The notes under the pieces were generated by a model, which was given only the letters and a program-made list of their open reading frames with translations, did not search any database and was not told where the DNA came from. From Nitrosospira multiformis (lineage in GTDB: Bacteria; Pseudomonadota; Gammaproteobacteria; Burkholderiales; Nitrosomonadaceae): a stretch of 64,000 nt of DNA. The translations under genes and the position numbers were made by a program. Below, in pieces: positions 1 through 64,000 of this stretch; the first letter of the stretch is position 1; every line of letters begins with the position of its first letter. The stretch is taken from positions 62,001-126,000 of the forward strand of contig NZ_QAOK01000006.1 in NCBI RefSeq assembly GCF_003050865.1. Reading direction: 5' to 3'.

Positions 1-389
1 AGCGAGTAATAGATTGCCGGTTGTCCCGCAATCAGCTTGGGCAGCCGTTCATCCAGCGTAGAGATGGGATAAGCCTCGTCGAACCCGAACGCTTCCCGGG
101 CCGCTTCGGGGCCATAACGATACCCATCCCATATCTCTCGCTCGGCGTTTTTCTCGCGGCAAAACAGGATGTGTTTCGATACGCCGTCCACCGGTCCCGC
201 TACGATCACCAGCACCGCCTCCGGTTCGCCAAAACCCGTCAGATAATAGAAATAACTGTCGAAGCGGTAAGGATAATGCGCATCCCGGTTCCGCACGCGC
301 TCAGCGGCAGTGGGGATGATGGCAACACCTTCCTGCATTTGCCATGCCAGGGAGTGGCGACGATCGGCGAAGGATTTAACAGGGGTCAT
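1..389 (-). CDS. pepP: Xaa-Pro aminopeptidase (aminopeptidase P), N-terminal part, cut by window edge
   Basis: The minus strand reads open from an ATG at 389 to the window edge, giving about 129 residues. They match the N-terminal domain of aminopeptidase P: a start like MTPVKSFADRR, then IIPTAAERVRNRDAHYPYR and FYYLTGFGEPEAV. The family removes N-terminal residues preceding proline with a dinuclear metal centre. That centre lies in the C-terminal domain, which is off the window, so catalytic competence cannot be judged. In many proteobacteria pepP starts a ubiquinone-linked cluster (pepP-ubiH-ubiI), which would fit the ubiK gene found 2 kb away. That link is inference. Confidence 0.85.
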   Translation of the reverse strand, partial: MTPVKSFADRRHSLAWQMQEGVAIIPTAAERVRNRDAHYPYRFDSYFYYLTGFGEPEAVLVIVAGPVDGVSKHILFCREKNAEREIWDGYRYGPEAAREAFGFDEAYPISTLDERLPKLIAGQPAIYYS

Positions 390-520
390 TTAGCAATGAT
401 TTTTACAGTATCTGAATGTATAAAGCAAATTGGCTCATTCTTTCCCCTCCGACCCCGATTCCGCCTGATTCCCCCTGATTCCGGAGTGCCGGAAGGTAGC
501 AGGAGGTGGCTGGAGACAGT

Positions 521-1270
521 TCAGGACACTGGCCGTATCAGGTCGATGTCGAGCAGGCGAAGACGTTCCGGGGTACCCACATCCACCCATGATCCGGAGT
601 AGCGCTGGCCGCTCACTCTTTCTCTCGCCATGGCCTCCTTCAGCAACGGAGCGAGCCTGGCAACGGTACCGGGAACAACATCCTGAAAAAGCTCGGGCTG
701 ATATATGCCAATGCCGCTGAACGTAAACATCTCTTTTCCGGTTGCTGTAACCCTGCCGGATTCGAGAGCAAAATCGCCATCCATGTGATGTGCAGGATTG
801 TCAACCAGCACCAGGTGCGCAAGCGCACTATCCGGATGATCCCGCATGCGGTGCAAGACCGGCAGCAGAGTTGAGAAGTCCATGCTGCAATAGATATCGG
901 CATTCACTGCAAGAAAGGGTTGACGCTGCCCTTTGCCAGCACCCGCTCTTAGAACAGGCAGGGCTTGCGCAATTCCCCCCGCAGTTTCCAGCGCGGCGGG
1001 TTCAGGCGAGTAATGAATGCGGACCCCGAAGCGCTCGCCATTGCCCAGCGCGGCTTCGATCATCTGTCCAAGATGCGCGTGGTTGATGACAATATCGCGA
1101 AAGCCGGCTTGTGCGAGATTTTGCAGGTGATATTCGATCAGCGCCCTGCCTCCCACGCGCAGCAAGGGTTTGGGCAAAGTATCGGTCAGGGGACGCATGC
1201 GTTCTCCGCGTCCAGCCGCAAGGATCATGGCCGCGAACCCGGTCCCGGCCTTCTCAGAAAGTGTAGCCAA
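521..1270 (-). CDS. murU: N-acetylmuramate alpha-1-phosphate uridylyltransferase
   Basis: This 249-residue nucleotidyltransferase of the GT-A fold opens with the sugar-nucleotide signature MILAAGRGERMRPLTDTLPK at about residues 15-34. MurU transfers UMP from UTP to MurNAc-1-phosphate, making UDP-MurNAc directly and bypassing de novo synthesis in cell-wall recycling. The gene follows the AmgK-type kinase at 1254-2282 with a 17-nt overlap, the classic amgK-murU arrangement. The neighbour is the main reason for choosing MurU over another nucleotidyltransferase. The first Met gives a 15-residue lead; the Met at residue 16 is an alternative start. Confidence 0.88.
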   Translation of the reverse strand: MATLSEKAGTGFAAMILAAGRGERMRPLTDTLPKPLLRVGGRALIEYHLQNLAQAGFRDIVINHAHLGQMIEAALGNGERFGVRIHYSPEPAALETAGGIAQALPVLRAGAGKGQRQPFLAVNADIYCSMDFSTLLPVLHRMRDHPDSALAHLVLVDNPAHHMDGDFALESGRVTATGKEMFTFSGIGIYQPELFQDVVPGTVARLAPLLKEAMARERVSGQRYSGSWVDVGTPERLRLLDIDLIRPVS

Positions 1271-2282
1271 CTTTCAGTTCCGGCTTGTTGATCTCCCACT
1301 GGTCAAGCAGCGTTAGCAAGGGATTGAGCTCGCGGTAGCGTTCGCACGCCTTGCGCAGGTAATCCGCCACCAGCGGTATGTCCTTGAGATAACCGCTCTT
1401 GCCATCACGATAATTCAGGCGGGAAAATATTCCCAGCACCTTGAGGTGGCGCTGCACGCCCATCCACTCGAAATCGCGGTAAAAATCCGCAAAGCTTGCT
1501 GCAACCGGCAACTGGAGCTTGCGCGCCTGCTCCCAATAGCGGATCAGCCAGTCCAGTATGCGTTCTTCGTCCCAGCGGATGTATGCATCCTTGAACAGGG
1601 ATACAAGATCGTAAGTAATGGGGCCATACACGGCATCCTGAAAATCGAGAATTCCCGGGCTGGGCGACGTTACCATCAGGTTGCGCGAGTGGTAGTCACG
1701 GTGAACAAAAACTCTGGGTTGCGCCAGGTTATTTTCCAGGATAAGCCGGAAAATGGCATCGAGCTGCGCCTTCTGGCTGGTGACAAGCGTCACCTGCAAA
1801 TGATACGCGAGATACCAGTCTGGAAAAAGATTCAGTTCCCTCAGCAGCAACGCTTCGTCGTAATCCGGCAACAAGCCCGGCCGGCTCACAGGCTGGATCT
1901 TGAGGAGCGCATTCGTGGCGTCGCTGTATAAACGGCTTGCGTCAGCATCCCTGGCCACGCTGTCGATGCTGTTTGAATTCAACGCCTGCAGAAAGGTCGT
2001 GTTCCCGAGATCGGACAGCAACAAAAAACCCCGTGGTAAATTCTGCGCCAGAATCTCCGGCACATGGACACCTGCTGCCGAAAACAGGCTGGCCACCTGC
2101 AAAAAGGAACTGCAATCTTCCTGCTGCGGTGGCGCGTCCATCACAATCAGGGTTCTGCCGTCGTCGAACTTGATGCGGAAATAGCGTCGAAAACTTGCAT
2201 CCGCCGAAGCAGGCGACAAGGTAAACTGCCTGTCAGGAAACTGTGCAACGAGCCAGTTTTCCAGAAGACGGTAGCGTTCCAT
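1254..2282 (-). CDS. amgK: N-acetylmuramate/N-acetylglucosamine anomeric kinase
   Basis: This is a 342-residue aminoglycoside-phosphotransferase-fold kinase. The catalytic loop HRDYHSRN is at residues 194-201 and the metal-binding LDFQD at about 212-216. AmgK phosphorylates the anomeric hydroxyl of MurNAc or GlcNAc released by peptidoglycan turnover, and MurU then uridylylates the product. The length and the overlapping murU downstream support the call. The pair gives the cell a cytoplasmic route from recycled sugar to UDP-MurNAc. In species that have this pathway it is the known basis of fosfomycin tolerance (family knowledge, not tested here). Confidence 0.88.
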   Translation of the reverse strand: MERYRLLENWLVAQFPDRQFTLSPASADASFRRYFRIKFDDGRTLIVMDAPPQQEDCSSFLQVASLFSAAGVHVPEILAQNLPRGFLLLSDLGNTTFLQALNSNSIDSVARDADASRLYSDATNALLKIQPVSRPGLLPDYDEALLLRELNLFPDWYLAYHLQVTLVTSQKAQLDAIFRLILENNLAQPRVFVHRDYHSRNLMVTSPSPGILDFQDAVYGPITYDLVSLFKDAYIRWDEERILDWLIRYWEQARKLQLPVAASFADFYRDFEWMGVQRHLKVLGIFSRLNYRDGKSGYLKDIPLVADYLRKACERYRELNPLLTLLDQWEINKPELKVGYTF

Positions 2283-2378
2283 ATAATCTGCTGATTGCCT
2301 ATTTGATCGAAGTGTGAGATTTTAACATCAAGTATCGCTTCTCACCGGCCCGGTGGCGAAGCAGAAACAGGAGGAATT

Positions 2379-2681
2379 ATGGTTAACCAGAAGGTACTGG
2401 ACGAAATTGTAACCAAAGTCAATGAATTGGTGGCGCAAAGCCCGGTGAGGGATGTCGAGAAGAACCTTCGCGTCATGCTCGGGGCAGTGTTCACTCGCCT
2501 GGACCTGGTAACGCGCGAGGAATTCGAAGTACAACAGGAGGTGCTCAAGCGCACGCGTGAAAAGCTGATCGCGCTGGAAACACGGGTGGCAGCATTGGAA
2601 AGCGCTGCGAAGAGCGGCCCCCTGCCCAACACTCTGGATGTCCCCCCGGAGACGCTGGACGATCTGTCGGAGACGGAGTAA
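2379..2681 (+). CDS. ubiK: Ubiquinone biosynthesis accessory factor UbiK (BMFP/YqiC family)
   Basis: This 100-residue protein has the YqiC/UbiK layout: an N-terminal helix with VRDVEKNLRVMLGAVFTRLDLV, then a C-terminal coiled coil (about residues 45-80) with the heptad-like LIALETRVAALES. UbiK partners UbiJ in the soluble ubiquinone-biosynthesis complex of gammaproteobacteria and also binds membranes. The start is supported by a purine-rich AGGAGG a few bases upstream (about 2370-2375). It is transcribed divergently from amgK, with about 96 bp between them. Confidence 0.85.
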   Translation: MVNQKVLDEIVTKVNELVAQSPVRDVEKNLRVMLGAVFTRLDLVTREEFEVQQEVLKRTREKLIALETRVAALESAAKSGPLPNTLDVPPETLDDLSETE

Positions 2682-2789
2682 GACGACATCCAGATTTTGG
2701 CTTATCAGTTTTTTAACACGCAAGAAATGCTCAACTCTGCCGTTTATTATCTGTATCAGACGATTCATTCGGGTTGAGAATTTTTTTGC

Positions 2790-4322
2790 ATGCCGCTCGC
2801 TGTTCTCTATAGCCGCGCTATCGCTGGCATGGAGGCACCACTGGTAACAGTGGAAGTTCACATTGCCAACGGACTGCCGGGCTTTACCATCGTTGGCCTG
2901 CCGGAAGCGGAGGTAAAGGAAAGCAAGGACCGCGTGCGGGCCGCGCTGCAGAATACACGCTTCGAGTTTCCGCCCCGGCGCATCACAGTCAATCTTGCCC
3001 CGGCTGACCTGCCCAAGGAAAGCGGCCGCTTCGATCTGCCGATTGCATTGGGCATATTGGCCGCAACCGGCCAGATTCCATCGGACAAGCTCGGTCTTTA
3101 TGAATGGGCGGGAGAACTGGCGCTGACCGGAGAACTGCGCGCCATCCGCGGCGCGCTTGCCATGACTTATGGCGCCACCCGCTCGGGCCGCAGCTTCGTA
3201 CTGCCTGAACAAAATGCGGCGGAGGCGGCGCTGGTCAAGGAAACCGCGGTTTACCCCGCAACTTCCCTGCTCCAGATTTGCGCCCATCTTGCCGGGCGTG
3301 AACCTCTGCAGCTTTATTCGCTTCATTCGCTTTATTCCGAAAAGGGGGCACGCGCGAGCGAGAGTGCGGAAAGCGCGCTTCGCTATCCCGGCATGGAAGA
3401 GGTCAAAGGGCAGGCACAGGCCAAGCGTGCGCTTGAAATTGCGGCGGCAGGCAGTCATAGTCTCCTGATGATCGGTCCTCCCGGCACAGGCAAGTCGATG
3501 CTGGCAGCACGCCTTCCCGGCATCCTGCCCGCCATGACCGAAGAGGAAGCTCTCGAATCGGCAGCCATGCAATCCCTCGGAAGCGGCGGTTTCAGCGTTG
3601 CCAACTGGAAGCGGCGTCCCTATCGTTCCCCGCATCACACCGCTTCGGCCGTTGCTCTTGTCGGAGGCGGCAGCAATCCCCGCCCTGGGGAAATTTCGCT
3701 GGCTGTGAACGGGGTATTGTTTCTGGATGAATTGCCCGAGTTCGATCGCAAGGTATTGGAAGTATTGCGCGAACCGCTGGAATCGGGACGCATCACGATT
3801 TCACGGGCGGCACGGCAGGCCGAATTTCCTGCACGCTTCCAGCTGGTCGCAGCCATGAATCCCTGTCTTTGCGGCTACCTCGGACATTTCAGCGGAAAAT
3901 GCCGCTGCACGCCTGACCAGGTGGCGCGCTACCGTGGAAAGATCTCCGGCCCCCTGCTGGACCGGATCGATATACAGATCGAAGTGCCCCCTCCACCCGA
4001 AGAGGACCTGATGCGGCAGGCGCAGGGAGAATCCAGCGAAACCATCCGTCAGCGCGTCGAAACCGCTTATCAAAGGCAACTGGAGCGTCAGGGGAAGGCG
4101 AATGCCCATCTGGCAGTAAAGGATATCGACAAATACTGTATTCCGGACAAAGCCGGGGAAAATCTGCTCAGGCAGGCTATCAGCCGCCTGAATCTTTCCG
4201 CCCGGGCTTATCACCGCATCCTGAAAGTCGCGCGCACGATTGCAGACCTGGCCGCAAGCTCGGGGATCAGCAGCGCCCACATTGCGGAAGCGGTGCAGTA
4301 CCGGAAGATGGATCGAAGCTAG
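2790..4322 (+). CDS. comM: YifB/ComM family Mg-chelatase-like AAA+ ATPase
   Basis: This 510-residue protein has the full ComM layout: an N-terminal Lon-like domain, a central Mg-chelatase AAA+ module and a C-terminal helical domain. Walker A GPPGTGKS is at residues 229-236 and Walker B VLFLDELPEF at about 308-317. A cysteine cluster (CLCGYLGHFSGKCRCTP) follows. ComM is a hexameric helicase that extends heteroduplex branch migration during natural transformation. A decayed inverted copy of its last ~115 coding bases plus ~50 bases of downstream spacer lies at 62701-62864. Confidence 0.95.
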   Translation: MPLAVLYSRAIAGMEAPLVTVEVHIANGLPGFTIVGLPEAEVKESKDRVRAALQNTRFEFPPRRITVNLAPADLPKESGRFDLPIALGILAATGQIPSDKLGLYEWAGELALTGELRAIRGALAMTYGATRSGRSFVLPEQNAAEAALVKETAVYPATSLLQICAHLAGREPLQLYSLHSLYSEKGARASESAESALRYPGMEEVKGQAQAKRALEIAAAGSHSLLMIGPPGTGKSMLAARLPGILPAMTEEEALESAAMQSLGSGGFSVANWKRRPYRSPHHTASAVALVGGGSNPRPGEISLAVNGVLFLDELPEFDRKVLEVLREPLESGRITISRAARQAEFPARFQLVAAMNPCLCGYLGHFSGKCRCTPDQVARYRGKISGPLLDRIDIQIEVPPPPEEDLMRQAQGESSETIRQRVETAYQRQLERQGKANAHLAVKDIDKYCIPDKAGENLLRQAISRLNLSARAYHRILKVARTIADLAASSGISSAHIAEAVQYRKMDRS

Positions 4323-4452
4323 AATTTCCATGACTGCCCTATGCCTGCTCGTTGCACTTTGTTCTGCACGCCCATGACAGACCAGGATGGCAATATGGCC
4401 GGGGAGGTTTGCTGAGGAAGTTTTCTGAGGAAGCTTGTTTGGAGGCTGAAGG

Positions 4453-5730
4453 TTAAGCGAACGCGTGGGCGAGGGTGTAGATCGTCAGGCCTATCAGGCC
4501 GCCTATCAGCGTGCCATTGATGCGAATGTACTGAAGGTCTTCGCCCACCTGTCGCTCGATGCGACGAGTGACTGTCTCCGTATCCCACTCACCCACGGTG
4601 TCAGCAATCAGTCGCCCCACATCACGCTGATGAGACTGCACCGCCTCCACCAGCACATCCCGTATCCAGTTATTGAGCCGCTCTCGCAGGTCAGGGTCCT
4701 GAATTACCGTATTGGTGCCGGACTCCATGACACTCCGCACCCACGCCCTGATTACCGATTCCTCGCTGTCGATGTCCTCGCGCATCCCGTTGCGGATGTC
4801 GCGCCAGACTCCGTCTGCATAGTCCCGCAAGGCCGGATGCTCCAGCAGTTTGCGAGCTTGGGCGGCAATCTGCTCGCGATACTCGGGCGAAGTAGCCAGG
4901 TCAGAGGCAAGCTTGCCGATGGCAGCATCCAGTCGCAAACGCAGGGGATGTTCAGGATCTCGCGCAATCTCCGCCACAACCTCCCGCAGCGCCGCCACCA
5001 CGCTTTCCCCCACCTTTTCATCCATCGAAAGCCGCTGCCAGAACCAGGCTGTATTTTCGCGCACGCGCTGGCGAATACGTGATTCGTTCGCAGTTACATA
5101 TTCATCAGCCTCACGCAACAGCTTGTCCAGCAGTCGCTGGTGCCGCTTTTCCGCAGTGAGCATCACCACCGCCTCGCCGAGCAAAGGGCCAAGATCGACG
5201 CGGGCCGCTTTTTCCAGCATGCCGACCGAAACGAAACGCTGCACGTAGCGTTCGTCCACTGAATCCAGCAATTCCGGAATCAGGCGCGTCACATAATCCG
5301 AAAACAGGTCGGTCCGCCCCTGCTGGGACAGCCACGTAGCCAGTTTTCCGGACAAATCCACACGCGCGAGTTTGGCAGCAACCACTTCGGGAGAAGCAAA
5401 GTTGCTCTCCACGAAGCGTCCCAGCGATTCACCGATTCGATTCTTGTTACGTGGAATAATTGCAGTGTGGGGAATCGGCAGGCCGAGGGGCTGACGAAAT
5501 AACGCTGTTATGGCAAACCAGTCCGCCAGCGCGCCCACTACTGCAGCTTCGGCAAAAGCGCGAACGTACCCAACCGACGGATGAACTGAAAGAAATACAT
5601 TGGCCAGAACGAGAACCGCAAGCATCACGATCAGCAGCGCGGTCGCCAGGCGCCGCGTCCGGTTGCTGGCCACGGCTGGCTCTACAGGCCGCATTTCCTG
5701 ATTCCCGGCTCGCGATTCCAAGGGATGCAC
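4453..5730 (-). CDS. DUF445 family inner-membrane protein
   Basis: The 425-residue protein has a hydrophobic segment at about residues 28-50 and the DUF445 signature AVVGALADWFAITALFRQPL directly after it. A long charged helical middle region follows, and the end is hydrophobic, with GTLIGGLIGLTIYTLAHA. The family (E. coli YjiN-like) is widespread in bacteria and its function is not established. It is convergent with comM across a 130-bp gap and is probably transcribed alone. Confidence 0.88.
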   Translation of the reverse strand: MHPLESRAGNQEMRPVEPAVASNRTRRLATALLIVMLAVLVLANVFLSVHPSVGYVRAFAEAAVVGALADWFAITALFRQPLGLPIPHTAIIPRNKNRIGESLGRFVESNFASPEVVAAKLARVDLSGKLATWLSQQGRTDLFSDYVTRLIPELLDSVDERYVQRFVSVGMLEKAARVDLGPLLGEAVVMLTAEKRHQRLLDKLLREADEYVTANESRIRQRVRENTAWFWQRLSMDEKVGESVVAALREVVAEIARDPEHPLRLRLDAAIGKLASDLATSPEYREQIAAQARKLLEHPALRDYADGVWRDIRNGMREDIDSEESVIRAWVRSVMESGTNTVIQDPDLRERLNNWIRDVLVEAVQSHQRDVGRLIADTVGEWDTETVTRRIERQVGEDLQYIRINGTLIGGLIGLTIYTLAHAFA

Positions 5731-5918
5731 CCGATCGAATGGCTGGAGATTATAAAAGTCGTATTTTCAAAGCGCTTTCTGAATCAACCTGAATCCAAAG
5801 TACACTTTACCGATTGCAACGGTCAAGGCGTTGATTGTTCAATACGAACAGAGAACAGTTCGTCCCACGGGGATCCGCCTGATGGAAGCGGAAAGGGGCA
5901 ATGGTAACGGTAACAGAA

Positions 5919-7403
5919 TTACTTTTGGTTTGCTCTTGCCCATTCATCCGCCTCGCGTCGCGCATCCCCGATTTGCATGGGTGTCATCAGCTTTTCCATC
6001 AGTTCGCGATTCTCTTTGGCATCCTCGTAGCCGCCGGCGCTGGCGATACTGAACCACTTGTCGGCTTCCACATAGTCCTGTTTCACGCCATTGCCATTGT
6101 AATACAGCACCCCGAGATTGGTCTGGGCACCCGCATGCCCTTGCTCCGCTGCCTTCAGGTACCAGGCCAACGCCTGTGCGTAATCGTGCGGCACTCCCTG
6201 CCCGCTGTCATACTTCACGCCCAGGCTGTATTGCGCCCGCGCATATCCTTGATCGGCCGCCTTGCGATACCAGGCTACTGCCTGTTGTGTATCCTTTTCG
6301 ATGCCTCGCGCCGTGTCATACCTTACCCCCAGGTTATATTGCGCATCCGGATCTCCTTGCTCGGCCGCCTTGCGATACCATGACACCGCCTGGCGATCAT
6401 CCTGGATGACGCCTTTACCCGTCGCATACATCACGCCGAGATTGAACTGCGCAGGAGCATAGCCCTGCTCGGCCGCCTTACGATACCATGCCGCCGCCTC
6501 GTAAGCGTCCTCACGCACGCCCCACCCTTTGGCATTTGCCACCCCCAGCTTGAACTGGGCACGCGCATATCCTTGATTGGCCGCCTGGCGATACAAGGAT
6601 GCCGCCTGCCGATAATCCTGCCCGACTCCTTCTCCCGCAGCGAACATCATGCCGAGATTGAACTGTGCATCCGCATTCCCCTGCTCAGCAGCTTTGCGGT
6701 ACCAGGAGGCGGATTCCTGATTGCTCTGCGCTACTCCACGGCCCTTGGCATAGAGCACGCCAAGGGCATATTGCGCCTCTGCGTACCCTTGCTCGGCTGC
6801 CTTGCGATACCAGGATACGGCCTGATGGTCATCCTGCTCGACCCCCTGCCCCTTGAGATACATGAATCCCATGATTGCCTGTGCAGGTGCATGTCCCTGC
6901 TCCGCGGCTTTCAGGTACCATGAGAGGGCGTGCCGATAATCCTTTTCCACGCCCTGGCCTTTCGCATACATCACTCCGAGATTGTATTGCGCCACCGCAT
7001 ATCCGCTGTCGGCTGCCCGGAAATACCAGAACATTGCCTGTTGATAATCCTGCGGGACGCCTTGGCCTTTCAGATACATGTACCCCAGCATGGATTGTGC
7101 CGGTGCGTCCCCCTGCTCCGCCGCCTTGCGGTACCACTTGGCGGCTTGTTCATGATCCTGCGGCACGCCGTGACCCCGTGAATACAGCACGCCCAGATTG
7201 AACTGCGCGTCGGGGTTGCCTTCATTGGCCGCTTTCCGGAAAGATTGCACTGCTCTGGCGTAATCCTTGCTGAGAACGAACTTCATTCCATCCTCGAAGT
7301 CCCCTGCGATAGCCAGAGAGGCGAACAACATCAACACCGGGCCGACTGTTGCGAACCTGGGTGTTGCCACTGGTTTGGATAGGCGCATCATTTTCACCTT
7401 CAA
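5919..7403 (-). CDS. Exported Sel1-repeat (tetratricopeptide-like) protein
   Basis: An N-terminal signal peptide (hydrophobic stretch ending around residue 34) precedes a partial repeat and then 11 consecutive 36-residue Sel1-like repeats. Each has an AQ.NLGV.Y..G.GV..D core and a WYRKAAEQG ending. Sel1 arrays form superhelical scaffolds for protein-protein contacts, and exported ones are often envelope or stress adaptors. The partner is unknown. The very regular repeats make the gene prone to copy-number change by recombination. Confidence 0.9.
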   Translation of the reverse strand: MKVKMMRLSKPVATPRFATVGPVLMLFASLAIAGDFEDGMKFVLSKDYARAVQSFRKAANEGNPDAQFNLGVLYSRGHGVPQDHEQAAKWYRKAAEQGDAPAQSMLGYMYLKGQGVPQDYQQAMFWYFRAADSGYAVAQYNLGVMYAKGQGVEKDYRHALSWYLKAAEQGHAPAQAIMGFMYLKGQGVEQDDHQAVSWYRKAAEQGYAEAQYALGVLYAKGRGVAQSNQESASWYRKAAEQGNADAQFNLGMMFAAGEGVGQDYRQAASLYRQAANQGYARAQFKLGVANAKGWGVREDAYEAAAWYRKAAEQGYAPAQFNLGVMYATGKGVIQDDRQAVSWYRKAAEQGDPDAQYNLGVRYDTARGIEKDTQQAVAWYRKAADQGYARAQYSLGVKYDSGQGVPHDYAQALAWYLKAAEQGHAGAQTNLGVLYYNGNGVKQDYVEADKWFSIASAGGYEDAKENRELMEKLMTPMQIGDARREADEWARANQK

Positions 7404-7469
7404 TTCCCGATTCTATATTGCCCGCGCATTCTACCCGGCGCGCCCCTGAAGTTACAGGTGTTACAGGTG

Positions 7470-7490
7470 TTGCGGCATCCGCAATTTTTT
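7470..7490 (+). terminator. Orphan intrinsic-terminator-like hairpin
   Basis: A perfect 6-bp stem (TTGCGG/CCGCAA, loop CAT) is followed at once by six T residues on the plus strand. No plus-strand gene ends here. The flanking genes (Sel1 protein and lipoprotein) are on the minus strand, so it could stop antisense transcription or be coincidental. Confidence 0.3.
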
Positions 7491-7599
7491 ATTCGCGAGG
7501 TTGTTTTTTTCTTATGCGCGTTTCGAGGAAAAAATCAAGAAAGCCGGCTTTATGTTTTTTACGTTTTATACAGCCATTCCCCAGCTTTTTCAGCAGGAG

Positions 7600-8084
7600 T
7601 TATTCGGGAGCCGAGCAGTCTTCCAGCGCGTCCCACGCAATCCGGCTTTCATATTTCCTTCCACTGACGGTGGCAAATGCCGTAGCATTATCCGTTCGTT
7701 TCAAGGTAAGAACGAAAGAATAATCGCGATCCACTTCTTTGTCAGCATTGCTGCCGGAGGCAGGCCGTATCTGATCACTGCATCGGGATTGGAAGGCGAG
7801 TTGCGCGCATAGGTGCCTGCGAGTGCACCTTCAGGATAGGCATAGATTTCCATTGCCGCAATATCCGGGTAGCTGAAAACCTGATATTGCAGGCTGCGGA
7901 TCATCCATCGACTATCGGATTGAAGCTTGTCGACAGTGCAGCGGGCAAGTGCAGGGAGATTTCCGCTGACCTTTCCTCCGTGAGTAAACGAGGAATCCTC
8001 CCAGCCGATCCCTGCGCATGCTGCGAGCAGGCCCCCGCACAAAGAGAAGACCAGAACCGTGATCAATTTGATGCCTGCCTGCAA
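7600..8084 (-). pseudogene. Hypothetical lipoprotein, apparent frameshift in C-terminal third
   Basis: An ATG at 8084 begins a lipoprotein with signal peptide and lipobox LLAAC, so the mature end would be Cys23. The first frame stays open to a stop at 7701 (127 residues), but after about 7785 its translation looks unnatural (LTKKWIAIILSFLP). The neighbouring frame over the same stretch reads as good protein: GSNADKEVDRDYSFVLTLKR, then TFATV-like segments and IAWDALEDCSAPE, ending at a TAA at 7600-7602. Joining the frames near AVI/RPASGS gives about 160 residues. A single missing base explains it. No slippery heptamer is visible, so programmed shifting is unlikely. It may be a genuine mutation or a sequence error. 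I do not recognise the family. Confidence 0.65.
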
Positions 8085-8246
8085 AACTCTGCCTCCCCTT
8101 CGACACGAACGCGGACCGGATTACATCGTGCCGGTATCCGCTCAATCTAAACCTAGGCCAAAAAGAACGGCTTGTAAAGCTTGTCCGCGGCAATGGCAAC
8201 GGCAGGAACAGGGGCAACAGCAACGGGATAAGGAAAGACTCTTTTC

Positions 8247-9035
8247 ATGAAACGATTTCTGAAACGCCGCGAACGGCAGGCAAACGTCAGCCGAAATCCG
8301 CCTCTCGCAGACTCCGATCTCGTTCACCTGAGCGAAGAGTACGGTATCCGCTCGCTTCACCTGGGAAGCAGCATGGTACAGAGCGCAATGCGCATCGCTG
8401 CCCCGAATGAGTTGCAGCTCGCCTATACCCAGTGCATGATGTGTTTCCTGCTGTTTCGCCCACGACCCAAAAATGTTCTCATGATCGGTCTGGGAGGAGG
8501 CTCGCTGACTAAATTTGTTTACTGGCAACTGCCAACGGTCAACACGACCGTGATCGAAATCAACCCCCAGGTGGTTTCGGTTGCGCGCAGCCAATTCCAT
8601 GTACCGGCTGACGACGAGCGCCTGGCGGTGCTGATCGCGGAAGGCAGTGAGTATATTGCTGCCCATCCAGGCAGCACAGATATTCTGATGGTCGATGGTT
8701 TCGACGATGGCAGGCAAGTGGCTTCTCTATGCACCCAGGCTTTTTATGATCAGGCAAGTGAAGCATTGACGAGAAATGGCGTGCTGGTTGTCAATCTGCT
8801 CAGCCGGGACGGAAGAGTTCACGAATATCTCGCGCGTCTTGAAAACAGCTTCGCGGGGCGCATTGCCACCATACTGGCGGAGCCTTATGGCAATCTGATC
8901 GTGTTTGCCTTCAAGCATGCGCCGGCAAAAGCCGTCTGGGAAGAACTGCAAGCAACGGCAAAGGTGCTGGAGAAAGAATTTGCCCTGCCATTCTCAAAGT
9001 TCGCCCAAAAACTTCCCCCTCGCAGACCTTTTTAA
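8247..9035 (+). CDS. Spermidine-synthase-like methyltransferase-fold protein
   Basis: The 262-residue protein has the Rossmann motif I MIGLGGGSLTKF (residues 79-90), an acidic residue at the end of the next strand (VIEINPQVV, Glu104) and LMVDGFDDG at about 148-156. These are typical of SpeE-fold proteins. Many such stand-alone paralogues lack the N-terminal beta-barrel of true spermidine synthases and have no proven substrate. The role here is therefore inferred only as polyamine or methyl transfer. It reads divergently from the lipoprotein gene. Confidence 0.8.
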   Translation: MKRFLKRRERQANVSRNPPLADSDLVHLSEEYGIRSLHLGSSMVQSAMRIAAPNELQLAYTQCMMCFLLFRPRPKNVLMIGLGGGSLTKFVYWQLPTVNTTVIEINPQVVSVARSQFHVPADDERLAVLIAEGSEYIAAHPGSTDILMVDGFDDGRQVASLCTQAFYDQASEALTRNGVLVVNLLSRDGRVHEYLARLENSFAGRIATILAEPYGNLIVFAFKHAPAKAVWEELQATAKVLEKEFALPFSKFAQKLPPRRPF

Positions 9036-9257
9036 ACCTGGGTGGCATTTCCTCATTCCAATAGAGGCGTGGTGAAAGGACGAGCGCCCCGGATATTGCC
9101 GAAAGGCAGGCGTAGCCGTAATATCAATCCCTCTACCATTTATCATTGCGTTTTATCCGTCTCACACAGGTCTTCCCTGATGCGAAGCGGGGGGATTTGT
9201 GGTAAAGTTTTCAAGCGGCTGTAAATGGAGAATGGAAGGAAAAAGTAAGGAAGGATC

Positions 9258-9446
9258 ATGGCGAAATTTTACGAATCCGATCACACCCGGTTCATGCGTG
9301 AACTGTTCGAGAAAAATCCGAAATTGCCAGAGGACCAGAGGGAAGCGCGCGCAATCTGGTGGGACAAAAAGCTGGACCCGGAAGAGCGCCGGCGTTTCAA
9401 GGAATCCGCGGTGCAGCAAAAGGCTTACGTCTATTTCGGAAAATAG
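9258..9446 (+). CDS. DUF3460 family small protein
   Basis: This 62-residue basic/acidic protein matches DUF3460: it starts with KFYESDHTRFMREL and has WWDKKLDPEERRRF in the middle. The family is short, soluble and largely betaproteobacterial, and its function is unknown. A strong AAGGAAGGA lies just before the ATG. It stands alone, and the 222 bp upstream show no other gene. Confidence 0.85.
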   Translation: MAKFYESDHTRFMRELFEKNPKLPEDQREARAIWWDKKLDPEERRRFKESAVQQKAYVYFGK

Positions 9447-9539
9447 ACATACCGCCTGGGAGCCTAAGCTTTTCCGGGCACTACACCCAGTCCGGGAATT
9501 CTCCAGTGCGGCGGAGTGACCGAAAGCGGCTGAAACACC

Positions 9540-10742
9540 TTACATGGCTTCAAACACCCCTGCTGCACCCATTCCGGTGCCCACGCACATGGTCACCATG
9601 CCATACTTCTGATGGTGTCGGCGCAAGCCATGCAGCAGCGTCGCAACGCGAATAGCGCCGGTCGCCCCCAACGGATGGCCGAGCGCAATGGCTCCGCCGA
9701 GAGGGTTAACCTTCTTCCGGTCCAATCCGAGATCATTGATGACTGCAAGGCTTTGCGCGGCAAAAGCCTCGTTCAGCTCGATCCAGTCGAGATCGTCCTG
9801 TTTCAGGCCCACCTGCTTTAGCACCCTCGGTATTGCCTTCACCGGACCAATGCCCATGATTTCCGGCGGCACGCCCGCTACGGAATAGCCGAGAAAGCGT
9901 CCCATCGGCGTCAGGTTGAACCGCTTCAAAGCGTCTTCGCTTGCCAGCACCACCGCACCTGCGCCGTCGGACATCTGCGAACTGTTGCCCGCTGTCACCG
10001 TACCATGGGCTGCAAAAACCGGCTTGAGCCTGGAAAGAACTTCCGGGTTCGTGCCCGGACGCGGTCCTTCATCGGTATCCCGAACTACTGCCACATCGCG
10101 TATTTCATGGGAAGCAAGATCGGGTCGCTTTTCCACTACAGTATAGGGCGCAATTTCCTGCTCGAATTCCCCCGTCTCGATTGCTTTCAGCGCCCTTGTG
10201 TGGCTCGTCGTCGCAAACTCGTCCTGAGCCTCACGGCTGACCTGCCACCGCTGCGCGACTTTTTCCCCGGTAATACCCATGCCATAGGCGATCGCCACGT
10301 TTTCATCGCGCAGGAATATGGCCGGGTCCAAAGCCGGCTTGTTGCCTGACATCGGTACCATGCTCATGCTCTCGGTGCCGGCCGCTATGATCACATCGGC
10401 CTCTCCCAGCCGGATACGGTCGGCGGCAAGCGCCACGGTCTGCAATCCCGATGCGCAGAAACGGTTCACTGTCATGCCAGGCACGCTGTTCGGCAACCCC
10501 GCCAGCAGAAGCGAGATGCGTGCGACGTTCAATCCCTGCTCCGCCTCCGGCATGGCGCAACCTGCTATCACATCATCGATGGCAGCAGGATCGAGACCTT
10601 CACACTGATTGACGGCAGCCTTCAATACGTGGGCGAGCATGTCGTCGGGTCGCACGGTCTTGAACATTCCGCGCGGCGCCTTCCCTACCGGTGTGCGGAC
10701 GGCAGATACGATGTAAGCTTCCCCGGTTTGCTTCGTTGTCAT
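9540..10742 (-). CDS. fadA: Acetyl-CoA C-acyltransferase (3-ketoacyl-CoA thiolase)
   Basis: This is a 400-residue thiolase with all catalytic motifs. The nucleophile Cys96 is in VNRFCASG, His356 in GHPLGATG, and the second Cys386 in [10 protein letters not shown]. It cleaves 3-ketoacyl-CoA with CoA to release acetyl-CoA, the last step of each beta-oxidation round. It is the final gene of a minus-strand fatty-acid cluster (9540-18351), 163 bp after the FadB-like gene. Confidence 0.95.
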
Positions 10743-10905
10743 GATGAATTTCCTTTACGCTGATTCACAATAAAAACGGTGATGGCTTTGACCGTCTTCG
10801 GTTTCCCTGTCGCACTCATTGAAAACTGGTTTCGTTGCCTTTTTCGTTCTTATCTGCGTTTGTTCTTCCTGATCAGCGGTAAGTCGTTAAATTGCCGAGC
10901 TTTTC

Positions 10906-13470
10906 TCAATTCCTGAGAGGTTTTCCCGTTTTCAAGGTATGCTCGATGCGTGCCTGGGTCTTTTCGGTTGCCAGCAGCTCGATAAACGCATCCCGTTCGA
11001 GTTCCAGGAACCATTCCTCATCGACCAGGCTTCCAGGCGTGAGTTCTCCGCCGCACATCACAGAGGCAATCCTTGTGCCGATCAGAAAGTCATGATCCGA
11101 GATAAAGTTGCCTTCGTGCATGTTGACCAGCATGCCTTTGATGTTCGCGATGCCGGTGGCGCCGGCAACGGGGATACGGCGCGCTCTCAGCGGAGGGCGA
11201 TAGCCCGCGTCCGCCATTGCCATCGCTAGCGCCTTGGCAATATAAAGCAGTTCAAACCGGTTCATCACGATTTCGTCAGCACGTCGCAGATACCCCAGCT
11301 CTTTGGCTTCCTCCGCACTTTTCGACACTTGCGCCGTTGCCACGCTTTGAAAGTAATTTTTCAGTACGGGAAAAGGATCACCGTCTGTCGCCTCCTGCGC
11401 TGCGCGCAACGCCAGCTCCTTGCAGCCTCCTCCCGCTGGCAGCAATCCCACGCCCGCTTCCACCAGTCCGATATAACTCTCCAAGGTAGCGACCGCACGA
11501 TCACAATGCATGACGAATTCGCAACCGCCTCCCAGCGCAAGTCCATCCACTGCCGCTACCGTGGGAATCGTCGAATAGCGCAACGCCTGTGAAGTCTGCT
11601 GGAATTGCGCAATCATGGCTTCCACTTCCGCCAGCTTTCCCGCCATCAAGGCATCCGCAAGATTGAGCTTGCGGGCGGCTTTGAGTACGGCGGATTGTGC
11701 CGTTTTCTTGAATTTCTTCGCCAGTACGTTGAGGGCTGAAGGAGGTTCTTCATTCTTAAAGCGCTCGGTTGCCTTCTTCAGGTTGGCGCCGACAGAAAAG
11801 GGAGGCTCGGTCTGCCAGATTATCAGGGCGCGCCAGTTACGCTCAGCTTCGTCTAGGGCCTGCTGAATTCCATCCAGCACGTCACTGCCGATGGTGTGCA
11901 TCTTGCTCTTGAAGCTGAGTATGGCAATGCCGTCATCGCCCTTTTCCGTGCGGCCACCTGCTTCAGGCTTTTCCGGCATGCACCACATCCGCACCGCCTG
12001 GGTTTCAAATACGGTCTGGCCATACTGCGGCTCTTCGCTCAGCAGCCGGTCGGGGAACAGTTGCCGCCGGTATACCGGTAGCGAGGAGCGTGGCCGAAAG
12101 CTCTTGCTGGAAGGCGCATAAGAGCCTGGCTTCCTGTGTACTCCCTGTATGTCCGCGTTGACTGCCTGCGCCGGACTTTGCCCCAATTTGTGCACCCACT
12201 CCGGCAATGAAGCATTGCTCATACTTTTTCCAGCGGCGATATCTTCGCTGATCCATCCGCTGATCTCGCCCCATCCGGCGGCCTGCCAGGTTTCAAACGG
12301 TCCCTGCGTCCAGCCGAAGCCCCAGCGCATGGCAAAATCGAGGTCACGGGCATTGTCCGCTATTTCCTCGAGATGCACCGCGCAGTAATGAAACAGGTCG
12401 CGGAACACCGCCCACAGGAACTGGGCTTGTGGATGAGGACTCGCGCGCAGTGCACCCAGTTTGCCGGCAGGACTTTTGTCTTTGAGCAGTTCCGCTATGT
12501 CATCCTCCGCCTTGCCCGCCGAGAGCACATATTCGTTTCGCGCAATATCCAGTACGTGAATGTCCTTGCCTGTTTTCTGATATACACCGCGCTTTGCCTT
12601 CTGACCTAGCGCGCCTTTATCTATCAGGGCTTGCAACCAGGGTGGCACTGCATAGTATTCGTGCCAGGGGTCGTCTGGCAGCATTTCGCGCATGGTATTG
12701 ATCACATGGGCAAGAATATCCAGTCCTACCAGATCGGCCGTACGGAAAGTCGCGCTTTTCGGGCGCCCAATGAGGGAACCGGTCAAAGCATCCACCACGT
12801 CGAATCCAAGTCTGAACTCGCTTGCGTGATGCATGGTGGCGAGCATGGAAAATACACCAATCCGGTTGGCAATAAAATTGGGCGTATCTTTCGCGCGGAC
12901 GACACCCTTGCCCAGGTAAGTAACCAGGAAGGCTTCCAGGTCGTCGAGCATGGCGCTATCACTGGTTGTACAGGGTATCAATTCCACCAGGTGCATGTAG
13001 CGCGGCGGATTGAAAAAATGGATACCGCAGAAACGGTGGCGCAGGGTTTCCGGGAACACCTGCGCCAGTTGATTGATGGACAGTCCCGATGTGTTGCTGG
13101 CAAAAACTGTGCGTTCCCCCAGATACGGCGCTATTTTTGCGTACAGCCCCGTTTTCAGATCCATGCGCTCCGCAATTGCTTCGATTACGAGATCGCACTC
13201 CCCGAGCAGCTCAAGGTTCTGGTCGTAGTTCGCAGGCTGTATGAATGTTGCTCTGGCTGTGCTCGACAGAGGTTGGGGGTCCTGCTTTTTAAGATTTTCG
13301 ATGGCCTTGACTACATTCGCATTGGGATCCTCTCCGGCGGAAAGCTCGAACAAAAGGGTTTCGACATTCGCATTGATCAGATGTGCCGCAATCTGCGCTC
13401 CCATGACTCCTGCGCCGAGAACCGCTGCCTTGCGCACGGTGAATCCAGAATTATTCACTTTTGCCTCCAA
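10906..13470 (-). CDS. 3-hydroxyacyl-CoA dehydrogenase / enoyl-CoA hydratase fusion (FadB-like)
   Basis: An 854-residue bifunctional protein. The N-terminal NAD-binding motif GAGVMG is at residues 19-24, and the 3HCDH domain runs to roughly residue 480. A crotonase domain follows in the C-terminal half, with ALGGGCEFVMHCDRA and the oxyanion/glutamate region GLVEAGVGLLPAGGG. This order (dehydrogenase first) is the reverse of E. coli FadB and is typical of betaproteobacterial and Bacillus FadN-type enzymes. It performs hydration and NAD-dependent oxidation in beta-oxidation, between FadE and the thiolase. Confidence 0.93.
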   Translation of the reverse strand: MEAKVNNSGFTVRKAAVLGAGVMGAQIAAHLINANVETLLFELSAGEDPNANVVKAIENLKKQDPQPLSSTARATFIQPANYDQNLELLGECDLVIEAIAERMDLKTGLYAKIAPYLGERTVFASNTSGLSINQLAQVFPETLRHRFCGIHFFNPPRYMHLVELIPCTTSDSAMLDDLEAFLVTYLGKGVVRAKDTPNFIANRIGVFSMLATMHHASEFRLGFDVVDALTGSLIGRPKSATFRTADLVGLDILAHVINTMREMLPDDPWHEYYAVPPWLQALIDKGALGQKAKRGVYQKTGKDIHVLDIARNEYVLSAGKAEDDIAELLKDKSPAGKLGALRASPHPQAQFLWAVFRDLFHYCAVHLEEIADNARDLDFAMRWGFGWTQGPFETWQAAGWGEISGWISEDIAAGKSMSNASLPEWVHKLGQSPAQAVNADIQGVHRKPGSYAPSSKSFRPRSSLPVYRRQLFPDRLLSEEPQYGQTVFETQAVRMWCMPEKPEAGGRTEKGDDGIAILSFKSKMHTIGSDVLDGIQQALDEAERNWRALIIWQTEPPFSVGANLKKATERFKNEEPPSALNVLAKKFKKTAQSAVLKAARKLNLADALMAGKLAEVEAMIAQFQQTSQALRYSTIPTVAAVDGLALGGGCEFVMHCDRAVATLESYIGLVEAGVGLLPAGGGCKELALRAAQEATDGDPFPVLKNYFQSVATAQVSKSAEEAKELGYLRRADEIVMNRFELLYIAKALAMAMADAGYRPPLRARRIPVAGATGIANIKGMLVNMHEGNFISDHDFLIGTRIASVMCGGELTPGSLVDEEWFLELERDAFIELLATEKTQARIEHTLKTGKPLRN

Positions 13471-13485
13471 TACGATATGTCCACA

Positions 13486-13905
13486 TCACCCGGGAGGAAC
13501 CACGCGCGGCTTGCGATGCTCATCGACCGCAACATAGGTTAGCACTGCTTCCGTCACCCGATAGCATATTTCCTTGTCGCCCTGCCGTAATCCGCGCTGC
13601 GCATACACGACCACATCCACTGTAATGGAAGTCCGCCCAATCCGGACGATATTGGCATAGAAGCTTACGACATCGCCGACGAATACCGGTTGCTTGAATA
13701 CGAAGGAATTCACGGCCACGGTTACGACGCGACCGCGAGCCCGGCGGATGGCGGGAAGGCTGCCGGCAATATCCACTTGCGCCATGATCCAGCCCCCGAA
13801 TACGTCTCCCGCATAATTCGTATCCGTAGGCATCGGCACCAACCGCAACACCGGGTCGGAATCCTCAGGCAGCGATACCTGAGATTCAGCGTCACTGTCT
13901 GTCAT
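13486..13905 (-). CDS. Hotdog-fold acyl-CoA thioesterase (YciA-like)
   Basis: This 139-residue hotdog-fold protein has the YciA/BACH signature TNYAGDVFGGWIMAQVDIAG, whose Asp is the catalytic residue in this family, and VNSFVFKQPVFVGDVV. Such enzymes hydrolyse acyl-CoA to free acid and CoA. In a beta-oxidation cluster they could relieve CoA sequestration. It sits 15 bp upstream of the FadB-like gene on the same strand, so it is probably in the same operon. Confidence 0.9.
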   Translation of the reverse strand: MTDSDAESQVSLPEDSDPVLRLVPMPTDTNYAGDVFGGWIMAQVDIAGSLPAIRRARGRVVTVAVNSFVFKQPVFVGDVVSFYANIVRIGRTSITVDVVVYAQRGLRQGDKEICYRVTEAVLTYVAVDEHRKPRVVPPG

Positions 13906-14003
13906 TTTTCATGATTTCACAGGATAAGGTATACGCTGGAGGGAAGCAGATTCAACTACTCACTCTACCGCGAATTTCGACATGACAGGCAATGATCTGC
14001 TCA

Positions 14004-16007
14004 TTACTTCATGTAGAGCCTGTCCACCTCGCTTTTGTAGTGGTTCTGCACATAAACGCGCCGCAGTTTCAACGTCGGGGTCAACATCTGGTTCTCGACT
14101 GTCCACGGCTCGGTCACCACGGCAACGCGATATATCCTGGCATAACCCGGAAATCCTTTGATCTGATAAGCGATTCGTTCCAGCAGGATTTCTTCGAACT
14201 TCGGATCGCCCGCCAGACGGCGCCAGTTCCGATCGAGATGGTATTCGTCTGCCATGCTTTCCCAATTTCCGGAATTGAGAACTGCCAGCACCGCTAAATG
14301 AGGACGTCCCTCGCCAACCACTATGACCTGTTCAAATAACGGATCGCGCAGAATCGCTGCTTCCATGTTGGCAGGCGGGATTTTTTCTCCGGTGGACATG
14401 ACAATGATTTCCTTCACCCGACCGGTAATGGTGATATGCCCGGACCCGTCGATTTCCGCGATATCGCCCGAATTGAGCCAGCCGTCCGGAGTCATTACCG
14501 CTCGCGTGGCCTCCTCATCGTTCCAGTAACCGAGCATGACGTTGGGTCCGCGAATAAGCAGGGCATTCTGCTCGCCGAGCTTCACCTCCACCCCTGGAAT
14601 AGGCCGTCCGACACTTGCCGGAGCATTGTCCTCAATCGTATTGCAGCAAACGACCGGGCTGCTTTCCGTCATGCCGTAGCCCTGGAGGATGGGCAGGCCC
14701 AGGCCGATAAATATGCGGGAAACATCGCTTGACAATGCAGCACCGCCACTCATCGCTGCGCGCAGCCGCCCTCCCAGTTTGCTCATCACCTTCTTTGCCA
14801 CCAGTATTTCCAGCAATGGCCACAACGCATGGGAAAAATGCTTCTCGGCGCGCCCCTGCTGATACTCGAACCGGTTGTACCCGATCTCGACTGCAAGGTC
14901 GAACAGCCTGCGGCTCAGCAGGGAGCCCTCCGCCAGCCTGGCGCGAATGCCGGCATATACGCGCTCATAGATTCGGGGCACCGAAACGAGGATGGTCGGC
15001 CGGATGATCAGCAGGTCCTCCTGCAACTGGGGAATCGAGCGCGCATACGCCACTGTCGAACCCCGCATCATCGGCACATAATAACCGGCAGTTCGCTCAA
15101 ACGTGTGGGACAACGGCAAAAAGGAGAGCAGCACATCGCTTTCTTGGATCGGCACGACCTGCAGGCAGCTATACGCATTGGTCAGTATATTATGATGACT
15201 GAGCATCACCCCCTTGGGGGGCCCGGATGTGCCCGATGTATAAATGATGGTAGCCAACTGATGCGGGTCACGAGCGAGGACACGGCTTAGCGCGACTTCT
15301 TCCGAAGCTTGATGGTCCGGCTCCGCGGGAAGCTGATAGACGGGTTCCACGCTTGGGAATGCTTGCGGCGACTCGGCCGGCCTCTCGCCGGGGAACCACT
15401 CTGGCAGCCAGTCATGCAGTGCAAGTACGAGCTCGTTCCCTGCTCTATGACCCTGCCTGACACTGCCCTGGATAATAATGACGCGCACAAGCCCAGCGAT
15501 CTGATCCCGCCCTTCGGAGAAAGCGAGCCACTGCCCCAGTTCTTCCAGCAGAAGTATCTTGACGCCTGCATCCTGAAGGATATAGGCCGCATTATCCGGG
15601 CGATCAGTGGGATAGAGCGGCACTACCACCAGCCCGAGCCTCAGCGCAGCCTGTTCGAACATTACCCATTCCGGGCAGTTTCTTAACATTATCCCAACGC
15701 GGTCACCCGGTCTGAGCTTTTCCTTCGATAGCGCAATCACCCAGTGTGCAATGCGCTCATCCATTCGCGACCAGGTAAGGTCACGCCATTTGCCGCTCGA
15801 GCGGTCATAATCCCGATAGGCTATCGCTTCGGGCGTGCGGCGTACCCGCTCTCGGAACAATCCATCGAGAGTTCCCGCGATTTCCACCGAAATGAGGCCC
15901 GCCATGTTCTGCCTTCCAGATGTTGTAGGGATTTCCGCTTCGCTTGGCGTTGCTGCCGGAGATAACGCCGCTCGAACCTGCTGCCGGCTGGCGGAGGCAT
16001 TGTTCAT
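14004..16007 (-). CDS. Long-chain fatty-acid--CoA ligase (AMP-forming)
   Basis: The ATG at 16007 (MNNASASR) is preferred because it lies just past the fadE stop at 16015; a longer frame to 16082 would overlap fadE. The 667-residue protein has the AMP-binding P-loop motif IIYTSGTSGPPKGVMLSH, GYGMTESSPVV and the hinge/adenylate motif SGDIAEIDGSG. It matches the FadD15-like long-chain ligases that activate fatty acids with ATP and CoA. It is 7 bp downstream of fadE, consistent with co-transcription. Confidence 0.93.
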   Translation of the reverse strand: MNNASASRQQVRAALSPAATPSEAEIPTTSGRQNMAGLISVEIAGTLDGLFRERVRRTPEAIAYRDYDRSSGKWRDLTWSRMDERIAHWVIALSKEKLRPGDRVGIMLRNCPEWVMFEQAALRLGLVVVPLYPTDRPDNAAYILQDAGVKILLLEELGQWLAFSEGRDQIAGLVRVIIIQGSVRQGHRAGNELVLALHDWLPEWFPGERPAESPQAFPSVEPVYQLPAEPDHQASEEVALSRVLARDPHQLATIIYTSGTSGPPKGVMLSHHNILTNAYSCLQVVPIQESDVLLSFLPLSHTFERTAGYYVPMMRGSTVAYARSIPQLQEDLLIIRPTILVSVPRIYERVYAGIRARLAEGSLLSRRLFDLAVEIGYNRFEYQQGRAEKHFSHALWPLLEILVAKKVMSKLGGRLRAAMSGGAALSSDVSRIFIGLGLPILQGYGMTESSPVVCCNTIEDNAPASVGRPIPGVEVKLGEQNALLIRGPNVMLGYWNDEEATRAVMTPDGWLNSGDIAEIDGSGHITITGRVKEIIVMSTGEKIPPANMEAAILRDPLFEQVIVVGEGRPHLAVLAVLNSGNWESMADEYHLDRNWRRLAGDPKFEEILLERIAYQIKGFPGYARIYRVAVVTEPWTVENQMLTPTLKLRRVYVQNHYKSEVDRLYMK

Positions 16008-16014
16008 ATATTGC

Positions 16015-18351
16015 TCATGCGTTGATTGGCGAAGCAGCTTCAGTTGTCTTCGAGCTGGAGCCAAAGTCAGAAGGAAAATCATCTACCATGATCACGCGGC
16101 GGCGCAAGTCTCCCATTTTTTTCAATATCTCCAGTTCCGTAGACGTAATGATTCTTTGCTTGAGGGCAACCTCGATACTCTCTTCTTCCTGCGCGGGAAT
16201 CTGCCCGCTCTTTATCGCCGTACGCAACTTGGCTTCTGTTGCTTCACAGGACACTGCGCGCTCCAGTGCCTGTTCCAGAATATTCAGCGGCTCGTCTTTG
16301 GCTGGGGGTATGTAAATACCGGCAGTGAGGCGATCACGTGCTTCGCCAGGCGCCAGCATCAATTTTGCAATTTTGTGCTCCAGTTCGTCCGGGGGCGGAG
16401 AGAACGGTTTGCCCAGCGGAAACACCATGAATCGCAGTACGCGCCGTGTAAATCCGGTAGCGGGAAAATTATCCAGTACCCCATCGAATGCCTGTTGCAC
16501 GTGATACAACGCATCCTGCATGCACCAATGCAGCAGCGGCAGGTCAGAAGGGGGTTGGTGATCGTCCTTGAAGCGTTTCAGCACAGCGGAGCATAAATAG
16601 AGAAGGCTTAGAATATCGCCCAGGCGCGCAGACAAACGCTCCCTGCGTTTGAGCGCCCCGCCCAGAACCAGAAGGGAGATATCGGCGAGAAAGGCGAAGG
16701 AGGCCGAGCAACGCGTCAGCTGGCTGTAGTAGCCGTGTACTTCCGGATCTGTGTTGAGCGGCGCCTTCGCCAGCTTGCCGCTGGTAAGCCCGTGCATGAG
16801 CGACCGTAAGCCATTGCCGACCGTAAAGACAAAATGCCTGGCCAGAGCCTTGTCGAATTCCACCAGCCCCCGCTTCGTGTCGGAATCCCCCGCGGCACGG
16901 ATTTCCTTCAACAGATACGGATGGCAACGTATCGCGCCCTGACCGAAAATGATCAGGTTTCGAGTGAGGATGTTGGCGCCTTCCACAGTGATGCTGACGG
17001 GAATCTGCTGATAGCTGCGTCCCAGGTGATTGCCGGGTCCCAGACAGATGCCTTTGCCTCCATGCACATCCATTGCATCGTTGATCACCTCGCGTCCCCG
17101 CTCAGTGAGATGGTATTTGACAATGGCAGAGATCACGGAAGGCTTTTCCCCGAGATCCACTGCCCCCGCAGTCATCATTCGCGCCGCATCCATCATGTAG
17201 GTATGGCCCCCGATGCGTGCAAGCGCTTCTTCAACACCCTCAAAAAATCCGATAGGCTGCTTGAACTGCACGCGCACTCTGCTGTAAGCGCCCGTTGCGC
17301 GTGCGGCCAGCTTGGCTCCTCCGGTGCTCGTGGCGGGCAGAGAGATGGAGCGGCCCACCGCAAGGCAGTTCATCAGCATGCGCCAGCCCCGGCCTACTCC
17401 TTCGATTCCTCCTATCACATACTCCATGGGTATGAAAACGTCTTTTCCCGAATTGGGCCCGTTCTGAAAGGCGGCATCGAGTGGAAAATGGCGGCGACCG
17501 ATTTCAACACCCGGCGTGTCAGTGGGAATCAGCGCCAGAGTGATGCCAAGATCCTTCTGGCCACCCAGAAGTCCATCCGGATCATGGAGCTTGAATGCAA
17601 GTCCGAGGAGGGTCGCGACCGGACCGAGCGTGATGTAGCGCTTCTCCCAGGTCACGCGCATGCCCAGCACCTTCTCATTACCCTTGAATGTGCCATAACA
17701 TATGATGGCCGAATCGGGAATGGCGCTTGCATCCGAACCTGCTTCAGGTCCGGTGAGCGCGAAACATGGCACCTCCAATCCTTTCGCGAGCCGTGGAAGA
17801 TAGTAATTCTTCTGCTCTTCCGTGCCATATTGCAGCAGCAGTTCAGCAGGGCCCAGCGAATTTGGCACCATTACGGTCACTGCCGCGGTGCCGCTGCGTG
17901 AACTGATTTTCATGACCACCTCGGAGTGCGCCAACGCGGAAAAGCCGAGCCCCCCGTACTCCCTGGGAATAATCATGCCAAAAAACCCCTGGTCCTTGAT
18001 GAACTGCCATACATGGGGCGGCAGATCATGCAGTTCCCATGTGATCTGCCATTCGTCCAGCATCGCGCACAGTTCTTCCACAGGGCCATCCAGAAAGGCT
18101 TTTTCTTCCGCCTCCAGCTTGGGCTTGGGGAATGCCAGCAGCTTGTTCCAGTCCGGCCTGCCGCCGAACAGCTCTGCCTCCCACCATACCGTGCCCGCAT
18201 CCAGCGCTTCCTGCTCGGTTTGCGAGATAGGGGGCAGAATCTTACGGAAGATTTTCAGCAGGCGGCTGGAAATGAGGATGCGACGCACCTGCGGTACGAA
18301 AATGATAACGCTGGCAACTAAAATCAGCGTCAGAAGCAGAAATGAGATCAA
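16015..18351 (-). CDS. fadE: Acyl-CoA dehydrogenase FadE
   Basis: A 778-residue FadE-type dehydrogenase, close to the ~814 residues of E. coli FadE. It begins with one or two membrane segments (residues 1-25), then the dehydrogenase body with IIPREYGGLGFSALAHSEVV and the flavin/substrate motif CFALTGPEAGSDA. The C-terminal DUF1974 extension is typical of FadE. It catalyses the first oxidation of acyl-CoA using FAD. It is the first gene of the minus-strand fatty-acid cluster. Confidence 0.95.
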   Translation of the reverse strand: MISFLLLTLILVASVIIFVPQVRRILISSRLLKIFRKILPPISQTEQEALDAGTVWWEAELFGGRPDWNKLLAFPKPKLEAEEKAFLDGPVEELCAMLDEWQITWELHDLPPHVWQFIKDQGFFGMIIPREYGGLGFSALAHSEVVMKISSRSGTAAVTVMVPNSLGPAELLLQYGTEEQKNYYLPRLAKGLEVPCFALTGPEAGSDASAIPDSAIICYGTFKGNEKVLGMRVTWEKRYITLGPVATLLGLAFKLHDPDGLLGGQKDLGITLALIPTDTPGVEIGRRHFPLDAAFQNGPNSGKDVFIPMEYVIGGIEGVGRGWRMLMNCLAVGRSISLPATSTGGAKLAARATGAYSRVRVQFKQPIGFFEGVEEALARIGGHTYMMDAARMMTAGAVDLGEKPSVISAIVKYHLTERGREVINDAMDVHGGKGICLGPGNHLGRSYQQIPVSITVEGANILTRNLIIFGQGAIRCHPYLLKEIRAAGDSDTKRGLVEFDKALARHFVFTVGNGLRSLMHGLTSGKLAKAPLNTDPEVHGYYSQLTRCSASFAFLADISLLVLGGALKRRERLSARLGDILSLLYLCSAVLKRFKDDHQPPSDLPLLHWCMQDALYHVQQAFDGVLDNFPATGFTRRVLRFMVFPLGKPFSPPPDELEHKIAKLMLAPGEARDRLTAGIYIPPAKDEPLNILEQALERAVSCEATEAKLRTAIKSGQIPAQEEESIEVALKQRIITSTELEILKKMGDLRRRVIMVDDFPSDFGSSSKTTEAASPINA

Positions 18352-18416
18352 GGTAATTTTCCTTGGTAGGTTTGTGACACCTGTAAAAAGCCGACTCTAT
18401 ATACTGGTACGGCTTC

Positions 18417-18779
18417 TCAGCCGTCAGCCGGAGGGGGAGTGCCGCGGACATTCATCTTGTTATCCACTTTCTTCACTCCTTCAACCATCCATGCGAGCAT
18501 GTTGACACGATCCAGTTGAGCCTGATTATCCACAAAACCGCTCAGCATTATCGTTCCGTTGTGCGCTTCCACCCGGACGTCGAGATGCCGGACCTCCGGA
18601 TCCGCCTTCAAGGCGCCCTGTATCGAACTATTGAGCGTGCTATCATCCACAACCGCCTGGGGGTCCGGGATCTTCCATGATTCATGCACCTTCTCTTCTT
18701 TTCCGCAACTCGTCAGGGAGAGGGCGCCTGCGAGGGCAACGGCTAAAACTACGACTACGGGTTTATATCTATCGATCAT
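18417..18779 (-). CDS. BON-domain lipoprotein
   Basis: The start at 18779 (MIDRYKPV) gives a 120-residue lipoprotein with lipobox SLTSC at about residues 14-18. A longer frame to 18827 adds 16 residues that do not fit a signal peptide. After the acylated Cys comes one BON domain: VDDSTLNSSIQGALKADPEV, then VEAHNGTIMLSGFVDNQAQ. BON domains bind phospholipid and occur in envelope-stress lipoproteins such as OsmY and DolP. It lies between miaA and fadE on the same strand but has its own gap on both sides. Confidence 0.88.
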   Translation of the reverse strand: MIDRYKPVVVVLAVALAGALSLTSCGKEEKVHESWKIPDPQAVVDDSTLNSSIQGALKADPEVRHLDVRVEAHNGTIMLSGFVDNQAQLDRVNMLAWMVEGVKKVDNKMNVRGTPPPADG

Positions 18780-18838
18780 TTTATTTTTCCTGGTCAGAAT
18801 AAAAAATCCCAATCTCGCGCTGATCAAATAATTACCGA

Positions 18839-19951
18839 TTATGAAACCTCTGTAAACTTCAATCCAGTGTTGAGGAGGTATGTTTTCACCTGCTCAGGCA
18901 GATTTTCTTCCAGGCAGTCGAATTCTCTGCTTTCTTTCATGGAACGAAGCCAGGTGAGTTGGCGTTTCGCCAATTGCCGGGTTGCGGCTAATGCCATTTC
19001 CCGCATTCGCGCTGCGTCGATTGCCTTTTCCAGATGCATCCATACCTGCCGGTAACCCACGCACCGCATCGAAGGGTTTTCGTCGCTCAGATAGAATTTA
19101 TCACGGATCGCGCGCACCTCATCAATTAATCCATGCTTCAGCATCTGCTCGAAGCGGCGTGCGATGCGCTGGTGCAGCACCTGACGGTTGCCGGGAACGA
19201 GCGCTATCTTGACCACCTCGTAGGGTAGTGAAACATTTTTTGGCTTGCCCAGTGTTTCCGACATGGGTTTACCGGTCAGATAAAACACTTCCAGGGCACG
19301 CTGTATGCGTTGACTGTCGGTTGGTTTGATGCGTTCCGCGCTGACGGGATCAAGCCGGAACAATTCCTGGTGCATCGCAGGCCAGCTGCTTTTCCGGGCT
19401 TTAGCTTCAATCGCAGCACGCATGCCCCTGTCCGCGGAAGGAAGTTCCGAAAGCCCCTCAAGGAGCGTCTTGAAATAGAGCATCGTGCCGCCTGCCAGAA
19501 GCGGAATATTGCCCCGGTCCGCGATCTGCCGCATCGTGCACAGTGCATCAGTGCGGAACCGGGCAGCAGAATAATGCTCATGCGGATCGATCAGATCGAT
19601 GAGATGATGAGGCGTGGCCGTCAGCGCTTCTGCGCCTGGTTTCGCGGTGCCGATATTCATGTGGCGATAGACCTGGGCCGAATCCACGCTGATAATCTCC
19701 ACCGGAAGATAACGTGCGATATGCAGCGCGAGTCCGCTTTTCCCGCTTGCCGTCGGTCCCATCAGAAAAATCGCAGGCGGATAGGGGGAATAGGTTGCTT
19801 TCTTTTCATTCCGGATTCTTCTGCCCTGTTCTGTCACGGTAGCCGGAAAGAGTCTATGCCTATGGTAGTTGCGTGCGTCGCGGATTAACTTCTGTATTTT
19901 CGCCCAAGCGCTTCGAACGGTTCCCAGTTTGCGTCGCGAGTGGGCCGGCAT
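18839..19951 (-). CDS. miaA: tRNA dimethylallyltransferase
   Basis: MiaA attaches an isoprenoid group to A37 of tRNAs reading UNN codons. The P-loop FLMGPTASGKS is followed by DSAQVYRHMNIGTAKP (the DSxQxYr motif) and GGTMLYFKTLLEGLS. The ATG at 19951 gives 370 residues with a 50-residue lead unusual for the family. An in-frame GTG at 19837 would give a lead of normal length and is an equally plausible start. Confidence 0.93.
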   Translation of the reverse strand: MPAHSRRKLGTVRSAWAKIQKLIRDARNYHRHRLFPATVTEQGRRIRNEKKATYSPYPPAIFLMGPTASGKSGLALHIARYLPVEIISVDSAQVYRHMNIGTAKPGAEALTATPHHLIDLIDPHEHYSAARFRTDALCTMRQIADRGNIPLLAGGTMLYFKTLLEGLSELPSADRGMRAAIEAKARKSSWPAMHQELFRLDPVSAERIKPTDSQRIQRALEVFYLTGKPMSETLGKPKNVSLPYEVVKIALVPGNRQVLHQRIARRFEQMLKHGLIDEVRAIRDKFYLSDENPSMRCVGYRQVWMHLEKAIDAARMREMALAATRQLAKRQLTWLRSMKESREFDCLEENLPEQVKTYLLNTGLKFTEVS

Positions 19952-19995
19952 TGAAATCTGTTTTATTCAAGGGATTAAACGCGATATTCGATTGA

Positions 19996-20025
19996 ATGAC
20001 AAGCATTGGTTTTTTCGGTTAGAAT
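19996..20025 (+). promoter_or_regulatory. Candidate sigma-70 promoter for DAHP synthase
   Basis: ATGACA (19996-20001) and TAGAAT (20020-20025) are separated by 18 bp, each one mismatch from consensus. The aroF/G-type gene starts 57 bp further on. A GCGCG/CGCGC stem lies in the leader. Confidence 0.45.
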
Positions 20026-20081
20026 CCGTTCCTTGACCGGCGCGTCCAAGCTCGCGCGTTTGCCCAAACCAATTCTATTTT

Positions 20082-21236
20082 ATGATTCTTGTACTTAGCC
20101 CGGATACCGGACCTGAAAGTCCCGACTACAAACAGTTATTGGCGTATCTTGCCAATATGCCGGGAATATCCACTCGAGTACGCACCGAGGTCGGCAGTGA
20201 GCAGACGCTCACCGAAGTGTATCTGATCGGGAACACGAAGGCGCTGCTGGTCGAAGATATGCAAAACCTGCCCTGTGTGGAGCAGGTTGTCCGGATTTCG
20301 GAGGAGTATCGTGTTCTTGGCCGGCATAAGGATGATCACAGGCCTACTTATTTCGATTATAACGGAGTGCGCTTCGGTCAGGATACGCTGAACGTTTTTG
20401 CCGGCCTGTGCGCAGTGGATACGCTCGAACACGTCGAACTGATGATGCAGGCGCTGCGAGACAATGGACAAGTGTGCACCCGCATGGGAGCCTACAAACC
20501 CCGCACCAGCCCCTACTCGTTTCAGGGCCACGGCAAGGCCTGTCTGCCCTACGTATTCGAACTGGCCGGAAAATACGGCATCAGGGTGATAGCTATGGAA
20601 ATCACCCATGAATCCCATCTCGAGGAAATCTGTGATGCGCTTTATCGCACGGGCAATGCCACCGGTGTCATACTCCAGATCGGCACGCGCAACACACAGA
20701 ATTTCGAGCTGCTGAAAATAGTGGGACGCCAGCAGGATTTTCCGGTGCTGCTCAAGCGTGGTTTTGGTATTACCCTGGATGAATCCCTCAATGCTGCGGA
20801 ATATCTGGCATCCGAGGGTAACCGCAAAGTCGTTTTCGGTCTGCGCGGCATGAAAACCAACATGGGAGATCCGCATCGCAATTTCGTCGATTTTTCCCAT
20901 GTGCCGGTGGTCAAACGACTGACACGCATGCCGGTCTGCATTGATCCGTCGCATTCTGTCGGAATGAGAGCTGCGTCCCCGGATGGCGTACTCGATATCA
21001 TGCATGCAACTGCGCAAGGCGTCATTGCCGGCGCCAATATGATACTGGTGGATTTTCACCCCGCGCCGGGCAAAGCGCTGGTGGATGGACCCCAGGCGCT
21101 GTTGATGAGGGAATTGCCGCTTTTCCTGGAAGATGTGGCCATTGCGCGGAAAGCCTACGAGCAGCGTGTTGCCCTTGCCCAGCGTTATCAGGAGGATGCC
21201 GAGCCGGCGCAGCCCTCCTCGGTGCAAAGCGCCTGA
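20082..21236 (+). CDS. 3-deoxy-7-phosphoheptulonate synthase (DAHP synthase, type I-beta)
   Basis: A 384-residue DAHP synthase that condenses phosphoenolpyruvate with erythrose-4-phosphate to open the shikimate pathway. The N-terminal ~90 residues are the ACT/ferredoxin-like regulatory domain found in I-beta enzymes. The barrel contains MGAYKPRTSPYSFQG (PEP/E4P binding), GTRNTQNFELL, LLKRGFG and the metal-binding CIDPSHSVG. It is a single gene, transcribed away from miaA. Confidence 0.94.
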   Translation: MILVLSPDTGPESPDYKQLLAYLANMPGISTRVRTEVGSEQTLTEVYLIGNTKALLVEDMQNLPCVEQVVRISEEYRVLGRHKDDHRPTYFDYNGVRFGQDTLNVFAGLCAVDTLEHVELMMQALRDNGQVCTRMGAYKPRTSPYSFQGHGKACLPYVFELAGKYGIRVIAMEITHESHLEEICDALYRTGNATGVILQIGTRNTQNFELLKIVGRQQDFPVLLKRGFGITLDESLNAAEYLASEGNRKVVFGLRGMKTNMGDPHRNFVDFSHVPVVKRLTRMPVCIDPSHSVGMRAASPDGVLDIMHATAQGVIAGANMILVDFHPAPGKALVDGPQALLMRELPLFLEDVAIARKAYEQRVALAQRYQEDAEPAQPSSVQSA

Positions 21237-21364
21237 ATTCCCTGTCTGAATTTCTTTTCGGATAGACACCCCAGGCACGCCGCGCTGCCGGATGCCCTCA
21301 GCTTCCCCTTTCTCATTCTTCCAGTCCTTCTCCATAGACATGCCGGGAGGAGAGCAGCGCGACC

Positions 21365-22381
21365 GTGATACGCCAGGTCCTGATGCTGCTGTTCGCGTTG
21401 TTTATATCGGCTCTCATGGATTCCGGCGATGCGGGCGGCGAAAATCGACCGGCGTCCTCCTCGGGTTTTGCTACTCCCGCAACCGGAACTTCTTTGCCGG
21501 TTTTTCCGGAGACGATGACGGACGATGACGGTCGCAGTGTTCTTATGACTCACACTGCAATGCGCATCATTTCACTTTCACCCAATATCACTGAACTGAT
21601 TTTTGCTGCTGGAGCTGGGAAAAAACTGGTTGGAGTCAGCAGGCACAGCAATTATCCGGATGCTGCAAAATCCATTCCCGACATAGGGGATTCGTTCAGT
21701 CTGGATCTTGAAAGAATTGTCGCGCTACAGCCCGATCTGCTGCTGGCCTGGCGCAGTGGCAAGGCCAGAGCCGATATCGAGAAGCTGGAAAGACTTGGCC
21801 TGACCGTTTTTACGACAGAGGCGGTCACGCTGGCTGATGTGCCGCGCCTGCTGCGAACAATCGGCAGACTGGCCGGAACCTCAGGATCGGCGGAACGGAC
21901 GGCGAAGACCTATGAAGAGGCGTTGCAGCAGATCGAGAACAGCTACAGCAACCGCCCGAAGGTCAGCGTATTCCAGTTGATCTGGCATCAGCCGCTGATG
22001 ACGGTAAACAACAAGCACCTCATCAGCGATGTCATCCGCGTATGCGGCGGCACGAACGTGTTTGCGCTGTCATCTTCCCTGACGCCAGTGGTATCCGGGG
22101 AAAACCTGCTTGCGGCGGATCCTGATGCCATCATCAGCAGCGTCTTATTGGAGCAGGAAGAAAGCGCGCCGGCTGAAGTCAAAGCTTTCCTCCGGCAGTT
22201 TTCGCAGCTCAGCGCGGTGAGGAATAACAATATATTTTTCGTGCACCCCGATCTGATCCAACGCCAGACGACGCGCGTGTTACAGGGGACTCGCCTGGTT
22301 TGCGAACAGCTGGAACGTGTTCGTTCCCGTCGAAAAATCGACCGCTTGACTGATCCTGATTTTCGTACTCCCCCGCCATGA
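21365..22381 (+). CDS. BtuF-like periplasmic cobalamin/Fe-siderophore-type binding protein
   Basis: A GTG at 21365 opens 338 residues with a hydrophobic leader (residues 1-25), then a type-III periplasmic binding fold: MRIISLSPNITELIFAAGAG, GVSRHSNYP, and a long linker helix. BtuF-like proteins deliver vitamin B12 or iron chelates to an ABC importer. No BtuC or BtuD gene is adjacent, so it is an orphan component here. The B12-dependent metH 23 kb away makes cobalamin a reasonable ligand, but this is inference. Confidence 0.85.
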   Translation: MIRQVLMLLFALFISALMDSGDAGGENRPASSSGFATPATGTSLPVFPETMTDDDGRSVLMTHTAMRIISLSPNITELIFAAGAGKKLVGVSRHSNYPDAAKSIPDIGDSFSLDLERIVALQPDLLLAWRSGKARADIEKLERLGLTVFTTEAVTLADVPRLLRTIGRLAGTSGSAERTAKTYEEALQQIENSYSNRPKVSVFQLIWHQPLMTVNNKHLISDVIRVCGGTNVFALSSSLTPVVSGENLLAADPDAIISSVLLEQEESAPAEVKAFLRQFSQLSAVRNNNIFFVHPDLIQRQTTRVLQGTRLVCEQLERVRSRRKIDRLTDPDFRTPPP

Positions 22382-22636
22382 ACATGCGCGCCCGGCAGGC
22401 GCTCGGAAACGGATTTGTCAATCAGGAGGATAAGAATTTCTCTTGAGAAAACATATGAATGGTAAAATAGGCGTTTGTGCCTTTGCCTTCCCCGGACTGC
22501 ATTGATGCGGCCACGATTTGTAGAATGGTTCCACACTTGCAGGCATACAGAGGTTATCCAGGGGATTAATCTGAGGGTATATGTCGAATGCTAACCGTAC
22601 CGCCAGCGGTATTTGTGCTTGAATGAGGTGTACTTA

Positions 22637-23596
22637 ATGGAAAACGGCGAAATGATCAAGGTATTGCTTGCAAACCCTCGCGGTTTCTGTGCAGGCGTGG
22701 ACCGGGCAATCGAAATTGTCGAGCGTGCACTCAGCGTGCATGGCGCGCCGATCTACGTGCGCCACGAAGTCGTGCACAACCGTTTCGTGGTGGAGGATCT
22801 GGAAAAAAAGGGGGCAGTATTTGTCGAGAACCTTGATGAAGTTCCGCCCGGCAGCATTCTGATCTTCAGTGCTCACGGGGTTTCCCATGCCGTGCGGCGC
22901 GAAGCCGAGGCGGGACAATTCAAGGTATTCGATGCCACGTGTCCGCTCGTGACCAAAGTCCATATTGAAGTGGCAAGGATGCGGGACCAGGGAAGAGAAA
23001 TCATCATGATCGGCCATGCGGGTCACCCGGAGGTGGAAGGCACCATGGGCCAGGCCGAAGGGGAGGGTCCTTCCATGTATCTGGTGGAAACAGAAGAGGA
23101 TGTCGAGAAACTGCAGGTGCGGGATCCGGCTCACCTGGCTTACGTGACCCAGACCACCTTATCCGTGGATGATGCCAACCGTGTGATCCAGGCCCTGAAA
23201 GGGCGTTTTCCCAAAATCCTCGGTCCAAAAAAGGATGATATCTGCTACGCCACCCAGAACCGGCAGGATGCGGTAAAAACGATGGTCAAGCAATGCGATC
23301 TCGTGATCGTGGTGGGCTCGCCCAATAGCTCCAACTCAAACCGCTTGTGCGAAGTCGCGAGAAATGCCGGCGTGGATGCATACATGCTGGACCGGGCGGA
23401 ACAATTGCAGGAAGCCTGGCTGAAAGGCAAAATGCGGATCGGTATTACCGCGGGGGCATCGGCGCCGGAAGTGCTTGTACAGGAAGTCATCTCGCGACTC
23501 AGACAAATCGTGTCAGAGCAAGCGGAACGGGAAGTGGTGGTGGAAGAGTTGAGCGGAGTGGTTGAGTCAGTGGTGTTTCCATTGCCAAGAAACTGA
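22637..23596 (+). CDS. ispH: 4-hydroxy-3-methylbut-2-enyl diphosphate reductase
   Basis: IspH is the last enzyme of the MEP isoprenoid pathway, reducing HMBPP to IPP and DMAPP with a [4Fe-4S] cluster. The three cluster cysteines are in [24 protein letters not shown] and VGSPNSSNS-adjacent CDLVIVV (the usual third site). The catalytic Glu is in the central region. The ATG at 22637 is chosen because GAGGTG lies 7 bases before it; a TTG-initiated longer frame at 22613 is less likely. The product is about 319 residues, the normal length. Confidence 0.95.
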
Positions 23597-23820
23597 TCCC
23601 GCCTTTTCATCCGGCAGTTTTACTCCCTTAGCTCGAAAACTCCTTGCTTCCGTCCATCAGTGCCCGCTCGGGCTGACGCGCGACCTCAGCGACATAGCGG
23701 GTAGCTGCGGCATTCATTCATATCCTACGTTTTCACCGAGCTTCGGCATTCATACGCAATGCAGGTTGTTCCAGAGTTTTTACAAGTTCATTTGTTCTGA
23801 CTGTTTCAGCCAATAGCAAA

Positions 23821-24345
23821 ATGCAACACATATACGAAAAGGCAAGAAAGATCACGATGGTTATCTTCGATGTGGATGGAGTGCTCACGGACGGAAGCCT
23901 CTATCTCACGGATGGAGGTGAGGAGATCAAGGCGTTCAACAGCCAGGATGGCCATGGCCTGAAAATGCTCAAGGCAACGGGAATCAAGGTGGCACTTATC
24001 ACTGGCCGTCAGTCCCGTTGCGTGGATTTGAAGGCAAAGGACTGGGGCGTTACCCTCGTTTATCAAGGCGCAAAAAACAAGCTTCCCGCGTTCGAGGCCT
24101 TGCTCGAGGACCAGCACCTGGATGCATCATCGTGTGCATATGTGGGAGATGATCTGATCGATCTGCCGATCCTGCTGCGCTGCGGTCTTGCCATCTCCGT
24201 GCCTGCCGCGCCTGCCCTGGTGAAAAAGCACGCGCACTATATAACCCGTCTGGAAGGAGGGCGGGGTGCGGCACGCGAGATCTGCGAAATGATCATGCAG
24301 GCACAGGACACGCTGGACGCACATCTTGCGACTTATCTCACATGA
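23821..24345 (+). CDS. kdsC: 3-deoxy-D-manno-octulosonate-8-phosphate phosphatase
   Basis: A 174-residue HAD phosphatase without a cap domain. The nucleophile motif FDVDGVLTDG is at residues 16-25, ITGRQS gives motif II, and YVGDDLIDLPIL is motif IV. KdsC dephosphorylates KDO-8-phosphate in lipopolysaccharide synthesis. It overlaps lptC by 4 nt and begins the LPS-transport operon. The isomerase gene kdsD, which often precedes kdsC in proteobacteria, is not here. Confidence 0.94.
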   Translation: MQHIYEKARKITMVIFDVDGVLTDGSLYLTDGGEEIKAFNSQDGHGLKMLKATGIKVALITGRQSRCVDLKAKDWGVTLVYQGAKNKLPAFEALLEDQHLDASSCAYVGDDLIDLPILLRCGLAISVPAAPALVKKHAHYITRLEGGRGAAREICEMIMQAQDTLDAHLATYLT

Positions 24346-24914
24346 TTGGCCACCTTCGCCTCGGGTTCCTTTTCGTTATAATAGCCCTGTTTGCATCATT
24401 GCTATTCCTGCTGAATCAGGACGGGCACGCGCCTTTGCTTGCGCCGGAGAGTGCATCGGTACGGGCTCCCGATTATGTTTTGGAAGATTTTTCTGCCATT
24501 CGCACGGATGAGAATGACGCGGGATACAGAATGCTTCTCGGAAAAAAAATGGTGCATTATCCCGACGATGATTCGGCTGAGCTGGAACAACCCCGTTTAA
24601 TTACTATCGAACCCGGTAAACCTCCGGTACAACTGAAGGCGGATCATGCCAGGATGTCTGCCGAGGGCGAAGACATTTATTTGAGCGGCAATGTGGTGAT
24701 TGTCCGAAATGCGGGTAAAGGCCGCGGTGAGACAATCTTGACGACCAGCCTGTTGCATCTTATTCCCGACCAGGATATTGCGCGAACCGACAAGCCCGTG
24801 GAGATAATTGAAACGAATGCCACTATCAGAGCGATTGGAATGGAAATGAACAATCGTACCGGCACCACGCAGTTGCTGTCGCAAGTAAAGGTCGTGCATG
24901 ACAAGCAACGCTAG
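24342..24914 (+). CDS. lptC: LPS export ABC transporter periplasmic protein LptC
   Basis: A 190-residue bitopic protein: one transmembrane helix at about residues 7-25, then a beta-jellyroll with DYVLEDFSAIRTDENDAGYR and ADHARMSAEGEDIYLSGNV, diagnostic of LptC. It passes LPS from the LptB2FG complex to LptA in the periplasm. It overlaps kdsC by 4 nt and lptA by 17 nt, so the three are translationally linked. Confidence 0.92.
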   Translation: MIGHLRLGFLFVIIALFASLLFLLNQDGHAPLLAPESASVRAPDYVLEDFSAIRTDENDAGYRMLLGKKMVHYPDDDSAELEQPRLITIEPGKPPVQLKADHARMSAEGEDIYLSGNVVIVRNAGKGRGETILTTSLLHLIPDQDIARTDKPVEIIETNATIRAIGMEMNNRTGTTQLLSQVKVVHDKQR

Positions 24915-25470
24915 GTTCTCTTTCACGATTTCCATGAAACCCCTGTCTGCTGCTTTTCTCGCCGTGATGCTCTTCAGCGCACCGGCTCTGGCCGAGCGGG
25001 CCGACAGCGACAAGCCCGTGCACCTGGAGGCGGACCGCGCTACCGTGCAGGATGCCAACAAGCTGGCGACCTTTATCGGCAATGTCGTACTGACACAGGG
25101 AACACTGATTATTCGCGCAGATAAGATGACAGTGAAAGAAGACGCTAACGGTTTTCAATACGCCACTGCTTTCGGCAATCTCGCCAGTTTTCGCCAGAAG
25201 CGCGATGGCAAGGATGAATACGTGGAGGGCTGGAGCGAGCGTATGGAATACGATGGCAAGGCCGACAAGGTTCAGCTTTTCAAGAAAGCAAGGCTGAGAC
25301 GCGGGAAGGATGAAGTTCATGGAGACTATATTTCCTACGATGCGATCAACGAATTCTTTCAGGTAAATGGCGAGGGCGGAACAAGCACCCAAACCCATTC
25401 CGAGGGCAGGGTGAGGGCTGTGATACAGCCCAAGAAGAAGGAACCCAAGCCCGAGGCAGACAATTCATAA
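24898..25470 (+). CDS. lptA: LPS transport periplasmic protein LptA
   Basis: A 190-residue exported OstA-family protein. The signal peptide ends around SAPALA-ERAD (residue ~32), followed by the LptA core KPVHLEADRATVQDANK, TFIGNVVLTQGTL and IIRADKMTV. LptA oligomers form the periplasmic bridge for LPS. A Lys/Glu-rich tail closes the protein. The second Met (residue 13) is an alternative start that gives a more standard signal peptide. Confidence 0.93.
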   Translation: MTSNARFSFTISMKPLSAAFLAVMLFSAPALAERADSDKPVHLEADRATVQDANKLATFIGNVVLTQGTLIIRADKMTVKEDANGFQYATAFGNLASFRQKRDGKDEYVEGWSERMEYDGKADKVQLFKKARLRRGKDEVHGDYISYDAINEFFQVNGEGGTSTQTHSEGRVRAVIQPKKKEPKPEADNS

Positions 25471-25482
25471 ACGAACATCGTT

Positions 25483-26289
25483 ATGGAACTTCCCCTCTCT
25501 CCAGTCCGCGATCACGCCGGCCATGCTTCCCAGGCTCCTGAAGCTTCCCTGGTTTCCTCAGGGAAGAGGAGTGAATTCAGGGCGGAGAATCTGAAAAAAA
25601 GCTACAAGTCGCGCACAGTGGTGCATGATGTTTCCCTTTCGGTTAAAAGCGGAGAAGTTGTCGGCTTGCTGGGCCCCAATGGCGCAGGCAAGACCACCTG
25701 TTTTTACATGATGGTGGGCCTTGTGCCGCTGGATGGAGGCAACATCGTGCTTGATGAGCTTGACCTCAGCGAGATGCCCATGCACGAGCGAGCGCGCCTC
25801 GGCTTGAGCTATCTGCCGCAGGAGGCTTCGATTTTCAGGCGACTCTCGGTAGCCGACAATATTCGCGCTGTACTGGAATTGAAAAACTATGGGGCTGACG
25901 AGATGCAGCAGCATCTCGACAATTTGCTGCATGATCTGCATATCAGTCATATACGCAACAGTCCCGCCATCAGTTTGTCCGGCGGGGAACGGCGACGCGT
26001 TGAAATTGCTCGTGCGCTGGCGACAAGTCCGCATTTCATCTTGCTGGACGAGCCGTTTGCCGGGGTGGATCCCATTGCCGTGCTGGACATCCAGAAAATT
26101 ATCCGCTTTCTGAAGGAGCGGGGCATCGGTGTGCTGATCACAGACCATAATGTCCGGGAGACACTAGGAATCTGTAATCATGCCTACATCATAAGCGATG
26201 GCAGGGTGCTTGCGAGCGGCAGTCCAGACGAAATCATTTATAATGAAAACGTAAGAAAAGTCTATCTGGGAGAACATTTCCGCCTTTGA
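25483..26289 (+). CDS. lptB: LPS export ABC transporter ATPase LptB
   Basis: A 268-residue ABC ATPase with Walker A GPNGAGKT (64-71), signature [15 protein letters not shown] and Walker [15 protein letters not shown]. It powers extraction of LPS from the inner membrane with LptF/LptG, which are not in this window. The first ~30 residues, before [12 protein letters not shown], form an extra lead compared with the ~241-residue E. coli protein. The gene is 12 bp after lptA and 50 bp before rpoN. Confidence 0.94.
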
Positions 26290-26339
26290 AAATAAAGCTT
26301 AGCTTTACCTGAGACCGGCTTTATCGCTGTTTTTCCAAT

Positions 26340-27806
26340 ATGAAACCAACCCTTCAAGTCAAGCTGGCTCCGCATCTGGCGCTTACGCCGCAATTGCAGC
26401 AGTCCATCCGGTTATTACAACTCTCCACGATAGAGTTGAACCAGGAGATAGAGCGCATCGTGCAGGAGAATCCCCTGCTGGAACTTGATGACAGCATCGG
26501 CAAAGGCAGCATGGATTATCATAATGTCATGCCCGAGGAGTTGGCCGCACCATTGCCGAATGAGCTGGAGATTGCCGAGGAAGGCCTTCCTATTCTCTCC
26601 GTCGAAGCAGAAACCGATGTGAAACAGCCGCTTAACGAGCGGGAGTGGCTTCCGGATGACAATGTTTTTCGCCACAACCGGGACGATGAGGACGAACACG
26701 ATATTCCGCAACAAGCGGCAGAACCCCCAAGTCTGCGCGACCACCTCAACTCACAGCTCAGCCTGAGCCAGATCTCCCAGCGCGATAGAAAGATCATCGG
26801 ATTACTGATCGACAGTCTGGATGATGATGGCTATCTCGTCCAGGACCTGGAAGAATTGGTTGATCTGTTGCCCGCCGAGCTGGCAATAGATATCGACGAC
26901 CTGCACATTGCCCTCGAACATTTGCAGCATCTGGATCCCCCCGGCATCGGTGCGCGCAACTTAAGGGAATGCCTCGTCATGCAACTGCATGCGCTGCCAC
27001 CAGATACCCCCTACATGGAGCAGGCGCTGGCGCTAGTGAACAATCATCTTGAAAGTCTGGCCTGCCGGGACTTTAGCGCCATCAAGCGGGTTCTGCACTG
27101 CAATGACGACTGTCTTCGTTCCATCCAGCAGATGATAATGCGATTGAATCCGAAACCGGCCACGGCCTTCAGCTCGGCAGTTGCCGGCTACATCGTACCC
27201 GACGTCATCGTGACCAGAATCGGTGGTTCGTGGGTAGCCAGCCTTAACCCGGAAGCAATGCCGCGTCTCAGGGTCAACCGGCTCTATGCCGAGATTCTGA
27301 AAGGATGCCATGATGACTCTACCCGTCGGCTGACCAGTCAATTGCACGAAGCAAAATGGCTGGTAAAGAACGTACAACAGCGTTTCAACACCATCCTCAA
27401 GGCATCGGCAGCCATTGTGGAACGCCAGCAGCAGTTTTTCGAGCATGGAGCAGTTGCGATGCGTCCGATGATACTGCGTGAAATCGCCGACGTGCTGAAT
27501 CTGCACGAATCCACCATTTCGCGGGTTACCACTCAGAAATTCATGCGTACGCCGCGCGGTATTTTCGAATTGAAGTATTTTTTTGGCAGCCACGTATCAA
27601 CGGATAATGGCGGCGCCTGTTCCGCCACCGCCATTCGCGCGCTGATCAAGCAAATGATCAATGCAGAAAATTCGAGGAAGCCGCTCAGCGACAGTCAGAT
27701 CTCGGGGGTTCTGGGGCAGCAGGGTATCATGGTTGCTCGCCGCACCGTCGCAAAATATCGGGAGTCCTTGCAAATTCCCTCCGTCAATCTTCGGAAATCG
27801 TTTTAA
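26340..27806 (+). CDS. rpoN: RNA polymerase sigma-54 factor
   Basis: A 488-residue sigma-54. The Gln-rich activator-interaction region I begins at the N-terminus (LAPHLALTPQLQQSIRLLQL), an acidic region II follows (about residues 60-125), and the core-binding domain comes next. The C-terminal RpoN box is seen in VARRTVAKYRESL near residue 470. It directs transcription from -24/-12 promoters with AAA+ activators. The order lptB-rpoN-hpf is conserved in proteobacteria. Confidence 0.95.
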   Translation: MKPTLQVKLAPHLALTPQLQQSIRLLQLSTIELNQEIERIVQENPLLELDDSIGKGSMDYHNVMPEELAAPLPNELEIAEEGLPILSVEAETDVKQPLNEREWLPDDNVFRHNRDDEDEHDIPQQAAEPPSLRDHLNSQLSLSQISQRDRKIIGLLIDSLDDDGYLVQDLEELVDLLPAELAIDIDDLHIALEHLQHLDPPGIGARNLRECLVMQLHALPPDTPYMEQALALVNNHLESLACRDFSAIKRVLHCNDDCLRSIQQMIMRLNPKPATAFSSAVAGYIVPDVIVTRIGGSWVASLNPEAMPRLRVNRLYAEILKGCHDDSTRRLTSQLHEAKWLVKNVQQRFNTILKASAAIVERQQQFFEHGAVAMRPMILREIADVLNLHESTISRVTTQKFMRTPRGIFELKYFFGSHVSTDNGGACSATAIRALIKQMINAENSRKPLSDSQISGVLGQQGIMVARRTVAKYRESLQIPSVNLRKSF

Positions 27807-27834
27807 CCCCAGTTCATTTTCATAGGAGCCACAA

Positions 27835-28170
27835 ATGAATATCCATGTCACAGGCCGGCAGGTCGAAATCACACCTGCACTGCGCGATTATGTCGTTTCC
27901 AAATTGAACCGGATCACTCAACGTTTCGACCAGATTGTGGATATCACTGTGACCCTTTCCGTGGAAAAACTGGAGCACAAGGCGGAGGCGCTGGCACGGG
28001 TGCCTGGCAATGATATTTTTGTCGAGGCAGACAGCACCGACATGTATGTTTCCATAGATAACCTCGTTGATAAACTCGATCGTCAGTTGGTCCGCCGTAA
28101 GGAGAAAAATGAAAACCAGCGCACGAATACCGTTCAAGGAACTCCGGATCAAGGCAATCTGAATCAATGA
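27835..28170 (+). CDS. hpf: Ribosome hibernation promoting factor HPF (short form)
   Basis: A 111-residue protein of the YfiA/HPF fold (MNIHVTGRQVEITPALRDYV, EADSTDMYVSIDNLVDKLDR). It lacks the C-terminal dimerisation domain of long HPF. It binds the 30S decoding centre and helps form inactive 100S ribosomes under starvation. AGGAG lies 8-12 bases before the ATG. It is 28 bp downstream of rpoN. Confidence 0.94.
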   Translation: MNIHVTGRQVEITPALRDYVVSKLNRITQRFDQIVDITVTLSVEKLEHKAEALARVPGNDIFVEADSTDMYVSIDNLVDKLDRQLVRRKEKNENQRTNTVQGTPDQGNLNQ

Positions 28171-28181
28171 TCAGGGGTAGC

Positions 28182-28202
28182 AACGGTCAAGAACCCGTTT
28201 TT
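28182..28202 (+). terminator. Candidate weak terminator between hpf and hprK
   Basis: A 5-bp AACGG/CCGTT stem with an 8-nt loop runs into a short T tract, 12 bp after the hpf stop. It could reduce read-through into hprK. The stem is short, so this is tentative. Confidence 0.25.
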
Positions 28203-28317
28203 ATCAAATATGGGCTCGACACCGCTTTTCGCTCCGAAACCGTGAACTTGTTCCGGAACTCCCGGGAAGAAGCTCGTGATTTTTCCCAATCCTGATAATC
28301 AGGAGGTATTCAATCAG

Positions 28318-29262
28318 ATGGCCGAAATCGATGCCAGACAGCTTTTCGAGGAAAAACGCGAGAAACTGGATCTCACCTGGGAAGCGGGACGGGACGGAGG
28401 GGACAGGCGTCTCGATAATGAAGCGATCGCGCATTCGACGCAGGGAATGATCGGACATCTCAATTTCATCCATCCCAACTGGATTCAGGTACTGAGCGAA
28501 ACCGAGGCCGAATATCTCAACGCGCTCGATCCCGCTTCCCTCGAACAGCATATGCAGAGGCTTGCTGAAAGCGACATGCTATGCATCATTGTTACGGCGG
28601 GCGCATGTGTTCCCGATTCCATCAGGTCCCTGGCGGATTCGACGCGTATCCCTCTCTTCTGTACCCCCTACTCCAGTCTTGAGATTCTCTGGGTATTACG
28701 TCCCTATCTCGGACGGGTCCTTGCTCCTTCCTGCAGCAGGCATGGCGTATTGCTCGACGTTCTTGGTCTCGGCGTAATGATTACCGGGGAGAGCAGTGTC
28801 GGCAAGAGCGAATTGGCGCTGGAACTGGTGAGCCGCGGACATGGATTGGTGGCGGATGATGTGGTGGAGCTCTATCGCATTGCGCCGGAAACGCTCGAAG
28901 GGCGCTGCCCGGCCATGCTGCGCGATTTTCTCGAAGTTCGGGGACTTGGAATGCTGAACATTCGAACGATTTTTGGCGAAACGGCGGTACGACGCAAAAA
29001 AAACATGAAACTCATCGTTCACTTGCAGAAACCCAGCAGCACTGATCTCAATGCAATGGAACGGTTGCCGATCAATGATGTCACTGAGAGTATCCTGGAT
29101 GTCAACGTCCGGAAAGTCATCATTCCAGTTGCCGCCGGCCGAAACCTCGCTGTGCTGGTAGAGGCGGCGGTGCGGAACTACGTTTTGCAGTTGCGCGGCA
29201 TAGACAGCGGTCAGGAGTTTTTCGCGCGCCATCAACAGGAACTCGAGAACGGGCAAACATAA
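28318..29262 (+). CDS. hprK: HPr kinase/phosphorylase
   Basis: HprK phosphorylates and dephosphorylates Ser46 of the PTS protein HPr. The 314-residue product has the N-terminal regulatory domain, Walker [13 protein letters not shown] and the HprK signature [17 protein letters not shown]. The ATG at 28318 is chosen because AGGAGG lies 11 bases before it; an upstream start at 28276 adds 14 unsupported residues. In many betaproteobacteria ptsN sits between hpf and hprK. Here the 147-bp gap holds no ptsN. Confidence 0.93.
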
Positions 29263-29348
29263 ACACGTGGGCGAAAACAGAGTTAAAACCTTCTCGTCCC
29301 TCCCTCCTTTCTGCTCACGGATGTTCTCATCCGGTACGATTTGAACCT

Positions 29349-30188
29349 ATGCAGTTGATCGTCATCAGCGGCCTGTCAGGCTCCGGCAAGAGCATCGCGC
29401 TTACCGTTCTGGAAGATAACGGCTATTATTGCGTTGACAATCTTCCGGCCAACCTGCTGCCGGAGGTGACGGTTTATCTGAAGCAATCCGGTCACGAGCG
29501 CGTCGCCGTCAGCATTGACGCCAGAAGCTTCGAAACCTTGCATCTCCTGCCACAGCGGTTGGCTGACTTGAGGCAGCAGAAAATGGATATCCATCTGTTG
29601 TTTCTCGACACCAAGACGGATACGCTGTTGAAGCGTTTTTCCGAAACTCGCCGCCGCCATCCACTCAGTGACAATCAATCGACCCTGCCGGAATGCATAG
29701 AGATGGAACGCGAGATGTTGCGTGAAATTCATGATCTGGCGAACCGCATTGATACTAGTGACCTGAGCGCGAGTTCGCTGCGAGCCTGGATAAGGGATTT
29801 CATCGGGCTGGAACCCGGGCGTCTGACGCTGCTGTTCCAATCTTTTGGCTTTAAGCACGGCATCCCGCTGGATTCCGACATGGTGTTCGATGTTCGCTGC
29901 CTTCCCAATCCTCACTACGAGGCCCTTCTGCGACCTTTGACGGGAAAGGACCGCGCCGTGATCGAGTACATGGATGCAAACAGCAGCGTGAATCGCATGT
30001 TCGAGGATATCCGGCGATTCGTCGATGACTGGCTGCCCTGTTTCATCCGCGATAACCGCAATTACCTGACGGTAGCGATCGGCTGCACAGGAGGACGGCA
30101 CCGTTCCGTCTATTTCGTGGAGCGGTTGGCGCGTTATTTTACGGAGAACAACCAGGTTCTGGTACGGCATCGGGAATTGAATGCATAA
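29349..30188 (+). CDS. rapZ: RNase adapter / nucleotide-binding protein RapZ
   Basis: A 279-residue protein with P-loop GLSGSGKS at residues 8-15, [12 protein letters not shown] and the C-terminal RNA-binding signature [17 protein letters not shown]. In E. coli, RapZ guides RNase E to sRNA GlmZ and so controls glmS. Outside enterobacteria the role is less certain, but a link to cell-wall precursor sensing is likely. It follows hprK as in many proteobacteria. Confidence 0.94.
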
Positions 30189-30272
30189 GCGGCTATTCGC
30201 CACCAGCAACATTGCACCCATGTTGGCGAACACTGCATTCTCCGGTCACCAGCTGTTACCTGTTTCTAGACA

Positions 30273-30908
30273 TTGAATTCTCACGCCAGTACATTGAAAA
30301 CTGTCACGCTTGCTTTTACCGGCGCATCCGGCATGCCCTATGGCATGCGCTTGCTGGAGCTGTTGCTCGCGGCCGGCGCCCGCGTGTACCTGATGTATTC
30401 GCAGGCAGCGCAGATCGTGGCACATCAGGAAATGCAGCTGGTATTGCCATCACGTGCCAGGGAAGCCGAGGAGCTGTTCAGTCGGCGTTTCAAGGTAGAA
30501 CAGGGCCAGTTACGCGTGTTCGGCCGGGAGGATTGGCTGGCTCCGGTTGCCTCCGGCTCCAATCCGGCTGATGCAATGGTGGTTTGCCCCTGCACCATGG
30601 GTACGCTTGCTGCAATTGCCGCGGGAATGAGCCAAAAGCTGATCGAGCGTTCAGCGGATGTAATGCTGAAGGAAAACCGCAAGCTCATCCTCGTACCCAG
30701 GGAGACGCCGTTTTCCGCCATTCACCTCGAAAATATGCTGAAGCTTGCGCGCAGCGGCGCCATAATCCTTCCGCCCAATCCCGGCTTCTATCATCATCCC
30801 CAAGACATCCACGACATGGTGGACTTTGTAGTGGCGCGTATCCTTGATCATGTGGGAGTCACCCATACGCTCATGCCGCGCTGGGGCGAAGAAAATACAG
30901 CGGAGTGA
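30273..30908 (+). CDS. ubiX: Flavin prenyltransferase UbiX
   Basis: A 211-residue UbiX/Pad1 family enzyme. AFTGASGMPYGMRLLELLL at the N-terminus binds FMN, and VVCPCTMGTLAAIAAGMS and LVPRETPFSAIHLENML are family hallmarks. It makes prenylated FMN for the decarboxylase UbiD in ubiquinone synthesis. It is convergent with the folate cyclo-ligase gene, 30 bp away. Confidence 0.95.
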   Translation: MNSHASTLKTVTLAFTGASGMPYGMRLLELLLAAGARVYLMYSQAAQIVAHQEMQLVLPSRAREAEELFSRRFKVEQGQLRVFGREDWLAPVASGSNPADAMVVCPCTMGTLAAIAAGMSQKLIERSADVMLKENRKLILVPRETPFSAIHLENMLKLARSGAIILPPNPGFYHHPQDIHDMVDFVVARILDHVGVTHTLMPRWGEENTAE

Positions 30909-30938
30909 TCCCGGTTTGCGAGTTCCCGTGCCGATGAA

Positions 30939-31595
30939 CTATTCAACTATCCGTAAGTCTCCCGAATTTTCCCTGGTGAGAATATCGGCGCACTGGCCAA
31001 CAGAAACGGGTTTCAATCCCGTGTGTGTTGCATGATAAATTCCCGCCTCGGTGACAACGAAGTCCATTGGAATATCATGTGTATGGGGATGCAAATTTTC
31101 CAGGCGGAGAATTTCGAACGCAACACCGATAGCGAGTGGACGCGGGTTCATGGCGGCTAGCGTACGATCGAAATAACCGCTGCCGTACCCCAGGCGAAAA
31201 CCAAGTTTGTCGAAGCCGATCATGGGGATGATCAAGGCATCCACTGTTACCAGATCGGTATTGTCAGGTACCGGAATATCATAAGCGCCAATTTTCATGG
31301 GCGCTCCCCCCCACCACTTGCGGAAACGGAGTGGCTCATGTTTATTCACTACCTCGGGGAGCGCCAGCGTGGCGCCATGTGCCTGTAAAAAATCCATCAA
31401 CGGGCGTGGATCGTATTCGCCTCGGTGAGGCCAGCAAAACCCGACAGTACCTGTCCGTAGCGTGAGAAAGCCTTGTTCCAGGAGTGCGGTGATGGCGGCG
31501 CTCCAGCGACGATGGTCGGCTTCCTCTATGCATTCCCTGGCCACCATCAGTTCCGCGCGCTGGTGCCTTCTCCAGTCCTTCCAGTTATTCATCAT
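30939..31595 (-). CDS. 5-formyltetrahydrofolate cyclo-ligase
   Basis: A 218-residue protein from an ATG at 31595 (MMNNWKDWRRHQR); an upstream in-frame start at 31646 would run further into mutY. The family motif GFDKLGFRLGYGSGYFDRTL provides the substrate and ATP site. The N-terminal basic R..RR residues are also typical. It converts 5-formyl-THF to 5,10-methenyl-THF using ATP. It overlaps or abuts the 3' end of mutY, so the genes are probably co-transcribed. Confidence 0.92.
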   Translation of the reverse strand: MMNNWKDWRRHQRAELMVARECIEEADHRRWSAAITALLEQGFLTLRTGTVGFCWPHRGEYDPRPLMDFLQAHGATLALPEVVNKHEPLRFRKWWGGAPMKIGAYDIPVPDNTDLVTVDALIIPMIGFDKLGFRLGYGSGYFDRTLAAMNPRPLAIGVAFEILRLENLHPHTHDIPMDFVVTEAGIYHATHTGLKPVSVGQCADILTRENSGDLRIVE

Positions 31596-31617
31596 TGTTT
31601 CGAATATATGCTCGCTG

Positions 31618-32769
31618 TCAGTTATCTGCCATAGCCAGAATTTCAAGCGGCTCGATCTGAGATGTATATTGTAGAAGCACTTTCCTCACCGGGGAGGGAA
31701 TGGCGGCTTTCAGCGCGTCCTCAGGCATCATCCATACCCACTGATTCCCGGGCTGCGATAAGGCCTCGGGTGACAAATGGCCCGGCGAGCGGGAAATGAC
31801 CTGCAGGATGAGCGGGTAAATCCACAATCTGAAGTGGGTAAAGGTGTGAGCGAACACTTCCATCCGTGATATTAGCCGCACATTTATCCCCAGCTGCATG
31901 CAGTATTCAATCACATTCTCATTCACCTGCATCTCCGGCAAGCTCCACAGCGCACCCCAGATCCCCGCGCTCGGCCGTTTTTCCAACAGGATTTTGCCCT
32001 GTGCCACCACCAGCAGCAGCGCCGCTTCCCTTTCCGGCAATATCTTCCTCGGCCGAGGGGTGGGCAGGCTGCCGACGCAGTTATCCCTGAACGCAATACA
32101 CTCCGGGCGAAGCGGGCATGAGCCGCACCTGGGGTGAGCGCGGGTACAGATGGTCGCACCCAGATCCATCAGCGCCTGAGTATAGTCTTCGATATCGCGT
32201 TCGATCGGGCTCTCATCTCTCTTTGGCAGCAATGCTTCCGCTATTTGCCACAACTGCGTTTCCACGTGCTTTTCGCCCGGATAACCCTCGATTCCGAAGC
32301 AGCGTGAAAAAATGCGTTTCACGTTACCGTCGAGGATGGCCGCCCGCTTTCCGAACGCGAATACCCCAATTGCCGCAGCGGTGGAGCGTCCGACCCCCGG
32401 AAGCTGACGAATGACCTCAACCTGCTCGGGAAAAGTGCCGCCGTGCTCACTCATAATCCGCTGCGCCGCTTTATGCAGATTCCTCGCACGCGAGTAGTAG
32501 CCCAACCCGCTCCACTGTGCCATTACCTCATCCAGCGATGCCGAGGCAAGACTTTGCATGTCGGGGAAGCATTGCAGAAATCGCCGGTAATAGGGAATGA
32601 CTGTTCCCACCTGCGTTTGCTGCAGCATGATTTCCGAGAGCCAGACGCGATAGGCGTCACGCGTGTTCTGCCAGGGCAGATGATGACGGCCATGCTGGCG
32701 TTGCCAGTGGATGAGCCTGATGGCGAAAAAATTCGAAATAGAATCCGAAATATCTCCTCCCGCGCTCAT
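31618..32769 (-). CDS. mutY: A/G-specific adenine DNA glycosylase
   Basis: A 383-residue MutY that removes adenine mispaired with 8-oxoguanine. Catalytic Glu46 is in LSEIMLQQTQV, the HhH loop is LPGVGRSTAAAI (123-134), and Asp147 is in AAILDGNV. The [4Fe-4S] cysteines are C208, C215, C218 and C224. A Nudix-like C-terminal domain (about 240-365) recognises 8-oxoG. Its ATG shares one base with the TGA of the shortened asmA gene (sequence TGATG at 32767-32771). Confidence 0.95.
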   Translation of the reverse strand: MSAGGDISDSISNFFAIRLIHWQRQHGRHHLPWQNTRDAYRVWLSEIMLQQTQVGTVIPYYRRFLQCFPDMQSLASASLDEVMAQWSGLGYYSRARNLHKAAQRIMSEHGGTFPEQVEVIRQLPGVGRSTAAAIGVFAFGKRAAILDGNVKRIFSRCFGIEGYPGEKHVETQLWQIAEALLPKRDESPIERDIEDYTQALMDLGATICTRAHPRCGSCPLRPECIAFRDNCVGSLPTPRPRKILPEREAALLLVVAQGKILLEKRPSAGIWGALWSLPEMQVNENVIEYCMQLGINVRLISRMEVFAHTFTHFRLWIYPLILQVISRSPGHLSPEALSQPGNQWVWMMPEDALKAAIPSPVRKVLLQYTSQIEPLEILAMADN

Positions 32770-34292
32770 CAGGGCCGTATGTCCACTCTGACCCTCGATG
32801 CCGTGAAGTCACCCGCCTTCAATACGCCTACCCGAATCGACCCTTCCATGTTCAAGCCCTCCAGATTATCCAGCACGTTTAATTCGAATGAGCGCTCCGC
32901 GCGACCGGCTTTTTGCTGCTGCCCATCTTGTTGTCGCGGCGAAAAGCGATCCAGATTCAGTTCATCGATATTCACTTCAAAGGCGAGGTACGGTGGAATG
33001 AGGCTGCTTGCCGAAAATTTCGCCGCGATATTACTGTCTGCCATGGTTCCGTTCAGCTTTGCCCACGCATTGCCGGTCAAGCCGTCGAGGGAGGCGCTGC
33101 CGGAAAGGTTTCCTTGAATGCCATGCGCGGGGAGATTTGCACCCTTCGCCTCAATTCCTGCTTTCAACTCCGCCAGACTCAGCCAAAGCGCCGCGATATT
33201 GCCGCCAAGTGGCGAGGAAAAATGGGCCTTTACAACCCGACCTTCGTTTTCTGATTCCAGGTCAGCCCTGAACACTTCACTCCGAAAATCCGTCAGGGTG
33301 CCCTGTATCGACGAAAGAGAAAACTTTCCGCTGATCAGGCTATGGGACCCGTTAATTTTTGCCACTCCCAAAATTTTGTCTGTGGTCAGTTTCTGTCCCT
33401 TCAAGCCCAAATGGGCGGCATTCACCCCAATATTAAAACTGCTGTCAACGCTCCTTATCCCGGTATCGAAGGTGAATTCATCGGCGCTAAATTCCCCTCC
33501 TTCCTCCAAAAGGCTGGCAGAAAAATTTCCGCTGGATTGGATGAACAACCGGCCTGTGTCCGGAAGCTGAGCCTCGGCAACAAGCTTCATCCCACTGAGC
33601 GCGAAATACTGCCTTTGTGCGTTCAAAGTCAGGTGAAAACGCACACGGGTTGCCATATCGACTTCGGGACGCTCAGGATGAGCTATGTTAAAAGTCAATT
33701 CCACCTTGCTGCGAATTGCATCACCTACCGCATCTGCTCGTTCGTCCGCCCGGTCGGCTTCCAGTTCAATGTTCCTGAATACGAAATGCGTGTCGCTGCC
33801 TTCATCACGAAGGGCAAGCATGGTTTTTTCCATACGTACCCGCCCAATATCGAATCGGAAGCGTTCCTGTTGCTCCTCGCTCCTGATCAGATCATCGATG
33901 TTCGTGCTGCCATCGGAAAAACGGATCAGATTGGCTGCCAGCCCTGTGATGTTGATTTCATCCAGCACCAGTTCCTTTCGAAGCAATGGCAGGATTTCGA
34001 AAGAAACGTGAACCTTCTCTATGTTCGCGAATTCGTCGTCATTGTTATGTTCACTGAGGGAAAGCCTGGCGAATTCCACGCCAGGACTGGGAAAGAACGC
34101 AAGCGTGATGGGACCATCCAGCCTGAGCCGCCGCTCCTTTTTCTCTTTCACCAGCCGGATGATCTCCGGCTTATATGCATTGGGATCAAAAATGACGACA
34201 ATATAAATGATGCTGCCCAGCAGCAGAATCGTTAAGCCGGCAAACAGGAAAAGGAAAAAAGCACCTTTGGTACAGCGGGGGTAGCGGTTCAT
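32769..34292 (-). CDS. AsmA family envelope-biogenesis protein, apparently C-terminally shortened
   Basis: A 507-residue protein with one N-terminal transmembrane helix (residues 11-34) and an AsmA domain (DPNAYKPEIIRLVKEKKERR, then beta-rich repeats). AsmA-type proteins are bridge-like lipid-transfer proteins of the Gram-negative envelope. Family members usually continue for another 100-200 residues past the segment VGVLKAGDFTASRVRVDIR found here. This one stops two residues after it, exactly at the mutY start. That suggests a deletion fused the gene to mutY. Its start lies 13 bp after the tRNA-Gly 3' end. Confidence 0.88.
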   Translation of the reverse strand: MNRYPRCTKGAFFLFLFAGLTILLLGSIIYIVVIFDPNAYKPEIIRLVKEKKERRLRLDGPITLAFFPSPGVEFARLSLSEHNNDDEFANIEKVHVSFEILPLLRKELVLDEINITGLAANLIRFSDGSTNIDDLIRSEEQQERFRFDIGRVRMEKTMLALRDEGSDTHFVFRNIELEADRADERADAVGDAIRSKVELTFNIAHPERPEVDMATRVRFHLTLNAQRQYFALSGMKLVAEAQLPDTGRLFIQSSGNFSASLLEEGGEFSADEFTFDTGIRSVDSSFNIGVNAAHLGLKGQKLTTDKILGVAKINGSHSLISGKFSLSSIQGTLTDFRSEVFRADLESENEGRVVKAHFSSPLGGNIAALWLSLAELKAGIEAKGANLPAHGIQGNLSGSASLDGLTGNAWAKLNGTMADSNIAAKFSASSLIPPYLAFEVNIDELNLDRFSPRQQDGQQQKAGRAERSFELNVLDNLEGLNMEGSIRVGVLKAGDFTASRVRVDIRP

Positions 34293-34305
34293 AGGCGGGG
34301 AAAGA

Positions 34306-34379
34306 TGGAGCGGGTGAAGGGAATCGAACCCTCGTCGTAAGCTTGGGAAGCTTCTGCTCTGCCATTGAGCTACACCCGC
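34306..34379 (-). tRNA. tRNA-Gly (anticodon CCC)
   Basis: The minus strand folds as a complete cloverleaf. The 7-bp acceptor is GCGGGTG/CACCCGC, and the D arm has GCTC/GAGC. The anticodon loop TTCCCAA gives CCC, and the T arm has GGTTCGATTCC. The discriminator is U, followed by an encoded CCA. The first anticodon-stem pair (G27-A43) looks mismatched. It reads GGG codons. Confidence 0.95.
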
Positions 34380-34392
34380 CGCATAGCTGCGG

Positions 34393-34425
34393 ATTATACG
34401 GAAACTAAGCCATAAATGGCAGTGG
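34393..34425 (-). promoter_or_regulatory. Candidate promoter for tRNA-Gly (and asmA)
   Basis: On the minus strand a perfect TATAAT (34393-34398) lies about 13 bp upstream of the tRNA 5' end. A weak -35 (CTGCCA-like) sits 17-18 bp further upstream. Because only 13 bp separate the tRNA from asmA, this promoter may also drive asmA and mutY. Confidence 0.45.
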
Positions 34426-34480
34426 CGGTTCCCTTATTCGCAACCAGGTTCTTCATCCAGGTGCGCCAAGCTCTTCCTTG

Positions 34481-34513
34481 CCGTTCGCCCTGAGCGACTC
34501 GAAGGTCGAACGG
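34481..34513. repeat. REP-like inverted repeat of the CCGTTCG...CGAACGG class
   Basis: A 33-bp element opens with CCGTTCGCCCTGAGC and closes with TCGAAGGTCGAACGG. It has perfect 7-bp outer arms. Sequences of this form are dispersed in many beta- and gammaproteobacterial genomes as short palindromic repeats (recalled pattern, not searched here). Confidence 0.55.
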
Positions 34514-34648
34514 TATTCAGGTATGCTCCTCAAGGGGGCGGAGGACTAACGGGATAACAGGGCGTCGAGACCCGTTTTCTGAATCCCTGTCTGCAATCCT
34601 GATGAATATCGGGTTTCAGCCGGAGTCGACTAGGAGGTAGCTGCGCCG

Positions 34649-34664
34649 TATAATTCAAATTATA
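34649..34664. promoter_or_regulatory. AT-rich palindrome containing a TATAAT box upstream of thiS
   Basis: TATAATT and its exact reverse complement AATTATA are separated by 2 bp. The left arm is a consensus -10 box about 75 bp before thiS; no good -35 is visible. It could be a promoter, an operator, or both. No THI-box riboswitch was seen in the leader. Confidence 0.35.
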
Positions 34665-34728
34665 AAATACGCATATTGTGGAAAGCCAATTTTTGGGCCA
34701 GCATTTTTGCTGAACGACTCCTTGGAAA

Positions 34729-34971
34729 ATGATACAACTTATAGTCAATGGCGAACCCCAGGTTGTTCCCTCCCCGGATTCGGGGGCTGATTCAGGGACA
34801 ACGAATGACGCAAGACTGAACATCAGGCAATTACTGGAGCACATGGGGTTGCAGGGCAAGCGGATCGCGATCGAGCGCAACGGTGAAATCGTACCGCGCA
34901 GCCAATTCGACCAGCCGATGCTTGCAAATGGCGACAAGCTTGAAATTGTCGTTGCCGTAGGTGGAGGATAA
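34729..34971 (+). CDS. thiS: Thiamine biosynthesis sulfur carrier ThiS
   Basis: An 80-residue ubiquitin-fold protein ending in the diagnostic VVAVGGG. Its C-terminal Gly-Gly is adenylated and thiocarboxylated to donate sulfur to the thiazole ring. It carries an insertion of about 15 residues ([13 protein letters not shown]) early on compared with the ~66-residue E. coli protein. It ends 4 bp before the thiG ATG. Confidence 0.93.
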
Positions 34972-34975
34972 GCAC

Positions 34976-35770
34976 ATGGACAATCTTGTCATTGCAGGTA
35001 AAGCTTATTCTTCACGCCTCCTGGTGGGCACCGGAAAATATAAGGATTTTGACGAGACGCGCACCGCTGTGGACGCCAGTGGCGCAGAAATCATTACCGT
35101 GGCGATCCGCAGAACCAACCTCGGCCAGAACCCGGAAGAGCCCAGCCTGCTCGATGTGCTGCCGCCATCGCAATATACGCTGCTACCCAATACAGCCGGA
35201 TGCTATACGGTGGAGGATGCAGTAAGAACCTTGCGCCTTGCGCGCGAATTGCTGGACGGTCATACCCTGGTGAAGCTGGAGGTCCTGGGTGATCCAAAAA
35301 CACTCTATCCCAACATCGTTGAAACCCTCAAGGCAGCCGAGATTCTGATCAAGGAGGGTTTCCAGGTCATGGTCTATACGTCGGATGACCCTATTGCCGC
35401 CAGGCAACTGGAAGAGATCGGCTGCATCGCGATCATGCCGTTGGCATCCCTGATCGGTTCCGGCATGGGTATCCTCAATCCGTGGAACCTGCAGATCATC
35501 ATCGAAAACGCCAAAGTCCCGGTCATTGTGGATGCCGGTGTGGGTACGGCGTCGGACGCGGCGATTGCAATGGAACTGGGCTGCGACGGCGTGCTCATGA
35601 ATACGGCCATTGCTGCCGCGCAAAATCCGGTGCTGATGGCGTCAGCGATGAAAAAAGCGGTTGAAGCGGGGCGCGAAGCATATCTCGCCGGCCGGATGCC
35701 GAAAAAGCTGTACAGTGCAAGTCCCAGTTCTCCGGTGGAGGGGGTTATCGGAAACATGTCAGGGAAATAA
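34976..35770 (+). CDS. thiG: Thiazole synthase
   Basis: A 264-residue ThiG. The TIM-barrel contains the Schiff-base Lys in LVKLEVLGD, and the phosphate-binding loop is [19 protein letters not shown]. It builds the thiazole phosphate from ThiS thiocarboxylate, dehydroglycine and DXP. The ATG at 34976 has GGAGG 9 bases upstream; a GTG at 34961 overlapping thiS is a weaker alternative. It forms an operon with thiS and probably trmB. Confidence 0.95.
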
Positions 35771-35820
35771 GGACCGGAAAGGATTTTTCACCCCCCACCT
35801 GTCCTTTCCAGACATATCAA

Positions 35821-36510
35821 ATGGTTGAACATTCCCCCCATCGTTCCATCCGCAGCTTCGTTCTTCGCCAAGGACGCCTTTCAAACGCGCAGCGACGCGC
35901 CCATGAAACATTGATGCCGAAATACGGCATTCCTTATTCCGGGAAACTGCTTGAACTGGACCCTGTCTTCGGCAGAAGTGTGCCTAAATTCCTGGAGATC
36001 GGCTTCGGCATGGGCGAAACCACAGCGCTGATCGCGCAGACGCATCCGCAGAACGATTATTTAGCTGTTGAAGTCCACACGCCCGGCGTGGGCAGCCTGC
36101 TCAAGCAAGTGGAAGAACTGGGACTCACGAATATACGCATTATCCAGCACGATGTGGTTGAGGTCCTGCAACACGCTTTGCGTCCTGAGTGCCTGGATGG
36201 AGTGCACATTTTCTTTCCCGACCCGTGGCCCAAGGCGCGCCATCACAAGCGCCGGCTGATACAAGCGGAATTCGTTGCCCTGCTTTGCAGCCACCTGAAG
36301 CCCGGCGGGTATATCCACGTAGCGACCGACTGGGAGGATTATGCGGAGCAGATACTGAAGGTATTGAGCGGTGAACCGCATTTGACCAATACCGCGGTTG
36401 GTTATGCGCCGCGCCCGGAATATCGTCCAATGACCAAATTCGAGCAGCGGGGCTTGCGGCTGGGACACGGGGTCTGGGATGTGATATTTCGGAAAAAGCA
36501 GACCGGCTGA
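35821..36510 (+). CDS. trmB: tRNA (guanine-N7-)-methyltransferase
   Basis: A 229-residue SAM-dependent enzyme that modifies G46 in t[21 protein letters not shown] binds SAM, and [17 protein letters not shown] is the TrmB active-site signature. Its stop lies 6 bp from the convergent hemW stop. Confidence 0.95.
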
Positions 36511-36516
36511 AGATGC

Positions 36517-37743
36517 TTATACCCGGCTTTGCCTGGGGAGGAAAATCTGCAGCAAATCGTTCAAAAACCGCCTGCCAGTCAGAGTAGGTGCGATGCGCTG
36601 AAAATCCCGTGTTATCAGTTGTCTCCGTTCCGCCACATCGAGCTGACGCTGGATGTGAGTGAGAGCCAGTCCTGTACGTTCAATGAACATTTGCGGGGCA
36701 AACCCATCGGTCAAGCGTAGTGCGTTCATCATGAATTCAAACGCGCGATCATTCCGTCCTACTTCGTGCTGCTCCATGATAGGGGGGTCAGATGATATTT
36801 CGGGTGCAGATTTGGCCAGATACTCCTTCGGCTGCCTGTAGCGCATCTGGCGCACTATCCTGTCCCGGAAGCTTATTTTGCTGTGCGCGCCGGCACCAAT
36901 CCCCAGATAATCTCCGAATAGCCAGTAGTTCATGTTATGACGGGATTCGCGTCCAGGCCGGGCAAAGGCCGACGTTTCATAATTTGCATAACCTTCCCGC
37001 GCAAGCGTCTGTTCGATCATTGCCTGCATGTCCGCCGTCAGCTCATCGTCGGGCAAGGAGGGCGGGTAACGATGAAACAATGTATTGGGTTCCAGGGTCA
37101 GATGATAAGCAGAAATATGCTGTAGGCCATAAGCAACGGCTGTCTCGATATCGTCCCGTGCTTCTTCCAGCGTCTGGCTTGGCAAGCCATACATCAGGTC
37201 GAGATTCACGTTGTCGAAGTTCTTTTGTGCGATTTCGACAGCGCGGCGGGCATCCTTGTCGTCGTGTATGCGGCCGAGTGATGTAAGGTGCCTGGCGTTG
37301 AAACTCTGAATGCCGATGGAGAGGCGATTGATCCCTGCGACTCGGAAATCCGCAAATTTTTGCGCCTCGAACGTTCCGGGATTGGCCTCCAGCGTTATTT
37401 CAGCCAGGTGCTCAAGCGGCAGCAAAGCCCTGACGGCGCCAAGAATCGCATCTATGGAGCGGGGACTGAACAAACTCGGCGTTCCACCCCCGAAAAAAAT
37501 ACTGATGACCTTTCGCCCCCATATCTGTGGCAGCGAAGCTTCCAGGTCGCGAATGAGGGCTGCTACATACTCGGCCTCCGGCATGCCGTCACTCCGGTCG
37601 CGAACTTCATAGGAGTTGAAGTCGCAATAGGGGCATTTTTTCATGCACCACGGAAGGTGGATGTAAAGACTCAGCGGGGGCAAAGACTTCAGCTGGAGGG
37701 CCTGAGAACCAAGAATCGCTGCGGGAGAAATAATTGCTGTCAT
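36517..37743 (-). CDS. hemW: Radical-SAM heme chaperone HemW (HemN-like)
   Basis: About 408 residues from the ATG at 37743; a TTG at 37761 is the alternative. The radical-SAM cluster motif CMKKCPYCDF has the CxxxCxxC spacing, followed by FFGGGTPSLF. HemW proteins insert heme into respiratory enzymes and lack the extra cysteine of true HemN. That Cys is absent here, so HemW is preferred over coproporphyrinogen dehydrogenase. It is followed on the minus strand by rdgB and rph upstream. Confidence 0.92.
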   Translation of the reverse strand: MTAIISPAAILGSQALQLKSLPPLSLYIHLPWCMKKCPYCDFNSYEVRDRSDGMPEAEYVAALIRDLEASLPQIWGRKVISIFFGGGTPSLFSPRSIDAILGAVRALLPLEHLAEITLEANPGTFEAQKFADFRVAGINRLSIGIQSFNARHLTSLGRIHDDKDARRAVEIAQKNFDNVNLDLMYGLPSQTLEEARDDIETAVAYGLQHISAYHLTLEPNTLFHRYPPSLPDDELTADMQAMIEQTLAREGYANYETSAFARPGRESRHNMNYWLFGDYLGIGAGAHSKISFRDRIVRQMRYRQPKEYLAKSAPEISSDPPIMEQHEVGRNDRAFEFMMNALRLTDGFAPQMFIERTGLALTHIQRQLDVAERRQLITRDFQRIAPTLTGRRFLNDLLQIFLPRQSRV

Positions 37744-37857
37744 GATGAATCGAAGAGACAAGCAAAAGGAGCCATTGTTTCAGCAATGGTTGAAATTGTC
37801 TTTCTCTTCTGTGTCTATAACGGTTGAATCCAAGTAGCAAGCAGGCAAGCAGGCAAA

Positions 37858-38451
37858 TCAGGGTTGTTCCTGCCTGATCCTCTCGACGAGTTGGGCAAGG
37901 ACTTTTCCCCGATGGCTGATCCGGTTTTTTTGCTCCATCGGCAGGTCCGCCGCCGTTTTGCCGAGGTCTGCCAGAAAAAAATAGGGATCGTAGCCGAAGC
38001 CCCCGCTACCCCGGGGATTCAACAGGATTTCTCCATGCCAGCTTCCATCGGCAATAATGGGTTGCGGATCTTCAGGATGCCGCAGCAGCACCATAACGCA
38101 GTAATAGTAGGCCCGACGGTCACTCTGGTTTCGCAGCGCCTCGACCAGCTTTTGATTGTTGCGTTCATCCGATTTAGGTTCCCCTGCATAACGCGCAGAT
38201 AAGATACCCGGCTTACCGCCAAGGATATTGACACAAATGCCGGAATCATCGGCGAGTGCTGGCAACCCGGTATTTTTACTGGCGTGACGTGCCTTAGCGA
38301 GCGCGTTTTCAACGAAAGTGCAATAAGGTTCCTCAGCTTCGGGAAAATCGAATGCCGACTGAGGCAGCACCTCGATTCCCAGAGGTTCCAGCAAGTGGCG
38401 AATTTCTCGCAGTTTGCCAGAATTATTGCTGGCAATGACCAGTCTTTGCAT
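37858..38451 (-). CDS. rdgB: dITP/XTP pyrophosphatase
   Basis: A 197-residue Ham1/RdgB family enzyme with IASNNSGKLREI at the start, ALADDSGICVNILGGKPG (metal and substrate site) and SHRGKVLAQL at the end. It hydrolyses dITP, XTP and ITP to keep non-canonical purines out of DNA. It lies 6 bp downstream of rph, a common pairing. Confidence 0.95.
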   Translation of the reverse strand: MQRLVIASNNSGKLREIRHLLEPLGIEVLPQSAFDFPEAEEPYCTFVENALAKARHASKNTGLPALADDSGICVNILGGKPGILSARYAGEPKSDERNNQKLVEALRNQSDRRAYYYCVMVLLRHPEDPQPIIADGSWHGEILLNPRGSGGFGYDPYFFLADLGKTAADLPMEQKNRISHRGKVLAQLVERIRQEQP

Positions 38452-38457
38452 ATCTGT

Positions 38458-39195
38458 CTATCTGTTCAATGCGTTTTTCTGAACCACGATCAATTCTCGT
38501 ATTCCCTGCTGCGCCAGATCCAGCATCATATCCAGATCATCCCGGCTGAAAGGCATGCCTTCGGCCGTCCCCTGCATTTCCACCAGGCCAAAGTCATCCG
38601 TCATGACGATATTCATGTCCGTATCGCAGCGCGAATCTTCCAGATAATCGAGGTCCAGCACTGGCACGCCCTCGTAGACACCCACTGAAACCGCTGCAAC
38701 ATGACCGGTGATTGGCGTGACTTCTATCGCCTGCTTGCGCAGCAGCGTTTCTACCGCATCATGCACTGCTACAAATGCGCCTGTGATGCTCGCCGTGCGA
38801 GTACCACCATCAGCCTGGATCACATCGCAATCCACCTGAATCGTGCGCTCCCCCAGTTTTGTCAAATCCATTACCGAGCGCAAGGCGCGCCCGATCAGCC
38901 GCTGAATTTCCATCGTCCTGCCGGACTGCTTGCCTTTGGCGGCTTCCCGCTGCATGCGCTCATTGGTAGAACGCGGCAACATCCCGTATTCTGCTGTGAG
39001 CCAACCCTGTCCCTTGCCCCGTAGAAAAGGAGGCACTTTTTCATCCACGCTCGCCGTACAGATTATCCGGGTATCTCCACATTCGATCAGCACCGAACCT
39101 TCCGCATGTCGAGTGTAATGCCGGGTAATCCCAACGGGGCGAAGTTGATCCGTGCGACGTTTACTGGGACGCATAAGTTGTAATATATCCTTCAC
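38458..39195 (-). CDS. rph: Ribonuclease PH
   Basis: A 245-residue phosphorolytic exoribonuclease trimming tRNA 3' ends. Family marks are RKTDQLRP-like [21 protein letters not shown] and [19 protein letters not shown] (phosphate and RNA binding). Its length is near the usual 238 residues. It is divergent from yicC, the arrangement common in proteobacteria. Confidence 0.95.
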
Positions 39196-39384
39196 TGTTA
39201 GTTGAGCGGTGATACATCACCGGATAAGTCGAACGCGCATGCCGCCTTTCGATTGCACGGAAACGCTGATTCGTTTCCTTTGGATGCAGCGACGATATGC
39301 GATAATGCCGTAAGCCCGCAATTTTAACGCATCAAGGACCTTCGAGTGGATGATCGAGTGGAAGAGTTAGCCAGGATCTGCAGC

Positions 39385-40239
39385 ATGACGGGCTATGCCG
39401 TGGTCGCAAAGGAACTTCCACAAGGATCGCTGAATCTGGAGATTCGTTCGGTCAACAGCCGTTATCTCGATATCCAGTTTCGCCTTCCCGATGAATTCCG
39501 GCAGCTGGAAGCCGCAATGCGCGAATTTCTGACTGCCCGCCTCAAGCGTGGAAAAATCGAGTGCCGCGTCAGTTTTTCCCGGATTACAGCCGCGGAAAAT
39601 TTGCAGCATATTAATGCGGATTTGTTGCAAAAATTGCTGGAACTGGACCGTACCGTCAGAGCGGTACTGCCCGAGGCTCGGGGCCTGGCGGTGGCAGATG
39701 TCCTTCGTTGGCCCGGAATATTGGGTACGGAATCCTCCTCCGCGGAGAACCTTTTCGGACCGTACATGGAGTTGCTGGGTGCGGCACTGGACGAACTGAC
39801 CGCTGCCCGTGGTCGTGAAGGTGCAAAACTCAAAGCGATATTGCTGGAACGCCTGGGCAATATGCGTCGACTCGCCTCCGAAGTCAGTCCACGCATTCCT
39901 GCTTTACTGGCGACATTTCAGGAAAAGCTCAAAGCCCGGCTGTGTGAAGCCATGATAAATTGTGATGACGAGCGCATCCGTCAGGAACTGACATTGTTCG
40001 CCAGCAAGATCGATGTGGATGAGGAATTGTCGCGCCTTCAGGCGCACTTCGACGAAGTAGAGCGCGTTCTGGAGAAAGGCGGAGCGATCGGCAAGCGGCT
40101 GGATTTCCTGATGCAGGAACTCAACCGGGAGGCCAATACCATTGGCGCGAAGTCTGTGGATGCGGAAGTATCGAAAATTTCAGTGGAACTCAAGGTATTG
40201 ATCGAGCAAATGCGGGAACAGGCGCAGAATATCGAATAG
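39385..40239 (+). CDS. yicC: YicC family endoribonuclease-like protein
   Basis: About 284 residues beginning MTGYAVVAKELPQGSLNLEI, the conserved YicC start, with RSVNSRYLDIQFRLP. The C-terminal DUF1732 has KRLDFLMQELNREANTIGAKS. Since homologues have a few residues before MTGYA, one of the upstream in-frame GTG codons (39346, 39358) may be the true start. YicC has been linked to RNA turnover. Confidence 0.92.
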   Translation: MTGYAVVAKELPQGSLNLEIRSVNSRYLDIQFRLPDEFRQLEAAMREFLTARLKRGKIECRVSFSRITAAENLQHINADLLQKLLELDRTVRAVLPEARGLAVADVLRWPGILGTESSSAENLFGPYMELLGAALDELTAARGREGAKLKAILLERLGNMRRLASEVSPRIPALLATFQEKLKARLCEAMINCDDERIRQELTLFASKIDVDEELSRLQAHFDEVERVLEKGGAIGKRLDFLMQELNREANTIGAKSVDAEVSKISVELKVLIEQMREQAQNIE

Positions 40240-40394
40240 CTGCAGGAAAATCGGCAGGTGAATGTATAAATAATTTTGGCGTTTATGTTTTTTGCCGCTT
40301 CAGCACGCAAATAGCCATCGTCTTGAATTGAAAACGGGAGTACCCGATTTACCGGTTATTATTGGAATTATTGGATGATAATGTGTAAATTCTC

Positions 40395-40835
40395 ATGAGT
40401 GATTCCCTGCATCTCGTCTGTCCTCATTGTCACTCGATTAACCGTGTCCCCACTGCGCGCTTCGGCGAGCAGCCTAATTGCGGACAATGTCACCAGCCGA
40501 TATTCGCCGGCCAGCCGTTGGAATTAACCGATTCAACCTTCGCGCGCTACATTAATAAAAACGATGTTCCGGTTCTGGTCGATTTCTGGGCGCCTTGGTG
40601 TGGGCCCTGCAAAATGATGGCGCCGGCCTTCAAAGAAGCGGCGACTCTGCTTGAGCCTCATGTTCGCCTCGCGAAGGTAAATACCGATATTGAGCAAACG
40701 GTCGGCGCACAGTATCTCATTCGCAGTATTCCCACCCTGATCCTGTTCAAGGGCGGTCGAGAGCTGGCGCGACAGGCGGGCGCAATGACCACACGGGATA
40801 TCGTGCGCTGGACGCGATCCCAGGCTTTGGACTAG
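40395..40835 (+). CDS. trxC: Thioredoxin 2
   Basis: A 146-residue TrxC. The N-terminal zinc finger uses C9, C12, C29 and C32 (CPHC and CGQC), and the thioredoxin active site WCGPC is at 68-72. The protein is a cytoplasmic disulfide reductase associated with oxidative stress. The zinc domain separates it from TrxA. Confidence 0.95.
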   Translation: MSDSLHLVCPHCHSINRVPTARFGEQPNCGQCHQPIFAGQPLELTDSTFARYINKNDVPVLVDFWAPWCGPCKMMAPAFKEAATLLEPHVRLAKVNTDIEQTVGAQYLIRSIPTLILFKGGRELARQAGAMTTRDIVRWTRSQALD

Positions 40836-40984
40836 TTGAAGGGTAGAAAGAGTAGAGGTGAAATCCTGAAACTCGTTGAGTTGTGGAAGCTGTTACACTC
40901 TAGCTTTGACTCTTTGACCGGTGGGAAGTCACCGGAAAGAGCGCGAGCTCAATCGTAAAAACAAAAAAGCTGTAACACACCTAT

Positions 40985-41005
40985 TGCTGAAGAGGAATTT
41001 CAGCA
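40985..41005 (+). promoter_or_regulatory. Perfect 7-bp hairpin immediately upstream of gmk
   Basis: TGCTGAA and TTCAGCA form a perfect 7-bp stem around the 7-nt loop GAGGAAT, ending 10 bp before the gmk ATG. The loop holds an AGGA-like sequence and the 3' arm runs into CAGG, the nearest plausible ribosome-binding site. It may modulate gmk translation. Confidence 0.4.
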
Positions 41006-41015
41006 GGTCGAATCA

Positions 41016-41648
41016 ATGACTACAACGCCAGGTACTCTATATATCATCAGCGCGCCGTCAGGAGCTGGCAAGACCAGCCTGGTCAAGGCCCTGCTGCAAG
41101 CGAATATCGATCTCAGCCTGTCCATTTCATATACCTCACGGCAGCCCCGTCCCGAAGAAATCGAAGGACGCGATTATCATTTCGTCACGCGTCAAGTATT
41201 CGAGCAGAAACTGCAAGAGGACGAGTTCCTGGAAAGCGCGGAACTCTATGGGAATTTCTACGGCACCTCGAAAAAGTGGATTAATGAAACCATGATGTCG
41301 GGACGGGACATTCTGCTGGAGATAGACAGCCAGGGCGCGCGTCAGGTGCGTGCGGTTTTCCCCGCAGCGGTGGGCATTTTTGTTCTGCCGCCATCACTCG
41401 AAGTGCTGGAAATGCGCTTGCGCCATCGAGCCCAGGACAGCCTCGAAGCGATCAGCCGCCGTCTGGCGGCGGCGCGCGAGGAGTTGAGTCATGCGGGGGA
41501 GTATAATTACATCATCATCAACGACAAGCTGGACAGGGCGTTGCAGGACCTGAAATGTATTGTACAGGTGGAGCGCCTGAAAACGGCGAAGCAGCTTGTC
41601 CGTCACCATGGCCTGCTGGCACAACTCACCCGCACGTCCGTTTTATAA
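41016..41648 (+). CDS. gmk: Guanylate kinase
   Basis: A 210-residue kinase converting GMP to GDP. The P-loop SAPSGAGKTS is at residues 12-21, and GMP-binding SYTSRQPRPEEIEGRDYHFV follows. gmk-rpoZ-spoT is a conserved order tying GTP synthesis, RNA polymerase omega and ppGpp metabolism together. Confidence 0.96.
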   Translation: MTTTPGTLYIISAPSGAGKTSLVKALLQANIDLSLSISYTSRQPRPEEIEGRDYHFVTRQVFEQKLQEDEFLESAELYGNFYGTSKKWINETMMSGRDILLEIDSQGARQVRAVFPAAVGIFVLPPSLEVLEMRLRHRAQDSLEAISRRLAAAREELSHAGEYNYIIINDKLDRALQDLKCIVQVERLKTAKQLVRHHGLLAQLTRTSVL

Positions 41649-41782
41649 ACCGGACAAGCACGCGGACATCTCCGCTTCCTCATCCTCTCCCAGAGTTTTA
41701 TAGAACCATCATTGGGAGCAACGGCATGCGCCTTTGCCGCAAAAGTGACGTGCAAAATGAAGTGCTTGGAATGTCCTCCGGG

Positions 41783-41812
41783 TTGCCTTTCCACAACCAG
41801 ACACTCTATACT
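41783..41812 (+). promoter_or_regulatory. Candidate sigma-70 promoter for rpoZ-spoT
   Basis: TTGCCT (41783-41788) and TATACT (41807-41812) are 18 bp apart, and the rpoZ ATG follows 31 bp later. This suggests that rpoZ and spoT can be expressed independently of gmk. Confidence 0.5.
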
Positions 41813-41843
41813 GTAATTTCCTTATATCCTGGTAAAGGAAATC

Positions 41844-42050
41844 ATGGCGCGCATCACTGTTGACGATTGTCTGAAAAGAATTCCCAATCGCTTCGATATG
41901 ACCCTCGTTGCAACCATTCGGGCGCGACAACTTTCAGTTGGCGGAAGCCCGATGGTGGAACCGTCGCGGGATAAACCGACCGTGATTGCGCTGCGGGAAA
42001 TTTCACAAGGCCTGGTTGGAACGGATATCCTCACGACTGGCACCCTTTAG
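41844..42050 (+). CDS. rpoZ: RNA polymerase omega subunit
   Basis: A 68-residue omega protein ([20 protein letters not shown], then [15 protein letters not shown]). Omega aids core-enzyme assembly and forms part of a ppGpp site on RNA polymerase, fitting its place just before spoT. An AAAGGAAATC ribosome-binding site precedes the ATG. Confidence 0.95.
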
Positions 42051-42169
42051 AGCGCTCGGGCGCTACCGGTGATGTAAAAAACAGGTTTTATTGCGTGACA
42101 AGCAAACTGACAATCAATCATCAAGTGAGGATACCGCTGCTATTCCGAAACGTATGTTGATGGGATGAA

Positions 42170-44332
42170 ATGAAGGAAATGACGATGCAGGCGCGAGGTC
42201 TGTCCAGTTCTTCTGCTACTTTGCCCGAGGCGAGTTTCCTTTTTCACGAACTCTCCAGCTATCTCACGCGTGAGGATGTATCTGAGCTTCAGAACGCCTA
42301 TCTCTTCAGTCAGAGTGCCCACTCGGGCCAATTCCGCCAATCCGGCGAGCCTTATATCTCTCATCCCCTCGCAGTAGCCAGCATTCTGGGCAAACTGCGC
42401 CTCGACAGTCAGACGCTGGCAGCAGCGCTGCTGCACGACGTGATGGAAGATACGCACGTTTCCAAAGCCGAGATCGGGGATCGCTTTGGCAAGTCGGTCG
42501 CGGAGCTGGTGGACGGTGTTTCCAAGCTGGACAAGATCGAATTCCAGAGCCACGCGGATGCGCAGGCGGAGAATTTCCGCAAAATGCTGCTGGCGATGGC
42601 GCGGGATGTACGCGTCATACTCATCAAACTGGCCGATCGGCTGCACAATATGCGCACGCTGGAGGCCATGCGGCCTGAGAAAAAGCGGCGCATCGCGCGT
42701 GAAACCATGGAAATCTACGCGCCTATTGCCAACCGGCTGGGACTCAACAATATCTACCACGAATTACAGGAATTAAGCTTCCGTTACCTGTATCCCAGGC
42801 GCTATCGGGTCCTGACCAACGCCACCAAAGCGGCACGCGGAAACCGCCGCGAGATGGTGTCGAAAATCCTCGATACCATGAAGCAGCGCCTGAAGACCTC
42901 AGGGTTGGATGCGGAAGTAACCGGACGCGAGAAACAGCTCTACAGCATCTACAAGAAGATGGTGGAGAAACATCTCTCGTTTTCGGAAATCCTGGACATC
43001 TATGGCTTTCGCGTCATCGTGAAGGACGTGCCTTCGTGCTACATCGCGCTGGGCGCACTGCACAGCCTCTACAACCCTATCCCCGGAAAATTCAAGGACT
43101 ACATCGCCATCCCCAAGGCCAACGGCTATCAGTCGCTGCACAGCACTCTGTGGGGACCTTACGGCACGCCGATCGAAATCCAGATCCGGACACCGGAAAT
43201 GCACCGGATTGCGGAGGCGGGCGTTGCTTCGCACTGGCTCTACAAGAGTTCCGACGCAGATCTGAACGATTTGAACATGAAAACCCATCAGTGGTTGCAG
43301 AGCCTGCTCGAAACCATGAGCGATTCCACCGATTCGCTGGAATTTCTGGAGCATATCAAGGTGGACCTGTTTCCGGGCGAGGTCTATGTCTTTACGCCCC
43401 AGGGCGAGATACTGGCGCTGCCCAAGGGGTCGACCGCAGTGGATTTCGCCTACGCGGTGCATACGGATATCGGCGACTGTTGCGTGGCAGCGAGAATTAA
43501 CGGCGAGAATGCGCCGTTGCGCACCGTGCTCAGAAGCGGGGACCGGGTGGAAATCGTGACCGCATCCCATGCCAAGCCTAATCCGGCCTGGCTGAATTAC
43601 GTGGTTACCGGCAAGGCGCGCTCGCATATCCGGCGTTTTCTCAAGACCATGCAATACGACGAATCGGCGAAACTCGGGGAGCGCCTGTTGAATCAGGCAT
43701 TCGCCACGCTCAAGGTCGATCCGCAGACGATCAGCGAGGCGCAGTGGGAAAAACTGACGCGTGAAAGCGGCGCCAAATCCAGAACCGATTTGCTGGCAGA
43801 CATGGGCTTGGGCAAGCATTTGCCGGGAGTGATTGCACGGCGGCTTGCGGCTTCACCCGGCGAATCCGCTCTCGGCGCGAGCGGGACTACGGATATCATT
43901 ACGATACTCGGCACTGAGGGAATGGCCGTCCAATTTGCCAGGTGCTGCCGGCCCATTCCCGGTGACCCGGTTATAGCGTTTATCAAGAAAGATCAGGGAC
44001 TCGTGATCCATGCCGATGACTGTCCGGCAGTGACCAAAAACAAGGGCAGTTCGGACAACTGGCTGGATGTGGCTTGGGGTAAGGATATCGACCGGCAGTT
44101 CGAAGTGGGTATCAAGCTGATGGTGGCCAATCAGCGGGGAGCACTAGCCAGGGTGGCGGCGGCCATCGCTGATGCGGATTCCAATATCGATAATGTCGCC
44201 ATGGAGGGCGATGGCACATATACCACCATGAATTTCGTCTTACAGGTACGCAACCGCCATCATCTGGCACAGGTGATTCGCAGCCTGAGGCGTATTCCCG
44301 AAGTGGCAAAGATCAGCCGCGTGAAGGAGTGA
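42170..44332 (+). CDS. spoT: Bifunctional (p)ppGpp synthetase/hydrolase (RelA/SpoT homologue)
   Basis: A 720-residue RSH protein. The hydrolase HD domain is intact (LLHDVMEDT, H89-D90), so it can degrade ppGpp. The synthetase domain (about 230-350) has YKDYIAIPKANGYQSLHS-type GKFKDYIAIPKANGYQS. TGS (about 385-445) and a C-terminal ACT domain (about 650-720) follow. The start at 42170 is chosen for MKEM; the ATG at 42185 is an alternative. It runs toward metH, 121 bp from its stop. Confidence 0.94.
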   Translation: MKEMTMQARGLSSSSATLPEASFLFHELSSYLTREDVSELQNAYLFSQSAHSGQFRQSGEPYISHPLAVASILGKLRLDSQTLAAALLHDVMEDTHVSKAEIGDRFGKSVAELVDGVSKLDKIEFQSHADAQAENFRKMLLAMARDVRVILIKLADRLHNMRTLEAMRPEKKRRIARETMEIYAPIANRLGLNNIYHELQELSFRYLYPRRYRVLTNATKAARGNRREMVSKILDTMKQRLKTSGLDAEVTGREKQLYSIYKKMVEKHLSFSEILDIYGFRVIVKDVPSCYIALGALHSLYNPIPGKFKDYIAIPKANGYQSLHSTLWGPYGTPIEIQIRTPEMHRIAEAGVASHWLYKSSDADLNDLNMKTHQWLQSLLETMSDSTDSLEFLEHIKVDLFPGEVYVFTPQGEILALPKGSTAVDFAYAVHTDIGDCCVAARINGENAPLRTVLRSGDRVEIVTASHAKPNPAWLNYVVTGKARSHIRRFLKTMQYDESAKLGERLLNQAFATLKVDPQTISEAQWEKLTRESGAKSRTDLLADMGLGKHLPGVIARRLAASPGESALGASGTTDIITILGTEGMAVQFARCCRPIPGDPVIAFIKKDQGLVIHADDCPAVTKNKGSSDNWLDVAWGKDIDRQFEVGIKLMVANQRGALARVAAAIADADSNIDNVAMEGDGTYTTMNFVLQVRNRHHLAQVIRSLRRIPEVAKISRVKE

Positions 44333-44453
44333 CAGGAACGGCAGAGCAAGCTCGCTTTCTCTCGCTTCTCTCGCCAGACGCACGTAGCTGCTCGCATCTC
44401 CTGTATGTCGCAGGCCTGGGAGCAATCTTTCCGATCAAGTACCTTTCATTCAG

Positions 44454-47400
44454 CTATCTTTCATACGCCAGGACAGGCGCCAGCCACGTCTCCGTTTCTT
44501 CCAGTGTCCAGTCCTTGCGCCTGGCGTAATCCTCCACCTGATCCTTGCCGATCTTGCCGACTGCGAAATACCTGGCTTCCGGGTGGGAAAAGTAAAAGCC
44601 TGATACTGCGGCCGTGGGTACCATGGCAAAGGATTCAGTCACGATGATGCCTGCATTTTCAGGCGCGTTCAGCATTTCAAACAAGGGGCCCTTCTCGGTA
44701 TGATCCGGACAGGCCGGGTAGCCCGGCGCGGGGCGAATTCCCTGGTATTCTTCCGCGACCAGTTGCTCATTGCTCAGGTTTTCATCCTGGACAAAGCCCC
44801 AGAATTCACGCCGTATCCGCCAGTGCATGTGCTCCGCAAAAGCTTCCGCCAGACGATCCGCCAGCGCTTTCAGGATAATTGCGCTGTAATCGTCATGCGC
44901 CTCCTCGAACACCTTTAACTTTGCCTCGATGCCCATTCCCGCGGTCACCGCGAATGCGCCAATGGTGTCGGCAATGCCGCTTTCCCTGGGAGCAATGAAA
45001 TCGGCCAGGCACAGGTTGGGCTTGCCGTCCGGTTTCATGGTTTGCTGGCGCAGGTTGTGGAAGGTCATCGCTACCCGCTGGCGGGTTTTGTCCGCATAGA
45101 TTTCGATATCATCGCTGTTGACCGTATTAGCGGAAAACAGGCCGAATACGGCATTTGCTGCAAGCCACTTCTGCTCCACGATCTTTTTCAGCATCATCTG
45201 CGCATCACGGTAGAGATTGCTGGCTGCCTCACCAACCACTTCATCTTCCAGGATGGCGGGGAAACGCCCCGACAGTTCCCATGCCTGGAAGAACGGTGTC
45301 CAGTCTATGAAGGGCACGATTTTTTCCAGGGGATAATTTCGCAAGGATCTGACACCGGTAAACCCTGGTGAAGGTGGAGTGTATGTTTCCCAATCGGTCT
45401 TGAACGCATTCTTCCGCGCGTCCGCGATCGACAGCAACGGCGCCGGTCCTTTCTTGTTCTTATGCTGCGCCCGCACTCTCTCGTACTCGACCTGGATTTT
45501 TTGAATATAGTCTGTCCGTAAATCCTCCGACAGCAGATTACTGCACACGCCGACCGCGCGGCTTGCATCCGGCACCCATACCGTAACCCCGCTGTATTTG
45601 GGCGCCACCTTCACAGCGGTATGTACCCGTGAAGTCGTCGCGCCGCCGATCAACAAGGGGATGGTAAAGCCTTCCCGCTCCATCTCCTTGGCTACGTGCG
45701 CCATTTCTTCCAGGGAGGGCGTAATCAGGCCGGACAAGCCGATCATGTCGGCATTTTCGCGTCTGGCAGTCTCCAGAATCTTGGCACTGGGGACCATCAC
45801 CCCCATGTTCACCACTTCATAATTGTTGCACTGAAGCACCACGGTGACGATATTTTTGCCAATGTCATGCACATCGCCCTTGACGGTGGCAATGACGATC
45901 TTGCCCTTGGGTTTGGAATCGCCCAGCAGCTTCTTTTCCGCCTCGATGAACGGCAGCAGGTGCGCTACCGCCTGTTTCATCACGCGCGCAGATTTCACCA
46001 CCTGGGGCAGGAACATCTTGCCTGATCCGAACAGATCACCGACGACGCTCATGCCGTTCATCAGGGGACCCTCGATCACCTGGATTGGACGTCCGCCCTG
46101 CGCGGCTATTTCCTGCCGGACTGCCTCGGTGTCTTCCACGATATAGGTGGTAATCCCCCTGACCAGGGCATGCGTCAGCCGCTCCTGTAGCGTACCGTTC
46201 CGCCACGCAAGGTCTTCGGTGCTTTCCTTGCTTTGCCCCTTGAAGCTCTCGGCAAATTCCACCAGGCGCTCGGTGGGGGTAGCCTCTCCATCTTCCGGGA
46301 GGGCACGGTTGAGCAGCACATCCTCGACCCGTTCCAGCAGGTCCTTGGGAATATCGGAATAAACACCGAGCTGCCCGGCGTTCACGATGCCCATCGTCAT
46401 CCCGGCACGAACGGCATGGTAGAGGAAGGCAGTGTGGATCGCTTCCCGCACGGGCTCATTACCGCGGAAGGAGAAGGAAACATTCGAAACGCCGCCGCTC
46501 ACCTTCGCATACGGCAGCTTTTCCTTGATGGCGCGGGTCGCTTCGATAAAATCCACGCCGTAATTATTGTGTTCTTCTATCCCGGTAGCGATTGCAAAGA
46601 TATTCGGATCAAAGATGATGTCCTCAGGGGGGAAACCAACCTGATCAACGAGAATGCGGTAGCAGCGCGCGCAAATCTCCACCTTGCGCGCCAGGGTGTC
46701 CGCCTGCCCGGTCTCGTCGAACGCCATCACGATAACCGCAGCGCCATAACGCCGCGCGAGTTTCGCATGTTCGATGAATTCGGCTTCACCTTCCTTGAGG
46801 CTGATGGAGTTGATGATAGGCTTGCCTTGCACGCACTTCAGCCCGGCTTCAATGACCGACCACTTGCTGGAATCGATCATGATCGGCACACGGCTGATAT
46901 CCGGCTCCGCAGCGACGAGATTCAGGAAAGTAACCATCGCCTTCTGCGAATCGAGCATCGCCTCGTCCATGTTGATGTCGATGATCTGCGCCCCATTCTC
47001 GACCTGGCTGCGTCCGACGCTAAGTGCTTCCGCATAGTTGTTGCCGAGTATCAGGCGGGCAAAGGCTTTCGAACCGGTGACGTTGGTCCGCTCCCCGACG
47101 TTTACAAACAGGGAGTCATCACCGATGTTGAGCGGTTCAAGACCGGAAAGACGAAGTTTCTTTGGAACATCCGGCACGGCCCGAGGCGGGATACTCCCTA
47201 CGGCGTCTGCGATCGCCTTGATATGGGCAGGCGTGGTGCCGCAGCACCCGCCGACGATATTCACAAAACCGGATTGCGCATACCCCTTGATCAACCCTGC
47301 AGTATATTCCGGGGATTCGTCATAGCCCGTCTCCGCCAGCGGATTGGGCAAGCCCGCGTTGGGGTGAGCACTCACATACACGCCTGCGACCCTGGAAAGC

Positions 47401-48185
47401 TCCTCGACGTAGGGGCGCATCAGCTCCGCCCCCAGGGCGCAGTTGAGCCCTACGGACAACGGACGGGCATGAGATACGGAGTTCCAGAATGCTTCCGGCG
47501 TCTGGCCGGAAAGCGTGCGTCCCGAAGCATCCGTTATCGTGGCCGAAATCATGATGGGAACACGCACCTGATGCGTTTCGAAATACCGGTCTATGGCAAA
47601 CAGTGCCGCTTTCGCATTGAGGGTATCGAATATGGTTTCCACCAGCAGAATATCAGCTCCGCCGTCGAGCAGGCCGCGAATGGATTCGGAATAATCCTCC
47701 ACCAGCTGGTCGAATGTGATGCCGCGGAAGCCGGGGTCGTTCACGTCGGGAGAAATCGAAGCGGTTTTGGTGGTCGGCCCCAGCACGCCCGCGACAAAGC
47801 GCGGCTTCTCGGGCGTCTTTGCTTCCATCGCTTGGGCTGCTTCCTTTGCCAGCCTGGCCCCGACAAAGTTGAGCTCATACACCAAGTCCTGCATGTGGTA
47901 GTCGCTCATCGAGGCCGCGGTGGAATTGAAAGTGTTGGTTTCGACGATGTCTGCGCCCGCCTGCAGATAGGATTCATGAATGGAACGGATCACCTGCGGC
48001 TGAGTGAGCGTCAGGAGATCGTTGTTACCTCGGAGATCATGCGGAAAATCGGCAAAGCGCTCCCCGCGATAGTCCTTTTCGCCAAGCTTGTGGCTCTGGA
48101 TCATGGTGCCCATCGCACCGTCGAGCAGCAGGATGCGGCGGGCCAGCAGGTCTTCCAGTAATTTGATTCGAGGGTGTTCGTTCAT
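44454..48185 (-). CDS. metH: Cobalamin-dependent methionine synthase
   Basis: A 1243-residue MetH from the ATG at 48185; a start at 48236 would add 17 residues. All four modules are present. The homocysteine domain has zinc ligands in VGLNCALGA and [11 protein letters not shown]. The pterin-binding domain has [20 protein letters not shown]. The B12 domain has the lower-ligand His in [11 protein letters not shown]. The SAM activation domain has [18 protein letters not shown] at the end. It methylates homocysteine with methyl-THF. No SAH or cobalamin riboswitch was recognised upstream. Confidence 0.96.
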
Positions 48186-48655
48186 GGCAATACCAGGATT
48201 CAGGTGGAGCCTGGATTCTACCATGCCCTTATCCACAGATTCCCTCCGGTTGGCTCACAAGCGACCCGCTGAGAAGCTTCTCTTGATAGCGTCAATGGCA
48301 GTTTCTGTCTGGATGAGGCGGGGCAAGATTGATTCGGATATCCAAAATCAGCAAGGGTAAGCCAAAAAATTTTGGCATAACAATTGCTCTGCTCATTTTA
48401 CTTCTCCTTTCTCTCATGTTAGAAAGGCTAACTCTTAATCAAGAGACCCTGTCCTACATCATGTTTTTTAGCGAGAGGTATACCATCTGCTAAGAATTTT
48501 TGTAGCAACAGTGGAACAGACTGGAGGAAGATTTTCAGCTGAAAAATGGCGACAAAAAAACGGATGTGCAAGATGACCCATTGCTGTCATATTTAACTCA
48601 TCTCTACATTGTGTATGGATGATCGTAAGCCGGCAAAACTACTTCATACTGGTTA
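48186..48655. other. 470-bp gap between metH and the HigA-type gene
   Basis: No convincing gene is seen. A perfect inverted repeat GCCAAAA/TTTTGGC spaced by 2 bp lies at 48361-48376, and a 12-bp palindrome GAGAAGCTTCTC lies near 48272. The sequence is AT-richer than the housekeeping genes, and this is where the accessory region begins. No toxin gene partner for the HigA-like protein was found here. Confidence 0.5.
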
Positions 48656-48976
48656 ATGACACACAAAGAGTATTCTCAAGGCACCGACAATGTGCTGGCC
48701 GATCCAGGCTTTGACGATGCGGAAGAGCTGCCTGCGAAGACGCTCCTCGCGGTCAAACTGAACGAACTGATCGACAAGCGGGGCTTAAGTCAGACTGAGT
48801 CGGCTCGCCTCACCGACATGACGCAACCGAAAGTGCCCCAGATTCGGCGCTACAAACTACGGAACATCTCGCTCGAACGCTTGATGCAGGCGTTGATGTC
48901 GCTCGACCAGCATGTTGAGGCCGTTGTTCGCCCTGCACGCCGTCCGCATGGGGCTGCCATTAAGGTGACCGCATAA
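48656..48976 (+). CDS. XRE-family HigA-like antitoxin/regulator, orphan
   Basis: A 106-residue helix-turn-helix protein. The HTH core runs from LLAVKLNELIDKRGLSQTES to MTQPKVPQIRRYKL, and ISLERLMQALMSLDQHVE follows, as in HigA2/RelB-associated XRE antitoxins. Those are normally paired with a RelE/HigB-type toxin. No toxin is present within 470 bp upstream, and the gene downstream is a nuclease. Its TAA overlaps the ATG of that nuclease (TAATG at 48974-48978). Confidence 0.85.
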   Translation: MTHKEYSQGTDNVLADPGFDDAEELPAKTLLAVKLNELIDKRGLSQTESARLTDMTQPKVPQIRRYKLRNISLERLMQALMSLDQHVEAVVRPARRPHGAAIKVTA

Positions 48977-49659
48977 TGCGACGAGACAGAATAGCTGAGC
49001 TGAGCCGGTTAGCAACTGGTCTGGCTGTCTATATCTTATGCAGCTGTTTCGCTCAAGCTGAAATATTAAGCGGTCGGGTCGTCAAGATCGCCGATGGCGA
49101 TACCCTGACAGTTCTCGATAAATCAAACCGGCAGCACAAGATAAGACTCATAGGCATCGATGCGCCTGAACGCAAGCAGCCCTTTGGCACCGTATCCCGG
49201 CAAAACCTGGCTGATCTGGTATTTGGCAAGGAAGTTGCCGTGGAGTGGCACAAGCAAGACCGCTATCAGCGTGTTTTGGGAAAAGTGCTGCTGAATGGAC
49301 AGGACGTCAACCTTAAGCAGATCAAGGCGGGGCTGGCATGGCATTACACACAGTATGACAAAGATCTGCGGCTGGCTGATAAGCGGCTTTATGCCGAGGC
49401 TCAAAAAGCAGCCGATCTCAAGGGCATTGGACTGTGGAGTGATCCGTCGCCTGTCGCACCGTGGGATTTCAGGCATAACAAGCCTGCACCGGCAGTCGCA
49501 GACGAAGGATGCGAGATCAGGCTTCCTGGATTCCGGTACAAGATCGACCCAGTCATTTGCGGGATTTGTCGGAATGCCCTCAAGTCTGTCTCCACCCTGC
49601 CCGGATTCATGGAGCTTGTGCGTCTTGCAACTCGTCCCGGTTCCGATGAGGCCAATTGA
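48976..49659 (+). CDS. Exported thermonuclease (SNase-like) protein
   Basis: A 227-residue protein with an N-terminal signal peptide (cleavage near AQA-EI, about residue 28) and a staphylococcal-nuclease OB fold: GRVVKIADGDTLTVLD, IRLIGIDAPERKQPFG and DRYQRVLGKVLL, carrying the usual Arg, Glu and Asp. The C-terminal ~55 residues add cysteines (CEIRLPGF, CGICRN) outside the SNase fold. It is likely a periplasmic or secreted nuclease. Coupling to a HigA-like gene is unusual. Confidence 0.9.
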   Translation: MRRDRIAELSRLATGLAVYILCSCFAQAEILSGRVVKIADGDTLTVLDKSNRQHKIRLIGIDAPERKQPFGTVSRQNLADLVFGKEVAVEWHKQDRYQRVLGKVLLNGQDVNLKQIKAGLAWHYTQYDKDLRLADKRLYAEAQKAADLKGIGLWSDPSPVAPWDFRHNKPAPAVADEGCEIRLPGFRYKIDPVICGICRNALKSVSTLPGFMELVRLATRPGSDEAN

Positions 49660-49771
49660 ATCGAATATCGGGAGACTGAACATTAATCTATGCGCGGACG
49701 TTTTGAGCAATCCGGAACGCGGCGGTATTTAGTCTCCCCACTCCTATTCTCACCCGCTTGCCTTGGCCATT

Positions 49772-50218
49772 TCAATGGCCTCGGCCCACGTGTTGCCTCA
49801 GGCAATCAATTATCCGTTGTTTGTTATTGGCATTCGCCACACGTACTGCAAGCAGCAGGCCAGCCTGCGCATGTGGCACTTTGTTCGCACCTTTGTCTTC
49901 CCCCGGCAAGCTACCTGCTGCGGCTGAGCCGGTATAACCGCCCAGGGCAGCTACTGCGCCTGCCGGTCCTTCAACCACCGTGCTGGCAATACCTGCCGCA
50001 ATGCCTCGGGAGCCTGCGCCAGTAGCCGTCCCTTTTGCCGCCCCTTTTGCACCACCTTGGCCGTTGGTTCTAGCCGCATCACGATCCGAATCGAGAGCAC
50101 CTGGCTGATTGTCAAATAAAATGAAAATATCATTCTCATTTACAGAATCAACCAGTGACGCTGCTGCTGCCCTGGCCTCATCGCCTGTTTCAAATCTTCC
50201 TGTGATAATGTCTTCCAT
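49772..50218 (-). CDS. Glycine-zipper protein with N-terminal stress-protein-like domain
   Basis: A 148-residue protein with AGGAGAGATTT just before the ATG. Residues 1-45 (IITGRFETGDEARAAAASLV) resemble the small alpha/beta domain of general-stress 17M-like proteins. Residues 53-108 are Gly/Ala-rich with GxxxG spacing typical of membrane-inserting glycine zippers. The end (LLLAVRVANANNKQRIIDCL) returns to an alpha/beta strand. The family is common in betaproteobacteria and its function is not known to me. Confidence 0.75.
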   Translation of the reverse strand: MEDIITGRFETGDEARAAAASLVDSVNENDIFILFDNQPGALDSDRDAARTNGQGGAKGAAKGTATGAGSRGIAAGIASTVVEGPAGAVAALGGYTGSAAAGSLPGEDKGANKVPHAQAGLLLAVRVANANNKQRIIDCLRQHVGRGH

Positions 50219-50824
50219 AAATCTCTCCTGAAAATGATGGATTAACGATCCCAGTCTTCGTCAAGTACTTCATTCCTGAGCCAGTCTTGCCGATTGCCTG
50301 GCTTGGATTACAGAAGTTATTCTAAGAACGACAGTTATCCCGATCTGTTCGGTAACTCACCCCGGAGAGAATATATTTTTCCTAACTTGATCAGGCCTGG
50401 GCAGAATCTTTAGGATAATCTCCTTAAATTAAGCTCCAGCCCTAGTGTGAACTTCAAGTAATAAGTCCAATCAAGAGGGGTCACTGCAGTTTGTGATGAA
50501 TTTTGTCCATGAGCTACGCAGTTGCAAGCATACGACCCATCATTTAATCCGCGCGGGGGGAATAACAATTGGAAAAGGACCAAAGCACGATGACTTCCCT
50601 TCAGAACCCCTTCCCGAAGGTAGAGGCCTTCTTATCTGCGCTTCACGAGCAGACTTTCTTTAAGGACGAGTCAACGCGCTTAACCACATGAAGCAGGTCC
50701 AACGGAGATAACCATTCCCCTGATAAGGCAGGAAAAAACAGGATTTTTTCACACATAAGAAAAATGCTATTTGCTCTAAATTGGCCGTACGAACGATGCG
50801 CAACGGCTAAAAGGAGCGGATAGC
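50219..50824. other. 606-bp gap with only a doubtful micro-ORF
   Basis: No clear gene. A 33-codon frame at 50590-50691 (MTSLQNPFPKVEAFL...) has an AAAGGACC upstream but no recognisable family, so it is only a possibility. The rest shows no RNA gene, repeat or strong terminator that I could identify. Confidence 0.4.
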
Positions 50825-51097
50825 ATGGACAGAGATGACGAGGCATGGCGTTCACTTTGGACGCTTGAAATGATTTCCCGAACGGCAATGCATCAATCTA
50901 GTGTCACAGCCCGATTGACACGCTCGCCAAATAATCCAAAGATAGATCGTACCTCGCTTGAAAATAAGGACAGCCTGGATCCGTCACGCTGGGATCTGGG
51001 TGACATTTCCAAGCAACTAATGACGCTGTGGTTGGAAGGAAGTTTCGAGCGCATGAAGGACCCATCTATCCAAACGTCTCGTGACTCCACTATCTAG
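50825..51097 (+). CDS. Hypothetical 90-residue protein
   Basis: An ATG preceded by AAAAGGAGCGGATAGC (good ribosome-binding site, 8-base spacing) opens a 90-residue polar protein. Trp and Met are frequent (WRSLWTLEMI, LMTLWLEGSFERMKD), and there is no signal peptide or membrane segment. I do not recognise it. The good start and lack of a better overlapping frame make it a plausible gene. Confidence 0.5.
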   Translation: MDRDDEAWRSLWTLEMISRTAMHQSSVTARLTRSPNNPKIDRTSLENKDSLDPSRWDLGDISKQLMTLWLEGSFERMKDPSIQTSRDSTI

Positions 51098-51151
51098 GGA
51101 TGGGGATGTGGCCCCGGAGGCCCACATCCCAACCAAGTCCCCTACTGCAGT

Positions 51152-51583
51152 TCAGTACCCGCCTGACCCCCCTCCAGAGCCGCCAGACCCTGATGTTCCA
51201 CCGCCACCTGTCCCTCCTCCCGAGCCTCCTGTTCCTGATGTTCCACCGACGCTGCCCGCCCCCGATGTTCCACCAGACCCGCCCATCCCAGCTGTTCCAC
51301 CGGACCCGCCTGTCCCAGCTGTTCCGCCCGAGCCGCGTATCCCCGACGTTCCGGAACTTCCAGACCCCGACATTCCCGAGCTACCTGATCCCATTGATGA
51401 GTCCGCTCCCGCCCCGGTGCCTTGGCCGGACATTACCCCACTAGCTCCTGTGCCTTGACCGGACATGGCCCCGCCACCTCCTGTGCCACTGGTCTGGGCG
51501 TAAGCCAAGCTAGCTACTCCAGATATCAGGCCGGCAAGCAGGATGGAACGGGTAGTGTTTTTTAAAAGGAAGATATATTTCAT
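51152..51583 (-). CDS. Secreted Gly/Ser-rich repetitive protein
   Basis: The start has a strong AAGGAG six bases upstream. A signal peptide (residues 1-30, ending SLAYA-QTSG) precedes about 113 residues made almost only of Gly, Ser, Thr and Ala with short repeats such as GGSGGTAG and MSGQGTGA. Such low-complexity exported proteins can be surface or matrix components; no enzyme domain is present. The opposite strand gives a Pro-rich frame that is just the mirror of the Gly codons. Confidence 0.75.
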   Translation of the reverse strand: MKYIFLLKNTTRSILLAGLISGVASLAYAQTSGTGGGGAMSGQGTGASGVMSGQGTGAGADSSMGSGSSGMSGSGSSGTSGIRGSGGTAGTGGSGGTAGMGGSGGTSGAGSVGGTSGTGGSGGGTGGGGTSGSGGSGGGSGGY

Positions 51584-51784
51584 GATTGCTCCTTCATCTC
51601 AAATCGGCGAAATTGCTGGATTGAAATAATAGACTTATGCCCAACTCGTTCCGTACGGTGGCACGCATAGCTTTATGGCTTGCCCAGGCAAGCTTTAGGA
51701 AAATACGGGAGCACGCCTCAGGGGGGAAATGCAGGAAGAACTTTGAAGTGCGTGCCTTGATCGGTACACGGATCTTAAGACCCA

Positions 51785-51966
51785 ATGCTCGAACGCCTGA
51801 CCATCACGCCCGCTGAGCTGCGCAGATGATCAAGGCGGCCGTTGCTGAGGGTCACTATGCCTCGGCGAGGGGATCGTCGAGCGCGCGAAGAAATTATTGG
51901 CTGCACGCAAGCGCCCTCGCGGGAGCCCTCCACTCCCTCGCACAGCAAGCAGTACGAGATTCAGTG
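51785..51966 (+). pseudogene. Decayed ParD/CopG-type antitoxin remnant
   Basis: From the ATG at 51785 three successive frames read as one ParD-like antitoxin: MLERLTITPAEL, then QMIKAAVAEGHYASA, then GIVERAKKLLAARKRPRG. Intact ParD proteins have the pattern ERLTITLPxEL...xAVAEGxYASxSEVVREALR. At least two frame changes separate the pieces, so no full product can be made. No ParE toxin gene follows; topoisomerase IB begins at 52084. Confidence 0.5.
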
Positions 51967-52083
51967 CAGGGGGTAAGACATAAAATCCCATAAAATCCGG
52001 GGTAGCATCCTAAAAGGATGGAACTGGAGAGCTATCATTGCTGTCGATAGAAGCGCGACCAGTCTGCGATAGCGAGTAACCAT

Positions 52084-53169
52084 ATGTCTTTCTTTCCGGA
52101 TAAAGAGGAGTTGCGACCGCAGGCAATGGAAATTCTGGCGGCGCAAGCGGCGGCCGCGGGGCTGATCTATGTCTCCGGCGATGAGCCCGGGATCAGAAGG
52201 TTAGCCTCCGGCGAGGGATTTCGTTATATCGGTCCGGATGAAAAGCCCTTGAGTGATAAGGACGAGCTTGAGCGCATTGCCCGGCTCGCCATTCCTCCCG
52301 CTTATACCGACGTCTGGATTTGTCCTCATCCCCTGGGCCACTTGCAGGCCACGGGACTGGATGCGCGCAGCCGCAAGCAGTACCGCTACCATTCCGATTG
52401 GCGCGCGGTACGAGACAGCATCAAATTTGACCGGATGGTGGAATTCGGTGAAGCTCTGCCCCAACTGCGCGAGCGTGTACACCTTGATCTGAAAAAACGA
52501 GGCTTGCCGCAAAAAAAGGTTGTTGCTGCAATAGTGAAACTGCTTGATACGACGCAGGTGCGCATCGGTAACCTGTCTTACGCGCGCGATAACCACAGTT
52601 TCGGACTTACAACCCTGCGCAAGCGACATCTTGCCTTCATCAACCCCAGACGCGCATTATTGAAATTCCGGGGCAAGAGCGGGGTCGAGCACGAAGTCAC
52701 GATCGGTGACAGGCGCATCGTCAGCATTATCCGGACTTGCCGGGAGCTGAGGGGCCAGCATCTTTTCCAGTATCTGGATGAGAGCGGCCAGCGGCGGCCG
52801 GTCGGAGCAGAGCAGGTAAACGCCTACCTCCACGAAGTCATGGAAGCCGAGTTTACGGCGAAGGATTTCCGAACATGGAGCGGAACCTTGCGGGCGTTCG
52901 AGATCATGCTCAATACGCCGTTGCCTGAATTTCCGACCAAGCGCGCACTCAAGGCCAGCATTGTCGCGGCGATACGGCAAGTCGCGGAAGATCTGCGCAA
53001 TACCCCTGCCGTCTGCCGGAAATCCTACATCAATCCGGCGGTGTTTTCTGCCTGGCAGAAAGGCGATCTTCATCGCTGCGTGCAAGAACTGGAAGAAGCA
53101 GCACATCCCGCGCATGACCCGCTCGAGTCTGCCGTGCTGTCTTTTCTGCGGAAACAAAAGACCGAATAA
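52084..53169 (+). CDS. DNA topoisomerase IB (poxvirus-like)
   Basis: A 361-residue bacterial type IB topoisomerase. The N-terminal domain has PPAYTDVWICPHPLGHLQAT, and the catalytic domain has KLLDTTQVRIGNLSYARDN and FRGKSGVEH. The active-site Tyr315 is in CRKSYINPAV. These enzymes nick and reseal one DNA strand through a 3'-phosphotyrosine and are sporadic in bacteria. The gene ends 3 bp from the convergent amine oxidase stop. Confidence 0.93.
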   Translation: MSFFPDKEELRPQAMEILAAQAAAAGLIYVSGDEPGIRRLASGEGFRYIGPDEKPLSDKDELERIARLAIPPAYTDVWICPHPLGHLQATGLDARSRKQYRYHSDWRAVRDSIKFDRMVEFGEALPQLRERVHLDLKKRGLPQKKVVAAIVKLLDTTQVRIGNLSYARDNHSFGLTTLRKRHLAFINPRRALLKFRGKSGVEHEVTIGDRRIVSIIRTCRELRGQHLFQYLDESGQRRPVGAEQVNAYLHEVMEAEFTAKDFRTWSGTLRAFEIMLNTPLPEFPTKRALKASIVAAIRQVAEDLRNTPAVCRKSYINPAVFSAWQKGDLHRCVQELEEAAHPAHDPLESAVLSFLRKQKTE

Positions 53170-53172
53170 AAC

Positions 53173-55146
53173 TCAGTTTTTTCCCAGCTTCTGCTGTTCC
53201 TCTATCACAGCCAGAACGCGCTGCGCTGATCGCAGCGAGCCTTCAATAAATCCCTGGTAGTCAGAAAACGCTTCTCCGCAAACGTGCAGGTTGTTTTGCC
53301 CGGCTTCCTGCTCCTCTTGTTCGAGAGAAAATGCCTCGAGAAACTCGATATGCTCCCGGGACTTTACACCCGGACGCCACCCGTGCGCCGCGGCACCGAA
53401 AGGCTCCTTCCCCCAGTCGCGCATACCACAGGCGAGAAGGCGGCCTGTGGTAAAGTCATGGTGCTCATAATCCCTGGCAAACTGCACGAAACGCTGCCAC
53501 AGGCGAGTCGATCCGGGCTTGATTTCGATAATCGAACCGCACATCGGAGAGGGTTTTTTCTCCAGGAACCAGACCCTGGCGGCATCCTGATAGTCGACCT
53601 GTGGCCCCTCCGGTTGCTCGGGACCTTTGGAATTATTGCCGGATTCGCTTCTGAGATAATCGGACCAGAATGTGATTGCCGGGCGGTCGGTATAAATCAT
53701 GATCAACCCTTTTGTCCGGTCCCTGCTTTTCACATACAGCAGCTCGCGGGTTGGTATGTCGGATGCATAGCGGTTGAGAGACCGGTTGTCTTCCCACCAG
53801 GGCTTCTCGATGACAAAAAAACATTTCAGCAGCGGAAGGCAAGCGACCGCATTGAATGCTTCGTGAAGATTGCCTTTCGGACGCTCCCCATTCCATGACA
53901 TTTCCTCGAGCGGACGCTTCGGCAGGGCAAAAATGACTCTTCGTGCGCACACAAGCTCGACTTCATCCTGTTTCTGCACGGTAAGGGCAACCAGCGCATT
54001 ATCCCGTCTTTCTACGCTCACCACCCTTGCGCCTTTCGCGATTTTCAGACGAGGAGATTCGTGACTGCTCTGGTGCTTCCGCAAGACTTCCAGGAGGTTC
54101 CAGATTATCCTGCTCATCCCTCCGCGTATGCCCCGAAGCGAACCCGTGCTTCGAATTGCCCTGAGCCAGAAGATAATCCACTCGGCGGCATTCAGATTTT
54201 CGTGAACAAAGTGATAGTAACTCCCCCAATCCCTGATCTTGACCACCGCATAATGGCTCAAGACATCGCTGAGGACGTTCCAGAATCCCAAGTCCCATAA
54301 CGGCTGGTCCCTGAACCGCGCGTGCTCCCGGATCGTTACGAAGTCAGGATCGGTAAGATACTGTATCCATTCGAGCAGCTCTCCCTTCCAGTAATGGCGA
54401 TAAAAGAACTGCGCGCTGTGCAGCTTTCTCCATTGTTCATTGGCGGCATCCGTACACCAGGGATTCGAAGCCGAGCCGTCGAATTTCGGGCCGTGGACGA
54501 GCTCGAAGATGCGCCTGAGAGCGAGTATCATCAGGTCAAAAGGAGTTTTCTGCTGCGCTTCCTCCTCCTGAAGCGTGAATCGAGGCGCCATCGGATCTTC
54601 GGAGGTGTACGAAGAGAACGGCACGAGGTCATCCAGGCTTTCTTCCTCCCCGGGGCCAGGCTCCCTGATTCCAAGATCGTCGAGCAATCCCTGCAATAAA
54701 ATCTGGTCCCGCGGCTCGATTCTCATGGGCCCGAATTCCGCCCGGAAGTATTCGATATCGGTCAGCTTTTCGACATCGTTGCCATCCACATTCCTGAATG
54801 ATTTTTCTGTCGGACCTCTGAATGGAGACTGTTTACCCGTTTGCGGGTCAGGGGGAGCAAGGCAACCATTATCGATGTTCCAGTTACACGGGTCCCATGT
54901 ATCTTCAAAACCGATCTTCTTTCCATTTTCCTCACTGCTTCTCAGCAGGGACCACGTTTCGATGCGCCCACCAAACCGGTCGGAAGCTTCCAGAAGGAAA
55001 ATGCTCCTGATATCGAGCGAGCCGTCCCGGACTTTCTTGATAAGCTCGTGGCAGCAATAGAGCCCGGCAATACCGCCGCCGACAATTACCAGATCATATA
55101 TTTCCGCTTTCTGCGTATGCTGCGTATGAGATGTGCTGCCCGGCAT
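53173..55146 (-). CDS. Flavin-containing amine-oxidase-like protein
   Basis: A 657-residue FAD enzyme. The N-terminal dinucleotide fold has VIVGGGIAGLYCCHELIKK and FLLEASDRFGGRIETW. The C-terminal FAD-contact region has LHVCGEAFSDYQGFIEGSL, typical of monoamine and L-amino-acid oxidases. Several insertions make it longer than the usual ~450-500 residues. The substrate cannot be deduced. It has no signal peptide. Confidence 0.85.
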   Translation of the reverse strand: MPGSTSHTQHTQKAEIYDLVIVGGGIAGLYCCHELIKKVRDGSLDIRSIFLLEASDRFGGRIETWSLLRSSEENGKKIGFEDTWDPCNWNIDNGCLAPPDPQTGKQSPFRGPTEKSFRNVDGNDVEKLTDIEYFRAEFGPMRIEPRDQILLQGLLDDLGIREPGPGEEESLDDLVPFSSYTSEDPMAPRFTLQEEEAQQKTPFDLMILALRRIFELVHGPKFDGSASNPWCTDAANEQWRKLHSAQFFYRHYWKGELLEWIQYLTDPDFVTIREHARFRDQPLWDLGFWNVLSDVLSHYAVVKIRDWGSYYHFVHENLNAAEWIIFWLRAIRSTGSLRGIRGGMSRIIWNLLEVLRKHQSSHESPRLKIAKGARVVSVERRDNALVALTVQKQDEVELVCARRVIFALPKRPLEEMSWNGERPKGNLHEAFNAVACLPLLKCFFVIEKPWWEDNRSLNRYASDIPTRELLYVKSRDRTKGLIMIYTDRPAITFWSDYLRSESGNNSKGPEQPEGPQVDYQDAARVWFLEKKPSPMCGSIIEIKPGSTRLWQRFVQFARDYEHHDFTTGRLLACGMRDWGKEPFGAAAHGWRPGVKSREHIEFLEAFSLEQEEQEAGQNNLHVCGEAFSDYQGFIEGSLRSAQRVLAVIEEQQKLGKN

Positions 55147-55561
55147 TTTTTCTCCCTTTACCCCGGTGACCTCGATGCTTCAAGCGGGCTGATGAGACCC
55201 GATCGACCGAAACCTAATGCATCGAGTGCATCAGGCGCAGTCCCTGATCTTGAATTATAAGGATAGAAGATCGCGGAACGGAAACAGAAATCAGTGCCAG
55301 TAATCCCGCTGCTTCAGAATACAAGGTGCGCTGATTGGCGGCGAAGTTCATCAAAGAGTCGGTCCAGCTTGCTGAGAATGTTGTTTTAACCTAAAAAGAA
55401 GAAGTCTCCAATCGTTCGAGATGTTGGAGCGAGGAATTGGTTTTTTGGAAATACTACCGATCCCCTGGGCAGCAGGTCGGCGGTTATATAGTTTGTCCTG
55501 AGCGCCGTGCAGCACATTCCGTGGCAGTGAAACGTCATGTAACTACATAACTTCTGCAAGG
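55147..55561. other. 415-bp divergent intergenic region
   Basis: This gap separates the divergent amine oxidase and P-type ATPase genes and should hold both promoters. I did not find convincing -35/-10 pairs, a coding frame or an RNA gene. Confidence 0.4.
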
Positions 55562-58500
55562 ATGTCTCGACTTTTCGACCAGATGCAACGCCCTTCTTCC
55601 TTGGGGACAGGTGCGGTTGAAGCTGAGCCTCTTGAACTAGTGCGCCTCGTTCATGTGGCCGTGGAGGGTCGCGCAAGACTTGAAGTCCAGGGCTTGTACC
55701 GATGCGACCGGGTCAGGCACAAGCTCGAGTCCGCGCTGCGCAAGCATGCTGCGATAAGGGAAGCCTCCGCCAACGTCCTCACCGGCCGAGTGCTGATCAT
55801 TTTTGATCCGGCACGCGACCTTGAAGAAATAAAAACCTGGTTGGAGCAACTGCTGCTGGATGCCGGGCAGGAAATCATTCCTGAGAACTCGGTAGACGAT
55901 GGCCGTTCTTTGCGTTCCTCCGGACGTCCTATTTCTCCCGTCATTTCTTCTGATTTCAATTCAGTTCTTCCCCAGAAGGGGGAAAACTGGCATGTGCTAT
56001 CCAGCGAGATTGTGCTGGCCTCGCTTGAAACCTCTAAAGAGCTCGGCCTCAGCCAGGCTTCCGCGGAGCGGAAGCTTGGCCATTTCGGTGTCAATAGCCT
56101 ACCGGAGACGCTACCCCGTTCCGGCCTGAGTATTTTTCTGGGGCAGTTTAAAAGCCTGCCTGTGGCTTTACTCGGTGTGTCCGCCGTCCTTTCCGCGGCA
56201 ACTGGAGGATTGGTCGATGCGGCGGTGATCCTCGGAGTAGTTTTGATCAACGCGGGTGCGGGCTACGTTGCCGAGTCTCAATCGGAGCGAACGATCAATG
56301 CGCTCGGACACGTGGCCGAGCAGAATGCAGTGGTCATTCGCGATGCTCAGCTTCGGGAGGTGGCTGCTGAGTCTCTGGTGCCGGGCGACATCCTGGTCCT
56401 TACGCCGGGGACTCGAGTAGCTGCCGATAGCAGGGTGCTCGAATCGCGCAATCTGATGGTGGACGAGTCCATGCTTACCGGAGAAAGCCTTCCGGTGGCA
56501 AAAATGGTGAACCGGCTGGACAAGCAGAACGTCTCCCTTGCGGACCGACTTAACATGGTATACATGGGTACGGTGGTAACGGGTGGCAGCGGCCTGGCAG
56601 TAGTAGTCTCGACCGGACGATATACCGAGATCGGCACTATTCAATCGCTGGTAGGTGAAACCCGGCCTCCGGAGACACCCATGCAGCGCCAGCTCTCCAT
56701 CCTTGGGAATCAGATGGTGTTGCTATCCCTGAGTATCTGTGGGGCAATGTTTCTCATCGGGCTGGTCCGGGGTTACGGCTGGCTGCAAATGTTGAAATCC
56801 TCTATTTCCCTTGCCGTAGCCGCAGTCCCGGAGGGACTGCCTACCGTCGCCACCACTACCCTTGCGCTGGGTATCCGGACAATGAGCCGTCACAAAGTGT
56901 TGGTGCGCCGTCTCGATGCAGTGGAAACCTTGGGCGCAGTACAGGTAATCTGCCTCGACAAAACCGGAACGCTCACTCTCAACCGTATGTCCGTCCTGGC
57001 CCTGCACAGCGGAGGACGTCGTATTACAGTGGACAAGGATGTGTTTTACGATGCGGGCGTAAGAACCGATCCCTATCAGAACGATGAATTGTTGCGGCTC
57101 ATCCATGCAGCCGTTCTTTGCAACGAGGTGGAACTGAACGGTGAGAGAGGCAACTACGTACTCAAGGGTTCCGCAACAGAAGGCGCGCTGGTGCACCTTG
57201 CGCTGGCGGCAGGCGTTTCAGTTGATGCGCTTCGCCGGTGCTATCCCAGAGAGCAAGTGGAATACCGCACCGAAACGCGGAACTATATGAGCACGACCCA
57301 TAGCGTGCGAGGGGGCGGGAAGCTCGTGGCCGTCAAGGGTAATCCGGTCGAGGTGCTGGAAATGTGCCGATGGTGGTTGAAGGACGGCGCACGCCTGCCT
57401 CTCACGGAGGCGGAGCGGACAGCCATACTCATGGAAAATGACCGCATGGCCGCAGAAGCGCTGCGTGTGCTGGGATTTGCTTACACCGAACCGAAGCAAA
57501 CCGATCAATCTTCAGCGGATGAACTCATCTGGCTGGGGATGACGGGAATGGCCGATCCCCTGCGACAGGGGATGAAGGAACTTATCGCCTTGTTTCACCA
57601 GGCCGGGATAGACACGGTAATGATAACCGGTGATCAGAGCGGCACTGCGTATGCGATAGGGAAGGAACTTGGGCTATCCAGCGGCACCGAACTCGACATT
57701 CTTGATTCTACCCGGCTTGATCAACTCGATGCAGAGGTCCTGGCTGGGCTAGCCCAGAAGGTCAACATCTTCTCCCGCGTCAGCCCGGCCAACAAACTGC
57801 AAATCGTGCAGGCACTGCAGCGCAGCGGCAAGGTCGCCGCGATGACGGGCGACGGCATCAATGACGGGCCCGCCCTCAAGGCCGCGGATATTGGCGTCGC
57901 TATGGGCGACACCGGCACGGAGGTGGCGCGCAACGTGGCCGACGTTATACTGGAAGACGATAACCTCGGAACCATGATTGTGGCCGTCTCGGAAGGCAGG
58001 ACGATTTACAACAATATTCGCAAATCGATTCATTTCCTTACCGCAACCAACCTGTCCGAGATCATGCTGATGCTGGGGTCTATAGGTACAGGGCTGGGCA
58101 CCCCGCTCACTACCATCCAGTTGCTGTGGATCAACCTGATAACCGATATCTTCCCCGGACTGGCGCTTGCTGTTGAGCCCCCCGAGCCCGATGTTCTGCA
58201 GCGGCCACCGCGAGATCCTCGCGAACCGATTGTAGGTCCAGCAGACTTCAAGCGCTACGGTCTGGAATCTCTGACAATGAGCGCAGGCTCAATGGCCAGC
58301 TACGGCTACGCAATGGCGCGTTATGGCGGAGGGCCGAAGGCCAGCACGGTCGCCTTCATGACCCTGACAATGGGGCAACTGCTTCACGCATATAGTTGCC
58401 GTTCTGACCATATCAGCATATTCAGCCACGAGACGCTCCGCTCCAATCGCTATCTCGACACGGCGATCGGTGGAACAGCCTTGCTCCAATGGGCCACGGT

Positions 58501-58684
58501 GCTGGTGCCAGGCGTCCGCAATCTGCTTGGTAACACCCCGATAGGCCCGCTTGATGTAGCGGTGATAGGCGCGGGCTCTGTGCTGCCCTTTTTCCTGAAT
58601 GAAGCAACCAAAGGCGCCACCTTCAAAGGCAAGCGGGGTCAAGACCTGTTATCTCTGCCACCACCGTCGAAGGAGTATGGATGA
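55562..58684 (+). CDS. P2-type cation-transporting ATPase with N-terminal HMA2-like domain
   Basis: A 1040-residue ATPase. Residues ~25-100 form an HMA2-like ferredoxin fold (RLVHVAVEGRARLEV, ANVLTGRVLIIFDPARDLEE) with no CxxC metal motif. A P2-ATPase core then follows: cation_ATPase_N, TGES at 306-309, PEGLP in M4, the phosphorylated Asp466 in DKTGTLT, and GDGINDGPAL at about 763. M5/M6 contain NLSEIML and LLWINLITDIFPGLALAVEPPE, resembling Ca2+/Mg2+-type pumps rather than heavy-metal P1B pumps. Its TGA overlaps the metK-like ATG (ATGA). The start ATG has only a weak AAGG site, so it is somewhat uncertain. Confidence 0.9.
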   Translation: MSRLFDQMQRPSSLGTGAVEAEPLELVRLVHVAVEGRARLEVQGLYRCDRVRHKLESALRKHAAIREASANVLTGRVLIIFDPARDLEEIKTWLEQLLLDAGQEIIPENSVDDGRSLRSSGRPISPVISSDFNSVLPQKGENWHVLSSEIVLASLETSKELGLSQASAERKLGHFGVNSLPETLPRSGLSIFLGQFKSLPVALLGVSAVLSAATGGLVDAAVILGVVLINAGAGYVAESQSERTINALGHVAEQNAVVIRDAQLREVAAESLVPGDILVLTPGTRVAADSRVLESRNLMVDESMLTGESLPVAKMVNRLDKQNVSLADRLNMVYMGTVVTGGSGLAVVVSTGRYTEIGTIQSLVGETRPPETPMQRQLSILGNQMVLLSLSICGAMFLIGLVRGYGWLQMLKSSISLAVAAVPEGLPTVATTTLALGIRTMSRHKVLVRRLDAVETLGAVQVICLDKTGTLTLNRMSVLALHSGGRRITVDKDVFYDAGVRTDPYQNDELLRLIHAAVLCNEVELNGERGNYVLKGSATEGALVHLALAAGVSVDALRRCYPREQVEYRTETRNYMSTTHSVRGGGKLVAVKGNPVEVLEMCRWWLKDGARLPLTEAERTAILMENDRMAAEALRVLGFAYTEPKQTDQSSADELIWLGMTGMADPLRQGMKELIALFHQAGIDTVMITGDQSGTAYAIGKELGLSSGTELDILDSTRLDQLDAEVLAGLAQKVNIFSRVSPANKLQIVQALQRSGKVAAMTGDGINDGPALKAADIGVAMGDTGTEVARNVADVILEDDNLGTMIVAVSEGRTIYNNIRKSIHFLTATNLSEIMLMLGSIGTGLGTPLTTIQLLWINLITDIFPGLALAVEPPEPDVLQRPPRDPREPIVGPADFKRYGLESLTMSAGSMASYGYAMARYGGGPKASTVAFMTLTMGQLLHAYSCRSDHISIFSHETLRSNRYLDTAIGGTALLQWATVLVPGVRNLLGNTPIGPLDVAVIGAGSVLPFFLNEATKGATFKGKRGQDLLSLPPPSKEYG

Positions 58685-59871
58685 TGAAACAGAATTTCAT
58701 GTTCACCTCCGAATCCGTGACTGACGGGCATCCGGATAAACTTTGCGATCAGGTGAGCGACGCGCTGGTCGACCGCTTTTTGCAACAGGACCCCTTTTCG
58801 AAGGTAATCGCGGAGTGCGCTGTATCCACAGGAATACTTTTTATCGCAGCGCGCTTCGCTTCGTCGGCTTCTATCGACATCCCGGAGGTCGCGCGCCAGG
58901 TTATACGCCAGATCGGCTACGAGCAGGCGGATTTCAATGCAAGAGATTGTACGGTCATGACCAGCTTGTCGGAATTACCATCACTCCCTCATCCGCATAT
59001 TGATGAGAGGGAGATGGATGAGGAGGAACTGGAGGCCGTAACTGCCAAAAACCAGGCGAATGTATTCGGTTTTGCCTGCAATCAAAGCGCGGCCTTTATG
59101 CCGCTACCCATCTCGCTTTCGCATAAACTGGCGCGTCGGCTCACGGCCGCACGTTTCCAGAAGCAGATTCCCTATCTTGCGCCCGATGGAAAAACGCAGG
59201 TAGGGGTGGAATATCGCGAAGGCAGACCGTATCGCATCCATTCCATCACCATCGTTGCCACTCAGGAGAAGACTGCCATGCGCGGCGTCGGCCCGCTGCG
59301 GGATGATCTCAACGCACATGTGATTGAGCCGGTTTTCGCGGCGGAGACGCTGCGGCCCGACTCCCGCACCCATATTTTCATCAATCCCGAGGGGTTGGTT
59401 GCCGACGGAGGCCCCTCGCTACACTCCGGGTTGACGGGTCGCAAGAACGCGGTGGATACATACGGTGAATATTCCCGGCATTCGGAGTCCGCGCTTTCCG
59501 GTAAGGATCCCTCCCGTATCGACCGGGTGGGCGCCTACGCAGCGCGCTACGCGGCCAAGAACGTGATCGCCGCGGGCCTTGCGCAGGCGTGCGAGGTACA
59601 CCTGGCATATTCAATAGGAATATCGAGGCCGGTAAGCGTGCAGGTGGATACTTTCGGTACAGGGAGCATTCCAGATACCGAAATAACGGCCCGCATTCTT
59701 GACCAGTTTGATTTCCGTCCGGCCGGAATCATTCGCGCTTTTAATTTACGCTACCAGCCTCAATTATTTCGCGGGGTTTTTTACCGCAGGCTCGCGGTTT
59801 ATGGTCAGGTGGGACGGATGGATATCGGATTGCCGTGGGAGAGCACGGACAAGGCTGCATTGCTGCGTTAG
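58681..59871 (+). CDS. Divergent MetK homologue (S-adenosylmethionine synthetase fold)
   Basis: A 396-residue MetK-fold protein, coupled to the ATPase gene by a 4-nt overlap. It keeps GHPDK (16-20), GLTGRK (250-255) and SGKDP (273-277). Several canonical motifs are altered: GAGDQG reads TAKNQA (121-126), GGPMGDxG reads GGPSLHSG (243-250, His248 in place of the Asp) and SGKDPSK ends in Arg279. The Asp residues replaced contact methionine and magnesium in E. coli MetK. It may be catalytically changed or inactive, and it is unlikely to be the cell's main SAM synthetase. Its neighbourhood suggests a dedicated role in the ATPase/HMA2 module. Confidence 0.85.
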   Translation: MMKQNFMFTSESVTDGHPDKLCDQVSDALVDRFLQQDPFSKVIAECAVSTGILFIAARFASSASIDIPEVARQVIRQIGYEQADFNARDCTVMTSLSELPSLPHPHIDEREMDEEELEAVTAKNQANVFGFACNQSAAFMPLPISLSHKLARRLTAARFQKQIPYLAPDGKTQVGVEYREGRPYRIHSITIVATQEKTAMRGVGPLRDDLNAHVIEPVFAAETLRPDSRTHIFINPEGLVADGGPSLHSGLTGRKNAVDTYGEYSRHSESALSGKDPSRIDRVGAYAARYAAKNVIAAGLAQACEVHLAYSIGISRPVSVQVDTFGTGSIPDTEITARILDQFDFRPAGIIRAFNLRYQPQLFRGVFYRRLAVYGQVGRMDIGLPWESTDKAALLR

Positions 59872-59916
59872 CCCGATATCGCGGTAGGCTGCCGCGGCGA
59901 GCAGTACCTGTTCGCC

Positions 59917-60273
59917 TCAGATCAGTGCAGCGACCAGAGCGACGGCTGAGCGCTCGACGGCGGTTTCGACGAGTTTCGTCACGAAAATATCTGCCACCTT
60001 CTGTAGCGAATGGGCGGCATACGGTTGATTCAGAACATCCACATTCCGGATATATCCCAGGTTGCGCAGGGAATCAAGAATCGCGGCAGAGCTTGTCAGA
60101 CTTGGGTCGTATTTGATTACCACACTGCCCGTGACGATGCTGGTTTCGGCTTGAAGAAGGCCGTGCATTCCTTCCAGGTAGCACCTCAATTGCCGGACGC
60201 GCACTTCATCCTTTTTCAATACGGGGATATTGACGCGCAGACGGCCGGGAACATGGTGAATATAATTAGCCAT
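59917..60273 (-). CDS. Small HMA2-like domain protein
   Basis: A 118-residue protein with GGAG eight bases before the ATG. Residues 1-75 match an HMA2-type fold: MANYIHHVPGRLRVNIPVLK, a helix, then TSIVTGSVVIKYDP and AAILDSLRNLGYI. It lacks the CxxC of metal-binding HMA domains. A hydrophobic tail (VETAVERSAVALVAALI) could anchor it. It is the last of four minus-strand genes facing the ATPase/MetK pair. Confidence 0.82.
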   Translation of the reverse strand: MANYIHHVPGRLRVNIPVLKKDEVRVRQLRCYLEGMHGLLQAETSIVTGSVVIKYDPSLTSSAAILDSLRNLGYIRNVDVLNQPYAAHSLQKVADIFVTKLVETAVERSAVALVAALI

Positions 60274-60598
60274 GATTGGTTCTCCATTCGGTCATTTTCC
60301 TGATGATAGCTATTTAACCAGCGTTTTGTTACAGCTTTATGAAACGGTTCAGGCCCAGGAACCGGAGATGGAGATAAAAGAAAGGAAAAAGAGAAGGCGG
60401 TGGAGAACATTCATCCCTGCGGCGGTAATCGATCGCTCACCAGGGATGAGAGGAAGGACGGGAGCTAAGGCTACTGGAGCATTTGCCCTAAAACAGAATC
60501 TGAATCCTGCGGGCTGATCCAAGCGTCAACACCCGGCACGGGTTTGAGCTTGAGCTATGCCCTTTAGCGCTTTATCAGGGCCTTAGCCCCGCCAAATG
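60274..60598. other. 325-bp gap between two module genes
   Basis: No convincing gene. A small ACCCG/CGGGT hairpin lies near 60526-60538. The small HMA2 gene may therefore have its own promoter rather than depend on the repeat-protein gene. Confidence 0.35.
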
Positions 60599-61402
60599 TT
60601 ATACCGGCGGTGGAGGAGGAATGCGATCCTCTGGGGGAGTGCGACCTGCAGGGGGAACATTGTCTTCGGCGCGGTATGACTTGGGTATAGCCGCGTTTGC
60701 CACATCCTTCACTCCTCCTACGACACTGAGGAGAATGTCGCGCACGCTTGTGACCGCGGTCGTGCCGATGTCGCCTATCCCCCCAGCGGCCGCGTTTACG
60801 GTCGCCCTGACTGCTTCTACGACATTGCCTCCAGTCTCCCTCGTTCCCTCGGCCACGCCGTCCACTGCACGCTTGGCAACCAGCAATGTGTCACCACCAG
60901 CGTCAGCAGTACTACGGACCGCGGCCTTTACGGTTTCTGTGGCCGCCGTGATGACGTCGCCGCCCACATCGGACACGCCCATTACCACGCCCTTGGCAAC
61001 GCTTTTCGTGGAAAGCACCAACCCGGTCCCCACATCTTCAGTGGCGGCAAGCGCGCCCTTGACAACATCCCTTGTTATATCGACTGCTTCCGTACCGACC
61101 GCCCCTGTCGCTCTCAACGTATTGGATACCGTATTGCGCACCAGGCTCACGATGTCGGATTCAATTCCGTCGATGCCTCTCAAGCTGCTGGCAATGCCTG
61201 TTTTTACGGTATGGCCAGCGGCTCCTATGGTGCGGTCAGCATCCGTACGATAAGGAGGTGTCGTACTCACGTATCCTTCATCTTCCGGGCGTGTTTCGTC
61301 GTGAGCGTATGCTTCTTCCTTCGGCGTTTCTATATCGGCCCGCTTTTTTTCCTCGGGGCGCGTCTTTCCCCCTGCGTGCCTGTCTGATCTCGGGGCATTC
61401 AT
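60599..61402 (-). CDS. Protein of eight tandem 22-residue amphipathic repeats
   Basis: A 267-residue protein with GAGGAGG well placed before the ATG. Residues 1-58 are charged and disordered-looking. Residues 59-234 divide into eight consecutive blocks of exactly 22 residues, best seen from 103: GTEAVDITRDVVKGALAATE, GTGLVLSTKSVAKGVVMGVS, GGDVITAATETVKAAVRSTA and so on, each starting G(G/T) and ending in a D/E-hydrophobic pair. The tail is Pro-rich (IPPPPPV). A 22-residue (two 11-mer) period resembles apolipoprotein-, synuclein- and perilipin-like membrane- or droplet-coating helices and LEA proteins. I recognise no named family. It lies inside the HMA2/DUF5132 gene set. Confidence 0.8.
   Translation of the reverse strand: MNAPRSDRHAGGKTRPEEKKRADIETPKEEAYAHDETRPEDEGYVSTTPPYRTDADRTIGAAGHTVKTGIASSLRGIDGIESDIVSLVRNTVSNTLRATGAVGTEAVDITRDVVKGALAATEDVGTGLVLSTKSVAKGVVMGVSDVGGDVITAATETVKAAVRSTADAGGDTLLVAKRAVDGVAEGTRETGGNVVEAVRATVNAAAGGIGDIGTTAVTSVRDILLSVVGGVKDVANAAIPKSYRAEDNVPPAGRTPPEDRIPPPPPV
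60701..61228 (-). repeat. Eight 66-bp (22-codon) protein-coding repeats
   Basis: The DNA encoding residues 59-234 of the repeat protein. The period is exact at 22 residues with no gaps, but nucleotide identity between units is modest. This points to old duplication with selection on the pattern rather than recent expansion. Confidence 0.75.
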
Positions 61403-61598
61403 TTCGATTCCTCCTCGTATAGTTACGATTTCCGTGCTATGACGATGAAAGTGCTTCTCTCATTTTGCTGCTTTCTACCGCTTCAGTGCAGAGTTCCCTG
61501 GTTTGGACTCTTGCAACCCCTTGATTCACTAAGAAATTTTGCTACAGATTTTTTGTTTTGCGAGATTTTCGGAAATCATCATCCAATCATTTCCAAAT

Positions 61599-62105
61599 CT
61601 AAGATTCTTCGGGTAATTTGGTTTCAATGAGGGAATGTTCGGGGTTGTCGCCGTTCGTCCCCGGAAAAACGCAGTACGCATACCAGAATGCCGCTATCGC
61701 CGGGATCGCTATATTGCCCTTTATTACCTGCAGGACGCCCATGCTCATCATTGCCAGGAATATCAGCCGCCGGATATCTGGTCTTTTTTCCGATTTCGTA
61801 TATGACTTATGTTCGGCGGCACTGGCGATTGAAGAGTGGACTGGCGTGGGTACTGACGTTTCATTCTTTCCGAGCTGGAACAAATCGTGCTCAGCGATAT
61901 GGCTCCAAAGAACGGAATCCTCCGCGGTATGACTGATAAGCGCCATACCAGTCCGCGGATCCGTCGTTACCGTTCCAACCCCGGGGCACTCCGCCAATCC
62001 TTTTTCCAGCGCCGCGAAGTACGCGGCATCGCCGCGCCTTGCGTCGATCTTTATCCGCTTCCTGCCCGGCAGAGAGTGGGCCACTCGCGCAAGTGGCGCC
62101 ATCAT
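61599..62105 (-). CDS. HMA2-like protein with membrane segments
   Basis: A 168-residue protein whose ATG overlaps the DUF5132 stop (ATGA). Residues ~5-65 form an HMA2-like fold (ARVAHSLPGRKRIKID, CPGVGTVTTDPRTGMALISH) again without CxxC. A linker leads to hydrophobic stretches at about 112-148 (LIFLAMMSMGVLQVIKG, IAIPAIAAFWYAYCVFPG). The start LPGR is shared with the small HMA2 protein (VPGR). It is probably inner-membrane bound with the HMA2 domain in the cytoplasm. Confidence 0.8.
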   Translation of the reverse strand: MMAPLARVAHSLPGRKRIKIDARRGDAAYFAALEKGLAECPGVGTVTTDPRTGMALISHTAEDSVLWSHIAEHDLFQLGKNETSVPTPVHSSIASAAEHKSYTKSEKRPDIRRLIFLAMMSMGVLQVIKGNIAIPAIAAFWYAYCVFPGTNGDNPEHSLIETKLPEES

Positions 62106-62572
62106 TCCCCCTTGGTTGGCGGTCGACCTTGCGCCCCTTCATCGCGCTGGCCTTCACTCGCCTGCGCCCTCGTCGGTGCAGGTGGGCTTTGTGACATCTT
62201 GATGGCGTCGCTTGGCTGAACCGCGGCTTTAGTGGCTGAATTTTGTCTGGTGTCAGGATCCGACTGGGGTTGTGCAGACGGTGTCCCGGTTTTCCCTTGC
62301 GCGCCAGCAGCCTGAGTTGCGGAGGCAGCTATCGCCGCGCCTCCCGCCGGCCCAGTCTCCATCTCCGACTTGACCTCTGCCACGAGGTCATCCACCGTTT
62401 CGCTCAATTCGGCAAATGATTCACGTCCTTTCTCATACAGAAGGACGCTACCCTTGATAGCGGCCTTGGTAGCGGGCCTGATGAGCCGGAGCAGCACTGG
62501 CGCGAGCAGTGTCGCCCCCACGCCAGCCGCCAAGCCCGTGATCAGGTTGCTCTTGAAGTTTTCCGATGCCAT
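62102..62572 (-). CDS. DUF5132 domain protein
   Basis: A 156-residue protein. Residues 1-75 match DUF5132: NLITGLAAGVGATLLAPVLL (a hydrophobic, Gly-zippered segment), RPATKAAIKGSVLLYEKGRE and a helical acidic stretch. The C-terminal half is Ala/Pro/Gln-rich and likely disordered. DUF5132 proteins often sit beside HMA2-domain proteins; that association is from memory, and the function is unknown. It is the first gene of the minus-strand set, with a promoter candidate 35-60 bp upstream. Confidence 0.82.
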   Translation of the reverse strand: MASENFKSNLITGLAAGVGATLLAPVLLRLIRPATKAAIKGSVLLYEKGRESFAELSETVDDLVAEVKSEMETGPAGGAAIAASATQAAGAQGKTGTPSAQPQSDPDTRQNSATKAAVQPSDAIKMSQSPPAPTRAQASEGQRDEGAQGRPPTKGE

Positions 62573-62606
62573 GATTTTTCACCTTACTTCCAGGAGCCAA
62601 AATAAA

Positions 62607-62634
62607 TTTATAGATAATTTTTGTTTTTTTTCAA
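62607..62634 (-). promoter_or_regulatory. Candidate sigma-70 promoter for the DUF5132-HMA2 operon
   Basis: On the minus strand TTGAAA (62629-62634) and TATAAA (62607-62612) are 16 bp apart in an A-rich stretch. The DUF5132 ATG is 35 bp downstream. Confidence 0.5.
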
Positions 62635-62700
62635 GCATTGACACAAAAAATTAATATTCGTGAACCCATTCCACTCGCGGAATGAGAACCATTAGAGGAG

Positions 62701-62864
62701 CGTGCAGAACAAGGGGTAACGAGCGAGCATAAGGCAGTCATGGGCAATTCCAATTCCGATCCAGCTTCCGGTACTGCACCGCTTCCGCAATGTGGGCGTT
62801 GTGATCCCCGAACTTGCGGCCAGGTCGGCAATCGCGCCCGACTTTCAGAACGCGGTGATAAGCC
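62701..62864 (-). pseudogene. Decayed inverted copy of the comM 3' end and its downstream spacer
   Basis: Read on the minus strand this segment aligns over its whole length with comM 4205-4370: GGCTTATCACCGC at one end, CATTGCGGAAGCGGTGCAGT in the middle and TTGTTCTGCACG at the other end. The last ~50 bases match the non-coding spacer after comM, so this is a DNA duplication, not just a homologous domain. Two small deletions shift the frame between them and the comM stop codon is lost. A fainter match may extend to about 62935. Confidence 0.8.
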
Positions 62865-63032
62865 TTGGCGAACATCCTCACAGGCCAAGGTAAATTCAGG
62901 AACAGTGATGAGGGGAAACCCAGGAGATCTACCTGAGCAGGAATCCCTGGAAAAGAGATGGCGCCTCAGGCGGATACGGAGCCTTCAAACGTGTACAGCA
63001 GCGAGCAATACTGCCACGATATTTCTATACTT

Positions 63033-63212
63033 TTATTTCGATGTCCGACTGCTTTTCTCTTTCGTGATGGGACTCTGCAACGTATAACCCTTCTCTTTCA
63101 TCTTGTAGCCGCCGTAAGCACCGGCACCTCCCGCCAGGAGATACCAGCAGCCCGAGAGGGCGGGAAGAACGGCCACCAGAGTAAGAAGACTTATTATTTT
63201 CCTGAATTTCAT
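63033..63212 (-). CDS. Small 59-residue lipoprotein
   Basis: An ATG at 63212 opens MKFRKIISLLTLVAVLPALS followed by a lipobox Cys (LSGC, Cys22). A glycine-rich segment (LAGGAGAYGGYKMKEKGY) and a basic tail follow, and the frame ends at TAA 63033-63035. The length and short Gly segment resemble small YMGG/DUF-type envelope lipoproteins. The upstream ribosome-binding site is weak (GGA). It faces away from the glycine-zipper lipoprotein gene at 63420. Confidence 0.65.
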   Translation of the reverse strand: MKFRKIISLLTLVAVLPALSGCWYLLAGGAGAYGGYKMKEKGYTLQSPITKEKSSRTSK

Positions 63213-63419
63213 TGCAGTCCGGGAATAAGAGGAAAATAATAATTGTCGCAGAAAGTCGCCCCCCAGAAAACAGAACAGGCGCTGTCATCCTCGCGTCTCC
63301 TTTTTCGTTAATAACACCAAGGGGATGTAAAAAGATCGTGGCAAAGATAACTACATCGCGCTGTACTGTACCTGGACAGCGCCGGATTCAGCCTGAAGCA
63401 AAATTTTGGAGGAAAAATC

Positions 63420-63878
63420 ATGAATCAAGCACCGATTTCAGCTACATGGGCAAAGCGCTTGCTGCTCCTGGCCCTGGCTGCGCTCCTGTCAGCCTGCCAG
63501 TCCGCCGAAACGAGGCGTGCCGGCGGCTTGATGGGCAGCATTGCCGGTTCCATTGGCGGCGGCTATCTTGGCAGCTACCTGGGTGGGGGAACTGCTGGCC
63601 GTATATTGGGTGCTGTGGCCGGCGGTGTGGGCGGATATTATCTGGGTGCGGAAATCGGAGGACGTCTCGGGCAGGAAGATCAGCGCCGCATGGCTCAGAC
63701 TTCCCAGCGCGCGTATGAAACCAACCAGACCCAGACTTTCACCAATCCCGATAGTGGCGTGAGCGGGAGAGCTGAGGTCGTGGGCGCTGATGATGACAGC
63801 AATTGCAAGACTATCCGGCAAACTGTCGTGCTGAAAGATGGAAAAACCGTTACAGAGGATGTGAAAAGCTGCAAATAG
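63420..63878 (+). CDS. Glycine-zipper 2TM lipoprotein (17-kDa surface-antigen-like)
   Basis: A 152-residue lipoprotein with GGAGG at 63410-63414 before the ATG. The signal peptide ends in lipobox LLSAC (about residue 26). Residues ~35-85 are a glycine-zipper with repeated GxxxGxxxG (GSIGGGYLGSYLGGG, GAVAGGVGGYYLGAEIGG). The C-terminal ~65 residues form a small beta domain (CKTIRQTVVLKDGKTVTEDV). Such proteins sit in the outer membrane, and the exact role is unknown. Confidence 0.88.
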   Translation: MNQAPISATWAKRLLLLALAALLSACQSAETRRAGGLMGSIAGSIGGGYLGSYLGGGTAGRILGAVAGGVGGYYLGAEIGGRLGQEDQRRMAQTSQRAYETNQTQTFTNPDSGVSGRAEVVGADDDSNCKTIRQTVVLKDGKTVTEDVKSCK

Positions 63879-64000
63879 GAAGGAGAAAAGGCGCAACACT
63901 GAACCTTCTCGCCCCATAAGTGACAAATAAGCAGGCGAGCAGATCAGGTACGCGTAAAGTCGCGCCTACTACATATAAACAACACATGAAGCTGATGATG

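What the first reader, a model, noticed from the sequence alone, without database searches (positions are those of the whole stretch)
55562..62572. Candidate undescribed system: HMA2-ATPase, divergent MetK, DUF5132, two HMA2 proteins and a 22-residue-repeat protein
Six genes in 7 kb face each other. On the plus strand a P2-type ATPase with an HMA2-like N-terminus overlaps a divergent MetK homologue. On the minus strand DUF5132 overlaps an HMA2/membrane protein, followed by a repeat protein with eight 22-residue units and a small HMA2 protein. Seen: the overlaps, the three HMA2-like domains without CxxC, and the repeat period. Established: HMA domains are interaction or metal modules, P2 pumps move Ca/Mg-type cations, and 22-residue repeats coat membranes or lipid surfaces. 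Inferred: the set acts together at a membrane or a membrane-bounded compartment, perhaps pairing cation transport with a SAM- or ATP-binding MetK-like protein.
Basis: partly seen in the sequence, partly recalled or inferred. Interest (0 to 1): 0.85.

Follow-up and report, generated by a model that had tools for sequence, protein, structure and literature searches.

The report
Calcium-type pump with a repurposed MetK
A set of genes that travels together across several bacterial phyla pairs a calcium-type ion pump with a relative of the enzyme that makes S-adenosylmethionine, but this relative has lost the methionine-binding half of its active site and so probably does something else that seems not to have been described.

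Summary
All six occur in the same order in 11 of 23 same-genus (Nitrosospira) genomes; MetK2 and the repeat gene are in none of 18 other relatives. A four-gene core recurs in four genomes of another order of the phylum.

MetK2 forms its own clade. All 25 genomes tested also have an ordinary MetK. Of 114 MetK2 with all four methionine-contact positions visible, 110 keep none; 51 of 53 ordinary MetK keep all four. Most ATP-side residues are kept. The repeat protein is an 11/3 amphipathic helix by its periodicity.

Best reading: a membrane platform around a Ca2+/Mn2+-type pump, with MetK2 as an ATP-binding partner that no longer makes SAM. Ion, assembly and MetK2 chemistry are untested. The open-licence papers searched gave no description.

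The parts
55562..58684 (+). HMA2-P2A-type ATPase (1040 aa), predicted Ca2+/Mn2+-type pump
   Evidence: Pfam E1-E2_ATPase and Cation_ATPase_C; best solved relatives are the calcium pump ATP2C1 (481 bits), Listeria lmo0841 and SERCA
58681..59871 (+). MetK2: methionine adenosyltransferase paralogue with the methionine site replaced
   Evidence: TIGR01034 357.8 bits; ordinary MetK on another contig at 615 bits; residue table; own clade
59917..60273 (-). HMA2s: small soluble-looking HMA2 protein with a hydrophobic C-terminal end
   Evidence: HMA_2 34.4 bits; relatives
60599..61402 (-). Rep22: eight 22-residue repeats, 11/3 amphipathic helix
   Evidence: no Pfam family over cut-off
61599..62105 (-). 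HMA2tm: HMA2 domain followed by a predicted membrane hairpin
   Evidence: HMA_2 37.7 bits; model with helices 111-128 and 134-146
62102..62572 (-). DUF5132 protein: Gly-rich hydrophobic N-terminal segment, charged helix, long disordered-looking tail
   Evidence: DUF5132 34.5 bits; 22 of 22 relatives match DUF5132; alignment

Best explanation
The locus encodes a membrane platform built round a P2A-type divalent-cation pump (Ca2+/Mn2+-type by its residues). HMA2 domains on the pump and on small proteins, the DUF5132 protein with one hydrophobic segment, and the amphipathic Rep22 protein organise the pump on the membrane. MetK2 is a cytosolic partner that keeps the ATP, triphosphate, Mg2+ and K+ side of a methionine adenosyltransferase but has exchanged the methionine pocket for basic residues. 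It therefore no longer makes SAM: it either senses ATP-Mg and regulates the pump, or lets ATP react with an anionic acceptor. Shown: gene content, linkage, conservation, residue exchange, amphipathic period. Inferred: pump substrate, assembly, MetK2 activity.
For: All six genes in one order in 11 of 11 same-genus genomes that have MetK2. Core of four in G056, G436, G441 and G442. 98 of 114 MetK2 have the ATPase within 600 nt upstream; 80 of 84 where at least 1.5 kb upstream is held. HMA2 fused to 55 of 57 ATPases with a visible N-terminus; partners at 0 of 53 ordinary MetK loci. Pairwise identities of MetK2 and ATPase correlate, r 0.86 over 63 loci, which shared descent also gives. Methionine contacts E55, Q98, D238, K269 (roles from PMC3853416 and PMC1282579): 110 of 114 MetK2 keep none, 51 of 53 ordinary keep all. 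Ordinary MetK also present in 25 of 25 genomes. dN/dS 0.064-0.106 in six comparisons. Rep22 moment peak at 98.2 degrees in 16 of 17 and 98.4 in one. PEGLP in 69 of 69 ATPases.
Against: No experiment. Ion identity rests on residues; Mg2+ is not excluded, as CorA- or MgtE-type genes lie near some loci. The ATPase fails the curated cut-off of the PMR1-type model (614 against 798 bits). DUF5132 shows no match to DUF1490 (PacL) in Pfam. 22 of 41 loci with at least 1.5 kb upstream of the ATPase show no DUF5132, HMA2 protein or Rep22 there. Three MetK2 loci with long upstream sequence lack the adjacent ATPase. 27 of 117 MetK2 keep D118, and K165 is lost in 22 of 117. The Rep22 model is of low confidence.
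Confidence: 0.55

Rival explanations
1. MetK2 is a working second SAM synthetase, kept for SAM supply under stress, beside a pump whose regulation it shares.
For: It passes the curated metK cut-off, and most ATP-side residues are kept.
Against: D238 is H and K269 is R in 117 of 117, E55 is lost in 114 of 114 visible, Q98 is kept in 4. An ordinary MetK is present in 25 of 25 genomes. Archaeal MATs hold methionine with other residues (PMC3853416), so loss of these contacts is not proof.
Confidence: 0.12
2. The set builds a cation-storing, acidocalcisome-like or mineral-storing membrane compartment: Rep22 coats it, the ATPase fills it, and MetK2 acts on ATP or polyphosphate.
For: 11/3 amphipathic coat-like repeat; Ca-type pump; triphosphate-side residues kept; weak phasin-like hits for Rep22 in 6 of 17.
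Against: No compartment is shown. The passages seen in papers on intracellular carbonate name no such genes. Most of the MetK2 loci show no Rep22 in the stretch held (18 of 114 do).
Confidence: 0.15
3. The pump exports an adenosylated compound made by MetK2, or another organic cation, rather than a metal ion.
For: Tight coupling of a transferase-like protein with a pump; some P-type ATPases move polyamines (recalled).
Against: The pump groups with Ca2+ pumps and keeps PEGLP and, in the six commonest forms (58 of 69), the M6 N and D.
Confidence: 0.07
4. The grouping is chance or passive hitch-hiking.
For: Flanking genes also stay near in close relatives: the amine-oxidase-like gene in 6 and the TopoIB gene in 4 of the 11 stretches held.
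Against: Linkage persists across phyla and with different gene orders while flanking genes change; 0 of 53 control loci.
Confidence: 0.03

Closest known systems
PacL/CtpC metal efflux platforms (effluxosomes) of mycobacteria (PMC9374683 and PMC13043812, passages seen)
   Same: A P-type ATPase encoded beside a small protein with one TM segment and a charged cytoplasmic helix; proposed to work as a scaffolded membrane platform.
   Different: P2A instead of P1B ATPase; DUF5132 has no DUF1490 or DUF6110 match at E up to 5 and no His-rich metal motif in the window protein; HMA2 proteins, Rep22 and MetK2 are extra.
Methionine adenosyltransferase (MetK)
   Same: Full-length three-domain family member with most ATP-side residues kept.
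   Different: Separate clade; methionine contacts replaced by H238, R269, mostly R55, and mostly L98.
PMR1/SPCA and LMCA1 Ca2+ pumps (P2A)
   Same: Best solved relatives; PEGLP kept in 69 of 69.
   Different: N-terminal HMA2 domain in 55 of 57; below the PMR1-type model cut-off; MetK2 partner.
CoBaHMA domains and calcyanin (recalled; the papers were not held)
   Same: HMA fold without CxxC and with conserved basic residues (GRxR arginines in 98 and 99% of 125 domains).
   Different: No formal comparison was possible; no calcyanin-type protein was looked for.
HMA2-ATPase clusters without MetK2 (L260, L261 and others)
   Same: HMA2-ATPase with small HMA2 proteins and short Gly-rich TM-like proteins side by side (L260, L261).
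   Different: A shorter ATPase only distantly like ours (24-28% in L260, up to 33% over a short piece in L261; three of the five stretches fetched have CPC, as in P1B pumps); no MetK2, no Rep22.

Membership tests
Methionine adenosyltransferase (SAM synthetase) | Match to the curated metK model and the three Pfam domains | tested here: met
   357.8 against 309.4 bits; three domains
Methionine adenosyltransferase (SAM synthetase) | ATP, triphosphate, Mg2+ and K+ side residues (H14, D16, E42, D163, R244, K245, K265, D271) | tested here: met
   Kept in all or nearly all of 117 distinct rows; K165 only in 95 and F230 in 58
Methionine adenosyltransferase (SAM synthetase) | Methionine contacts E55, Q98, D238, K269 | tested here: not met
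   110 of 114 keep none, 4 keep one; ordinary MetK 51 of 53 keep all four
Methionine adenosyltransferase (SAM synthetase) | SAM formation in vitro | not testable with these tools
   Needs purified protein
P2A Ca2+ ATPase | Catalytic motifs and M4 PEGLP | tested here: met
   PEGLP 69 of 69, TGES 68 of 68 visible; DKTGT was required by my selection, so it tests nothing
P2A Ca2+ ATPase | Curated PMR1-type model cut-off | tested here: not met
   614.1 against 798.3 bits
P2A Ca2+ ATPase | Ca2+ or Mn2+ transport | not testable with these tools
   Needs transport assay
PacL platform protein | DUF1490 (or related DUF6110) sequence family | tested here: not met
   Neither is among the 20 families listed for 22 members at E up to 5; DUF5132 is matched by 22 of 22
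PacL platform protein | Encoded beside a P-type ATPase | tested here: inconclusive
   Met in the window and in 17 of 41 loci upstream of the ATPase, but the ATPase is P2A, not P1B
PacL platform protein | C-terminal metal-binding motif | tested here: not met
   The window protein holds no His; tail read
HMA_2 (PF19991) | Curated Pfam cut-off of 30 bits | tested here: met
   Two small proteins 34.4 and 37.7; the ATPase N-terminus is below at 26.1
Classical HMA metal-binding domain | CxxC metal site | tested here: not met
   1 of 125 domains has CxxC, none in the window
CoBaHMA (recalled) | Formal match to the published family | not testable with these tools
   No model or paper held; conserved basic residues seen
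11-mer/22-mer amphipathic lipid-surface proteins | Hydrophobic moment at 98.2 degrees (3 turns per 11 residues) | tested here: met
   Peak 98.2 in 16 of 17, 98.4 in one; window 0.37 against a shuffle maximum of 0.22
11-mer/22-mer amphipathic lipid-surface proteins | Binding to lipid surfaces | not testable with these tools
   Needs liposome binding
Phasin | Pfam Phasin match over cut-off | tested here: not met
   Weak hits only, 6 of 17 members, best E 0.046

The most novel reading that the evidence does not exclude
A new class of bacterial cation organelle or membrane micro-domain, spread over at least five phyla, in which a neofunctionalised methionine adenosyltransferase carries out a new ATP reaction (adenosyl transfer to, or triphosphate release next to, an anionic ligand held by R55/H238/R269) that drives or gates a Ca2+/Mn2+ P2A pump.
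Probability: 0.2. Interest if true: 0.92.

Novelty: new variant of a known kind. Interest (0 to 1): 0.78.

Why it matters
MetK is among the most conserved enzymes of metabolism (recalled). A clade that has swapped its methionine pocket in nearly every member sampled, and that is tied to a calcium-type pump in nitrifiers, cyanobacteria, Nitrospirota, Thermodesulfobacteriota and an anammox Brocadia, points to unknown ATP chemistry or regulation in cation homeostasis. A curated model names it a SAM synthetase, so metabolic models would credit these genomes with a second SAM source that is probably false. The prediction can be tested with purified protein.

Tried and rejected
Plasmid records: tblastn of MetK2 found 167 records, best place below 60% identity in all; the three I opened (H1, H10, H13 of 40 listed) show no annotated P-ATPase within 6 kb. 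G082, a 45% hit, has no partner in the stretch held. Rfam: one tRNA only in the window. PacL homology of DUF5132: no sign in Pfam. Phasin or senescence homology of Rep22: too weak. Link to calcyanin and intracellular carbonate: the passages seen give no MetK or HMA link. PMC4107924 passages had no residue detail; PMC9202080 passages deal with residue 98 at a subunit interface in a numbering that includes the first Met, and were not used. In one search four MetK2 rows were translated on the wrong strand; corrected. Some site labels were wrong; searches have the right ones. MetK2 or ordinary was decided by BLAST score against two MetK2 and one ordinary sequence. The ordinary MetK set of 53 leans to close relatives: 20 from the first search, 28 from genomes that also hold MetK2, 5 from the pattern scan.
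Full report
What is there. The window lies at G000:C6:62001-126000 of a 3.29-Mb genome. Its genus is Nitrosospira: contigs of same-genus genomes have the lengths of named Nitrosospira and Nitrosovibrio records (130093, 83315, 34457 and 1766273 bases).

Conservation in the genus. MetK2 at E below 1e-200 is in 11 of 23 same-genus genomes (own included) and in 0 of 18 other relatives; ordinary MetK hits reach at best 4.7e-97. Rep22 is in the same 11 and in none of the other 30 genomes. In all 11 the six genes have the same order and orientation; in some an MgtE-type gene lies among them (L113). In G003 and G012 the Rep22 frame holds stops, and in G012 HMA2s comes in two pieces. MetK2 is under purifying selection: dN/dS 0.064-0.106 in six comparisons.

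Conservation beyond it. In a phylum sample of 398 genomes, two besides our own had a hit to MetK2 below 1e-100: G056 (51% identity) and G082 (45%). G056 carries ATPase-MetK2 facing HMA2tm and DUF5132; G082 shows no partner in the stretch held. In the order of G056, 5 of 61 genomes have MetK2. I fetched four of these five, G056 included (the fifth, G437, lies at a contig end), and all four have the four-gene core without Rep22; in G436 other genes lie between MetK2 and HMA2tm. In the same 398 genomes DUF5132 reaches its cut-off in two, G000 and G056; a third, G394, is below it at 24.1 bits.

The wide scan. By score 114 are MetK2-like and 5 ordinary. 98 of 114 have the ATPase within 600 nt upstream on the same strand and one more within 2 kb; of the other 15, twelve have under 800 nt of upstream sequence. 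Of 84 with at least 1.5 kb upstream, 80 have the ATPase adjacent, one has it within 2 kb, and three (L093, L110, L129, cyanobacteria) do not. L093, L129 and L172 have a short DUF5132 gene just downstream and a more distant P-ATPase beyond it. The stretches are at most 8 kb and cut without regard to genes, so partners are under-counted: DUF5132 in 31, a separate HMA2 protein in 41, Rep22 in 18, any of these in 53 of 114. Of 41 loci with at least 1.5 kb upstream of the ATPase, 19 have at least one of them there and 22 have none. The five-gene order DUF5132, HMA2tm, Rep22, ATPase, MetK2 on one strand is seen, among others, in L087, L091, L114 and L191 (Nitrospirota), L156 (Brocadia), L150 and L200. 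As control, 0 of 53 ordinary MetK loci (mean 4.3 kb) hold any partner.

MetK2. 117 distinct MetK2 and 53 ordinary MetK sequences fall into two clades with support 100 in a quick maximum-likelihood tree. Rows bear labels of Pseudomonadota, Cyanobacteriota, Nitrospirota, Thermodesulfobacteriota and Planctomycetota, and a few Deltaproteobacteria MAGs labelled Myxococcota; Nitrosospira nests among the Nitrospirota and Deltaproteobacteria-type rows, which suggests horizontal transfer. All 25 named genomes tested carry a separate MetK of 506 bits or more. In E. coli MetK, D238 and E55 hold the methionine amino group, and Q98 and K269 the carboxyl group (PMC3853416, section 8 read; PMC1282579, passages). 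In MetK2, D238 is H in 117 of 117, K269 is R in 117 of 117, E55 is R in 98, H in 13, Q in 2 and V in 1 of 114 visible, and Q98 is kept in 4. Ordinary MetK: 53 of 53 at D238, K269 and Q98, 51 of 53 at E55. H14, D16 and E42 (all visible rows), D163 (115), R244 (115), K245 (117), K265 (117) and D271 (114) are kept; K165 is kept in 95, the adenine-stacking F230 in 58 and D118 in 27 of 117. Two acidic contacts become mostly basic, which suggests an anionic ligand in place of the methionine amino group (inference). These positions were not part of the search pattern.

ATPase. The best solved relatives are the calcium pump ATP2C1 (481 bits), Listeria lmo0841 and SERCA. In 69 ATPases (68 loci and the window) M4 PEGLP is present in all; DKTGT was required by the selection. 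I infer Ca2+ or Mn2+. Mg2+ is not excluded: nine loci have a gene family downstream that is CorA in the one checked (L087), and five loci have one that is MgtE in the two checked (L096, L113). 55 of 57 ATPases with a visible N-terminus carry HMA2.

HMA2, DUF5132 and Rep22. The HMA2 domain of HMA2tm is modelled with block means of pLDDT 93-98 over residues 1-80; Foldseek lists HMA-fold proteins such as 2xmw and 1osd, but no match has E at or below 0.001, and LuxS is at rank 1. The GRxR arginines are kept in 98 and 99% of 125 domains, and one has CxxC. This fits the CoBaHMA family as I recall it. DUF5132 has invariant G17, K40, E58, D62, E66 and E70 in 22 sequences; its layout resembles PacL, but no DUF1490 match was found. 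Rep22 keeps a core of 178 residues in all 17 sequences compared, 45-84% identical to the window protein except one at 25%; its hydrophobic moment peaks at 98.2 degrees, the value for 3 turns per 11 residues. Its model is helical but weak (mean pLDDT 58.5).

Reading. The most constant unit is the HMA2-ATPase with MetK2; DUF5132 and HMA2tm are frequent; Rep22 and HMA2s are additions in some lineages. I read it as a membrane pump platform with a former SAM synthetase turned ATP-binding partner. HMA2-ATPases without MetK2 exist in other genomes, some with small HMA2 and short Gly-rich proteins beside them (five stretches fetched), so the platform looks like a new variant of a known arrangement, while I found no counterpart of the MetK2 part. 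Paper searches on DUF5132, HMA2 with PacL, CoBaHMA, MetK with P-type ATPase, and HMA2 or DUF6110 gave no description; the library holds open-licence papers only, and most hits were seen as listings.

Noticed in passing
L239:6105-7273 (G000 contig C3), with L239:7377-7700: A second small locus in the same genome: a DUF5132 paralogue (68% identical), a shorter Rep22 paralogue lacking the middle repeats, and a DUF3562 gene on the other strand, without ATPase or MetK2 in the 14 kb held.
   Followed up: partly
L087:6012-7258 and related loci: A gene family downstream of MetK2 in nine loci is a CorA-type transporter in the one checked, followed in eight loci by a family that is DUF3562 in the one checked; DUF3562 also lies beside the second small locus.
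   Followed up: partly
L093, L110, L129, L172: In four cyanobacterial loci MetK2 has no ATPase upstream; a gene family on the other strand upstream is a PAPS reductase in the one checked (L093), and three of the four have a short DUF5132 gene downstream.
   Followed up: partly
L260:3145-7426 and L261:2205-6365: HMA2-ATPase of another class with two further HMA2 genes and short Gly-rich TM-like proteins; possibly a sister platform without MetK2.
   Followed up: partly
L083:10266-12964: Genes that look by eye like a restriction-modification island lie between MetK2 and HMA2tm in G436.
   Followed up: no
53173-55146: Amine-oxidase-like flavoprotein with a weak, sub-threshold VioA match (57 against 600 bits), near the system in 6 of 11 stretches.
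   Followed up: no
L139:1862-2662: A cyanobacterial protein with two HMA2 domains next to two DUF5132 genes.
   Followed up: no
L106 and L152 genomes (G496, G507): Two MetK2-range copies (about 404-416 and 385-386 bits) besides an ordinary MetK in Fischerella thermalis and Chlorogloeopsis fritschii.
   Followed up: no
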